DNA of 64,000 bases from contig NC_003070.9 of the NCBI RefSeq assembly GCF_000001735.4, forward strand, positions 12,828,001 through 12,892,000, written 5' to 3'. The position numbers and the translations under genes were made by a program. Source of the stretch: Arabidopsis thaliana. Lineage: Eukaryota > Streptophyta > Magnoliopsida > Brassicales > Brassicaceae. The notes under the pieces were generated by a model. That model was not told where the DNA came from, searched no databases, and saw nothing but the letters and a program-made list of their open reading frames with translations. This document shows, in pieces, positions 1-64,000 of the stretch; the stretch's first letter is position 1; each line of letters starts with the position of its first letter.

Positions 1-202
1 TTAGCAAGCAGCGGGGCCGGCAAGTAAACTTCTTGGATAGCAGCAACCTGTTGGAAAAAAAACGAAAGAGATTGTTAGTATTTTTATTAAAGTAGTAGTT
101 AAAACTGTAGAATACTAAGTACTTTGGGTTTGGACGAACAACCATTTTCACATCTGAGGCAGATGATGTTTCATTGTTGCTTATCTTCGTAAACTTCTGC
201 AT
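1..202 (-). CDS. Possible 5' part of a minus-strand gene running off the left edge
   Basis: An ATG at 202 (minus) opens a frame beginning MQKFTKISNNETSS that stays open to the window edge if unspliced. A good acceptor (pyrimidine run then CAACAG) borders 47, after which one frame reads VAAIQEVYLPAPLLA into the edge. I could not find a donor joining the two segments in that same frame, so the exon structure is unresolved. No family is recognised. It may be a real gene start or a chance frame. Confidence 0.2.
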   Translation of the reverse strand, partial: MQKFTKISNNETSSASDVKMVVRPNPKYLVFYSFNYYFNKNTNNLFRFFSNRLLLSKKFTCRPRCLL

Positions 203-872
203 AATTTCTCTGTTTTTTGGTTTTAACTGAAGAAATGGGTAATGGGAAAAACATTAATGAATGTTGGGTGTTTATATAGATTATTAAGGAAAGAGTAGTT
301 TAAGTTTTTCTGCGGTTATATTAAACAATTTATAATAGGTGGTAAATTGTCCCGGTATAAATCAGTTTCTCAATGTTGAGGAGGGAACTAAAATCAGATG
401 CGAAAAAAAGTAAGAGAATACATCGTTTATAATTAGGGTATAAAAGTCAGGAAAGTAATTTATTAACCTATCCATAAACAACAATCCACGATAGTAATTT
501 CTTATGGATTTCAACTAAAAGTTTCAACAATCCACCCTATCAGTCATGTAAACAAATATATGTTGAGAAATTAGATATGTTGGGAAACAATATTTTCAGA
601 TCACCAATTTTATTCCTTTTAAAACTCAAGCAATTTGCTAATTTCTGATAAAAAGATTGTAATCTTGATATAACCGTTCCTTAGTAAGGTGCACTTAATT
701 TATACACCGTATTCCTATTGTACTACTTAATAAAATATTTGTTACAATTATTACAAATGAGAAATTTTGAACAAAGAAATAACTTTTTTTATTAATATAT
801 CTTATCATTTATAAAAATATTACAACTTTGAAAAAAAATAAAAGAAGATGAGATAGTTCTAATCATCTTCTA

Positions 873-1881
873 TTAGTCGACAACCATTTTGATTTCTTCA
901 ACTTCCTCAACATCAGGTTCTGGATACATGGTTGATATAGGTGCATGGCTAACAATCTTAAACCAGTTACAACCTGGATAAAATCTAATAATTTTCCACC
1001 AAGCAAGAGCAATAACAACATTGTTCTTGCGAAATGCTCGAAATCTTTTCTCCAAGTCCACTGCAATTTCTCCATAAGCCTCACATACCAATGTATCCTT
1101 GCTGAAAATATGTAAAAATATGTGGTTATATACTTACTATAATAATGTATAAACATGATATGTTTGAAAAAAACTGTAAATTGAGGTTTTAAGAAATGTA
1201 CTTTTTATCCATGATCGTGAACGGCAATTTGAATCCGGCCATATCATTCTCGTTACTTGCGGTATTAGTCATGATCCCAACATTAACGAGTGCCCCGATA
1301 ACATCTATAAGAGATATGTTGGAGATATCTTTTAAAAAAAGTAATGTTTTGAAAAAAGTGAATGGAGTTTATAAAGAAGAATTTACTTACCAACCAAGGT
1401 ATCGTTGCCAACAACATCATCCACAATGTAGTCGAATGGAGTGAACTTGTTCAGTAAACCTGTTTCTCTTGGTGTGGAAGAAGTGACAATGGTGTGATCC
1501 ATGAATAGAATGCGAAACTGATGAGGAGTTGTTTTTATTGCTTCGCAGTTAGGTCGAACGAGAAACGTAGTTATTGTTTTCCATTGATTCTCTTTGATCC
1601 TGTCAAAGTAGAAGGCAGAGAAACGAGGACCGATTGTTGCTTCTATTTGGGTGCCCTGTGAAAACAACATTTTAGGGGTGAGGGATACACTGGAAAACGA
1701 AAAATTCTGCAAATTGCAAAACAAATTGAGGAAAATTGTTTACCCATTCATCGGCCAAAACAAGACGTAGTTCGAAAGCGTTCGGGTTGAGAATTTTTTT
1801 GTAAATCCTCAAAACCATGACACAAATCGTCCAACCAGTAACCATCGGAGACAACTCGTACAAATGGTGATGTTTAACCAT
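873..1881 (-). CDS. Replication protein A large-subunit-like OB-fold protein (DUF223 type)
   Basis: Four exons join with GT/AG borders into one frame of 252 codons: 1881-1744, 1655-1391, 1328-1202 and 1101-873. The start fits the family, with the N-terminal HHLYELSPMVTGWTICV stretch typical of plant RPA1-like proteins. Two OB folds are visible. The first covers about residues 1-125 (GTQIEATIGPR, then KTTPHQFRILFMDHTIV). The second starts near residue 135 (DISNISLIDVIGALVNVG) and continues into LVCEAYGEIAVDLEKRF. The protein ends in an acidic tail after residue 240. RPA large subunits bind single-stranded DNA; this one lacks the C-terminal zinc-binding OB fold of a full RPA1 and is less than half its length, as is usual for the many short Brassicaceae RPA-like copies. 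ssDNA binding is inferred. It is divergently placed from the F-box-like gene. Confidence 0.85.
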
Positions 1882-2551
1882 CGTGAAAAGGAGAAGTGAA
1901 GAGTAACGAAAAACAGAGAATTATAGAAACGAAAACAGAGGATATTGTTTTTCTTTTGCGATTGGGTTGTCTTGGTAGAGTCAAGAATAGGAGAGGTATT
2001 TATAGCAAGTGAAAGTGTTCCTCTGATTGAAGCCAAAACGGTGTAAGTTCGTCTGCGAGGAAAAGATGTAACTTTTAACATCCAAGGGGTGCTTACTTGA
2101 ACGATCCGTTGTCGTTATGCTCTATGACATATTTATTTGAGAATATTACGTATTGATTTGGTGGTGGTTGTAATATTAGATATATAATTCGTCTGCAGTG
2201 GTTTATAGTCGAGTTATTTATCTGTAATTGTTATGCTAAATATATGTTCTGTCCAGGAGAACAAGTCCAAAGAGAAATGTCCGTTTGAAAATTATTCACT
2301 ATATATTTGTATATGAAATTGGTTTAATGGAATTCAAGTGGTAGCTTTTATATTTAGAGTTAATATATAGTGAATATTAACTGAACCCGTAGTCCCCACT
2401 AAGCTTCATCCCTCACGATTGTGACCTATTAATAAAAACATCCAATTAATTACTCTGTTTTTATTACTCATTTCTAAACCATTTTGATAAGTACTAAAAC
2501 TTCTCTCTCCATCACATCTTACTCTTTCGTTATTCGCAACAAATTGACAAA
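1882..2551. promoter_or_regulatory. Shared divergent promoter region with a short inverted repeat
   Basis: This 670-bp AT-rich interval lies between the start codons of the RPA-like (minus) and F-box-like (plus) genes, so it must hold both 5' UTRs and promoters. It contains an imperfect 17-bp inverted repeat (2291-2307 against about 2362-2378, core TTCACTATATATT) with a ~54-bp loop, which may be a tiny MITE remnant. No regulatory site can be assigned with certainty. Confidence 0.4.
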
Positions 2552-3339
2552 ATGAGTACATCATCGAAATGTCTACACTCTATCACACAATCTAGCGACA
2601 CACAGGTTAAATTTTTCAATTTTTTAAACAATATAGTTTACATTCATTCCACAAAGTATATGTAACTTCTATAAACTTTCGTCTTCGTTGTCAACAGAGG
2701 AAGATTGCAAGATTATACATTCCGGAACCAATTCTCGCACTAATTGTTAGCCACGTTTCAGAAGAAGGAATTGAGGCTCTGAAAAACTGGATTAAATCTG
2801 GTCATGAAGGGAAATCTGCAGCTTTCTCTGTCGAGACACTATCCCGAGTTCGTTTAGATAAAAGCCCTGACTTCATCAACATGTCTTCACCCGACTCTGT
2901 TCACTTCTCATTCTACTCCAAATGTCTTGCAAAAAGAAACCCTTACGCTATGTATCTCCAGAGCTTGAGGCTAGGGTTCTGTTCTCTCCACATGAAAGGC
3001 GCCATTTCATTACTGAATGATTGTAAAGATGTCATTCCTATAGCCAAGCTTCTTTACATTGCGCTAAACCGCTGCGCAGGTAATGAAGTATTAGACGCGT
3101 TTAATACTTTCAAACGAGAGAACAAGTGTTTTACAGATGTAGATATCATGGCCAAGACACTAATTGACCACATTTCTGATTTGGAACCAAAACGATTCGG
3201 ATCTTACGCTGAGCTCTTTTATTATGAGGATTATCCAGACTGTTGGGTCATCCATGAATTTTACAACGAATATAATGGTGAGAGATGTTCACATTGCGTC
3301 TACTTCTTCCTCTTCAGAGACATCCTTTTGCTTTCCTAG
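2552..3339 (+). CDS. F-box-like protein of the At2g35280/At1g67623 type
   Basis: Two exons, 2552-2605 and 2698-3339, join in frame to 231 residues. Exon 1 encodes a short polar leader (MSTSSKCLHSITQSSDTQ). Exon 2 begins with the F-box-like helix pair (PEPILALIVSHVSEEGIEAL, about residues 27-46), followed by the family pattern of a 'V.L..SPDF' segment, SFYSKCLAKRNPYAMYLQSLR (about residues 87-107) and a helical repeat-like region ending near HISDLEP. This is a large Brassicaceae F-box-related family; members are presumed SCF substrate adaptors, but the F-box here is weak and Skp1 binding is inference. A longer reading from the internal ATG at 2881 is a truncated alternative. The intron (2606-2697) has clean GT/AG ends. 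Confidence 0.8.
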
Positions 3340-4182
3340 TTTATTTAAAAACATGAGTTACCCACTTTCAGAATATAACTATCTCTTCTGTTTCCCTCTT
3401 TTATCTAGTTTATTAATGTAATCTTATTATGAAGTTGTATTTCTCTCTTGTATTTAACGTTTAAACTAGTGAACATCTTTCTCGTTTATCATAACTTATA
3501 GGGACTCTTTCGATTTTGGAGCATGCATAGCAAAATTTTCCGACTATACTAATTTCAAAAATACTTAAGATTGGTTATATCTGATTGGTCTGGGGCTTTT
3601 GGATAGACATATAAATATTCATTTCCTATCTACATGTAAATATTCAGAGACATCCATTTCATTACCAAGTTGTAAAAAGTTTTTTAATATTAAAAACTAA
3701 GCTATATAATATGAAATCACATGTATTAGTCGATATTCTCTATTCTATATTATCCGATTCAGTAAATGTCCACATTTTTTATTCAGAATCAACAAACTTC
3801 TAACCTTACATGCACTTTGTAAATCTGACATGATCTGAAAAATAATTTGCTCACAATTACTAATTTTTCAACATATAACTGATTGGGGAATCTTACAATA
3901 TTGAATCATGTAAATCGAACTAATCTTACAAATAGATCTATTTGAATCAAACGTTTGGATATGATCTGATGGTCAACTATACTTGGATAGAAAACAGAAA
4001 TATTTGATTTTCATCAACTTCTACCTTTTCTCAGACATGCTTGCGTGACCCTGGTTGAACATAAGCAGTATAAATGGAAAACCTAATTAGCATCCAATAC
4101 TCAATAAATATTTATATGTTTTACACCTACGCATTACAAATCGTGAGTGTTTAGTAACTGTATATAATTATGCTCAACACTT
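3340..4182. other. AT-rich intergenic region, no gene seen
   Basis: This is 3' flank of the F-box-like gene. I see short frames only and no conserved motif. It leads into the tandem repeat at 4183. Confidence 0.5.
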
Positions 4183-5284
4183 GAGAGCTAACCATAATTA
4201 TCTTATCATAATAAACGTGATAATTAAAACTAAAAAAAAAAAGGATAATGCTCTAACTATAATTGTTCTCTAACCATAATGTCCCCGGATTTGTCTCGAA
4301 CCATAATAATCCCATTTTTAAACCTGATTGTGGGAATATTCACGATATACAACAGTATCTCAATATTTCCCGTAGAAGAAATTTTAGATTTGTCTTTCAT
4401 GGTGAAAGAGAAAGATAATTGTTAATGTATCCATATTAATCCATCCACAACATAACTGTACTAATTCTTTTGTCTGATTGAATAATTTACTATGACTGGT
4501 TTTAACGTATTTGTAAACATAATTAGCTCGAATGATTTACAAATCAACAATAGTTCAAAATAATCAAAATTATTTATTTCTCTTCGCATTGTTAACTGAT
4601 ATAAATGTTAGATGAACTTGAAAATAAATGGGGTTATGGATGGAACAAACAAATAATATGATACAAACCACTAAAACATTCAACAGCAATATAGAGATAA
4701 GATTATTTTGTAGGAATGGGGAATGGAAGAAACTTAAACACTGGAGAGCTAACCATAATTATCTTCTCATAATAAACGTGATAATTAAAAAAAAAAAAAA
4801 AAGAATAATGCTCTTACTATAATTGTGCTCTAACCATAATGTCCCCCAATTATGCTCGAACCATAAAAATCCCAGTTTAAAACCTGATGGTGGGAATATT
4901 CCCGCTATACAACAGTATCTCAATATTTCCGGTAGAAGGAATTTTAGATTTGTCTTTCATGGTAAAAGAGAAAGATAATTGATAATGTATCCATAAGAAT
5001 TCATCCACAATATAACTGTATTAATTCGTTTGTCTGATTGGATAATTCATTATCACTGGATGACATTTATATTAAGTTTAAACGTATTTGTAAACATAAT
5101 TAGCTAGAATGATTTACAAATAAACAATAGTTCAAAATACGCAAAATTATTTATTTTTCTTCGCATTGTTAACTGATATCAAATGTTAGATGCACTTGAA
5201 AAAAAGGTTGTTATGGATGGAACAAACAAATAATATGATACAAACCACTAAAACATTCAACAGCAATATAGAGATAAGATTATC
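4183..5284. repeat. Two-copy noncoding tandem repeat, unit about 560-577 bp
   Basis: GAGAGCTAACCATAATTATC begins copy 1 at 4183 and copy 2 at 4744. The unit ends with AACATTCAACAGCAATATAG before about 4706 and again before 5284. The offset grows from 561 to 577 bp through small indels. Both copies share the A-rich tract, the TAACCATAATGTCCCC segment and GGTAGAAG/CGTAGAAG-type variants. There is no coding potential. The short frames near 4628 and 5190 are parts of the repeat. Confidence 0.8.
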
Positions 5285-5397
5285 GATATGGTTAAGAAAA
5301 ACAAAAAACATATTTATATCATCCAGATTTATAAGCATTCAAAGAAGGCGGAATCAACGTTTATATTACAACAGATTTGTAGGGTGGCATTCGATAA

Positions 5398-8300
5398 CTA
5401 GTCAGAAACATTAGATGAATAGAGTGAGCAGACACATTGTTTATATATGTCCATGGCATATTGACGCCTAAATGCGTCGACGTGTTTGTCAGTAATTTCA
5501 GCCTTTTTATCTGGGAGTTTATCACTTGCCTGGATCTCGAGGAACTTCATGGCAACCGGGCCACAGTCACCACTCCACAAATTCTTGTAGATACCATCAA
5601 TTCGACTCCAGCCAAACGGTTGAAGACCGTGATTCTGAGAAAACTCTGGCGTACAGTACCTTTGGATGAGGTGGGGCAAAAGATTGACTACTGGCTCAAT
5701 GCATCTTTTTACCTTAGCGTCGTCGTAGAGGTCTGTATTTGGGTCAAGAATTTCAACGCTCCATATGCCAAGATTGATTGAAAGACCAACCCAGTGGCAA
5801 TCATTCCATATCATGGGTGCGTAAATTGTATCTATGTCCTTGAACCATTCAGTTTTGGATCCTTTGATGAAGCGCTGCATGTCCTCTGACCAACGAACAC
5901 GTGATTTCACCTTCGCAGCGTTGAAGGCTCTAAATTTAGCTTGTAGATGGCTTGTGAACCATGGATCAACAAAAGCAGAACGATGATTCTCAAGTGTAGT
6001 TCTGAGCCTCCGAGAAAGTAATGACACCAAAACCTCCATGTGCTAGGAAATAAAACATTTACACATTAGTATCTCTTGTTAACAGGTTAATTTGTACTAA
6101 GGTAAATATAGTGGACTACATACCAGGGTTGAAACCCATTGCTGAGGTTTGGCAAGTTCGACGAAGAATTTGTTGGAAATAAGGAATCCACACTTGGTTA
6201 GATGTTCACTATGAGGTAAAAAACCAGCATTAGTGATGAACTTGATGATGAATGTTGTGGAAATAAGAAAAATGAATGATAACCATACATATTTGGAGAG
6301 CTCGAGAGGGTTTTGACAAACTGTGAATACTCCGCTTTTTTTAGTGTTGGTAAAAGTGCTTGTGTCTCAAGTATTGGTTGAGATGTGAACTCGGCTACGA
6401 GACGTGCTTCAGCTTGGGAGAGATTTGGTTTTTCTCTGTTACGCGCCGGGGATGAATCAGATAACTCAAAATATTGATCTGGTTCCCGGGCAGTAGAGTT
6501 AGAGTGTTCTGAGTTATTATCCTGTACAGGAAGATATAATATCAGACCAATAGGGACAAGCTGTTACAAAACTGAAAAATCATTCCCTAGTCATTATTAA
6601 CAAAAGTCAGTATATGTTACGCAATACCTCGTTCCTTGTACCCACAATATTGGGACTATGTGTGGGAGATGATTGGGGCTCTTTGTCAGCTTTGGAACTT
6701 GTATCAAATACAGGCTTCACAAACACAACCATTGCCTGGCATAAGAAGATAATTTTAAAAACAATCCAAACAGAGCTGTCCATTAAAACATACCAGAAAA
6801 TTATGATACATGTTATACCTTCATAGGATCAGTGTTGTCTTTACAAACTCCTGAATGAATTGCTGCAGCCGTCTCCATGGTGACCTGATGGTGAGAAAAA
6901 CATAAGAATATATAACCTGCAAATTATTTCGAATACACAAACTCCAATCCAATATAAAAGTGAACATGCAAGCCTAATTTAGTTTAGACATAAGGATGAC
7001 CTTCTTTTTGGAGAACATTGCAAACCCAGTCAATGAATGAGCTGCTGGAGGCGTCTCCATGGTGTCCTGAAAGTTGAAGTACACAAAAAGATGGTGAAAA
7101 AAACATAAGATAATATTATCTGCAAATGTTAAGGTATACACAAAATCCTGTCGATTATAATAGTGAACATGGGAGCATTTTTCTATAAATGTTTGTTGCA
7201 TAATGCCTGAGAGATGCATCAAACCTCTACAATCTCCAATAAATCAATGAATGTAAATCATTAGTTGAAACTAGTTAGAAATGTATACCTCCATAGGATC
7301 ATTGCCAATCTTTTCTTCGGGTTGAGCCTCCGACACTGAATGCGATGATGCAGGCATCTCCAAAGTAACCTGAATGTTGATGTAGACATGTAGCTAGTTA
7401 GAATAAATAAAAGAAATTTTGCCTACATTTTATGAAGTAACAAGAAAATCATGTCCAATTACACAAGAACCACAACACATAAAACTTGATGATGATTGTT
7501 ACAGTATACCTTCATAGAATCACCGTCGCTGTTGACTTCTGGTTGAGTCTCTAGCAATGAATGAGATGCTGCATTGCCCTGTTGAGAATTGGCTTATAAA
7601 TGTTGTTTTGGAAAAGATCTGATAGAAGAAGCATCCCTCTCCAGTGTCAAATAAAGCAAGGAACTAGTTAAAAATGTATACCTCCATAGGATCATCGGGT
7701 TGAGGTAGTTCCACTGAGTGAGATGTTGCAGCTGACTCCAAAGTAACCTGAATGTTGAAGTACACTAGTAAGTATCCACAAAATCATGTCCACAATAACT
7801 ATGCACAAGAGTCATTATTTATATTAAGGACTAAATCCAATGTGTTAAATCAAATTATGTATTAGCTTACCTCCGTCATATGATCATTGTCAATGTTTTC
7901 TTCGGGTTGCGTCTCCAACAATGAATGAGAAGCTTCAACCGTCTCCAAGGTTTCCTGAATTATGAATTACAAACAGATATGTCTTAAGGGCTGTGACAAT
8001 AATTTGGTTTAATAAAGTTCTGACAATAATTTGGTTTATATATAAGCTTACCTCCATAATATTGTCTTGCTCGAGAGGAGATTGTTCTTTTTGGCTTAGG
8101 TTTGCACTTGAATCAAACTGATTGTAAAGTACAGTAGTCAATTTTGTGAGAATCTATAACCTGTAAAATAAATTGTAAATGTTTTATTTTTGTACCTGGA
8201 TTTTTCCCTCATCATCTGCTTCATGGTCATTAGGATCTTTTAGAATGCACAGAGATGCTGCATTGCCCTGTGGAGAATTACAGTCTGGAGAATTGGCCTG

Positions 8301-11099
8301 TAAATATTTTTTTGGACATGGACTGAGTGATGAAGCATCCCTCACCGGTGTCCAATAAATCAAGGAACTAGTTGAAAATGTATACCTCCATAGGGTCATC
8401 GGGATGCGGCTCCACCACTGATTGAGATGCTTCACCCGCCTCCAAATTGACCTGAATGTTGAAGTACACTCGTAAGTATCCACAAAATCCTGTCCATAAT
8501 AACTAAGCAGATGTGCAATTATTATGTTTACGGTCTGTGATGCACCAACCATTTCCGATGTGTTGCACCAAATGATGTATTAACTTACCTCCATAATATT
8601 GTGTTCCTCGAGAGGTGATTGTTTTTTGTTGCTTACGTTTGCACTTGAATCAAACTGATTGTAAAGTAGAATAGTCAAATGTGTCAGATCCTATAAACTG
8701 TTAAATAAAGTGTATGATGTGTTGTGTTTGTATTTATAAAAGTACATGGATTTTTCCCTCATCATCTGGTTCATTGTCATTTGGATCTTTGGCACCAGTG
8801 TCATAAATTGGATTGTCCTCTGTTGCATCATCCTTTTCAGAATCCTGTGATTCATGTGGAGTATGATTGACATCCATGGGGTCATCAGTAATCACCTGAA
8901 ATAAAATATTTTGACGTAAACAATTCTACCAAAGAGATATTGGAAATTAAATATTACACTAACCGTGTTTGTCAAAGTTGTTCTATCAATGGATTCATCT
9001 TGAAACTTCTTGAATTCATCATCTTGGACTATCGTAGAAGGGTGAGAAAGAGGAGGAGAAACATCCCATGAATCATCCTTTTGCTCAGATTGATGCTAGC
9101 AAGATTGATAAAAATTGATTAAGTACATATAGATGTGGTAACAGAATAAACAATAAACACATAAGGTTAAAACAGCAGACCTCAATATCAAAATCCTCAT
9201 TCTGTTCATCAGACAGCGTGTGTGAATGAGATGGATTCTATGAGGAAAATAAAAGTTTTGTTATGCGTTAAAACTTGAAAAATGTATAAGTAGATGATAA
9301 GGTTCTAATATTATAAACTGTTTGAAATCTTGATTACCTCAGAGGATTGAGATTGAGTAGGTACCTCCAATGACTTTTGGCGCTTTGATCTAGAAGATAA
9401 TGGAACAAAACCGAAAGCCAAATTTCTGGACCGCTTGAAGGTGACAGTTTTTCTTTTCTTTTCAAGCTTCATTACACGATTTGATAGCTCTTCCACCTTG
9501 TTTTGTAGATCAACGATCAACCTAGACTTCTCATCATCAGATAGCCTTACAACTTGATTAAAACGAGTTGAATAACTATGCTTGGATTTGGGAGGGTCAG
9601 ACTTCACCCGTAGTCTCTTCTTACGATCCACAATATGCTTTTTGTGAACAACAGAAGACTTCTCCTTTGGACTTTTAATTGATGGCAATGTAGCATCACC
9701 TCCTGGCCAATCACTTTTTTTGAATTGATGAGCTGTCAGTATCAAACCATTCATGTAAGAAACTTTCCTGTCTTTCACCTCGTCATCCCACTCTGCCCAA
9801 CTTTGGTCAACATTAATATCTTCACCTATAAGCGGATCCACAGGTCTCTGTTGAAAAATAGAATGTTATTATTAGTAAAGAAGACTGAATATATAGATAG
9901 AGAATATTATAGAGACCATATAAAAACTTTTGGGTTAGAAAAAAACCTTAAGGTTGCTTTCTAAAGAGTGAATCTGAGGAAGAGTAATTAGTTGTGTTGG
10001 ATGAGTTAAATTCTTCCAATGAAGGATTGTCAAGGAGGTGTCATCAAACTTCAGCAAATCCACCATTCCAGGTATGTTTCGAAAAGCTAAGAGCTGCAGG
10101 GCATGCGGAAAACCTTTAAGACGGAATGTGATCTGCTGGAGTTGCTTCACCAAATTCTGAATAGGATCGTTTGTGAGCTGTCTTTTACCGGTGCTCTTAG
10201 CGAGAATCCGTTTCTCGGGTGTCATCGCTTCAACCGTCTTCATAAACGACTCTCTACCCCAAGGAAACAAAAGGAATTTCTCTAAATCTGCCAACATCTC
10301 TACATATTTAAATGTAAGCCTACCGGTTTGGTTAGATGCTATGAGGACACCATCTACAATGAGTAGGAAAGTGAGCTTCAGTTTGTGGTCAGAAGACAGT
10401 TTACTGCGCTTCTTGGTTAGCATGGCAGATATATCCCCTAATGTAACCGTCTTGTCTGGACCAATTAACTCATTCCAGTAGCTCTTCTTGCCATCATCAT
10501 AAACAGGAGAATCTTCAGGGTCATACTCGTCAGGAAACTCCCCACAAGGTAAGCCAGTCACGGAAGCAAATTCTAGTAGTGAAAATCTCATTGGGTGTCC
10601 ACCAAAAACTGTCCAAAACTCATACTTTTTCTTAGTAAGCAACTGTCTACATAACAAGGCATGAATGACCTTACCCGAAGTCGCAACCCTACTAACTGGC
10701 AAATGGAATAAAGGACCAAAGCAAGACTGAAGTATAAAATCTAATTCCTCTGTCCCATCAAAAACCTTCTTGATAAAGGATAGAATATCCGGTCTAGAGT
10801 ATACGTTCAGCCTTCCCCTCGGATAATGATCGGTGGCGAAGAGTCTATTTGGAAGGTTTGAATCCCACTGAGAAGATGGTTCCTGAGATGTCGACCCTGT
10901 TCATTGGCAAGAAACCAGTTCAAGAGATAACGATTAGATTAACGAGTATTTGTATAAACGTCTGTGCTTAGCTACAAACAATTGGGAAACATTTTTCGAT
11001 TCAAAAAAAAATTGCAGAAACATTCAGCGAGAAGAGGATTTCTTCTTCTGAGTTAATTGGACCAAAATAAGATGATTGGAAACGATTTGTACCTTCCAT
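5398..11099 (-). CDS. DUF1985 / Ulp1-type C48 cysteine protease gene, 20 exons
   Basis: I threaded one continuous frame of 1,192 residues through 20 exons (minus): 11099-11093, 10896-9947, 9847-9338, 9237-9181, 9095-8964, 8895-8746, 8654-8589, 8451-8386, 8267-8196, 8117-8052, 7954-7871, 7747-7682, 7578-7510, 7369-7289, 7066-7001, 6884-6819, 6735-6628, 6521-6289, 6208-6124, 6042-5398. Exon 1 is only ATGGAAG. Exon 2 is the DUF1985 domain (GGHPMRFSLLEFASVTGLPC). Exon 3 carries a basic, coiled-coil-like segment (about residues 430-465) and RKKR-type basic runs that could be nuclear signals. Exons 4-17 are acidic and repetitive. Exons 18-20 form the Ulp1 C48 fold, with candidate catalytic His (NDCHW, ~1061), Asp (ILDPN, ~1078) and Cys (SGDCGP, ~1138) all kept. 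Such proteins are SUMO-protease-like and are often carried by Mutator-like elements in crucifers; no MURA transposase is seen here. Protease activity is inferred. Confidence 0.85.
6819..8895 (-). repeat. Amplified phase-0 mini-exon block inside the Ulp1-like gene
   Basis: Eleven successive exons (8895-8746 down to 6884-6819) include ten of only 66-84 bp, each beginning and ending at a codon boundary. Seven of them are exactly 66 bp (22 codons). Most encode variants of one motif: V-T-L/M-E, two to four variable residues, A-S-H-S, a variable stretch, Q-P-(D/E), then D-P-M-E or M-K before the donor. Two others are near-copies of FDSSAN..S.K.QSPLE...IME (8654-8589 and 8117-8052), and two share DPND.E.DDEGKI (ends of 8895-8746 and 8267-8196). 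Introns are 78-222 bp, and several are recognisably copied with the exons. Confidence 0.8.
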
Positions 11100-11930
11100 T
11101 GAGTATTCCGATCAGCGAGAATCAACTGAAATGCTAATGAATCTGGCTTACGAGAACAATAAATCGAAATCGAATTCGATTATTGCAGAGATTTGGGGGA
11201 AATTACTATTTGGTTTTTATTCAGCGAGTATAGACTCGCCTGAGTGGCGGATTGATGGACAGCGACGGAGGAGTCGCCGGATTCGGAGCAGTCGACGGAT
11301 TGGGAGCAGTGGCGATGTGGAGATACAGTAAATTAGGGTTTTTACTGGGTAAGCGGTTTTTTACGATCGTGTTGGTAAATGAAGATTTAACCCAGACAGT
11401 AACTGATAATACGTGGTTCAACCGGAACCGGACTAGAGAAAACCGGCTAAATTTGTTATGTTTTATTAAACCAACGATTTCAGGGTAAAGGGGTAATTAT
11501 ACTGAGTTAAAGTGACTAATGGTTTTAAAGTGTTCTATTGTGTCCAAAGTTTTGAAATAGTGCATCTACGTGTAATATTCTCTATTTTAATTTGGGTCTA
11601 GCGTTACATTGCATAAAGTTACAAACAATAATTTTGCATTACCAAATAACTTATTTTACATTTTCAAAAAATCTAATCTTATTATCTAAAGAAATCATAA
11701 TCATTATTACAAATATTACACAGCAATTCTGCAAATATCCAAATTATTTACCAAAACCAAACAAAACTTTCTAATCATTCACCAAAACCAAATTTGAAAT
11801 TTTTACATATATTTATATTCATATAATTAATAACTTATCAAATAGGAAACAAATTTATGTACCAATTACTTAAAACACAGAATATAATTTCCATTTAATT
11901 TTCTAATATTATGGTATCTATTCTATTATC
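11100..11930. other. 5' flank of the Ulp1-like gene; no gene recognised
   Basis: The first 130 bp are probably 5' UTR and promoter of the minus-strand gene. A GC-richer patch at about 11220-11340 (GACGGAGGAGTCGCCGG and neighbours) gives overlapping short frames on both strands, none with a recognised domain; it could be a leader exon of a lost gene. The rest is AT-rich. Confidence 0.4.
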
Positions 11931-11931
11931 T

Positions 11932-12215
11932 GTTAGAATTTGAGTCCATGATTAAATCTTATGATAGATATATGTTAGTTCGTATGTAAAGTCAATCGGT
12001 TTGTGTTAACCATGACTTGTTACGGAAGGGTGTGATCAGTAAGAGTTGTGTCTTATTGGATAAGACACAACTATTATGAACGGTTAGGTTTTGTCATGTA
12101 GAAAACTATATAAGTGCAACTGTTGTCCTAATGTAAAGTTAGTCGAGTAAATGAACAAGTTTCAGTTTCGTAAACGTTTTCTATTTCTCGTTCTTGTCTT
12201 CTAGAAGAGACAAAT
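11932..12215 (+). mobile_element. LTR-like segment, possible solo LTR of a Copia family
   Basis: The segment starts TGTTAGAATTTGAG and has an LTR-like layout: a TATA-like CTATATAAG at about 12107-12115, then a pyrimidine-rich stretch ending near AGAGACA. It also holds a perfect 29-nt hairpin at 12044-12072 (13-bp arms, AGTTGTGTCTTAT). It does not match the 3' LTR of the Copia element downstream, so it is probably from another family. I could not find a clear target duplication, so the ends are approximate. Confidence 0.35.
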
Positions 12216-12225
12216 GTCGGTTAGG

Positions 12226-13062
12226 TCTTTTTTTTTTTTCTTTTTTTTTTTAATTTTAATCTTTCCAGATGGGCCTAATTAAAAACACGGTTACAAAAAG
12301 CAAAGCCCAACAATAGAGGCACTAGAAAAGAGATCTGCATCTTGATAGTGACCGGAAACAGAAACCCTAATCTACTAACACCGGCGCTAACAAAAACTCC
12401 TCTTTTGCAGCTAAGAAACCTACTTCCAGTTAGACCCAGAAGTTTTCTCTCGGAATAGATCAAGACACTGACAACAAGCTAGACCCAGAAGTTTTCTCTC
12501 GGAATAGATCAAGACACTGACAACCGGAACATCATCTCTCCACTCCCGACCTAAAAGAGGAGAGAACACCGAAGCGAACCCTCACCGCCAGCAACCACCA
12601 TCCACGAACCTCGACAGTGACCAATCCTCTTCGATCCGGTAAGACGAAAGCAAGAACTCGAAAGCTAGAAAAGGATTTGAGGCTCAGACAGATCCTTATT
12701 AACCGGAAAACGAGAAAAGCCCTCTAGGATCCAAAGGATCATTTGGATCCACAAATAATCGCCTTGACTTGCAGAGCAAACCCACCGATCTGCTCCTCAA
12801 CTTCCGCCGCGAGTCGCAACAACCACCACGAGCAGACGAGCCGAGAGAATAACCACCGCGATAACTCCTAGCGTCCATAACCAGGAGAAGAATCGACCGG
12901 GAACAACCTCACACCACCGTGGTTTCGCCACCACCGCATCGAGAACCAGACCACCACTCCCAACTCTACCGGAGAAGAAGACGACACACTCCCGCATCTT
13001 CAATTAAACACCATTAGCCCCTATGAAGATCTACAATAAAAGAGAAAAGGAAAAAAAGCTAG
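12226..13062 (-). mobile_element. Poly-A-tailed noncoding retroposon (LINE fragment or Sadhu-like)
   Basis: Read on the minus strand, the segment ends in GGAAAGATTAAAATT followed by two A-runs (plus-strand T-runs at 12229-12252), the signature of a non-LTR 3' end. The body is about 0.8 kb, GC-richer than its surroundings, and has no intact protein. It contains a perfect 49-bp tandem duplication (12431-12479 and from 12480). Size, poly-A and lack of coding resemble the Sadhu retroposons described in Arabidopsis, but a 5'-truncated LINE is equally possible from sequence alone. Confidence 0.4.
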
Positions 13063-13171
13063 ATCTACTTTTTGAAGTGAAGAGAGAGAAGAGAGAAAAA
13101 GGGGGCGAGGAACGATTGTCTGTCTCCTCGACAAATGTGTATGTTCTTCATTCTCTCTAAATAAATCAACA

Positions 13172-13183
13172 TGGTAGCAGAGC
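13172..13183 (+). other. Copia primer-binding site
   Basis: TGGTAGCAGAGC follows ATAAATCAACA, the usual junction between a 5' LTR end and the PBS. The canonical plant form has T instead of G at the sixth base. Confidence 0.6.
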
Positions 13184-14088
13184 TTTATTGATTCGAGGGC
13201 CAGTGGAAAGCGCAAAGAGAAGCTTAAGAATAAGAAATCCGCTGCGAGAAGAAGAGAAGAAAAATCTGGAAAAATTTCATGTTTTGTGTTTGCTTGGGCA
13301 CAGAACGAGAGATATGAATCAAAAAGTAAAAACAGAGATCTTTGCAACTTTAGCAAGTGATTCTCGTGTTTGATGGAAACGATGGAATCTGGGGTTTATC
13401 ATGATGAAGAAAGGTGTGGCTGGTGATGAAAGATGTTCCGAACAAACCGACGCAATCCGACGTGACATCCGAAGGGATGCAATTGAAAAATCAAAGGAGG
13501 AAGCGTTAGCGAAGGAAAGAAGGGGACTGTCAAGCACATGAAGATCATGTCTTTTCCCAGACTCAGAACACGTATGAAGGCGTGTGCGATGCTCGACCAA
13601 AAGAGGGGCTTCTGGTTTTGAAAACCAGAAAACCAATAAAGTGGTGTGATGTGTAAGAACCACAGTCACACAGAGTAAGCTTCTGTTGGAAGAACAATGC
13701 AAGGCTACTCAACAAAAGGTTCAAGGGAACCGATGATAGGTCGTCAACGAGACGTGGAGAAAAGTTTGTTTCAAAAGGAAGAAACAAACGTGGCGACAAA
13801 AGTCAAAATACGGCTGACAAATGGTGTGACTTTTGTACGTGTGACGATCACAATGAGAGTGATTATTTGAGAAAGCAACACAGGGATGTTAGCTTGCCTA
13901 CGGGTGTGAAGCTGCTTACCTAAGAGAGAGGGAGCAGAGTTCAGTTCGGTTGCAAAGATAGCCGACGAAAACGTGAAGAGATTTTCACGCACAAGACGTC
14001 AAAAAGACGTGGTGGTGATCAAAGGAAGACACCAAGCAAAAAGGAGAGATGCTTACCTAAGAGTGAAAGGAAGCATTGGCTGGTTATA

Positions 14089-17000
14089 GTGATAACCAAA
14101 GAAGACGTGGAGGAGGTCACGCACAAGGTAACATGTTGTTTAGTGCAGTTGAAGAATGATTTGGATTCACTAACAATGTCAGAACTTCTTGGTATCTTAA
14201 AAGCACAAGAAGCGAGAGTAACTGCAAGAGAAGAAAGCACAAAAGAGGGAGCATTCTATGTTCGTTCCAAAAGAAGAGAATCCGGTTTCAAACAAGACAA
14301 CACCAACAGCCGTGTCAATCAAGACAAAAAATGGTGTGGTTTTTACAAGAGTAGCAAACACACAGAAGAGGAGTGTCGAGAGAAACCGAAAAATGACGAT
14401 CATGGCAAAAATAAGAGAAGTAACATCAAGTGTTACAAGTGTGGGAAGATCGGCCATTACGCAAATGAGTGTCGCTCGAAGAACAAAGAGAGAGCTCATG
14501 TAAGTCTTGAAGAAGAAGACGTAAATGAAGATCATATGTTGTTTAGTGCAAGTGAAGAAGAACCAACAACGTTAAGAGAAGATGTTTGGTTGGTAGATAG
14601 TGGCTGCACAAACCATATGACGAAAGAAGAGAGATACTTTTCAAACATCAACAGAAGTATCAAAGTCCCGATTAGAGGCGGAAATGGAGATATAGTCATG
14701 ACAGCCGGTAAAGGAGATATTACCGTCATGACAAGGCATGGCAAAAGAATCATCAAGAATGTTTTCTTAGTGCCTGGTTTGGAGAAGAACCTATTGAGCG
14801 TTCCTCAAATCATCTCAAGCGGCTACCGAGTACTTTTTTTCAAGACAAGAGATGCATCATCTAAGATGCAAATGGCAAGGAGATCAAAGTGATGAAGGAG
14901 GCATGTAAAGCGTGTAATCTTGGGAATCAATCACGCAAGAGCTTTCCAAAAGAATCTCAAACGAAGACAAGAGAAAAGCTTGAGATTGTGCATACGATGT
15001 GTGCGGACCGATGCAACACCAATCGATCGATGGAAGTCGTTACTATGTGCTGTTTTTGGATGATTATACTCACATGTGTTGGGTATACTTCCTAAAACAA
15101 AAGTCGGAGACGTTCGGAACGTTCAAGAAATTCAAAGCATTAGTGGAGAAACAATCAAACTGTTCCATCAAGACGTTGAGATCCGATGGAGGTGGTAAAT
15201 TCACTTCACGAGAATTCAATCAATTCTGTGAAGAAGAATGAATCAATAGGCAAGTGACTTTGCCTTACTCACCACAACAAAATGGTGCAGCAGAACGCAA
15301 GAATAGATCATTAGTGGAGATGGCAAGATCAATGCTTGTTGAGCAAGACTTACCCCTCAAGTTATGGGCAGAAGCGGTATATACCTCAGCGTATTTGCAA
15401 AATCGCTTACCATCAAAAGCAATAGAAGATGATGTGACGCCTATGGAGAAGTGGTGTGGACACAAACCAAACGTGTCACACTTGAGGATGTTTGAAAGCA
15501 TATGCTACATGCATATACCGGATCAGAAAAGAAGAAAGCTAAAAGCTAAAGCAAAGTGTGGTATTCTCATCGGCTATAGCAATCAAACCAAAGGCTATAG
15601 AGTGTTCTTACTAGAAGATGAGAAGGTGGAAGTATCAAGAGATGTCGTTTTTCAAAAAGACAAGAAGTGGGATTGGGATAAACAAGAAGAAGTTAAGAAA
15701 ACTTTTGTCATGTCCATCAACGACATACAAGAGTCAAGAGATCAACAAGAGACATCCAGCCATGTTTTGTCTCAAATCGATGATCATGCTAACAATGGAG
15801 AAGGAGAAACCTCAAGTCATGTGTTATCCCAAGTCAATGATCAAGAAGAACGAGAAACTTCAGAGTCACCAAAGAGATACAAGTCCATGAAAGAGATCTT
15901 GGAAAAGGCACCAAGAATGGAGAATGAAGAGGCGGCTCAATTCATAGAAGCTTGTCTCGTTGCGAATGAAGAACCACAAACTTATGATGAAGCTCGTGGT
16001 GATAAAGAATGGGAAGAAGCCATGAATGAGGAGACAAGGATGATCGAGAAAAACAGAACATGGAAACTAGTAGACAAACCGGAGAAGAAAAATGTGATAA
16101 GCGTGAAGTGGATCTATAAGATCAAGACGGATGCAAGCGGAAATCACGTCAAGCACAAGGCAAGACTAGTTGCGAGAGGTTTTTCTCAAGAATATGGAAT
16201 CGATTATCTTGAGACATTCGCCCCTGTCTCGAGATATGATACAATACGAGCTTTACTTGCGTATGCGGCTCAAATGGAGTGGAGATTGTATCAAATGGAT
16301 GTGAAGTCGGTGTTTCTAAACGGAGAGCTTGAAGAAGAAGTTTATGTCACACAACCACCTGGGTTTGTGATAGAAGGCAAAGAAGAGAAGGTGTTAAGGC
16401 TTTACAAAGCTTTATATGGTCTTAAGCCAGCTCCACGTGCATGGTATGAAAGAATTGATTTTTACTTCATTCAAAATGGTTTTGCAAGAAGCATGAATGA
16501 TGCAGCCTTGTACATCAAGAAGAAAGGAGAAGACGTGTTGATCGTTAGCTTGTACGTCGATGATCTTATCATCATTGGAAGCAACACTCATCTCATCATC
16601 AACATTCAAGAAGAACATGAAGGACGAGTTCGAGATGACAGATCTTGGTTTGCTAAACTGCTTCCTTGGAATGGAAGTAAATCAAGATGACAGTGGCATT
16701 TTTCTTTCACAAGAAAAATATGCAAACAAACTTATTGATAAGTTTGGGATGAAAGAGAGCAAGAGTGTAAGCACCCCACTTACACCACAAGGGAAAAGAA
16801 AAGGAGTAGAAGGTGACGACAAAAAATTTGCAGATCCAACAAAGTACCGGAGCATTGTCGGAGGATTGCTCTATCTATGTGCATCAAGACCTGATGTGAT
16901 GTACGCAAGTTCTTACCTATGAAGGTACATGTCATCACCAAGTATACAACACTATCAAGAAGCCAAACGAGTGTTGAGATACGTCAAGGGAACGTCAAGC

Positions 17001-17438
17001 TTTGGAGTACTCTTTACAAGCAAAGAGACACCAAGATTAGTTGGCTACTCAGACAGCGATTGGGGTGGTTCTCCGGAAGACAAGAAAAGCACCACAGGTT
17101 ATGTCTTTAGTCTTAGCGGTGGCACAATCAACGGCGGAAGCAGAGTACATAGCAGTGTGTGCAGCGACAAACCAAGCTATATGGTTCAAAGAAGGTATTC
17201 CCATCTTATGTGACAACAAGTTAGCAATAGCGATTGGAAGGAATCTGGTGTACATAGAAGAACGAAGCACATCGAGATCAAGTATCATTTCGTGAGAGAA
17301 GCCGAGCACAAAGGACTCATTCAACTTGAGTATTGCAGAGGAGAAGATCAACTCGCAGACATACTCATAAAGGCACTGAACGTTTCAAGGTTTGAAGATC
17401 TCAAAAGGAAGCTTGGAGTGAAGCCGAGATATGATTAA
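14089..17438 (+). pseudogene. Copia gag-pol pseudogene
   Basis: Visible in order: zinc knuckle CYKCGKIGHYANEC (about 14432-14473); aspartic protease WLVDSGCTNHM (about 14586); a pre-integrase remnant ACKACNLGNQSRKSFPKE (14896 on); integrase pieces with FLDDYTH, LRSDGGG and NGAAERKNRS (15050-15310); reverse transcriptase with YQMDVKSVFLNGELEEEVYV and YVDDL (16288-16570); RNase H with GYSDSDWGGS (about 17040). Breaks seen: a frameshift and apparent loss of the GAG-pre-integrase part near 14850-14900, frame change near 15000, in-frame TGA at 15239-15241, frameshift near 16610, TGA at 16920-16922, frameshift near 17120 and another near 17260. The upstream gag (13190-14080) is more degenerate still. 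It is therefore not functional. Confidence 0.85.
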
Positions 17439-17445
17439 GGGGGAG

Positions 17446-17721
17446 TGTTGAAGTATAATCAAATCTCGTATAAGTCAAAGTCACATTCGTATAAGTTAGT
17501 TATTAAGTTAAGAGTCATGAGTTATAAGTTATGTCTTTTCATTAAGAGTCGTGTCTTCTCACCACAGTGTTTCGTTTCATATAAGTATAGATCGAGTCTT
17601 GTTTCTGTAACACATCACAACAATCGAGTTTTGTAATACAATCAAGTCAATAAGATTGATTACATTCATACTCTGTTTTTTCGTTCTTACTTTGTTCTTC
17701 TTTCAAAACAAAACATTAACA
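17446..17721 (+). repeat. 3' LTR of the Copia element
   Basis: This begins TGTTGAAGTATAATC directly after the polypurine tract, contains a TATA-like CATATAAG at about 17579 and probably ends in ATTAACA. The right boundary is inferred from the terminal CA only. Confidence 0.6.
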
Positions 17722-17932
17722 TTATCTAATTCCTAAAAGAAAAAAGTACAATTTCTTAAATACTACATTAACACAAACAATTGATTATATATTTTATACA
17801 ACACATATATTAAAATATAAAATTCTGCACGTACATGCGAGTCAAAATCTAGTGTATATATATATAATTCATAAAATATTAAACATTGAATTGTCTTAAA
17901 CTATACTATTGTAAACAAATATTCGAGTACAT

Positions 17933-18030
17933 AATGAAATATTGGGTCAATTGGTTTGATGAATAAAATGAGTTGATAGATCAAATGAAATATTGGGTCA
18001 ATTGGTTTGATGAATAAAATGAGTTGGGTT
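17933..18030. repeat. 51-bp direct tandem repeat
   Basis: ATTGGGTCAATTGGTTTGAT occurs at 17941 and 17992, with the following GAATAAAATGAGTTG also repeated. Related words (TGAGTTGGGTT and its complement) recur at 18540-18600, suggesting that the whole 17.9-18.6 kb stretch is one nonautonomous element. Confidence 0.7.
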
Positions 18031-18109
18031 GTAATAGTTAATGTTTTCAATGGTTTACCCAATTAACCCATCAAGTTTTGTAAAATTGAATTAAACCAAC
18101 TAAAATCTT

Positions 18110-18420
18110 CCCGTGATTTCCTCCCCAAAAAAAGGTAAACCTGTGATTTTCCCGTCTAAAGCGTAAATCCGTATTTTTCCAGCCAAAAACTTAAATCCTT
18201 ATTTTCCCGCCAAAAAAATATATCCGTATTTTCCCGCCAAAAAAATAACCATATAATTTTCCTGCCAAAAATGTAAACCCGTAATTTTCCCGCCAAAAAC
18301 GTTAACCGTGAGGTTCCCACAAAAAAAACGTAAACCCGTGAGTTTCTTGCAAAAAACCGTAAAGCCGCAATTTCCTGTCCAAAAACGTAAACTCGTAAAA
18401 AATTGTGAATCCGTAAATAT
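18110..18420. repeat. Degenerate ~28-bp tandem array carrying E2F-like sites
   Basis: The unit reads roughly CCGTATTTTCCCGCCAAAAA plus a variable (A/G)TAAA spacer and recurs about ten times with mutations. Three copies keep TTTTCCCGCCAAA (about 18202-18214, 18229-18241, 18285-18297). TTTCCCGCC is the plant E2F consensus (TTTSSCGS). The minus-strand frame 18156-18425 is an artefact of this array. Amplification of E2F sites by crucifer transposons has been reported, and this array fits that theme. Confidence 0.7.
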
Positions 18421-18689
18421 CCCAAATTTGATGATAATGAATTAATGATGATGATAATTATTTATTATTTTTATAATAATTAATAATTAAATTATTACTT
18501 AAATGGGTTAATTCATTTAACAACTCAACCCATAACTTAACCCATAACTCATTTAACCTTAAACTCATTTGATTATCAGTTGAGTTGAGTTGGGTTACCC
18601 ATATTGATACCTCTAGGTGTGCCTATAGGCAATAAAAAAACATTTGTTTCATGTTCCGAAAAATATAAACACATTTTTAGGGCCCCCAA

Positions 18690-18775
18690 ATCTTGTAAAT
18701 ATAGTGTATCAGAGTGGTTTTAGAGGACTCTTTTATTTCGTGAGCACCCAAGTTCGAGTCTTTTGAACAATTTTT
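18690..18775 (+). mobile_element. tRNA-like / SINE-like segment
   Basis: TATCAGAGTGGTTTTAGAGG resembles a Leu/Ser tRNA A-box region, and CAAGTTCGAGTCTT about 50 bp further resembles a B box (GGTTCGANNC). A T-run follows. It cannot fold as a proper tRNA acceptor stem as written, so a SINE head or tRNA relic is more likely than a functional tRNA. Confidence 0.3.
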
Positions 18776-19011
18776 TTTTACTTATATACACAATTAGGCT
18801 TTAAAAAAAGAAAATTGAGAATGGATTAAGAGAGATAGTTTATTGAGACACAAGGAAAGATAATTGTATCTTATTAGTTATTTATTACTGTTTTGTTTTG
18901 AATAATTTATATGGTTTGAAAAAAAAAATCGATTTATTTTATTTGAAAAGTTCTATATATTTATTTTTTCTTCTTGATCCCAATTTTAGCTTTGCCTTAA
19001 GCCTTGGCACG

Positions 19012-19350
19012 TGTTGCAGCGGGATAACTTATGAAGAACCGAGACAGTGCTTTTAAGGATAGAATACGAAAGTAATCTTGAGTGTCAATGGATCTCAAGA
19101 AAGACAATCGTAGCTCGAAATTCTAATATTATTGGACTTCAAAGACTTCGTTTGAGAATACTTTTCTCAGTGCTTATCAAAAGCTCTTTAATATTATTAA
19201 TCAAATCAACAACCGAATAATACAATAGGCCTAAGATGGCTATATATAATAAAAGCTCAAAACCCTAAAAATAGAATATTCTAGAATAAATAACTAAAAG
19301 ATAACAATAATAGATATTTGAAAATATTCCAAATATCTTGCTGCATCAAC
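19012..19350 (-). mobile_element. Solo LTR, probably minus orientation
   Basis: The plus strand reads TGTTGCAGC ... GCTGCATCA, giving TG..CA ends and near-complementary termini. On the minus strand a TATA-like TTATATATAGCC follows about 120 bp from the TG end, as in an LTR. The flanks GCACG and ACACG form a possible 5-bp target duplication with one mismatch. No internal domain is attached. Confidence 0.5.
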
Positions 19351-19620
19351 ACGACACTGGAAGTAGAGCACAACACTTAGACAATAAGCTATCATTATAA
19401 ACTATACGAACAACACTTTGAATAATAGAGAACACAAACTACAGTTAGATTACAAAGTACGGTTAAATTACTATTTCTCCCTAAGTTAATTTTTACGTTT
19501 ATTATAAAGTGGGTTAAGTTGAAGTTTGGCCACAAAACAAATTAAAAGCCCAACACAGTAGACTGCATCTTCTCCAATCTACACAAGCACGATTCCGATC
19601 AACATCACCAGCCATAGACA

Positions 19621-19838
19621 ATGGCGACTAAGGCCATCTCCAAAGGCTACAGTTTCGCTTCTACTTGGAAATAGGTAATCTGAGCTCGGCTTTGATCAAT
19701 TGAATGATGCTCGGTTTTATTGAAATATACTGAATTGTAATTAGCGTGTTGCAGAGAGCTCCTTTGACAGAGAAGCAACAAGCAACTATTGTTTCTTTAT
19801 CCCACGCATTTGCTGAATGGCCATTTCCTCCCAATCTT
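19621..19838 (+). pseudogene. Two-exon fragment of an unidentified host gene
   Basis: An ATG at 19621 opens MATKAISKGYSFASTWK and hits TAG immediately before a donor-like GTAATC. A second exon-like piece (19755-19838), behind GTTGCAG, reads [19 protein letters not shown] and on to PFPPNL, then GTGAGT. Clean splice borders and ordinary codon use suggest a real gene start. The following sequence passes into an Athila-like element, so it looks like a gene broken or captured by TEs. I do not recognise the family. Confidence 0.45.
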
Positions 19839-20650
19839 GTGAGTCTGAGGATGTTTTGGTTAATACGAATCAGGTTGTTATTCCTTCTCTAATGCTTAGC
19901 ACATTTGCACATCTAGCAGTAAATTAGGATTATTATCGAATCATTCAGACTATGACTTGTTTTTCTATGATCATGTTTGAGTAGTTTTCTTGTTAGGGTT
20001 ACAGTTTCTCATTAGGGATTTAGATGATTTAGTAGATTGCCTCCTTGCTAGGTTATCTGTAGGATTCTTCATCTTGATTGTTCTTAATGCTAGTTCTAGT
20101 GTAGCTAACTAGAAATTGATCTTAGATAATAAGTATACCCACCATAGGTACCTGCTACCAGAACTATCATAGATGGGCCTAAGTATTTAAGAAAGAACAG
20201 GTAGGCTCATAGAAGGTCTCTGGTTTAGATACTGAGGTGAACTAATCAAACTTGATAATAATGCATGTTTAAGTATAAGATTTCAACGCTCCACTGGAAA
20301 TCTTAGCTCTAGGCATAGTGAGTTTCGTGGAACACCACTGGTTATTCTAATATTAAAGTTTGAGTTTAAGAACGGTTCGATAACAACCTAGCTATTACTA
20401 TATCTACTAATCATTTGTTTCCTGAGAATACCCTAAGCCTAACGCTTTTTATCTTGTCTTACAACCTCACAATTTGTTATTGCTTACTTTTTGTTTCTTT
20501 TTATTTTCATTATTATTTTACTTAGCTTAATTCGATAACCATTAGTTTATTGCGTGATTTGAGAACTTTGTGAATTCGGTCCCTAAGTTTTGTAACTGAC
20601 CTCTTTATTTGAGAGAGTGGTCTAAGAATTAATTTAACCTACATCAAATT

Positions 20651-20664
20651 TGGCGCCGTTGCCG
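20651..20664 (+). other. Athila-type primer-binding site
   Basis: TGGCGCCGTTGCCG is diagnostic of the Athila/Tat lineages and fixes the right end of the LTR at about 20646. Confidence 0.8.
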
Positions 20665-20859
20665 AAGTTCTCTTTGATTCACCATTAGACTAGGTGTAGA
20701 ATCTAGACTAAGTTTTTATTTTTCTTTCTTTTGTTACTCACGCATTTTCTTTCTTCTTTTTCTTGTGACAGGAGAGCTAAAAGATGGAATGCAACAAACT
20801 GCTGGCAGATTTCGACGACAGTGTCGAACGACACCAACAGAGTGTCGATCGACACCATC

Positions 20860-21762
20860 TGCAAACCAAACCAGCTACCATAGGCGACTTCAACGATCGC
20901 TGATCTTTTCTACTCAAATCGATCAACGATCCAGCTACCTCCTTTTGCAAGAGAAGAATTTGCTATTCCTGCCTACTATAATCTTATTCCACGAGGAAAG
21001 TTTCGAAGAGCTCCTGATGAATCACCACTAGATCATCTGGAAGTCTTCGAAGACTTAGTGTCCTCAATCAAAGCAGATGGTGTACAAGCTGATTATCTTC
21101 TTTGAAAAGTCCTCCCCCACTCTCTCGCGGGCAGAGGAACATCATGGTTGTGATAACTCGAAGCAGGTTCATTGACGAATTGGACGGACACAAAGAACGC
21201 ATTCATGAACCACTTCCTTGATGATTCAATTACAGAATTATTGCGGGAGAAGATCTCTTCGTTTTCTCAAGATCCAACAGAAAGTTTGAAGGGAACTTGG
21301 ATCAGATTCAAATCCTATCAGAGGGATTGCCCACAACATGGTTTCCAAGAAGGCCAGCTCATCAACATATTCTTCCGCGAAATCGATAGGCAGTATCGAT
21401 TTTGTTTTGATGGTGCGAGTAATGGCAATTTCATGACAAAATCTCCAAGTGAAGCACTGGTTCTTATCAACAATGCTGTCACAAGTCTCTCAACACAGGA
21501 CATAGATAGTAGTTGGAGAAAATTGGCTAAGGATCCCATCATTAGTAGAGAGGAACAAGGATCTACACACATTGCTTCTCCAGCTATCCCTGCTTTCATC
21601 CAAGCCCACCCACCACCCATTGCTAAGAGTAGAACTGAAGCCATACTAGAGGAATTACTCGGACTGCTAAAGACCGATATTCCGCAACTGCGAACAGAAA
21701 TCAGGAAACGCGAGAAGTCTGCTTTTACAAAAGAATCTATTAATTCAGTTGAATCAGTGTAG
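20860..21762 (+). pseudogene. Athila-like gag pseudogene
   Basis: The frame covering 21172-21762 contains the Retrotrans_gag hallmarks: LREKISSFSQDPTES, WIRFKSYQRDCPQHGF, INIFFREIDRQYRF. Upstream, in other frames, are PLDHLEVFEDLVSSIKADG and the end of SLAGRGTSWL. At least three in-frame stops occur at 21103-21105 and 21151-21156 (TGA TAA in tandem), plus a frameshift near 20870-20900. Gag would form the virus-like particle of the element; this copy is dead. Confidence 0.75.
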
Positions 21763-22075
21763 ATCATATATAACCCATCAACTAGGGAAAGGCTGATATG
21801 TATCAAATGTATATCAACCAGGTATACGCTGCAATACACCAAGAGTTGCTTCCGATTTTAGCAAAAATGAAACTCTAGTTGCAAAACCCATCAACAATGA
21901 CCATACTTTTCAAACCGATCAAGTAAGTCAATTTCTCCGCAACTTTATCAACCATGTAAATTTTCATTTGGCTGCTTTCATATGTGGAGTCACTTTTTCT
22001 AATACCTTATGTTTGATCCCAAATCTCTTGCTAATTTGAATACTAAATGTGCATCATGATCCTATGTATATTCAG

Positions 22076-22205
22076 GACAAATATTGTGGAAGCTCATACT
22101 CAAGTGGAGTCTTTGCTCAAAGCTGAGTACTCAGCTGAAGAAGAAGCCAATATCAATATGATTTCCATTCAGGATTTGCAAACCCATCTCGACAATTTCC
22201 TTTAA
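22076..22205 (+). pseudogene. Exon-like fragment of an unidentified host gene
   Basis: Behind an acceptor (TATATTCAG) one frame reads [20 protein letters not shown] and then [14 protein letters not shown] before TAA at 22203. The acidic, helical composition looks like real protein and unlike gag. It may be the distal part of the gene whose first exons lie at 19621-19838, with the Athila remnant between them; that link is a guess. Confidence 0.35.
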
Positions 22206-22560
22206 GGTCTCATACAACTTGGTCAGCACTCAATCTAATTACGGTCAAAAAGAGTAGATCTTATGCTTATATAAAATTATCGGTCATGTTCTTTTTTGGT
22301 TGCTTGCTTCATCGGAGTTTCTATCAAGACAAATTTTTTTTAAAAAAGAAGCAAATACATATCAATGGAATGTAATTTGGGTTATACTCACAATCATATT
22401 AACATGGTATGATGATGATAAGCTCATGTGCCATAACGAGGTAATTTTTTTTATTTTTTTTGTGTATAAATGGAATGCTGGTTTTCCATGAATAGTCCAC
22501 ACTCTAAAACATGACTCAGACCCTACTTTTTCTTGATCAAATAAAAGGAAAATTTTTATA

Positions 22561-22716
22561 GAGTTTCTTAGGAAGAATCGTTTCTCTAACGCAGAGGAAG
22601 CTTTGCGTAATGAACTTAATAACCGCTCTGACATTAATGGCTTACTTCAGAAACTTGAGCTGGAGAATAAATATTCAATTAAAGAATCAAATGAAAGAGC
22701 TGCTGCTAATTGGGCG
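22561..22716 (+). pseudogene. LisH-like gene fragment
   Basis: One frame reads EFLRKNRFSNAEEALRNELN followed by INGLLQKLELENKY. The F-L-x-x-N-x-F-x-x-A-E-x-A-L pattern is that of a LisH dimerisation motif. There is no start, and the flanking sequence is noncoding. It is an isolated exon in TE-rich DNA, probably captured or left behind. Confidence 0.4.
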
Positions 22717-22759
22717 TATGTTTTTTTTGTTTTGTTTCGGTTTGATTCTTTCGCGTTAT

Positions 22760-23200
22760 ACAGTTTTTCGGTTTAAAAGAAATTGAAACCATATAGAAAT
22801 CGCATGTAAATCGGTTTGGATGCGGTTTGGTTTTTACGGTTTTGTAAAAACTGAAACCATATAAAACCATATATATTTTGGTTCTGTTTGGTTTCAGTTT
22901 AGTTACGATTTTTGTAGGTTATTCCATGTTTTTAATTCAATGCATAATAGAAAGTAAATGTAGAATAATTATGATACTATTTATAATCATAATATAAATT
23001 GGACGATATAATTTTATATAACTATTCTTAGTCTCAATCAAAACCAATAAAAACATTCGGTTGTACGGTTTTTACTCAAACCAAACCTAAACCGAAAGCT
23101 TAAGAAAAATGGTAGTCAAATGAGTTTTAGCCACAACCATAACCATCTATTTGGTTTGGTTTGATTCGGTTTTTCGGATTTTGGTTATTTTGCCCACTTA
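22760..23200. repeat. Degenerate nonautonomous element rich in CGGTTTGGTTT words
   Basis: CGGTTTGG/GGTTTGGTTT and the complement AACCAAACC(T)AAACCG recur on both sides of an AT-rich core, giving a diffuse inverted-repeat structure typical of old hAT-type MITEs in crucifers. No ORF. Confidence 0.4.
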
Positions 23201-23237
23201 TACGTTAATAAGTCATGGATATTTTTGTTAAACATGT

Positions 23238-23493
23238 AAGACCATCTCCATCGCACATAAAATGATGGTCTTTAGTATTAGAAAATATTATAAAAAGAGA
23301 ACAGTAGTCATTTTTAATTACAGACGGTTTACCCAAAGACATTTGAATACTCTTTCTTTTATATGGTTCTCCCTGTTTCAACTCCTCATTTGTTTTCATA
23401 TTTTGAATAAATTAAATAATTAAATTAAATAAAAAATATTATATTAAATTTTAAAGATACATTTATCAGTAGTTAACTAATGCAAATGCTCTT
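23238..23493. mobile_element. MITE with AAGACCATCTCCATC-type terminal inverted repeats
   Basis: The left end is AAGACCATCTCCATCGCA; the right end reversed is AAGAGCATTTGCATT. The interior is AT-rich with no ORF. The same terminal family is seen at 38778-39035 and 57240-57462. Confidence 0.55.
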
Positions 23494-23875
23494 CGCCACA
23501 TAAATCTTGCACTTTCTCCAGCTATATATACCGCCAAAAAAAATATAGACATTTTATTCATATATTAGTCCAACCGAACATTACATGACTTTCTTCTTCC
23601 CACGGCTTTTAATTTTGTCTATAGTTTCATTTCCCAAAACACTTGGCTGTTTTCATTATTTTTTACTCGTAATATTTGTTAATCAACAAGTAACAGTCTT
23701 TTTAATTAAAATTAACTCCCACTGCCGCATAAACTCTTCAATTTCTCCGGGCAGCTGTTTCAAATTTTAGATACCACAACTTTAGTCCAACCAAACCTCC
23801 TTGACTTTATACCCGCGGTTTCATTTTTGTCTTTAATACCGTTTCCCAAAAACACTTAGCTGTTTTCTTACTGTA
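23494..23875 (+). repeat. Direct duplication in the EXL1 promoter (offset 217-229 bp)
   Basis: The order 'CGCCACATAAA..CTTTCTCC', 'TTAGTCCAACC', 'CCCACGGCTTTTAATTTTGTC', 'CCCAAAACACTTGGCTGTTTTC' appears first at about 23495-23660 and again at about 23722-23872 with substitutions. Both copies lie within 600 bp upstream of the EXL1 ATG. Confidence 0.7.
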
Positions 23876-23934
23876 ACATCCAAACGCGCTCTTTGCCTAA
23901 CTGGCAACCAAATCTTGGTTAGGTTTCTATCTCT

Positions 23935-23977
23935 TTTTATAATACCCCTTTTACCCCTCTCTTCTTCTCATATATAA
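23935..23977 (+). promoter_or_regulatory. Candidate EXL1 core promoter
   Basis: Two TATA-like elements precede the gene: TTTTTATAATA (about 23935) and TATATAA (23971-23977). The second is 112 bp before the ATG and would place transcription start near 24000, followed by a CAACACAAC-rich leader. Confidence 0.5.
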
Positions 23978-24088
23978 CACAACACAACACAAACTCATAC
24001 AGGCATCACTACTACCTCAAAGTCCTTTCGTACTTATCAAAGCTTTATTAGTCTCTTTGTTTTCTTGCTTCTACATTACAGAAATTAA

Positions 24089-25018
24089 ATGGCTTCTTTT
24101 GTGATGGGATACTTCTTATTGTTCGCTGTTGCTTTCATGTGTTTGGATGCGAGAACGGACAAAACGCAAGATTATACGTCGTTTCAGTACCATAAAGGAG
24201 CTCTCCTCACCGGAGACGTTTCCATCAACCTAATCTGGTACGGTAAGTTTAAACCGTCGCAGCGTGCAATCGTAACCGATTTCGTTGCTTCCCTCTCGTC
24301 TTCCCGGAGATCGACCATGGCTCAAAATCCCTCAGTCGCCACGTGGTGGAAGACGGTGGAGAAGTATTACCAATTCCGCAAGATGACCACGACACGTGGA
24401 CTCAGTCTCTCCCTCGGAGAACAGATCCTCGACCAAGGATACTCAATGGGAAAATCTTTAACAGAGAAAAACCTCAAAGACTTGGCCGCAAAAGGTGGCC
24501 AAAGCTACGCGGTTAACGTCGTGTTGACCTCAGCTGACGTGACGGTCCAAGGCTTTTGCATGAACAGATGCGGGTCACACGGGACTGGTTCCGGGTCAGG
24601 CAAGAAAGGATCAAGATTCGCTTACATCTGGGTTGGAAACTCAGAAACACAATGTCCAGGACAATGCGCGTGGCCATTCCACGCGCCGGTTTACGGACCG
24701 CAAAGCCCACCACTAGTGGCACCAAACAACGACGTTGGTTTAGACGGGATGGTGATTAACTTGGCGAGTCTCATGGCTGCGACGGCAACGAACCCGTTCG
24801 GAGATGGATATTACCAAGGGCCTAAAACGGCACCGCTTGAGGCTGGATCGGCTTGTACTGGAGTCTATGGGAAAGGTTCGTATCCTGGTTATGCTGGAGA
24901 GTTACTTGTGGATGCAACGACCGGTGGGAGTTATAACGTTAAGGGACTGAATGGGAGAAAATATTTGTTACCGGCTTTGTTTGACCCTAAAACAGATTCT
25001 TGCTCGACTCTGTTTTGA
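24089..25018 (+). CDS. EXL1: EXORDIUM-like protein (phosphate-induced protein 1 family)
   Basis: A single-exon gene of 309 residues with a hydrophobic signal peptide (about residues 1-21, [15 protein letters not shown]), so an apoplastic or secreted protein is expected. Family motifs run in order: [21 protein letters not shown] (37-57), [23 protein letters not shown] (about 148-159), a Cys-containing [21 protein letters not shown] block (about 176-196), LAPNNDVG-like segment, and a C-terminal [10 protein letters not shown] ... ACTGVYG ... GYAGELLVD. Six or more conserved cysteines are present. EXO/EXL proteins promote cell expansion and carbon-starvation growth responses downstream of brassinosteroid. 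The sequence agrees with my recollection of Arabidopsis EXL1. The start follows a Kozak-like AATGG context, and no other upstream ATG extends the frame. Confidence 0.92.
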
Positions 25019-25937
25019 ATACCTATTAGTATACGTTAGATACGATATTCTTTTATTTATACTTTATATATTCGTTTTTGTAATCTTCTTTAATCAGTAT
25101 GTAATGAAATTATTTGTTATTGACTACAGCTTTCTTAAAGTTTCACATTATACGCATAATTCATGTTAGCAACTAGCAAGTAGCGATACATACGCATGAG
25201 CTTAGCTTTTCGGAAACGTGTTTTACCATAATCTCTCTACTACTTGAGATATATATGAACATGAGAGTGAAACCCTAATTTCACATCCAAATGTTTGTAG
25301 TGTTGCAATATAAATTTATGTTCACTTTCATCGTGGACAACATTTTAAAGCATAAAAATCATAGTTCACTTGACCTAAAAGGAAATTAATTTTGAAAAGT
25401 AGTTGCAAATATGTACATCTCACTTAATCGAAGCAAAAGTCTATTTTGGTCAGAAAAGCTTCATCGAAATCAGCTTACCTTGCATGATATAAATAAATGA
25501 AAATATACTTCGAATCATGCATGATATAGTCTGTGTAAACAGATTGCTCGTCTACGATAGGTAACAAAGTCATCAGAAGCACCCAGAATAGAAAAAGACC
25601 ATAATCATAGGATTCATGAGTCGGATCAGATTTTGAAATACTGAGAAGAGAGTTTGGCTACGATCATGCATACTTGCATAGCGCATTAATCTTTATTTAA
25701 CTTTTTTTTTTTTTTTGTTAAATCTTGGATTCTGTTACCCACATTGAAGCTTAAATCCCAGCTTATACTTTATGCATTTAAGAGTCATAAGACCTTTTGA
25801 TTTGTTAAGATCATAAATCTGTTTCGATAATTGCAAAAAGTGTACTAAAGTATTAATGTCTTAATTTATAATCTGAGTAGAAAAGTCTTGTACGTAACTC
25901 CTTACACATTAATAGATTTGGTATATATATATATATA
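25019..25937. other. EXL1 3' flank, no gene seen
   Basis: AT-rich 3' UTR and spacer with polyadenylation-like AATGAAAT/AATAAATG words. No conserved frame was seen. It ends in a (TA)n run at 25924-25937, into which a Helitron is inserted. Confidence 0.5.
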
Positions 25938-27992
25938 CTAGATCATAACCCGTGCTATACAGCACGGGCATTTATAAATTAAATTGTATATTTTGTTTGA
26001 ATTACATAAGAAATAGTATAGTATAAAAGTGATGTCATAATATTTTTTAATGTTTTTACTATTTGCATATAATGCTGCATTAGATTGACTTTGTTTAAAA
26101 ATATTATTTTTATAATAAATACAACATATGTAGTTTTAAGTAAATGTATAAAATTTGTATACAAGTTGCTTTGGTAAAAAACATGTTTCCTTTGTATTAG
26201 AAGATCTAATTTTTGGGCTAACTTATAATTAGTCTTTGTATAGTATTTTGGTTATATTTGTGGACCTAATTGGACCCTATAAGATTATCTTTGATAGGGC
26301 TCACGAAAAAACGGACCCGATAACCAATCAAATATCCGAACCAAATAACCGGGTTAGGGCGGGTTAGAATTTTAGGAAATTTCCTTATTGGGTAGAGTTG
26401 TAGTAAACCCGTGGATATCCGATTGGTCCAGAAATTACCCGTTACCCAAAAAGGGTATTCAAAAACCCAAACATTAATTTAATATCCAAAATATTAATTA
26501 TATTTAATCGTAATATAATCTAATTATCTAAGATTATAATTATAAATCTAAATATGTCAATTAATTTTGGACCTAAATATCCAAAACAACTAAACTATTC
26601 AAAAATTATTTGTTATGTTTGTCAAAATTTAGTAAAATATATTCAAATATAATTAAATTTATTAAAACTTAACAAATTTAAAAGCTTTTTTGTTTGGAGA
26701 CCATCTATCTACAAACAAATACCCGTTTCTATTTTTTGGGTATTTTAGGGCATGAAACTTTTTATCCAAACAGACCCAAACCCAAATGGACCCGACCCGA
26801 ACCCGAACCAAATATTTAGAATTATTCTATTGGGTAGTAAATAATATACCCATTAATCCCAAACCCGAACGGGTTCTACCCGAACTCGAATGAGTTACTC
26901 ATATGCCAGCCCTATTCTCTAATTTAATTATCTAAAAACTCCCCAAAAAACATATATTTTGCTGACTACTTTTTATTCAAAAAATTTTACATCCTCTTCT
27001 GCCAAAATTATTCATAAGACATCCCAAAACCCTTGGAATAATGATTCCATGAATGAAGAATCTTAATTTGAATATACCAAGAGATTTTGAAAGGTTTTAA
27101 GTTTTTGATAGGTGTGTATGTGAGAAGGTACATACATCGTGATGGTAATCTACCTATTTATAATTTTAATCTGCAGTATACCGCAGGTAGGCTTATATTT
27201 TAGTTAAACTAAAAACTTTTATTGTAAAGATAATTACAAATATATGATATTATTTTATTTGATTTTAAATGTATAGTAAACTGCGAGTTGTATATGTTTT
27301 GTCGATATTATTTAGATTGTTTAGTGTTTAAAATTATACACTTGTATTTTGATTGTTAATTTTAGAGTTTCACCTTTAGTATACCATCTTGTATTAATAT
27401 CGATCTAAACCTGTCAATTCTAGGATTTTCCAGCTTGTATTAAAAATTGAATAACATCATACACATAAAAAATCTAATATGTTATTAATTATTGTAGTAT
27501 ATAAGATTATGAATTTCAAAAATAAAATATGAAATTGAATATAAATATTCAAATTATGATCCAGTACTCAGTAGAAAGTTTTCTTAAATCTATTTTTGAC
27601 CCGTTATAATATTTTTTTATGTATTGAAAAGTTTATATTCATTTTTAAAAATTCAAATTATGGTATATGCGAAAAAATCTAATTATTTGTTTATAACGAT
27701 GATATTTCGCAAAATTATAATCATATAAAGATGAGAGGTGAACTATAATAATTAATCAAAAAATTAATATGATAATTTAGATATCAAATCTAATTTGTTG
27801 ATTTTAATTGGTTATTTTTTTAGAAAGTAATAATGTATTTTGTTTTTTAATTAAATTAGTATTTTACTTTTTAATTTTTAAAGAGATGAATTAATTTACT
27901 TTTTAAATTTTCTTTCTAATGGCATACCTATGTAATTACTTACAAAAAATAAGGTTACATTTAAAATGTACTTCCCAAATAATATAGTAGGA
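25938..27992 (-). mobile_element. Nonautonomous Helitron, possibly composite
   Basis: On the minus strand the 3' end is a hairpin (CCCGTGCTGTATAGCACGGG) followed by TTATGAT and CTAG next to host T. The 5' end is TCCTACTATATTATTTGGG at 27992, next to host A on the minus strand, so insertion falls between A and T as Helitrons require. The 5' end is shared with the Helitron at 47877-48927. A second, mutated terminal hairpin (CTGCAGTATACCGCAG, about 27172-27187) lies inside, so two elements may be nested or fused. There is no Rep/helicase ORF. A hAT-type MITE is inserted at 26295-26914. Confidence 0.65.
26295..26914. mobile_element. hAT-type MITE nested in the Helitron
   Basis: Terminal TAGGGCTCAC at 26295 and GCCAGCCCTA at 26914 form short inverted repeats. 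The interior is packed with GGGTT/AACCC and CCCGAACC words on both strands. No ORF. A clear 8-bp target duplication is not seen. Confidence 0.55.
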
Positions 27993-28191
27993 TATGTTTT
28001 TCAAAAGTTAACATATAGATTTATTTTTTTGTCATCTGGGATTTATATATTGATCTTTTGAAATAACCAAAACATCTTACAAATACCGGAACGAAGCTAT
28101 ACCAAAAAGAGCTTCCAACTACACTAAGTCATTTATAGAAACATGACCTATACAAAAGAATGAGACTCCCAAAAGGAGCCCATGAAAGCGA

Positions 28192-31100
28192 TCAGATAGA
28201 GGATAGAACTCTCTCATTAGCAAAGAGATCGTTGAGCCACGAGGGGTGACTAGAGGCGATATAGGAGCGAATTCTATATCCCTTAGAAACACTTTGCGCG
28301 ATGAGACGAGCTCCTCTATTCGCTTGGTAACCTACCTTATCAAACTTCCAAGACTGAAACCTTTCCAACAACCCCAAAAGTTCCAGCGCTTCCCCTTTGA
28401 AGGATGGCCAAGCTTTTGGCCTTAGAACACATCCCACCAAAGAAGCATCCTCAGTTTCTAGAATTACCTTTGTGATACCGAGACTTAGCAGACTTTCCAA
28501 AGACCAGAAGGCAGCTTGGAAGGATGCTGAATCTTTGTCTCTAATGTTGGGGATAGCGTTGCGGCTGTGTAGTAACACTACTCCCCTTTCATCTCTTAAG
28601 ACCCATGAACACCCCAACAAAGAGTTCCCAGCTGACCAAGCACATCCCACATTGCATTTGAGCCAAGAACTAGGTGGGGGTTTCCACACATTCGGACAAG
28701 TGGCACTAGGCGTGACAGTTCTCCCTAACTCCACCACGGGGGAACTCGTGTTCTCTCCAACAGAACCATGAATTGTCTCTGAAACTTGAGCCGCAAACCA
28801 TTCCTGCACATCATCATCAATCTTGCTAATAGTATCACTTGCCAAGAACTGATTCCCTTCAAAAAACAAGGAGTTCCTATTTTTCCAGATTCTCCAAATG
28901 ATCCATGGGAACTTTTTCTTTAAAAGAGATGGCCAATTCCTGTTATCTCTATTAATAAGAAGATGATTAATGTTGGAGAAAACAGAACCTTTGTCAAAAC
29001 CAAACTCTGGCGATGGATAATCAGACAAAGCCCAAATCTGTCTCGCAATAGGGCAGGAAAACAGAACATGATTAATAGTTTCATCACTTCCGCCACACCC
29101 TTGACAAACATTATCCAACCTCATCCCTCTCCTGTTCAAACGATCAGCTACCGGTAAGGCACCACTCAGAGCTTTCCAGAGAAAGACCTTGATCTTAGGG
29201 TCAGTTTGAAGTTTCCAGGCCTGATCCTTCAGCGTGTTGATAGAAGGAAAATTTGAAGCATCTCTCCTAACCTTCGAGTTTTGAATTTGGCAAGCCAACC
29301 AGTAGGCAGATTTCACAGAGAAGTCCCCACTTTTGTTATGTCTCCAAACTAGAAAATCTTCTTGAGAGACAAGAGGCTTTTTCTTCCTTATCTTTAAGAT
29401 ATCTCCCGGGAAAAAATGCTCTTCAAGCTTATGGATATCACAGTCTCTATTTCTAAAGTCAATCAGGTCTTTGACTCTTAGCTCAATGTTGATTATAGGG
29501 TTCATTATCCAAGGCATTCTGACAGCCCCATCTTCAATCCAAGGATCCATCCACACTCTAATTGAATTGCCATTGCCCACTCTTTTTAGAAGACCTTTTT
29601 TCAGGAGCTCTCTACCATGAAGGATACTTCGCCAAGTGAAGGACGACCTGCTTCCCAGACCTGCCTCCAAGAAATCGCAGAGAGGGAAATACCTGGCCTT
29701 CATAATAGAAGAAAAAAGACTATCCGGAAATTGAATCAATCTCCAAGCCTGTTTAGCAAGAAGCGCCTCGTTAAAAAGCTGGATGTCTTTGAAACCAAGA
29801 CCTCCTAACTCCTTCGACAAACACATCTTCTCCCAACTAACCCAATTAATCTTTTTCCCACCTTCAGTTGAGCTCCACCAAAAAGACGACATGGCACTAG
29901 AGAGGTTTTCACAAGTTGTCTTAGGCAGCTTAAAGCAGGACATAGCGAAGACTGGCATAGCTAAGGCGACAACTTTAAGAAGAACTTCTTTACCCCCCTG
30001 AGACAAGTTCTTTGTGAACCAACCAGAAAGCTTTGATTTGAGCCTATCTTTTAAGTAGTTTAAAAGGTCAATCTTTGAACCAGAGAAACATTCTGGAAGT
30101 CCCAAGTAAGTACCAGCCCCGCCTTCTTTAAAAATCCCCAACTTATCCTGAATCAACTTCTTTGTAACCTCATCCACTTTCACACCAAAGGAGATAGACG
30201 ATTTGGATGGGTTAACAACCTGACCAGTAGCTGCACCGTAAGCAGCTAAAGTCTCTAACAGGACCTGAGATTCCTCTGCATTTGCTTTGCATATGAATAG
30301 ACTGTCGTCAGCAAATAAGAGGTGATGGATCATCGGCCCTTCATTGTGAAACTGAATACCTGTCAATCTTCCAAGATGTTGCGCTTGATTTAGCAAATGA
30401 GTCAGACCTTCAGTACACATCACGAAAAGAAAGGGAGAGAGAGGATCTCCCTGTCTCAGACCTTTTTCAGGGACAATCATACCAAAAGCTTGATCATTAA
30501 TGAGGACCGAATAGGTTACGGAAGAGACGCAAACCATGATCCAGTCAACCCACTTCAAATTGAACCCTAGCGCAATCAGTAATGCTCTTAAGTAGCTCCA
30601 CTCAACTCTGTCAAATGCCTTAGACATATCTGATTTAACAGCCATGTAATCAGAGGAGAAGGAGGCATTGGTGTTGAGAGAGTGAACCATTTCGTGCGCC
30701 ACCATGATGTTGTCAGTTATCAGCCTTTCAGAAACAAAAGCTGATTGCTGATCAGAGATGATTAGAGGCAGAAGAGGTTGTAAGCGCCTCACCAAAATTT
30801 TGGATATCACCTTGTAGATTACAGAACATAAGCTTATTGGTCTCAAATCTGTCATGAGAGATGGATGATGAATTTTGGGCAGCAGACAAAGATGTGTGTA
30901 ATTCCATTCTTTTGGAAAGGAGCCGGAGACGAAGAATTCTTTCACTTCAGTAATCACCTTAGGACCGATAGTATCCCAATAATGCTGAAAGAAAAGACCC
31001 GACATGCCATCAGGACCAGGCGCACTTGAAGGTCTGATAAAGAACACCGCATCTTTGATCTCTTGGTCAGAGACAGGACTTATTAAACTCTCATTCATTT

Positions 31101-32365
31101 CCCTAGAGACTTTTCGCAACATTTCAGAAAACCAATCAGTGAAACTTGGAGGATTTGATGATTTGAAGAGTTTCTGAAAGTAAGAAGTGGCAACTTCCCC
31201 TTTTGCTGCCTCAGATTTTTGCTCATTCCCATTGATATCCAACAACATCTCTATTCTCTTTTTTGACCTATTGTCTTTGACTGAGGCATGAAAGAACTTC
31301 GTGTTTCTGTTCCCACTCTTCATCTAAAAAGCCCTGCTTTTCTGATGCCAATACAGCTCTTCTTCTTTGTAAGCTGAAACCAAATCTTGTTTGATTTCCC
31401 AAACCACCTGAAGACGGGGAAAGGAAGAAGACTGTTCCACTTCTAACGCATGTTCAATCTGGAAAATCTTGTCTTTGGAATTGAGGTTGTTAACCTTTTT
31501 CCATTGACTAAGAGATTTCCTACAAACCCTCAAACTGTCAGAAACACTTGAAACCCTCGTCACTGGACCATTAGACCAAGCCAAGGAGATAGCTTCTAGA
31601 ACATTAGGCTTATTGAGCAACCGTTTGTCAAACCTGAACTGACCCCTGTAAGTGTCTTGAGATTCAATGAGCTTTATCATCACCGGTCTATGATCGGATC
31701 CCCTCCAATCCATAAAGGTCTGATTTGAAGCTGGGAATTGTGAGAACCAATCTTTGTTTCCGAAGGCTCTATCAAGCCTACTTTGAACCCAAATATCATA
31801 TCTTCTGCCAGCCCAAGTGAACTTGTTCCCATGGGAAGCCATCTCAACCATATCACAAGCCTGTAACATCTCAGCAAAAGGCAAGAACACATTATCACTT
31901 CTCAAAGGCCCTCCAAGCTTTTCTCCATTATGCAATATGTCATTGAAATCTCCAACCATACACCAACTCTCTTTTCTGCCAATGCCGATTCTACTCAGCC
32001 TTTCCAAATTATCTTTTTTTAATTTAAAAACTGGATCCCCATATATACAAGAGCCAAAAAAAGAAACAGCACCAAACTGAACATGCATATCCATTAAGTT
32101 TTTATCAAAATACTTAAGATCCACCGTTACACCGCTTTTAATAAACAGGGCAAGACCACCACTCTTCCCCAACGGCTCTACTGTAAAAACCCGCTCATAG
32201 CCTAACCAAACTTGCATATCAACTAATACATTCCTACTATTCATAGACTCCATCAAGAACAACATCTCTGGGAAATGTTTTTGACGCATTTCTTTGAGAC
32301 GAGGAATCACCAAATCTTGAGACCGTACCAGTCCTTGGCAATTCCAGCTGATGATGCTAATTGGG
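28192..32365 (-). pseudogene. LINE ORF2: endonuclease, reverse transcriptase, zf-RVT, RNase H-like
   Basis: ORF2 begins with the APE-type endonuclease (ISIISWNCQGLV, about 32365-32330), overlapping the end of ORF1 by about 50 nt. Endonuclease motifs: MVGDFNDILHNGEKLGG and WRGSDHRPVMIKL. A single TAG at 31324-31326 interrupts the frame where relatives have Trp. RT follows: SSAPGPDGMSGLF, LRPISLCSVIYKVISKILV, FADDSLFICKA (catalytic Asp pair), then zf-RVT (CQGCGGSDETINHVLFSC) and a C-terminal RNase H-like domain. In that last domain KCNVGCAW has Gly where the first catalytic Asp (KxNxD) usually sits, so RNase H activity is doubtful. Apart from the one stop the ~1,370-residue frame is intact. Confidence 0.88.
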
Positions 32366-33746
32366 CGTTGGGCAATCCCCCCTTTGGGATCACCTCTGAT
32401 GAATTAAGCTTTTTTGTTTTAGCAGAGCTTGTTCCTTCATTTACTGCTTTCCTTTTTTCTTTTTTTCCGACTTCCAGACCAACTTTTAACCCTATATCTA
32501 CCCCATCTGGCAAGGGAGTTAGGAGCTTGAATTTCCTTGTGTTCTTCGAGGGTCTCTTCCTTGTTTTGTTCTTTTTAGTGTTAAACCCGGACGGACCAGC
32601 TTCAGAGAAACCAGTCCTAAAAGCCGATGGCTGACACTGAAAAGGTTGAGATAAACCAAGGAAGTTTACCAACTCAGAACTACCCACATGAACACTCGAC
32701 TCCACCAACCAAGATCTGTCAGTATCAACTTGAGCTGCTGAACGGGAGTTGAGAGAAAGACCGGCTGATAATCCTTCATTAACCGCTGAGCTCTCACTTT
32801 CATAGCTGAAAACATTTCCTTTGTCCTTGTTGACTTCTCGGTGAATAATAGGAGGAGACTCAAGTCTGAGGATTGAGCTTTGAGCAACTGGATCTTTTTC
32901 AACTTCTCCCACAGATTTCTTCACACGATCCACTTTGAGGCTTAAGTCTTCTCCATTTGCAACCATTAGGTATTGGCGCATTCCTTCTAAGACTTCTGGG
33001 ACTATCCTTGGTCTTCCAGTCAAAGAGTCAAGACCCACTTGATCTTCCCTTAACACCCCAAAAAGAGGAACAGACACTTTCAAAACCAAAGCCTTCTTCG
33101 GTTTTTCCACCAGTTTGCCCAATCTTCTAGCTCGAGCATCATCTTGTCTTTTTTTCACTAGAACAGGGCAGACATCCTTTTCATGAGTAAGCCTCTGACA
33201 TTCATAACATCTTTTTTGGATCTTCTCATATTGGAAACGGACTACAGTAGCTTGAAGTTGTGACCTTTCAGGGTCGAAGGCTACTTCCGTAACCTGACCT
33301 ATGAGGTTACCAAGGGATTTGATAGCTGGGACAGTGAAGTTGTTAATGGCCAAATTCCAAATTTGAACCTAGATAGGAATGAATTGTAGATAGTTTTCAG
33401 GGGGATTCTCATACCATCTGTCAATCGCAATAGACCACTCATCAAAGATTTGGGCACCTTTTCCCAGCACGTCTTTGAGATCGTGAGCATTCTCGAAAAT
33501 GAACTGAAACTTCTCTCTAGTCAGAGCAATACCCTTCACTCTTCCTTCCTTCTGCCATTTCCTTGGCATATCTCGAATCAGACGCTTCATCTCTTGACAA
33601 TCGGGATTGAGTAATCTCCCAACCAAACTCAGAGCATTTCTTTCACAAGAGGAGAATTCCGGTAGATCCGGCATATCAAACGGCTGATCTTCTTCTTCTT
33701 CTTGTAAAGACATAGCTAACATAGCTTTATCCATAGCCGAAGACAT
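32307..33746 (-). pseudogene. LINE ORF1: DUF4283 nucleic-acid-binding protein with CCHC knuckle
   Basis: It starts MSSAMDKAMLAMSLQEEEED at 33746. DUF4283 is seen in residues ~35-150 (LVGRLLNPDCQEMKRLIRDM, then GAQIFDEWSIAIDRWYENPP) and a zf-CCHC_4 knuckle follows (RCYECQRLTHEKDVCP). The C-terminal half is basic and low in complexity. One TAG at 33369-33371 follows LQFIPI, where relatives have Trp; the frame continues without shift to 32307. ORF1 proteins coat LINE RNA. Confidence 0.85.
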
Positions 33747-34082
33747 TGTTGAACACTTAAACCAACTAAAACGAACCCCTTAAAGAGAGTAAGAAGTCCA
33801 CGGAGAGGAATCAGCCCAAACTCAAGGATCCAGGAACAAGCGGGGAAAGAAGATAAGACTTTCTAAGAGACTTACGAACAAACACTTGATAACTTGAAGA
33901 TTAGAGCTAAAAAGAGAGGCGACTGCTAAACTTTGGACTAACTTAGAATAATACACGACTTATTTCCTCAAATGCTCTCTTCTCAACCCTAATGAAAGAC
34001 ATTAGACGAGAAAGAGGGTCCTATGCCTAAAAAGGGATTCCGTGAAAATTTTGGTCGAAGCTCTAAATTAACATATAGATTT

Positions 34083-35219
34083 GGTAGGTTGATTAAATAG
34101 CAAATTGGACTACTCACCAAATAAAGTAAAGCTAAAGGGCCCATTGGTTTTGACTGTTAATTTTGGCTTCAACTCTAAAAATTTGAGTTGCGGATAATTT
34201 GGTTGTAGAGACTTTGGCTTTGATTACGTTAACTATTAGTCTGATTGGCAACAGAAAGTTGTAAAAGCTGTAAATTTTATTATTTATTATTCTATATTAA
34301 TTACAAACAAATTTGATATTTAAATATAATGTTTTCTAACAAACCAATAATAATTTCAAATGTAGATTATGTTATCAATTATTTTCTTAGTAAGTTTCAA
34401 TTTGTTTTTTCTCCTTTTTTTTTTAGTTATTGAATGATTCTTAATCGATTATTATGACTAATAATAATAGTATTTTTCGAAAAATATAAATTTTTGAATG
34501 ATTCTTTTTGGTTGAGTAGTTGTATAGTTTTGAGCAGTCAACAATCCATTAAAATATATTTCATTACGAACAAAAATAGCTGACAGAAAAATTATTTAAT
34601 GAAATAATTGAATGACATAAATATCGACTGAATTATACATCTTATATAGAGATCTTTACATATGTATGTAATCATTGATTTATGCTATGTTTATTATTTA
34701 TGTATATGAATTCTGAAGAATACTACTTAGACCAACAATAATGGGGATGATACAAATAAACTTATTATTTATGAAATGGATCTTAAAAGAAAAGGAAAAT
34801 AATAATAATAATTAATTTATCAAAAAAATTGTGAAACAAGATATATATAAACTTGTAGAGACTTTTAATTTATTATGGAAAGAAGAAAAAAAAGTTTTCT
34901 ACACATTTGTTTTAACAGCCGTGTATTTGAGGCTTTTAAAAAGAAAGAGAAATAAGGAAAAAAAATAAAAAAAAATGGCTTTAAGAACTTTTTAAAAAAA
35001 TAAAGCCAAAAAAGTTTGATTGGTAGAAAAAAAACTGTTGGAGTTTAGAATACTCTTAAAGTCCTAAAAGTCATGTGCTATCTTGTACAATCGTATAATA
35101 CTATTTATACATGTTTTTCTCGAAAAGAGCTAATAAACTTATGAATTAGTCACAAATTTGGTTGAAGATTAAAGATTGAACTCGAGAAAACCAGCATTGA
35201 CACAATTACAAAAAAATGT
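34083..35219. other. AT-rich spacer after the LINE
   Basis: No gene seen. Words such as GGGCCCATTGGTTTTG (34138 on) and AGTTTGATTGGTAG (35014 on) look like the worn ends of a hAT-type MITE, but the terminal repeats are too diverged to define it. Confidence 0.35.
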
Positions 35220-35337
35220 CGAAAGTCATCCAAACTAAACCGAAGGCTAGTTGCCAAATTCTAGAAACCCTAAATTAAATTGTTCATTTCTTCCCTTTTT
35301 GCTTTGCTACCGTGGTCGAACGGGTTTCATCGAGCAT

Positions 35338-35610
35338 CGATGTCGGATCTTTTACCACCATCTATGAGGGAGCTATTTCATGACATAATTAAATTACAAA
35401 AACCTCTTATGTCCGGTTGCCTTTGAAGAACTAAATCACAAGGCTTTTAGTAAGTATATATCCTCTTCTTTGAACTAGTCTATGCTGGATCTTTGTTTTG
35501 TTAATATCATCTTTTGCACTGTAACTTATTAAACTTTCAGACTTCTCAATCCACGAAATTTTTGATGCGGAGGAGCCAATGCCGGTTCAATGTTTTGCGA
35601 GACCGTAAGC
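35338..35610 (+). pseudogene. Short gene-like fragment, unidentified
   Basis: An ATG at 35341 opens MSDLLPPSMRELFHDIIKLQ, soon followed by stops. After a GTAAGT donor and an intron-like stretch, FSIHEIFDAEEPMPVQCFAR is readable. The pieces look like protein but no family is recognised. Confidence 0.2.
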
Positions 35611-35816
35611 AAGATTAAATTTTTTTCCCCCTTTTAAATGCTACTTAAATCCATACTGAAAACAATTTTTTTTTGAACTTCAAAAGAACAATCAGAAGTT
35701 TAGACATATAAAAAAACATAAAGAATCAAAACTAAACCAAAACATAAACCAAGAGATAGAAGAGAGAATACATAAGTGTCGACCACAAGCTAATCAACAC
35801 TTGAATAAATTTCTAC

Positions 35817-38238
35817 TTAGTAAATATGATCCTTCTTGAATTTTTGTCCTGCAAAATCATCCATCACAGTCGCATAGTTGATATTTTCAAGCATTGCTCT
35901 CTCAATTGATAATATAGCTAACCCATTCAATCTATCTTATGACATTTTAGACCGCAAATAATTCTTGATCAACTTCAGCTTAGAAAAACTTCTTTCGACG
36001 GAAACAACTGACACTGGAATGGTCAATAATATCCCATAAGAAATCCATGTGTTTGGATAACAACCCCCCATTCTTTTCAAAAAATCAAGCACTTCAATAG
36101 GTTTCTTAACTTCATTTGGTAATACTTCTCGTAGAACTTTTATTTCCATAAACAAATCTAGCCATCTATATCAGAATGCTCACCATGCTTGAGGGATGAT
36201 TCAAGGTGCACACAAGATGCCATTAAACTTTCATCACTTGCAGATGTCAATTTCTTTAAATCAAACAGAAATCCAAAAGTTTGTTCGTACCTTTGGAATT
36301 GCTCAAATCTTGACTAAAGAGAAACTAGAGCTTGATCTATGAGTGTGAAGAAGTAATTAATTCTGAAATCCTCCTCTGGTGACAAGTCCATATTCTCATC
36401 TCCTTTTTCTGAAACTTCATCAAAATGCTTCTTTCTTCGAATGGTCCTCTTCTTCTTTACAAGAAATTCAGCTTCTATATCCATATCCTCTGCAAGTCAT
36501 ACAACCTCAAACTTTCAATCTCAAATCTTGTCTCTCTATATTTTTGAAGATATGAAACGAGTCCTTTTAGTTCGATAATAGCAACATCAATATCAATGTC
36601 AGCCGATTGTAAAGTCTTGCTCACTCGGTTGACAACAGCTAGAAGATCATACCAAAGAATCATACCAAAAAGAATCTCAAACACTCCAATACCATGTGTT
36701 TCACTCTCTGCAAGGCATTCACATCACTTCGTGTTTTTGGATCGTCGGTCTTTTCTGCCAAATAAAGTAAAGCATCTCTGATTTCAAGAGTTTGAAAACG
36801 TATGGCTTTGACACCTTCGAGATGACTCTCTCAACAAATTTGAGATGAAGATTTAAGTGTTGGACCTTTTACCATCTCTTTAAATATATCCCACCTGTTT
36901 GTTGAAGATACAAACAAACAGTATACTCGCTGTAAACTCCCAAAAAAAGACATTGCCTTTGTCGAAGAAGATGTTATATCGCAAAGCACAAGGTTGAGGC
37001 TATGAAAACCACATGGTGTGTAGAATGCTCTTGGATTAATTTCCAACAATCTTCTTTGTACTCCTTTGTTTTTTCCTTTCATATTAGATTCGTTGTCATA
37101 ACCTTGTCCTCTCACATCATCAATCTCTAACTCCATATCAACTAATGCTTCTTTAATCTTAGAGAATAACCCTTCACTTGATTTATCTTTCACTTCCAAA
37201 AATGTCAAATAAAACTCTTCAACCTTCGTTAACGTTGAAGAAATATTCACACATCGAATGATCATAGTCATCTGTTCTTTATGACTAATATCCGGAGTAC
37301 AATCAAGAATTATGGAACAGTACTTTGAAGCATGTATTGTCTTCATGATCATAAGTCTAATCTCACCGGTCAAGATACCTATTAGCTCATTTTGAATCTT
37401 GTGACTTAAATAATGAGAATATATCTCAGCTGCACCAATTCTTCTGATATGCTCTCTCATTACGACATCAAATTCTGCAATCATTTCAATAAAACTCAAA
37501 AAATTCCCATTTCTGTCTTGGCCAACCTTTTCATTTTTTCCACGAAATGCTAAATTATTTTTAGCGTGAGTTTTCACCAATGCAATGATCCTTAGGAGTA
37601 CTTCCCTCCAATGAATATTATCTTTGTTTATTGCTTCTTGGGCATGCTTATCAATCGTTTTATTTTTCTGTAGTCTAGACTCTAACTCAGCTCGACGAGT
37701 CATACAAGTAATGTGATCATGGCTGCCTTTGTGTTCTTTGAGTCGCTTTGAAAGATTTCTCCAATCATTGTACCCGCTAGTTGCCAAGTAACCACCTTTT
37801 TTGTCATGTCTCAACAACTTACAACAAAAACAAAAGACTTTAATCTAATGCTTTTGAGTAAATCAACCATCTTCTATCTTGTTTCTCCCCATTCCTCATT
37901 TCTCTTATGTAAAATGTTTGAGAAAAATGCCTACCAATACTATCTTTACGAAACCGGTAATTAGTTGATAACCTTGTCGCTAGACCCTTTTCAACTAATA
38001 AATCTCTGAATCTCATATTCATGTCATCCCAATTTACTGGATCGGAAATATTGGAAGGAAGTTCTTCTTTCTGCCCACTTTTCTTCTCTTCATGAACAAC
38101 TTCATCTTGATCTTTGTTATCAAACTCATTCTCATCCACTTCATTCGTCATCCAAACTGTCCACATTATTGTTGTTATCAAGCATCTGCTTGGAGGAGCC
38201 AATGTAGGCATGTGCTCTCTCTTCTTGTTATCAAGCAT
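35817..38238 (-). pseudogene. hAT transposase-like gene (TTF zinc finger, DUF4371, dimerisation domain), broken
   Basis: Order of domains on the minus strand: TTF-type zinc-finger region (DPVNWDDMNMRFRDLLVEKG, then GEKQDRRWLIYSKALD, KVFCFCCKLLRHD, RLKEHKGSHDH), DUF4371/RNase H-like core (CSIILDCTPDISHKEQMTM, VRGQGYDNESNMKGKNKGVQ, ALVDMELEIDD), and the C-terminal hAT dimerisation motif (VVSVERSFSKLKLIKNYLRS). Breaks: an extra T at about 37840 shifts frame; TGA at 36831-36833; frameshift near 36712; TAG near 36313; a one-base loss near 36165; TAA at 35937-35939. Thaliana annotation calls such genes 'general transcription factor 2-related zinc finger'. No terminal inverted repeats were identified. 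Several nonsense sites look like C-to-T changes. Confidence 0.85.
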
Positions 38239-38777
38239 CTGCTTGTGATATTTTTGTACAATTAAGCTAACATAACTTTAACAAAAAAAATCTGTAATAA
38301 TAAGTTTATATGTACAATCTAATTCCAACAAATCAAATACTAAACTAAATATCATTGATCAACTAATTTTTTTATTTCCTAAGAACATATCTCTTTAAAA
38401 GAATTGTTTGAAGTTTCTTCCATTAGAATAAGTCTTGTGAAAATTTTATTTATTACATCATTAAGTAAAACTTCTTTTAAATTAATAGGTTAAACAGTCT
38501 ATATATATTTAGTTTTTTTTTTTGAAAAATAAAATAAATTGCATAAAATAAATTGGCACTAATTTTAAAATAAAACGTTCTAAAGATATTTTTTATACAA
38601 TATATAATAATTAATAACCTAACAATTTCTTTCTTTTTTAACAAAACAATTTCAAAATTCAACTTAAAAAAAAAATTGCTCAATCAACAGAAATTACAAA
38701 ATGCCAATATGGACGTAAAAGGTCCATTAAGGAATCAAAATACAACAAAGTAACTTTTTCCACATAAAAATAAACTA
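38239..38777. other. AT-rich spacer, nothing recognised
   Basis: Low-complexity A/T runs. The minus-strand frame near 38477-38683 is compositional. Confidence 0.4.
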
Positions 38778-39035
38778 AGGGCATCTCCAACGCACAGATA
38801 CAGTATGAGTTTCTCAATTCTATTTTTTTAATCAGTTAATAATAAATATATTATTTATTTAAATTTTATATTATAAAGACAAAATCTGACCAATCATAAA
38901 TAACAAGGGGTTGAGTTGGGTTTCTCATAGTTTCTCATATGAGAAACGTTTCTCTTTCTTTCTCCACCTTTTTCATTACTTTTTATTTTTTTAATCTCCA
39001 GATACTCATTAAAAAACTGCTGTTGGAGATGACCT
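38778..39035. mobile_element. MITE immediately upstream of GRF4
   Basis: Ends AGGGCATCTCCAACGCACAG and, reversed, AGGTCATCTCCAACAGCAG form ~18-bp terminal inverted repeats. The 258-bp interior is AT-rich. An internal palindrome-like GTTTCTCATAGTTTCTCATATGAGAAAC is split across its right half. The right end is 228 bp before the GRF4 ATG, so the element sits in or next to the core promoter. Confidence 0.7.
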
Positions 39036-39263
39036 AAAAACCGACCCAAAAAGTATCAGAAAATTCCCGTGTACAAAATTTAATCCAACGGTCCTCCTTC
39101 CATCTCCTTTCGCAATCGTCGCTCCCCACTCAAACAAAAACCAAAAAAAACAAAACTATCTTTTAAACCCCAACAAAAAAAAAATTGAAATTCGAAAACA
39201 GAACAAAAAAAAAAATCTCTCTCAATCTCTCTCAGATCTGAATCCATCCATCACCGATCTCTA

Positions 39264-40514
<1,251 letters not shown>

Positions 40515-40737
40515 GTTTGTGGTTTCTTTTTTCAGTATTCTTAAGTTATGCAATTATAATTATGTTTCTGCTTGGTGTTTATTTTCTAATCTTTCCTTTG
40601 CTATCCCCGAAGCTTCTAAGGCCGTCTAATTCTTGTCCTTTGTTTGCTTTTCTCAATCGTGGATGCTACTGGATTTCTGTTTTGTTTTACTTCTTCTCTT
40701 GATTGATTGCATTTCCCGGCTTATGCCTTGTACTTGA

Positions 40738-41030
40738 AACTCAGTTTTCTCTCTTATTAATGATTTGCCATTCACCTGGTTATGCGTTTTTGTATACATG
40801 TGACTGCGTTTGCAATTGTGTTTTCTGAGTTTGCTTAGGTTATGCACACACAATTTACGCTGTTTGAGAATGAGCGCTTGCTAATACTGATACAGATTAT
40901 TACAGGAAACACTGACCTCAAAATTTGCGTGAATTTCGATGAGATTTGCGTAGGAATAACAAGTGTTGGGCATATAGGTTTGAATCAAATGGGACTTACC
41001 AAAGTTTGTATCAACCTCGTTCACCAGTTA
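40738..41030 (+). repeat. GRF4 3'-flank segment, copy 1 of a duplication
   Basis: AAACTCAGTTTTCTCTCTTA begins the copy at 40738 and, for copy 2, at 44557 (offset about 3.82 kb). Both continue through GCTGTTTGAGAATG and GAATAACAAGTGTT(G/A)GGCATATA with small indels. It is noncoding and marks the left part of the duplicated unit. Confidence 0.8.
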
Positions 41031-41129
41031 TTGTTTTGCAGACCTCAACCAAAAGTTAACATGAACGAGGTCAATACCTCTCAAAAGCTGATTAATTGAT
41101 AGCATCACTCATAGTAAGGTAGAGATTAA

Positions 41130-41500
41130 TGTTCAAGAAAACGTTAGGCGTTAATTGGGCGGTAACCCAATGCAACGCTTCATCGGGTCTAAACAGTTTT
41201 AGGCGGTTAAAGCGTTTATAGTATAAAATATTATAAATATGTTATTATATGTAAAAGTTATTTAAAACATAAATTAAAAAATAAAAATCTTAAATTTACA
41301 AAACAAAAAATAGATAAAACGTACATTAATTCATATCAAACAACATTTGAACATTAAACTATATATATGAAGACAAAATTTAACAAATTTGAATTTGAGT
41401 AATTAAAATTTGGAAAAAAATATTAAAACGAAGCATATATAATCTTAGGCGGTCGAAACTGTCGTTTAGGCGTCATGTGAAAACCTAACATTCGATCTCT
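41130..41500. mobile_element. Possible MITE with TTAGGCG(G) words at both ends
   Basis: GTTAGGCGTTAATTGGGCGG near the left and TTAGGCGGTCG ... TTAGGCGTCATG near the right flank an AT-rich interior. Terminal symmetry is poor, so the call is tentative. Confidence 0.3.
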
Positions 41501-42044
41501 ACGTTTTCACGTCCGCGGGTTACTCTAGAATAATTTGAAATGAGTTTATAGATCCATGTAGAACCCAAATAAGTTTGTGATCTTCCTAAATGAATGGCAC
41601 ATGAAAATATGCCAGACAACAATTTTTTTGACAGAAGATCTTAAGCTCATAAGATGTAAACTTCAACGAGCCATCTCAAGTAACCATAGATAGCTGTCAT
41701 GGATTGAACATTAATGTAAATTATTTATTTGCAATAACATTTTTAATATCAAATTTTTATGATTGTGTCCCTAATTTGAATACCGTCTAGATCCGCCAAT
41801 AAGCAAGACTTGGTAAGGTTGACTTGAAGAAATTTTACGAGATTTCTTTCCACTATTATTCTTTACATTCTTGTTATAATGGTTTTTCTACCTTTTTTTA
41901 GTTTACTTGTGATTTTTGACAAATAAAGCTGTTACTTTGGCTAAAGATTCCATTGATTAGTTGTTTTTTTTTTACTTTCCTTGTTCCTTTTTTTTTGAAT
42001 TCAAAATTTTATCTCAAAACAAATCCTATATATATATATTAATA

Positions 42045-42569
42045 ATAGGAGAAAATGTCATTTAAATCATCAATTATCTTTGACAAAAAAAATGATCAAT
42101 TATCAATTTTTGTTAATTTAAAGCATAGTCTACGTACCTCATAATTAAAATGCTCAATTTTTTGTTGACTTTTAATTTAATCGCAAATTTTTGTTGACAA
42201 AGCCAATTGAGCCACATCGTAAACTAGCTAAACGGAACAATTAGATGTTGTTATGTGTCTGTTAATGAGTCTATTAATTAGCTAAACAACGGTGTTTTCA
42301 ATCATAAGAAAACTCCTAGATCGATTAATCGAGGAGAGTTTCTTTTAGTAAAAACGGCGTTGTTTAGATGAAAACAACTTCGTTTAGCTATTTAACATAC
42401 ACATAACAGTGTCTGATTGCTCCGTCTAGTTAGTTAATGATGCGTTTTAATTGGCTTTATCAACAAAAATATTTGTAACTAGATTGAAAGTCAACAAAAA
42501 AAAGAGAGCATTTTATTCACTAAGTACTCATACTTTAAATCAACAAAAATGTAAATGACATATTCCTAT
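42045..42569. mobile_element. Foldback element: ~525-bp imperfect palindrome
   Basis: Left ATAGGAGAAAATGTCATTTA pairs with the reverse complement of the right end (ATAGGAATATGTCATTTA). Pairing continues inward through AAAATGCTC, TTTGTTGACTTT, AAGCCAATT, CTAACTAGACGG/CTAGCTAAACGG and AGCTAAACAACG to a centre near 42313 (GATCGATTAATCG). Arms are about 250 bp. TLC copy B has the matching flanks without the element, so it is a discrete insertion. Confidence 0.8.
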
Positions 42570-42737
42570 AAAAATATATATCCGTTTGGAATGCTCACTA
42601 ACCAATAACCTCTATCAGACAAAATTTTATAGATTTTCATATCGTTTATTTTCTTTTAGATTAAGTCGACATTTTGGATTCCTTACATATAATTTACATA
42701 TAGAAAAGCACATGAGTCATAATATTTGGAATTTCAA

Positions 42738-44139
42738 CTACGTCGATTTTTTGGTGGACATTGATCGTTTAATAAATTTGTATCTCATCATTTTGAGTAA
42801 TTTATAGAACGCGCTCACAAGTTGTAATCCCAACCCCATTACCTAAGAAAATAAGAACACAAAAAAACGCACATGAAATGTTATATCTCAACTGAAATTT
42901 GTGATCATGAAAAATATTTTAGCATCTTTTCCTAAACAAAATCTTCTTTTCAGTTTTGAAAGTTTCACATTTTTATAAAACTATGAACAATTGATGAAAC
43001 AATAATAAGTATAGCCTAGAACGAAATGTAAATCATATTCATCTATTAAGATACTGTATACCTTGATGAGGATGGGATTATCAGCTGGTATTGTTACGTA
43101 AACTAGGTAAGGTCCACCCACCATTCGGGCCACCGAGAAAATTGTTGCAAAAAACACCTCCACAAAATAATGATTATTATTACGTAATTCTCCCGCCATA
43201 ATATTATAAATTTATTTTAGTTAACATCTCTAGATTTAGAAACAATAATATCGATTTCGTAGCCATAATGTAGAGTGTTTTTACAAAACTTGCAAGATTT
43301 GACAATAGTTAACGTGTTGGTTTTGTATATTTATTCCTAGAAATGATAGCTAGCTAACTCATTAAGAACTTATCTCTAACAATCTTAATAATTAACATCT
43401 CTTGATTTTAGATTATCTCAAGTTAAAATGTTAATAACAATTTTCTTCTAAGCATTACTAAATAATTACTAATTATAATTCATATAAGAAAAGTATGTAT
43501 GTATGTAAATACTCACATCGGCTGCAAGATTTAGGTCGGTGTCTCTACAACCAATCTCTTTAAGAATCTCCCTGAGGTGAAGAAACGGACTTGAGATCTC
43601 TGTTATCCATATTGCTGCCACCATCTCGGATCCACACTTTAAATCCACCATATATTCACAACAAAAAATAAGTTTATTTAGTTACTTAAGATCCAACTTT
43701 TCATAGTACATAATCTACAAGACTACAAGTTACCATTAAAAACGAAATAAAAGAGGGGGAAAATATGTACCTTTTGGTAGAAAAGTCCAGCTACAAAACC
43801 AAGAATGCAAACAGAATGATGAACCGCATTATCAATGCTAAGGACTTGATCAAAGTGGCTACAAATGAGATCGTAGATCATGTACGACAATGAAAACGCC
43901 AACGTTTCCATCTGCCGGAGAGACGATGTAGAAGCAATGGGACAAACAGGACAAGACCAATCTTGAATCGAGAGAGTTGCTAAAGTGACAGCGATTGTTG
44001 CGTGAAGCGTTGAGACTATACGGGTGCTGAAGTCGAACGAGTAGCTTGAGAAGATTCGTCTTACAAGGATGAAAATGAGACCCCATGAGATTATTCTTAT
44101 TGTTGTTATGCTTATTATTCTTATGTATTCTTCCTCCAT
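42738..44139 (-). CDS. TRAM/LAG1/CLN8 (TLC) domain membrane protein, copy A
   Basis: Four phase-0 exons (44139-43771, 43636-43517, 43157-43062, 42842-42738) give 229 residues. Hydrophobic spans are seen near residues 8-25 (IISWGLIFILVRRIF region), 40-57, ~80-92 and 105-120. TLC hallmarks: HHSVCILGFVAGLFYQK (~107-123), EMVAAIWITEISSPFLHLRE (~126-145), MVGGPYLVYVTIPADNP. TLC proteins are ER or plastid membrane proteins linked to lipid sensing and ceramide chemistry. The CerS-type HH-DD Lag1 motif is not evident, so lipid handling other than ceramide synthesis is more likely. In the last exon copy A reads SAFYKLLKMM, two residues shorter than copy B. It keeps an open frame and normal splice sites. 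Confidence 0.85.
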
Positions 44140-44399
44140 TGATCTCCTTCTCGTCTTATATTTTTGGTTCTGACTTCAGAGAGACACAACTTTGTTATCT
44201 AAGGTCTTTTTAATGCTCAAACCATAAAAAAGAAGATGATGTTTATATGCTTTTGGTCTTTGGTTTGGTCTTTAGGCGTTATTAATAGACCGAGATTGTG
44301 AGTTTGCCATGTGAAAAAAAAAAAAAAAAAAATCTTAAACGTACAATTTTAGTTTTAGGGTTTTGTTAGTGAGAATCTCGGAGACACGATCTCTTACTT

Positions 44400-44484
44400 A
44401 GGGCTTGATTGGAACCGCAAACACCCTTTTCCTTAAACTCCCGTAACCGCAACCGCATCCGCTGCGTTTAAACCAGTCAGGCCC
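44400..44484. mobile_element. 85-bp mini-MITE
   Basis: AGGGCTTGATTGG and, reversed, AGGGCCTGACTGG bound a GC-richer centre with CCGCAACCGCATCCGC. It lies just upstream of TLC copy A and is absent from copy B. Confidence 0.5.
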
Positions 44485-44556
44485 TCGATCAATATTCTTT
44501 ATATCTCTTATAATTCAATGTTAATTAGCTTAATTGGTTAGCGTAATATTAAAAGT

Positions 44557-44805
44557 AAACTCAGTTTTCTCTCTTATTAATGATTTGCCATGCATCTGGT
44601 TATGCTTTTTGTACACATGTTAAGGTTACACAGTTTGCGCTGTTTGAGAATGGATACTGATTCAGATAACAAGAAACACCGAATCGATTATATATTTGTG
44701 TAATGCTGTGAATTGGATGAGGTCTGCATAAGAATAACAAGTGTTAGGCATATATGTTTGAATCAAATAGGATTTAGAAAAGTTTGTTTCAACCTAGTTT
44801 GATGG
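44557..44805 (+). repeat. GRF4 3'-flank segment, copy 2
   Basis: Diverged second copy of 40738-41030. It shows that the unit duplicated together with the TLC gene began in the GRF4 3' region. Confidence 0.75.
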
Positions 44806-44819
44806 ATCCATTATTATGA

Positions 44820-47590
44820 TATTAGCTAAAGCCCACGTATATAAGCGAGTATAGATATAAATATAAAATTTCATCATTGTAATTTAAATTCGAATAATAA
44901 ATAGTAATGCACACACTTTTCCTAATGTTTAGTTTAGTAATTTTTGTTTTAAAAAAATTTTAATCTTACCCATTCTATTTCATATACATTTTAACTATCT
45001 AATTCATTTTGTCCAAAAAAAAGAAAAAAACTATCTAATTCATCAAAATAACCTAAATTTTAATTCTACATACTCCATCTTAGTGATAATATTTGAATTT
45101 TACTCCACCTTTTTGTATATTTAATTTTTTTTTACACCAAATTTCAATCTTACATTTAGTTTGTAATATAGTTTAGCTATCTATTTCATCATAATAATTT
45201 GGATTTAATTTTACACTTCATCTTGATAGATAAGTGCTAACGACTTAATATAAAATAAATATGTATAACATATTTGACATCTTAGTTAATATTAAAAGTA
45301 CCAAAATATAATTAATAAAAAATAGAAATTTACAAACAAATATTTGGAAAACTGAAATTGTTTAAAGTATAGTTTTTTTATATGGGGCAATCTCTTAGGT
45401 TAGTTTTACCTCATTCTAAACTAATTATATATGACTTAAAATTAATAAATAAAACATATTAAAAATATGAATATTCTCATTATGTAATCAATAGTTCAAT
45501 CCTATAAGCCATATTTCTCAAAATAAAATTGTGTTTTCACATGCGTTAAAAATCTTAGTAAAGAACAGAAGTATAACCATACTAATATTCTCATCAAGTA
45601 CTCAAAAAAACTCTTCTAAGCTCATTATATAAAATAAACTAGATAAGGCCCGCCTAAATAGGCAGGTGTAAGATGTAACTGTAATTTTTTATCGATAATA
45701 TTTAAATTTTGAATAGTAAAATAATAATCTATACATTGTTCTTAATATATAATTTTGAATAGTAAAATAGTAGTCTTATGCATTTTATTTTATTATACCC
45801 ATTCAATCTTATTGATGATATTTGAAGTCTAAATAGTAACCTACACACTTTTTCTTTATTATAATTTAGTATTTAGAAGAAAAGAATAAATTTTTATCTT
45901 ACATATTCAATTTTGTAATACAATTTAACTATCTATTTTATAAAAAACTCGATTTTAATTCTACACACTTCATCTTACTTGATAATGATTTCATGTCAAA
46001 ATAATATATATATGAGATCAAATCTATATCTTAGTTAATATTAAAAATTATTAACAATTAACAAAACATAATTAATAATAATAAAAAAATTGTTAATACC
46101 ATACACATTAAAAATTTGACCAATAACATATATAAATATTTTTGGTTAATTTTCCTTTTGGTTAAGAAAAATAAAATGTAATATATTTTAGATATAGACA
46201 TATGAATTAGTATATGTTAATAATGATTTACTTTTTAGTTTTCTATTTCTTTAAGAAGAAAAAAGTTAATTATTTTCTTACACGTGTCAACATCTGATCG
46301 ATAGACTTGACACATGGCATAATCCTATGAGTTAATAATTTTCAAAACCATACTTTATATAATAAGATATGTATATCATATTTTATATCTAATAAATATT
46401 AAATGTAATCAACAAATAAACAAATAATTAGTAAAAATAGAAATTTACACAAAAATATTTTGGAAAACAGACATTTTTTAAAGTATAGTTTTCTATATGG
46501 CGTTATCTCGACATTAATGTAAATTTTCATCGATAGTATTTGAATTTAGAATAGTAAAATAGTTATATATATATATTTCTTGATATTTAATTTAATAATT
46601 TTTGTTTTTATTTTTTTTGTATTCTTATGCATTCAATTTTATTATAATTTTAATTCTACACATTCAATTTTAATAATGATATTTGATTTCTAAATAGTAA
46701 TTAACACACTTTTCTATATTTAATTTTGGTATTTAGGAAAAAAAAAGTTCTATCTTAAACATTCAATTTTGCAATACAGTTTAACTATATATTTCATCAT
46801 AATAATTCTATTTTAATTCGACACACTTCATCTTAAGTGATAACAATTTCATATCAAATAAATATTTATATCAGATCAAATCTATGCGGCGTAATCTCGT
46901 AAATTAATTTTACCTCATGCAAACTAATTCTAAATGAGTTAAAATTAAAAATAAAATATTAACTTCGCATTAAGTAATTGAAAGTAAAATCCTATAAGCT
47001 ATTTTCCCAAAAATTATGTTTTCACTTATGAATACATGCGTTAAAATGTTTAAAATAAAACATAAGTATAAGTTTGTATTAACACATCCAAGGATGCAAG
47101 ACTCTCAATCACGTGTACATTAAAATTCTTTGAATATAACATAAATATTCAAAACTTTATTCTTATAATCTCATTAATTTTTTTTTTGTGTTTTAATTTA
47201 AAGAATGAAACACTATATTACAATGATAAATACTATTTTATCCAATTAAATTAATGTTAAATTAAATTATACTGTTATTTTAAATTTCAATGGCTTTTTG
47301 TTTAATTAGTATTATTTTCCTTACTAAATGATTTTTAAGAAAATTAATACATGCTAAATTTAAGTTACAAATAACAGATGTAAAAACAAATTTGTTAATT
47401 CTACTTTTGCTTAAAACAAAAATAGATATAGATATATAAATTAGTATATGTAAATTGTTTTTTTAGTGTTATATTCTTTAAGAAAAAAGAAGTTAATCTA
47501 TTTATGTCAACATCTGATCGATAGACTTGACACATGGCACAATCTTATGAGTTACTCATTTTCAAAATCGTACTTTTTATAATAAGATTT
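44820..47590 (-). mobile_element. Cluster of related nonautonomous Helitrons
   Basis: AT-rich sequence with internally repeated words: ACACTTCATCTTA..TGATAA (about 45200, 45965, 46830), ATTTGAATTTAGAATAGTAAAATAG-type stretches, and two right ends reading CATCTGATCGATAGACTTGA ... ATAATAAGA (46367 and 47587). On the minus strand those are 5'-TC starts. One complete member is listed separately. No ORF of any length. Confidence 0.55.
45639..46367 (-). mobile_element. Nonautonomous Helitron, 729 bp
   Basis: The minus-strand 5' end is TCTTATTATATAAAGTATGG at 46367. The 3' end is a hairpin (ACCTGCCTATTTAGGCGGGC) followed by CTTAT and CTAG at 45639. Host A and T flank it. Noncoding. Confidence 0.6.
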
Positions 47591-47876
47591 GAGAAAGAAA
47601 AACAAATAAATTAGATAATAAGATAAAAATATGATTGAAATTAATTAGATAATATTTGATAGATATCTTATAAAAATAGCTGCATGGAGTATAAAGAAAA
47701 TCTAAAATGTTGTAAATTATTTACTTGCAGTAATATTTTAGTATCGATTTTTATGATTATGTCCCTAATTTAAATACCTTCTAGATCCGCCAATAACCAT
47801 GAACTGGTAAGGTTGACTAAATAAATTTTACGGGATTTCTTTCCACTATTATTGTTTACTTTCTTCTTATAACGGA

Positions 47877-48927
47877 CTAGATTTTAACCTGCGGTATACC
47901 GCGGGACGATTTATTTTTTAAAAGTAGGATATATTAAAACTTGCAAATTTAATTTTTACAAAATATTTATATTTTACAGTTTATAATTGTTACCGCAGTT
48001 TTTAGCTTAAAGTTTTATATTTTATAGTTTAATTTTATATATAGTAACATTATACATACCACATAACATTTTTGGTTTTATATAATCTTTTCTAAATTAG
48101 TATGATTTGATATGTTTAATATTAATGGTCTTAAAAAATAGTAAACTAAAGATTTAACCTGTATTGAAACGGTGATTTAATTATATTTAACTTTTTTTTA
48201 TTAATATTGATTCAAAAACCCGTCCCTCCAAATCCATCTTGCCAAAAAGTCATTTATTTTATTAATATTAATTTTATTTATGATATGACTCTGAATTATA
48301 ATATAAACATTTTAGCTAATAACATAGGAGTGCACCATATTTATTTAATAGGAGAATGTACCATATGACCCGAATGCACTTTTACCCAAATCCACCAAAA
48401 AAGTCTTGCAAAAATACTATAGAGATAAGAAACGATAGTCGGTTTTGATAGGTATAAGATTAGCAAATATATTAGTTAGCTTAAATTAGTTAAAGAATAC
48501 AAATTAAAAAGGTATATTACACTTTATTCGAATATAGTATCAAAACTTATATAACACAGAGATTTGATAATTTTTTAATTGTTGAATACTTTTTTTGTGC
48601 TAATTCTTATGTGATTAAGATTTAGTTGATTTTGTATATAAAATATTAAATTGTTTTACGAACTTATTTGTTTATAATTTAGTAACAGATAGATATTTGA
48701 ATATTCAGTATATTTTGCTTCAGTTTAGGAAATCTTTGATGACCCGTTTTTAGATCCAATAAGCCTTATAATTAAGAAATGAATATTGTCGTTAAAAGAT
48801 TTTGGTAATTAATGACGTCATTAAAGGATTTTGTTTTTGATTAAATTTTTCTAATAGCATTATCATGTAATTAACTACAAAAATTAAGGTTACATTTAAA
48901 ATGTACTTCCCAAATAATATAGTAGGA
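47877..48927 (-). mobile_element. Nonautonomous Helitron, 1,051 bp, with an empty site in the duplicate
   Basis: The minus-strand 5' end is TCCTACTATATTATTTGGG and the 3' end is CCCGCGGTATACCGCAGG, seven bases, then CTAG. It lies between A (47876) and T (48928). TLC copy A has the uninterrupted counterpart (ATAATGG then TTTTTCTACC at about 41878-41894), which confirms both ends and the A/T target. Confidence 0.85.
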
Positions 48928-49229
48928 TTTTCTACCTTTTTTTTTAGTTTACTTGTAATTCTTTTTTTGACAAATACAGCTTTCCTTTTCTTCTAAAGAA
49001 TCAATAGTTCAGTGATTTTCTTTTGTTTGGTTCAATATTTTATCTCCAAACAAATCATATTTTTGAATTAACCATTTATCCGTTTGGAATGACTAAACTT
49101 ATAAAATTTTATGGATTTTCATATCTTTTATTTATTAGTATAAGTCAGTTTCTTTGGATTCCTCACATTTAACTTACATATAGAAAAGGATGAGTCAAAT
49201 GTTACATGATAGAGTTTTTGGAATTTCAA

Positions 49230-50644
49230 CTAAGCCGATTTTTTGTTGGACATTGATCTTTTGATAAATTTGTATCTCATCATTTTGAGGATTTTATAGA
49301 ACCAGAATGCGCTCACAAGTTGTAACCCCAACGCCATTGCCTAAGAAAATAAGAACACCAAAAAAAAAAAAACATGAAATGTTATATCTCAACTGAAATC
49401 TGTGATCATGAAGAATAATATAGTATACCATCTTTCCTAAACAAAATATTCTTTTCAATTTTGAAAGTTTCACATCTTTATAAAAACTATGAACAATTGA
49501 TGAAACGATAATAAGTAAAAGCCAAAACGAAATGTATGTCATATTCTGAATTTCTGATATTCATATATTAAGATATACCTTGATGAGAATGGGATTATCG
49601 GCTGATATTGTTACGTAAACTAGGTAAGGTCCACCCACCATTCTGGCCAACGAGAAAATTGTTGCAAAACACACCTACACAGTTTTTTTTTTTTTTTATT
49701 ATTATTACTTAGGTCTCTCGCAATAATATTGGAAAAAGTTTAGACAGATTTAGAAATTTCTCGTATCAACGTCTCATGAACAATAATACTCCATTAAATA
49801 GCCATAATGTAGAGTTTTCTTACAAAACTTGCAAGACTTGACAATTTGACTATAGTTAACTCAACGTGTTGGTTTGTATATTTATTTCTAGATATGATAG
49901 CTAGCTAACTCATTAAGAAGTTAAGTGGTAATACTAATTCTAATTCATTAAGTGTTCTGCTAAGGATTCTAAATAACTACTAACTATAATTCATTAAAAA
50001 ATATGTATGTAAAGTACTCACATCGGCTGCAAGATTTAGGTCGGTGTCTCTATAACCAATCTCTTTAAGAATCTCCCTGAGGTGAAGAAACGGACTTGAG
50101 ATCTCTGTTATCCAAAGTGCTGCCACCATCTCGGATCCACACTTTAAATCCACCATATATTCACAACAAAAAATAAGTTTATTTAGTTACTTAAGATCCA
50201 ACTTTTCATAGTACATAATCTACAAGACTACAAGTTACCATTAAAAACGACATAAAAGAGGGGGAAAATATGTACCTTTTGGTAGAAAAGTCCAGCTACA
50301 AAACCAAGAATGCAAACAGAATGATGAACCGCATTATCAATGCTAAGGACTTGATCAAAGTGGCTACAAATGAGATCGTAGATCATGTACGACAATGAAA
50401 ACGCCAACGTTTCCATCTGCCGGAGAGACGATGTAGAAGCAATGGGACAAACAGGACAAGACCAATCTTGAATCGAGAGAGTTGCTAAAGTGACAGCGAT
50501 TGTTGCGTGAAGCGTTGAGACTATACGGGTGCTGAAGTCGAACGAGTAGCTTGAGAAGATTCGTCTTACAAGGATGAAAATGAGACCCCATGAGATTACT
50601 CCTATTGTTGTTATGCTTATTACTCTTACGTATTCTTCCTCCAT
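49230..50644 (-). CDS. TRAM/LAG1/CLN8 (TLC) domain membrane protein, copy B
   Basis: Exons 50644-50276, 50141-50022, 49674-49579 and 49340-49230 join in phase 0 to 231 residues. Structure matches copy A exon by exon. Differences cluster at the N-terminus (residues 6, 8, 15, 16), two in exon 2 (AALWITE, IGYRD), several in exon 3 (VCFATIFSLARM) and the last exon (ALGLQLVSAFWFYKILKMM, two residues longer). Residues 17-123 appear identical in the two copies. Function as for copy A: polytopic membrane protein, probably lipid-related, by inference. A tandem paralogue with an intact frame suggests both are retained. Confidence 0.85.
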
Positions 50645-50799
50645 TGATCTCCTTTTCGTCTTATCTTTTTGGTTCAGACTTCAGAGAGACACAACTTTGT
50701 TATCTAAGGTCTTTTTAATGCTCAAACCATAAAAAAAGAAGATGATGTTTATATGATTTTGGTCTATGGTTTGGTCATTAATAGACCGAGATTGTGAGT

Positions 50800-52690
50800 T
50801 CGGTGTAAGTTAGTTGGATTATTCAATGAGGTCGGTCCCATTGATTTGATCTTTATTCTTCTTCTTCCAAAATTAACTGATCCGACAAGATTAGATCCAA
50901 AGAGTTAGAAAGTAGCTCCCAACCAATCAGCTGAATTATTAAATAAAGGCTATCCAATGGCAACCTGATTTAGAAGCCGTGTAGAAACGTGCCTAATGAA
51001 AATAATAATAATAATAATTCTTAAGCCCTTTAATATTATACATAATTAGTAAGATTCGTTCTAACATTTCTATGATATCAGCTATATTGTTTGCCTCTCC
51101 AAGGATTTTCTTGAAATTAAACTTACACTATCTTTTAGCTAATAGTAAACCATCACTCATATAGGTAGAAATCGATGTGTGCCTTTAGATTGAATTTGAT
51201 TGGCTTGCGTATGGGTCTTGAAGAGGATGGTAGAGGGCAGTTGAGTCTCCACAAATTTTAAGCCATGTGAAGCATAATCTCTTAATTTGCAGGACTTCTA
51301 TATGCATGGCTTCAACTTCAACTTCAACTTCAACTTCGGGTGGTATAGTTGTTGGGTCACTAGCTGGTGATCCTTTCTATGATCAGTTCACACTCTATTT
51401 TTTGTATAATGTCCATTCTATACCTACTTGTTTGGTATACGTATTAGTACCAAGCTTGACGAGGAGCTGAGCTTAAGCCGATATAATAACTGCACCACCC
51501 AAGCCAACAAGGAGATACTCAACCAAATCAAGTTCTACTCGACCAAATGGAGTGGACTTCAAAATCCATCTAGAAGTTGCCTATTTTGTGATAAATGGTC
51601 GAGTCATAATCCAATTGGATCGATTAGATTCAGAGTTGATTCACAAACCCTTACTCAAAGCCTTAACAAAGTTATGTATGTCATCTCCAGCCTTATCCAC
51701 CCTCCAATTTCATCTTGGCTTCAATATTCTTCAACAACATGCATATTTATGAGAATGAACGAGCTAGAATCCAATTGGATCGATAAGATTTGGAGTTGGT
51801 TCACAAACCCTTATGAGGAGCTTTAACCGAGCCATGTAAATCCTCTCCAGCTAAATCCACTCGGAATTTTCATCTTGGTTTTAATATTCATCACCAAATC
51901 AACCATTGGGAGTAGATTGATCGAGTTCGAACACGCCCTGTTCGAACTAGATTAAGAGTTGCCTTTTTGTTCCTCCCATGGCCAAATCCTACCTGATTTA
52001 TATCTTTCCTTAAATGTATCTTTGGATAATCATGTGTAGCACCAGAAGAGTTTCCACTTCATCTAGGACCCTCACCACATGAGCCTTATAATTAGCCGCA
52101 TCAAACCCCATTTGATCACGGGATTAACCTTGAGCTGAACTTACCTTATTTGAATGGAGAGAAATTATGTTCCAACGGCTCTTTCCTTATGTTTTTGGAA
52201 GTGTAATAAAGAATTCCTACGTCATCCAGAATGCACCTAGTTACCACATATTCGGCCCCAAGCTCTTAAGACTCAAGACAAGCGTAATGGCTATATCTTT
52301 ATAATTTTGCACCTTTTTATTTCTTTCTATAGCATTTTAGAACTTTAAACTGATCCTATATAAGCTCCTTAGTTTTTTCTTTTGTAATTCACGAATCATT
52401 TTATAAAATAAATTAGGTTTTTGACAAAAAAATTGTGCACAACAAACTCACCCATAACATGGATCAACATAGAAGCTACATTCTCATATATATATATATT
52501 TATTTCTTATTTGGTCACTCGACATGTGCACAACTAGCGCCAATTCCAAGAGCTCTTCACACAGCTTACTATCAACTCTCATCTATCTCTATTTTACAAA
52601 TTTCTGCAACACAAAGACCCAAAGAGCATTATAAAGAGATGTCCACCAAAAATGTTTAATTTTGGGGGAATGCTTAGCTTCCATAGATAT
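50800..52690. other. Intergenic region with repeats, origin unknown
   Basis: Contains a short CTTCAA run (51310-51335) and a 160-bp two-copy repeat (next entry). The open frames at 51267-51470 and 51428-51826 overlap these repeats and show no domain, so they are not called as genes. Composition between 51150 and 52300 is less AT-rich than its surroundings and could be a worn retroelement. Confidence 0.35.
51600..51905 (+). repeat. Two-copy tandem repeat, period about 160 bp
   Basis: AATCCAATTGGATCGAT(T/A)AGATT, TTCACAAACCCTTA and TTTCATCTTGG(C/T)TT recur in order at 51608-51750 and 51768-51905. Confidence 0.7.
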
Positions 52691-54270
52691 TGAAAGAGGC
52701 TGACTGATGGCTTGTTATTAATTATTGAAGCTGTTGAAGATTATTCAAAGCTAGAGTTCTAACAGTATAAGTGATTACTTACACTTTCCTATTTAGTATC
52801 TTTTGGTATGTATTCATGAGATATATAATCTGGTGCCTGAAAGAAAATGTCTGATTTAATAAAATTATAAAACGAATGTCCTCTGGGTCTATATATATAT
52901 ATTAACTGATTAAGCATGCGCTCGTTTCACTTGTTAGTTCATTGAACAAATTTATCTTTGAATCTCAAGCCAGGGACATGTACACTATTTCCTCTAGTAG
53001 ACCTTGATAGAGTAGTAGGTGACATGTTATCATACTATACAAGGATCTAACTAGTAAGTACCATCTGCTCTAACCTATTTTATAAATTGAGCTAGCAGCT
53101 TGTTACCTAAATGCAAGAAATGCAAAGATAGAAAATTAAATCTAAGAGATTTGCGCAACATAATGGATCTTAGCTCAAAGAGTTGCTTCAAGATATTGAA
53201 AACTTAGGATTTTGTGTCTCATAAGGATGTATTTCTATGTAGGAAAACATAAGTGAACCCGAGTTGACCTGCTCTCGTCGGATCAAACCCACATTCATTG
53301 AGAGTCAACTTCCTCAATCGATCGCATCGTTAATTCTAAAACATGGGTTGTGGTTCAATCTTATTCAGTTATTTGAGTTCTATAATGATGCTTAAATTAT
53401 TCTATATTCGATTATTTGTTTCTTCAAGTCATGTTTCTCTACGAATTATCCTAATGATTGATGCTTTTGTTTTATAGTTTCAAATTGTTTGTCACATTAA
53501 CTTCTTAAAAAATTCTTGCAATTAGAACACAAAAAACCCATATTCTTATCTTAGCTTAATTAATTCAACTCTCGCATATTTTTAGTATGAGAATCTGGTA
53601 TATGTGGATTTGATCCCTCAAATACTATTTTGAACTGTTGTGCACTGTGTATATCTAAAAGTAAAACCTAAGAATATCAGTAAGTTTGAAGGCAACACTT
53701 CAATTGGCCAACTTAATTTATTTTTCATTCAAACAAGAATGAAAACTTAAAGAATAAACAAAATTAGGGATCTAAATCTCATATGGAAATATTCTGGAAA
53801 GAATAAGCTGAAATGGTCAAATTCAAAATTGAAAGAATTGTGATTATGGAAATATTAGCACCCCTATTATTAAAATTTGATACATTATTGCAATATTAAC
53901 TAAAAGATAAGTACAGAAACAAAATCTGAAATCTCTTTGATATCTTATAATCAAAAGGTTAAAGTAAATGATAAAATATTAAAACAATGTTTTTTATTAG
54001 TAGCCTTAATTTGTTATTTAAAATTATAGTAATCTATGGTCAATATGTTTCTATGTAGTGATAATAAAAATGAGTATATGGTAGTCAAATGAATCATTAA
54101 TGTATGAAGTTTGAATACATAAATAATAACATTGACAGCAAAAAATAATATAGAAATTCCATAATAGGTGTTCAAAAAGAAAAGAAAAATTACATAATCC
54201 ACCTATTTTATATTTATGTCCTTTAAAACTACCACCACAAATCCTTAATTTGTATAAATAGAGATTGATT

Positions 54271-54323
<53 letters not shown>

Positions 54324-55401
54324 GTAAACTTTTATTCATATGCCTGCTGTGATATTTTTTTTTTAAAACAAAAGAGTGATTTTTTGGAATTATTTAATAT
54401 ATAGAATAATTCTACAAATTTATCTACATTATATTTTGCTAAAATTGAATTGGGTCTTGCACTTTATTAGGAATATTTGATTCATGCACTGTAGTCTTCC
54501 CTTCATGGAAATTGAGAAAATAAAATATTTCTTTCTTAATTTAAAATAAAATATGAAATATTTTAAAATAAATTAATTTATAGAAAATCCTATCTTGACA
54601 CTATATATATCATTGTTACATGATAGAATTTATAAAACATAAAACAGCAGCCATATAGGCTATCTTTGCTACAAAGAAAACAAAGGTATGTTCCTTTTTA
54701 TCTTGTAGATTTGTAAGAACTTATTTTTCTCGCTTTTGTTTTCAATTCCGCAATAGATTTGTAAAAAATCATTACAATAGTCCAAAAAACAAGTTCGTGT
54801 AGAAGAAAAATGTATGTGTCTTTTTATCTTGTAGATCTGTAAGAACTTATATTTCTATCACTATTGTAGAAGTAAAAACTACAGATCTGTTTAGTTTATG
54901 TATAGATCTGCGCAAAACACCAGTTTGACACACATATATTTCTCTCCTTTGTTCTCATGTAATTGTTCATTTATCTTATAGATAAGCTAAGTAATTCTCA
55001 ACCTAAATACTAACATATTCTACTACAATTATTAAACAAAAAGATCCAAACAAACAGCATTAATAATCATATTAGCATTTAGATCTTCTTTAAAAACAAC
55101 TATGAAAACTGAAAACAGTTTCAGATTATCAATAGAACAAAAGATTTTGTTTTTCAAAAAGCGAGGGCAACGGTTGTTAACGGTTTTTGTTTTAATTTAA
55201 ACTTAAGAAAATCATCTTACCTTTTCGATATTACATATCAAATAATCATGTTATTCTTTAATTATAATTGATGTTGAGGTTTCCTAATAATTTTTTTTTA
55301 TCAAGAATATTCGATCATATTGAATTATAGTATCTAGAAAAATTTAATTTCGTTCGATTTTTGTTGTTGTTAATAGGACCTGAGAAGAGACATCAAGAAA
55401 G
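52691..55401. other. Long AT-rich intergenic region upstream of the RING gene
   Basis: No gene recognised. It includes a (TA)n run at 54271-54322 and a near-direct repeat (ATCTTGTAGAT(T/C)TGTAAGAA, near 54700 and 54827, offset about 126 bp) that may lie in the promoter or leader of the RING gene. Confidence 0.4.
54271..54322. repeat. (TA)n microsatellite
   Basis: About 52 bp of almost pure TA with one C interruption. Likely length-variable. Confidence 0.9.
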
Positions 55402-56590
55402 ATGGAAGATGAGATGAGGAAGCTGTACAGTTGTGCTATTTGCAACAATTTGTTTGACCATGCCACAGCCCTGAAGCGATGCAACCACATCTGTGAGCCC
55501 TCATTCCCTCTAGTTACATTATTTGTTTATTACATTTATTTTCATTGTATTTTGCTTTGGTCCTTTAACTATCGTATTCGCCTTACTAGTTATTGTTTTT
55601 GTAATTGAGGATTAGTCTGATTTCTTTCATATATATCTATCTCATTAGTTGTTTCCCACCTTAAATTCTTCTAAGATTAGAGTTAATTTGTGTGAGCCTT
55701 TTATGTTTTATTTTCTTTGTATATAACTCTTTAATCTTTTATTTGCATATAACTCTTCAAACTCGTTCTTCTCCTTAGATTTACAGTTCACTACAATACA
55801 TATATGTTCTTGGCGTTTGACAAAAAAAAGACATATATGTTCTTGGCTTTAATCATTTGATTCATATTTATTTATAAATCTACTTGTTTTGATTGAAATA
55901 TCTACATTTTTTCAAATTTATTTCACTAGCTTAACCTATTTTTTTTTTATTAAATCTTTGTAAACAGTTTGCTTTAGATGCATTTATGGCAAAATAACAG
56001 AACATGACTGGAAATGTTGTCCTGTATGCTATGTTGAATTGGGTCCGGATCCTCTCAAGATACTAAGGTACTCACTATTATATATTTTATCTGAAACATT
56101 TTTGAGATTCATTTTTTTTTATCTTACTAGTTCTTGGGTTTTTATTGTTCTGTGAAATATCGCTTCATTGTATTTACATTTCCCCCTTATTTCATCTATA
56201 TTTTTTAACTAAACAATATAAAGTCTAGCTTATTGCTTTAAAATAAAGAAAAATGTACACTGTTTAAATTTAGGGTTTAGTTTTCAGAATTTGAAATTAT
56301 ATTTTTAGATTGAAAATACAATTGTGTTAATTATGTTATGTTTTCTTAATAACTCATATATTATTTGAGAACACAATTGTTTTTTGAACTAATTTTATAA
56401 TTTGTATGACAGGCATGACGACCCCCTTTTATTGTCCATGGAAAGTAACAACTTCATTCGTGAACATGACGTTGAGGACACAGGATCATATCAGGAAGAG
56501 TCGGAGACGGAATCTGAGAGTTCTGAAGATGAGGAGACAGAATCCGATGATATGGAGACAGGTTCTGAATGTGACGAGCCAAGGCCTTGA
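55402..56590 (+). CDS. Small RING-finger protein, DRIP/RING1-like, with acidic tail
   Basis: Exons 55402-55492, 55968-56067 and 56413-56590 join to 122 residues. The C3HC4 RING is complete: CAIC (13-16), CNHIFCFRC, then CCPVC, followed by LGPDPLKILR. The CIYGKITEHDWKCCPVC stretch resembles the DREB2A-interacting E3 ligases DRIP1/2 (CIYxKITExxxxCCPVC). After the RING, DRIPs continue for ~300 residues; here the protein stops after an acidic, Ser/Glu-rich tail (EESETESESSEDEETESDD). RING proteins recruit E2-ubiquitin, so E3 activity is plausible but inferred. Splice sites are all GT/AG with phases 1 and 2 that fit. It could be a young truncated paralogue rather than a conserved gene. Confidence 0.75.
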
Positions 56591-57239
56591 ATCTATCGTT
56601 CAACATTCTATTTTTATTCTAAAGTATTCGCAAATGTTATGTTTTAAACAATCTCTTTCGGACTCAAACTTGATTTGCTTTTCAGTATTTTCTTTCTAAA
56701 CAATCTCTTTTGGACTCAAACTTAATTTGATTATATGCACTTTATTATTGATTTGGAGAGGATCGTTTAGAATTTTTATTAAAATAAATGTAAGCAACTA
56801 TATATCGTTTTAAAAAAAATTAATCAGCTACTATTTATTAAAAAGTTAATCAACTATAATTTCTTTTAACAACTCAATATTCAAACGTGATTTGGTTACG
56901 AAGGTTTATATATCTTTTCTTATTCGAAGGTATTGCAATAAATTGGAAAACGTTACAACTTTTTTTTTCTTTTAAGTTTTTATATAAGCGAACGTATTTA
57001 TAAATACATTATGAATAAGTGTATATATATTATGAAATATGACTTTTATATCGATCCAAGGTACTAGATATATGTGGCTGAGCAACTATGCTGAATTGGA
57101 TTAGCAATGTGGTTTATATGAATGAGAAATTAGACTTATGTGAACAAGCTACAAAGATTATTACATGAACGAGTGATTAGGTTTACGAGGATGAGGAATG
57201 TAGAGTTGACAGAAAAATTGTAGGTTTTGTAATTTACCA

Positions 57240-57462
57240 GGGTATCTCTAACTCCAGTTTATTTTTTTTCTTAACTCTACTATAGAATAAAACTCTTTCT
57301 AACCCTACTCTATATCTCATTCCAAAATAGAATACATAATCTATATTTGGAGTAACTAGATTTGTATTTTTCTTATTTATTAGATAGAATTTGAGTAAAA
57401 AAACGAGTGATATAGAAAGTTTTTACTCTTTTTTAAAAATGAAATACAATGGAGATGGTGTT
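57240..57462. mobile_element. MITE of the GGNATCTC(C/T)AAC family
   Basis: The left end is GGTATCTCTAACTCCAG; the right end reversed is ACCATCTCCATTG. AT-rich interior, no ORF. Same end family as 23238-23493 and 38778-39035. Confidence 0.5.
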
Positions 57463-57779
57463 AGTTAATATGTGAACATTGTTTGCCGCGGAACTATATT
57501 GTGTTTGTACATATGTTTATAGATTTATTTTTTCATTGAATGATTGTCAATCACTCATGTAAGTTTTTTTTTTAGGGCAAAATAAACTCAACCATTCAAA
57601 TTAGAAATGTGCGATTTTTTTCCAAGGAAAAACTAGTCCGGTGTAGAAAAACCTATATGGGAAAAAATGGAACCACATGAATGTGTCTTTTTACAAAGCA
57701 GTCAGCACGGGTGTTGTTACAACATCGAATAAATGACAAAGTAAAAGAAGAAAAGATAGTTTCAAAGAGCTAAAATCTT

Positions 57780-58990
57780 CTAATTCTGGCGTGACGGCAA
57801 GCCACTCATCGAAAGTGTCTAATAAATTAGTTAACTCCTTGCAACATTAAAAAGAGACAGAGAAATAAGAGATCTCATTGTGGAGAGAAGAGACTCAAAC
57901 TCTACATGAAGAGGTGATAAGCAGCAGCCAAAACTCTTCAAACCAAGATAAGATATTAAACCATTTGAGCTAACAAACCAACAAATATCACTTAGAGTGC
58001 ATGAATTTAGCAAAGAACCAGCTCTTGATAGACCAAGATAAGATACCAAACCATTTGAGCCAACAATCCAACCAATACCACTTAGAGTGCATGAATCTAC
58101 CAAAGAACCATCTACTCGATAGACAAAAGAGTCTATTGAAAAAGGGGTTTGGACTGCGGGTTGTTGAAGCGATTAGGGGTCAAGGATTGTCTCACGGGCT
58201 CTCGCTATATGGAAAGATTTTGCTTCCTTTGATGCGTGTTGGAACATATCTAAGGTGGGTATCCTTGTTCTCAAAACCTTAGTGTTACGATCCTTCCAAA
58301 TGAACCACATGATACAAGGGAAATTCTAGATATTCTCCTCTCGGCCTCCTAATTCCTTCGCTCTTCAAAATAGATGGTCTAGATTCTCAAACAGAGAAGA
58401 CGAGGAAATCAAGATAAAGACTAAACCTGGAAAGCAGGAGGACACTCAACTAAAACATGGTTAATAATTTCCTCGTCCATCCCACATCAGAGGCACAAAT
58501 GATTAGTTCCTAGATGACAATCAGCTAGTCGTTAGCACGTTGCTAGGTAGCCCCTGAAAGTTTTCCATAGAAAGCGTTTGTTTTTTCTTGAAGTTTGGAT
58601 CTTCCATGATTGTTCATGTAGAGTCGTAACGATAAGTCCCTGAATGTGAGGTATGTCTTCTTGTGACATAAGTTCTTGAATCTTTTCTACCTTCTAAGCT
58701 TTCGACACATGGTTGATTAGCTCAATGACAAAGAAGTTTGGGTAAGTGCTAGTGAGCTTACTTTTGGTTGGACATGCCGGTGTGGTTGGGATCCATGGGT
58801 CGCTCTAAACTCGAGTATCAAAGCTTGATTGAATGTTTTTCCTCATCCCAGATAGAAGGAGTTTTCTAGCCGCTAGCATGCTCCGCCATCCATATAGGAG
58901 GGAAGATAAGATCTTTTGACATAGAGAGGGCCAAAGTATATGAAATATTGACCCCTAACTACCAAGGCTAGAAAAGAGTTGGGGTACCAA
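57780..58990 (-). mobile_element. Truncated, degenerate LINE fragment (zf-RVT and RNase H region)
   Basis: On the minus strand, with frameshifts and stops, one reads a zf-RVT piece (FLWKTFRGYLAT, then CGMDEEIINHVLVECPPAFQ near 58440-58580) and an RNase H-like C-terminus (CLSPLHVEFESLLSTMRSLI near 57850-57925). The order matches ORF2 of the LINE at 28-34 kb, but sequence identity is low, so it is a different, older family. The RT core is absent. Confidence 0.65.
57943..58122 (-). repeat. 90-bp in-frame tandem duplication within the LINE fragment
   Basis: CCAAGATAAGATA(T/C)(T/C)AAACC begins at 57943 and 58033 and the unit repeats through TTAGAGTGCATGAAT. The period is 90 bp, which keeps the minus-strand frame (NGLISYLGL and NGLVSYLGL) open for both copies. 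Confidence 0.75.
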
Positions 58991-60246
58991 TCCCCCTAAA
59001 ACACCATAAATGAACTAAACCACACATCTATTCAAGAGAAAACTAACAAAAATACCACATTTTGTCTTCTTTTTTTTCTAACTGAAATACCAGCTTTTAA
59101 TCTCTGAATTAATTAAGGAAAATATCAATACATATGTTGATAGGAATGAATAATTAAGTATCTATACATACTTTTTCTTAATTAGGTGGGTAAGATAGAG
59201 AGTGATGTTTTGACATTTTTACCCTTGTCTTCTACACACATAATTGTCTTTTTTCTCTCCTTCATATTATCTGAATATTATTGACATTATTTCCGGTAAT
59301 TTTTTGGTGTAATCTCCGATCACCGTCTCTCTTCCAAACTCTCCTCTTTCTTCGTTGTCACCTCTATTTCTTCACAAACGAATTCTATATCTAAGTCTCT
59401 ATTTGGATCATCAACTTCATCGTTTTTACATGCAACACACAATCATCACCAAATAATTAACAAAACTAGAGAGTTGGAAAAGAAATACAAAAACAAGGAA
59501 AAGATAGAGAAATATTACACGAGTTTGGGATGGACTAAACTTTTAATTTGATGAATTGGGGGTGAAAATCATGGTTTTGTAATCTAAAGTGAAGATGGAG
59601 AGGACATAGAGAGAGATAGGAAACGAAGAGAAGGAAAACGAAGAAGTTCAACGTCCATGATAACTAATAAGTTAACGGTGATAAACAAATTATCATGATA
59701 AATAAATAAACCAATGCATAAATTAACATATTACGAGAATAGATAATTGCTAATCTATTAGTTACCGAATGTTAACATGATAAAAAAAAATTTTGTTATG
59801 TATAATAGTTATCTATAATGTAATATACAATTTACCACTTTAAAAGACATGTTAGGGTGATAACTAAATTGTTAATGTATAAGTTAACAGTAATAATTAA
59901 ATTACCAAAATAAATAAAGATGTTTATATATAATACATATTCTATAATAAATGATTTAACACGAGAAACATGATTTGACGTAAGATGATTAGTGCTTTCA
60001 CCTTGCTACTGTTTTTCAAAGACGTGTTTATCATACTAATCAAATAAATTAACTACCTAAACTTGAAACCGCCAAAATTCATTTTTTGTTGTTGCATATA
60101 ATTGTTTTTTTGATATTTTTATTGTTAACGTGTATATTTGATGAAGGGTATTTTTGGCATTAATTTGAGTTAGATGAAAGAGAACTAAATAACAAATCTT
60201 CATAGTCAGATTCTTTATTTTTCATTCTTTTGAGTATAGATATTTA
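58991..60246. other. Intergenic, nothing recognised
   Basis: AT-rich spacer with several TTAAC(A/G)-type repeats at 59650-59890 but no defined unit. No conserved frame on either strand. Confidence 0.4.
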
Positions 60247-60455
60247 AATCATGTGTTTGTACCTAATTTTCTTTAATGAACAATTAAAACATCATGTGTT
60301 TGTACCTAATTTTCTTTAATGAACAATTAAAACATTATGTCATTATATGTTTGTACCTAATTTTCTTTAATTAACAATTAAAACATCATGTGTTTGTACC
60401 TAATTTTCCATTAATTAACAATTAAAACATCATGTGTTTGTACCTAATTTTCTTT
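60247..60455. repeat. Minisatellite, ~43-bp unit, about five copies
   Basis: ATGTGTTTGTACCTAATTTT starts near 60251, 60294, 60388 and 60432, with a diverged copy (ATATGTTTGTACC) near 60346. Each is followed by CTTTAAT(G/T)AACAATTAAAAC. The third unit carries a ~9-bp insertion. Confidence 0.85.
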
Positions 60456-62543
60456 TTTACCCTATTTTATTAGTTTTTGATTAGTAATATATAAGAAGAT
60501 AATATACTAGTTTTAAATGTTATTGTGAGGAACAACTGTACAAGGAGGAACAAATCAACTACTAAATTTTTGGTGTTCTTTGTGACATTTTAAAGCAACA
60601 TACCATTACAAAACAAGGATCACTGTAATTTTTTTTTTATTTATGAAAATGATTATTTAATTAATCCTAACCTAACTATGCATGAGTGGATTCGATGTAT
60701 CTCGAGAATTTATGGATCCAAAAACTCAACCATACAAGAGGGAATTTCTAGGAAATTTTCTCCAATGTCGAATTCCAAATTCTCGGTCCCGCTAAAAAAG
60801 GAAGTCGAAATTATAAAAGAGAGAGTACCTTAGAAAAACATTCCCGAATATGGGAACGATTAATGACCCCATATAAAATTGATATTTTTGGCAGAAATCC
60901 CTTTATCCAAATAAGATGAATTTGTTTAAAAAATTTGGATGATTAATAAAATAAAGAATTATTTATTTACCTCTATCTTATGTTTTGATTATGTATTTCA
61001 CATATTATATATTAAAATACTATAACTTTAACATATTGATATATAAACAAAATATTATCATATTTCTTATCTATAACCATATCGAGTTTTAGAGATTTTT
61101 AAATGTATTGGATTTGACCATTCTAACTGTATCTAGTTATATAGCTTCCTAACTATATCAAATTTAGGTTGTTCCTAATTGTATCGAATTAAATATTTAA
61201 AACAGTAAAAAAGACTTTACAAAAATTTATTTATGCTTATTTATGGTTTACTTAGTAAATGTTTTCATTTAAATCTTGAATCCTATTTGCAAACACTTCT
61301 CGGTTTTTGTCCGATCTATGTCACGACCATCTTCATATCAACTGTCCCAATCTCTATTCACATGGGATGAGATCATTACTACAGTTTAATTGTGTAGATG
61401 GTTATAGTCCGGCTTGTAGTTTTAGTGACCTTGATACAATCCAATCCACTCGTCTTCCTAGAGATCTGAATCCTCATTATAGAACAATCTCCGTGTGTTT
61501 TCTGATTTTGAATGGCAACCTAATCTTAGTCATTAGTGGTATATGAAAAATTTGTCCATCATGTCTTCTCTAGGAAAAACTGTTTCTCATCCTCTCGTGT
61601 AATAGAGAGAACGTTTGTACAGATTTATCCATGGTTCCCCACTATTAAGGTGAGAACCTGACAAAGACTCTTAGCTGCTTTGATATGGTTCATGCTGGCA
61701 ACCATTAAGGCGAATGATCTTCTCTCAACATGACAAGCTCTTTTGAAAGTGACTAGTTATAAACTCTTAGAAATTTTGGCGGAAGTGTCTTTGACACATC
61801 ATGAACTCACTTGTGACATGTTGCTATGCAACTTCGCTTCCAAATTTCTATGATCCTACTGTCCAATTTAATGTTTACCATATCTATTGTTCCAATTATT
61901 ATATAAACTTTTATTTCATTATTCTTATTATATCTCATCATGAGATTGATGAACTTGTAACTTTTGTCCCTTTTCTAATCATAATACCCAGAACCGAAAA
62001 TCCAAATCGAAAACCCCGAAAAATAACCGAACCGAACACGAATCCGATTTTTAAAATTATCTGAATAGGGCGTACACTTCACTATCCAAAAAAACCCGAA
62101 CCGAATCCGAAGCAAATCTATTACCCGTGGATATCCGAATATAAATATAAACTTAAAAATATTAGTTATATATATATTTATAATATCTCAAACACCTAAA
62201 ATTAAAATTATAAATCCCAATATACTAAATTTTTTAGTGATGCATATACATTTGGATTACACGACCATGCAAGTTAACATTGTCTGGATCATAATTCTAG
62301 TAAAAAATATAAAACGAAAAGCGAATAATTAGACTATTGCATGTTAAAAACTCAAAAAGAAAAAAGATTGAAACTTTTTTTATTTAATACTATAAATTAT
62401 GCAGAAAGTGGCATATTTAGATACTAGTCTGTTGACCACATTCTGACAACAAGCTAGCTGATATGTCGGGACGGCTGCAATTCCTTTTTTATTAGTGGAG
62501 AAAAAAACAAAAAAAATACCCGAAAGAGAAAAAAAAGATAGAG
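60456..62543. other. Intergenic region upstream of the dioxygenase
   Basis: No gene recognised. 61970-62130 is rich in CCGAACCGAA/AACCCGAACCG words, like the MITE at 26295-26914, and is probably a half-copy of a related element. 61300-61540 has an open frame without a domain. The last ~60 bp are the A/G-rich 5' leader of the dioxygenase. Confidence 0.4.
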
Positions 62544-64000
62544 ATGGAGAATCACACGACCATGAAAGTTTCATCTCTTAATTGTATCGATCTAGCCAAC
62601 GACGATCTTAATCATTCTGTTGTTTCCCTCAAACAGGTTTGTCTCCCATCTCAGTTTTTCGATTTTGCATGTTGTTGTTTTCTTTTGACAAATCAATTTT
62701 GCATGTTATGAATCTTGATCATTAAAAGATTTTTTTTTTGATTCAATGATGATATGGGTAATTATGGCTTCAGGCATGTTTGGATTGTGGATTTTTCTAT
62801 GTGATCAATCATGGGATAAGCGAAGAGTTCATGGACGATGTTTTCGAGCAGAGCAAGAAGCTTTTTGCTCTTCCTTTAGAAGAAAAGATGAAAGTGTTGA
62901 GAAACGAAAAGCATCGAGGCTATACACCTGTTCTTGATGAACTTTTAGATCCCAAGAATCAAATCAATGGTTTGTGTCACCTCTTGCTTAATTTCAAAGG
63001 TGTTTTTGATTGATTGATATTGAATTAATCTTTTTTTTTTGGGGTTTAGGGGATCACAAAGAGGGTTATTACATTGGAATTGAAGTTCCTAAAGATGATC
63101 CTCATTGGGATAAGCCATTCTATGGTCCTAACCCTTGGCCTGATGCTGGTTAGTACTTTTTTTTTTTGTGTGTTGATTTTGTTAATAGCACTTTCTTTGA
63201 ATAAACCTTGATGTTTTTGGTTAGATGTTTTACCTGGTTGGCGAGAAACAATGGAGAAATATCATCAAGAAGCATTGTGAGTCTCATCTTTGGTTTGGCC
63301 TTGTTTATTTCAATAATTTATCTGTGTGTTGAAAATCTGAAAAAAGTATAACTATATGAACAAATTATTTCACCAAACTTTTCGCCTTTAATATGATGAG
63401 ACGTTTTTGTATGGTCAGGAGGGTTTCTATGGCTATTGCAAGACTTTTGGCGTTAGCACTTGACTTGGATGTGGGATACTTTGATAGGACGGAGATGCTT
63501 GGAAAACCTATTGCAACTATGCGACTGTTGCGGTATCAAGGTAATTTATGGTCTTATGAAGATCATAGAGCTTTATAAATCCTTAAGCTTTGTATGTTCA
63601 TCCCATTGGCTTCTTTTGATGACTTTAGGGATTTCTGATCCTTCGAAAGGAATATATGCATGTGGAGCACATTCTGACTTCGGAATGATGACTCTGTTAG
63701 CCACTGATGGTGTAATGGGACTCCAGGTTTTAAGCAGCTCAGATTTGCTTATTTACATACGTTTTGACATGACGGGGTTAGTTATGTGACGTTTAATAAA
63801 ACTTGATGGTAGATATGCAAAGATAAGAACGCGATGCCGCAGAAGTGGGAATATGTACCGCCGATTAAAGGGTATAACGAACAACCTTTCTTATCGTTCG
63901 TTTTTCCATCATCTATTAAACCTTGAATTATATATTGACTAGCATCTGATACATATTAGTATTTTGTCAATTGGTTGGATTTATTTATTTTCTGTCTACA
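62544..64000 (+). CDS. 2-oxoglutarate/Fe(II)-dependent dioxygenase (partial, 3' end beyond window)
   Basis: Seven exons are visible: 62544-62636, 62774-62969, 63050-63148, 63225-63276, 63419-63540, 63629-63726, 63813-63871, giving about 239 residues before the next intron. The N-terminal DIOX_N domain runs IDLANDDLNHSVVSLKQ, then CGFFYVINHGISEEFMDDVF and RGYTP. The catalytic jelly roll begins around residue 180 with GIYACGAHSDFGMMTLLATD, giving the first iron ligands His202 and Asp204 (HxD). The second His and the 2OG-binding Arg (RxS) lie outside the window. Enzymes of this DOXC type hydroxylate or desaturate small metabolites; the substrate cannot be told. The thaliana gene in this position is annotated as a 2OG dioxygenase, from memory. 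Confidence 0.9.

Follow-up and report, generated by a model that had tools for sequence, protein, structure and literature searches.

A tandem array of phase-0 mini-exons in a transposon-borne DUF1985/Ulp1 gene of Arabidopsis thaliana

INTRODUCTION

Why should a gene with a Ulp1-type protease domain carry ten very small exons in succession through its middle region? Such a run was noticed at 6819..8895 of a 64,000-nucleotide stretch of A. thaliana DNA (NC_003070.9, positions 12,828,001 to 12,892,000), which we refer to as the window. We have analyzed the array, its host gene and their copies.

Genes of a related kind have been described. Hosaka et al. (2017; PMC5735166) found that VANC (DUF1985) genes of the VANDAL transposons have tandem peptide motifs and repeat-linked changes in exon and intron organization. 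The VANC21 protein binds arrays of motifs in non-coding regions, introns included, and the region of VANC that sets specificity was left open by those authors (PMC5735166). A 2026 review presents the Kaonashi ULP-like genes (KIUs) as VANC genes carrying Ulp1, and KIU-carrying VANDALs as inducing hypomethylation of their relatives. In the available part of another account, KIUs are held unlikely to act on SUMO (PMC6117577).

RESULTS

The gene and its domains

The gene is predicted to lie on the minus strand at 11099-5398 of the window as 20 exons with an open frame of 1192 codons. The model was based on GT/AG sites, reading frame and comparison between copies. Exon 1 (11099-11093) provides 7 nt of coding sequence with the start codon, and is separated from exon 2 by intron 1 (10897..11092), placed from sequence and frame. 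Exon 2 (9947..10896, 950 nt) encodes DUF1985 (Pfam PF09331, E=9.6e-38, protein residues 84-224). Then follow the phase-0 exons 3 (9338..9847, 510 nt), 4 (9181..9237, 57 nt), 5 (8964..9095, 132 nt) and 6 (8746..8895, 150 nt), the final 45 nt of the last being 91% identical to part of exon 9. Beyond the mini-exons lie exon 17 (6628..6735, 108 nt, phase 0), exon 18 (6289..6521, 233 nt), exon 19 (6124..6208, 85 nt) and exon 20 (5398..6042), which carries the bulk of the Ulp1/C48 domain and the stop codon (PF02902, E=3.5e-60, residues 973-1185). The match to the C48 profile is full-length (1 to 217 of 217); catalytic activity on SUMO is putative. When the protease exon was searched by sequence against solved structures, nothing scored at E values of 0.1 or below. 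Both domains exceed the Pfam cut-off in this single gene model, as expected from the original prediction of a Ulp1-type protease gene with DUF1985, and both lie inside a transposable element.

The host element

The gene is the cargo of a complete Mutator-like element of 21,310 bp, a status that the original prediction had missed. The right-hand part of the element occupies 1..11582 of the window, and its left end lies 9.7 kb before it (C1:12818273). Both ends were read in two elements, that of the window and the copy C5a, which are flanked by 9-bp target duplications TATTTTAAT and TAATAGATA, respectively. The inverted termini of the window element match at 16/24 and 24/40 bases, where 2000 random 24-base pairs gave a mean of 6.4 and a maximum of 16; they are thus short and degenerate. 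Terminal inverted repeats that are absent, or short and degenerate, are given as a VANDAL/Kaonashi-type feature in the part of PMC6446971 available. The element also encodes a MULE transposase (PF10551, 2e-24; SWIM, 2.9e-8), whose frame is split by one in-frame stop. With its 9-bp duplication, degenerate termini and MULE transposase, the element belongs among the Mutator-like transposons of VANDAL/Kaonashi type.

The mini-exon array

Exons 7 to 16 form the array. All ten have AG/GT borders and are phase 0-0, in agreement with the prediction of ten in-phase mini-exons, and the predicted span is also correct, running on the minus strand from the start of exon 6 (8895) to the end of exon 16 (6819). 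Most encode a variably worn version of the motif V-T-L-E...A-S-H-S...Q-P...D-P-M-E that had been proposed, found in 7 of the 10 units (exons 8 and 11-16). We call these the V family, comprising exons 8 (8386..8451, 66 bp), 11 (7871..7954, 84 bp), 12 (7682..7747, 66 bp), 13 (7510..7578, 69 bp, with a G-type start), 14 (7289..7369, 81 bp), 15 (7001..7066, 66 bp, diverged) and 16 (6819..6884, 66 bp). A second peptide family, F, comprises exons 7 (8589..8654) and 10 (8052..8117), each of 66 bp and 89% identical to one another. Exon 9 (8196..8267) belongs to neither and is chimeric, its head being of the G type and its tail resembling that of exon 6; it measures 72 bp, or 102 bp (8297-8196) if the acceptor before 8297 is used. 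Six exons are exactly 66 bp, rather than the seven claimed.

Similarity between units of the array exceeds chance. In pairwise comparisons 19 of 45 exon pairs lie above z=4 relative to dinucleotide shuffles, as do 11 of 55 intron pairs, so that the proposal of joint exon and intron multiplication is borne out. The linker is acidic as foreseen, with 87 D/E against 23 K/R across the 383 residues of exons 4-17.

The symmetry of the units raises the possibility, put forward in the original prediction, that the gene is an isoform generator, in which mini-exons are skipped to give many linker lengths from a single gene. All ten being 0-0, any subset could be omitted in frame, and exon 9 has two in-frame acceptors. 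Yet 0-0 symmetry is expected anyway from the tolerated tandem duplication of a phase-0 exon, and splice-site scores within the array do not fall below those of the adjacent exons, a circular comparison in that this gene was also the training set of the model. We consider this explanation very unlikely.

Unit number in copies and relatives

Array size differs between copies, and phase 0 is mostly preserved, consistent with the suggestion that the array is expandable in evolution. Ten mini-exons are predicted in each of the window copy (W), C4a and C5a, and 11 in C5b, these being four close copies. Six relatives have instead a predicted exon dimer of 66+114 bp, present once in two copies, twice in three and three times in one, with some dimer units given the wrong size by the exon predictor. 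C1b and two partial copies, C5c and C1c, do not enter these counts, and C2a was predicted from exon 6 onward. Of 11 copies predicted, 7 retain phase 0 along the whole array. C2a and C2b have a single F-type exon, and the doubling of the F-V block in W is therefore the later event. For exon 9 the predictor favours 102 bp in W, C4a, C5a and C5b, and 72 bp in C1b. The window gene served as its training set, which makes its agreement at that locus circular; on the copies its use is comparative. In C2a, C2b and the six relatives it yields short, doubtful pieces of 34-54 bp inside the arrays, and it splits exon 3 of C2b and B_C4. Several copies contain stops. DUF1985 relatives number at least 126 matches. 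A search for intronless or processed copies gave 92 matches to the linker protein, the longest of 51 residues, and none spanned two whole exons.

Selection on the array

Is the peptide under selection, or is the array a neutral by-product? In the latter explanation phase-0 units flanked by introns grow and shrink by unequal recombination, and a disordered spacer, indifferent to its sequence, tolerates the change. Several results fit. Between clades the linker is near neutral in one pair, W and B_C1b, where pooled exon 6/F/D gives dN = 0.30 and dN/dS = 1.13 (against 0.20-0.23 for DUF1985 and 0.17-0.21 for C48 with six relatives), a ratio that depends on a low dS of 0.27 compared with 0.56 for DUF1985 in the same pair. 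Among recent copies the linker is again near neutral, with dN/dS of 1.2, 0.6 and 1.13 on 11, 13 and 21 changes. Mini-exons are less well conserved than their introns, or hardly better (98.4 versus 98.9%, 98.1 versus 98.9%, 97.2 versus 97.8% and 88.0 versus 87.4%), so that the peptide is under weak or diffuse selection. In a wider count of indels only 3 of 11 in exons are multiples of three, as expected of decayed copies and not of tuned repeats. SUMO-interaction-like motifs are not enriched in the linker (1, 1 and 0, where 1000 shuffles gave means of 0.98, 0.96 and 0.22), and we dropped them as a feature of it.

Against neutrality stand three observations. The mini-exons of four of the six relatives have dN/dS of 0.32-0.45 in 6 of 6 pairs. 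Comparison of copies reveals one distinct small indel in the exons of the array (1536 bp) against 25 in its introns (2657 bp; p=1.5e-4), and because small indels avoid them the mini-exons behave as coding exons. Finally, the same motif residues reappear from unit to unit. A neutral origin is possible, but we find it the less convincing account.

Search for target motifs in the introns

The introns might themselves be the object of multiplication: at the DNA level they would form tandem arrays of binding motifs recognized by the VANC protein of the element itself, and the exons would hitchhike. The binding of VANC21 to non-coding motif arrays, including introns, offers a precedent (PMC5735166), and the introns of the array are conserved as well as its exons. 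The top-ranked 8-mer, AACTAGTT, occurs 8 times in the non-coding DNA of the element, three of these within array introns, and is absent from the 52 kb of the window outside the element. On the other side, both strands of the element contain 0 sites for the target motifs of VANC21 and VANC6. Between the introns of the array and the repeat region on the left, 1 8-mer is shared where 0.84 is expected, placing the sharing of AACTAGTT at chance level, and copies inside each region derive from duplication; AACTAGTT was therefore dropped as a new target motif, and no other new motif reached significance. A DNA-level role seems unlikely.

DISCUSSION

The array is a well-resolved example of a kind already known, the repeat-built and fast-changing middle regions of DUF1985/Ulp1 transposon genes. 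The original prediction knew of no description for this family; in kind that does not stand, since this is a KIU/VANC-type gene and Hosaka et al. reported a like pattern (PMC5735166). DUF1985 and C48 occur in one transposon-borne gene, as in the KIUs, and there is a variable region whose tandem peptide motifs are tied to exon and intron change, as in VANC.

Comparison with known systems places the gene further. Like the VANC genes it encodes a DUF1985 protein of a Mutator-like element, with a variable region of tandem motifs in which exon and intron organization shifts with the repeats (PMC5735166). In contrast to them it adds a C48 domain, its element is without VANC21 and VANC6 motifs, and an anti-silencing role here would be by analogy. 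With the KIUs it shares a multicopy Ulp1-domain gene within an Arabidopsis non-TIR MULE, but the available parts of the KIU descriptions do not mention a mini-exon array (PMC6117577, PMC13317346). Tandem exon duplication, in the portion of PMC9013439 available, likewise produces head-to-tail exon duplicates of compatible phase; it is linked there to mutually exclusive splicing, whereas the units of the window are more likely additive, giving a repeat protein.

In elastin and the PEVK region of titin, exons are units that add up to a repeat protein.

Most likely the array is the fast-evolving variable region of a KIU/VANC-type protein, whose function we infer. This reading, of a repeat-built middle region in a transposon gene, we think probable, if by no means assured. 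The comparisons show that phase-0 exon-plus-intron units, together with a larger multi-unit block, were duplicated in tandem, and unit number shifted between copies of the element while nearly all predicted units stayed in phase 0 and the flanking domains remained conserved. With phase-0 introns, repeats can be gained or lost without disturbing the reading frame. With all units normally spliced in, the product would be an acidic, disordered linker whose repeat number and sequence would change quickly, the mini-exons contributing about 234 residues to it. The repeats may then tune the choice of partner or target by an anti-silencing protein, an analogy with VANC that follows the speculation of Hosaka et al.

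A bolder version would make the array a specificity module evolving by copy number, units being gained and lost as the protein re-targets, with skipping adding variants within one copy. If true, one element family would explore many anti-silencing specificities, though we judge this improbable.

The targets of transposon anti-silencing proteins change fast. Within one reference genome the close copies, which have 10 or 11 units, and the relatives, which have one to three dimers, form a natural series of this gene, and this would allow repeat number to be tested against the choice of target. The locus provides a clean view of a coding repeat growing by intron-separated, phase-neutral units without damage to the frame.

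The mini-exon gene

The mini-exons lie at 6819-8895 of the window (C1:12828001-12892000, C1 being contig NC_003070.9 of the 119.66-Mb, seven-contig genome), within a minus-strand gene that was rebuilt from splice sites and reading frame. This gene, W, which we take to be At1g35110, runs from 11099 to 5398 (-) and comprises 20 exons and 1192 codons with no internal stops. Its protein contains DUF1985 (residues 84-224) and Peptidase_C48 (residues 973-1185), and no further Pfam family was found in it at E up to 0.1.

Mini-exons 7-16 measure 66, 66, 72, 66, 84, 66, 69, 81, 66 and 66 bp. Exon 9 can alternatively start 30 bp earlier, giving a 102-bp form that is the choice of our exon predictor, which was trained on this same gene. 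Six of the ten are thus exactly 66 bp, rather than the seven of the original prediction, whose claim that the mini-exons start and end on codon boundaries is borne out by splice sites and frame (phase 0-0 in all ten). The introns from exon 6 to exon 17 span 78-222 bp, with lengths irregular modulo three.

Two repeat families are present. Exons 8 and 11-16 form the V family, with the consensus vTlEt.aASHSv.e.Qpe.ni.DpMe (from 21 phase-0 exons of 60-90 bp in W and its copies C5b and C2b, gap columns dropped). Exons 7 and 10 form the F family, while exon 9 fuses an exon-13-like head to an exon-6-like tail. Exon and flanking intron had been proposed to multiply together, and indeed 19/45 exon pairs and 11/55 intron pairs exceed z = 4 against dinucleotide shuffles.

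Growth of the array

Two blocks are alike: one begins in the tail of exon 6 and reaches into the head of exon 9, the other begins in the tail of exon 9 and reaches into the head of exon 13 (identity 75.8 to 91.1% by piece), the first having no counterpart of exon 11 and one intron. The joint between these blocks falls inside exon 9, with the frame preserved. A DNA search with the W gene found three other near-full copies at 96-98% (C4a, C5a and C5b), as well as partial ones. C2a and C2b are more divergent (78-89%, depending on the piece), and in a further six relatives the identity around DUF1985 is 80-83%. Because C2a and C2b each have a single F-type exon (called as 70 bp in C2a), the F-V block was most likely doubled after their lineage split from that of the window. 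C5b carries an eleventh unit.

In the six relatives the array consists of a 66+114-bp exon dimer followed by further units. The predictor finds this dimer once in B_C1 and B_C3, twice in B_C2, B_C3b and B_C4, and three times in B_C1b; it called one 114-bp unit of B_C4 as 42 bp and that of B_C3 as 102 bp, with a later B_C3 unit doubled, and B_C1 has an additional 100-bp piece containing a stop. Seven of the 11 predicted copies (W, C4a, C5a, C5b, B_C1b, B_C3b and B_C4) keep phase 0 in every piece. C2b, B_C1, B_C2 and B_C3 have one or two pieces called in another phase, beside short doubtful pieces, and C2a likewise has one such piece. A protein search with DUF1985 gave at least 126 matches, many with stops.

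Coding behaviour of the linker

Inside the array, comparing W with C4a, C5a, C5b and C2b shows no exonic and 9 intronic indels (each distinct indel of at most 40 bp counted once); comparing B_C1b with B_C2, B_C3b and B_C4 shows 1 and 16, B_C1 and B_C3 being excluded. Pooled, this is 1 per 1536 bp of exon versus 25 per 2657 bp of intron (p = 1.5e-4). A wider count, from exon 3 onward and including all five other relatives, puts 2 indels in exons and 10 in introns for the close set (p = 0.018), and 9 and 43 for the relatives (p = 9e-7); 3 of these 11 exon indels are multiples of three. Among B_C1b, B_C2, B_C3b and B_C4, equal-length mini-exons have dN/dS of 0.32-0.45 in 6/6 pairs.

Strong constraint on the mini-exons is opposed by two observations. 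Of four comparisons with their introns, one shows the mini-exons ahead in identity, by 0.6 points, and three show them behind; and dN/dS among recent copies is 1.2, 0.6 and 1.13, resting on few changes. Against the six relatives, dN/dS is 0.20-0.23 for DUF1985 and 0.17-0.21 for C48. For the single pair W and B_C1b, pooling exon 6 with the F and D exons gives 1.13 with dN 0.30, where the underlying dS of 0.27 is half that of DUF1985. Together the indel, dN/dS and identity results point to a linker that is coding, weakly constrained and fast-evolving.

The transposable element and its surroundings

The gene is carried by a Mutator-like element of 21,310 bp, bounded on the left at C1:12818273 and on the right at window 11582. 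It is flanked by a 9-bp duplication, TATTTTAAT here and TAATAGATA at the C5a copy, and 16/24 terminal bases match when inverted. The element includes a MULE transposase domain, interrupted by one stop in the window copy, with a SWIM finger, and a DUF223 fragment.

ORFs of one kind (215-242 residues, alike by eye) also lie in the element, at window 2611-3336 (+) and, in the L029 stretch around its left part, at L029:6956-7600 (-) and L029:8128-8844 (-). The first two form an inverted pair, about 78% alike as judged via other copies; a fourth, shorter one spans the window's left edge. One is weakly TPR_27-like, under the Pfam cut-off, and these ORFs are possibly extra cargo genes. Two regions of non-coding long repeats lie at window 4136-5283 and -5078 to -3255 (L029:4922-6745), the latter with five AACTAGTT and five TCCATATGGA sites.

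Right of the element, frames from a broken copia-type retrotransposon (zinc knuckle, integrase and reverse transcriptase-like, by eye) occupy 13924-16690, and a 49-bp perfect tandem repeat of about two copies lies at 12431-12524. LINE-type frames at 28192-33368 (-) are endonuclease- and reverse transcriptase-like by eye, one being of 1043 residues. At 18129-18398 a 28-bp unit is repeated in tandem about ten times; its core, similar to TTTTCCCGCC (3 exact matches in the window versus 0.04 expected), resembles an E2F site. Similar sequence occurs near the C5a and C2b element copies.

A probable variable linker in a VANC-type protein

Among the matches listed in open-licence literature on DUF1985/Ulp1, Kaonashi/MULE and VANC/VANDAL, we found no earlier description of this particular array. 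The arrangement had been thought undescribed for the family; since its kind is already in print for VANC genes (encoding the DUF1985 protein of VANDAL elements), in Hosaka et al. (PMC5735166), we do not class the array as a new kind. It is a further instance of the arrangement known from those genes.

In our best reading, phase-0 exon-intron units would duplicate in tandem to give a variable linker in a protein of the KIU/VANC type, KIU being a Ulp1-carrying VANC gene. The element, the duplication of units, their change in copy number, the coding behaviour and the gene model from sequence are the established part of this. All the mini-exons would be constitutively included in the transcript. 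The linker is probably disordered, its content of 22.7% D/E and 6% K/R being a matter of composition only, and it may have a role in specificity, following the speculation on such a role by Hosaka et al. (PMC5735166).
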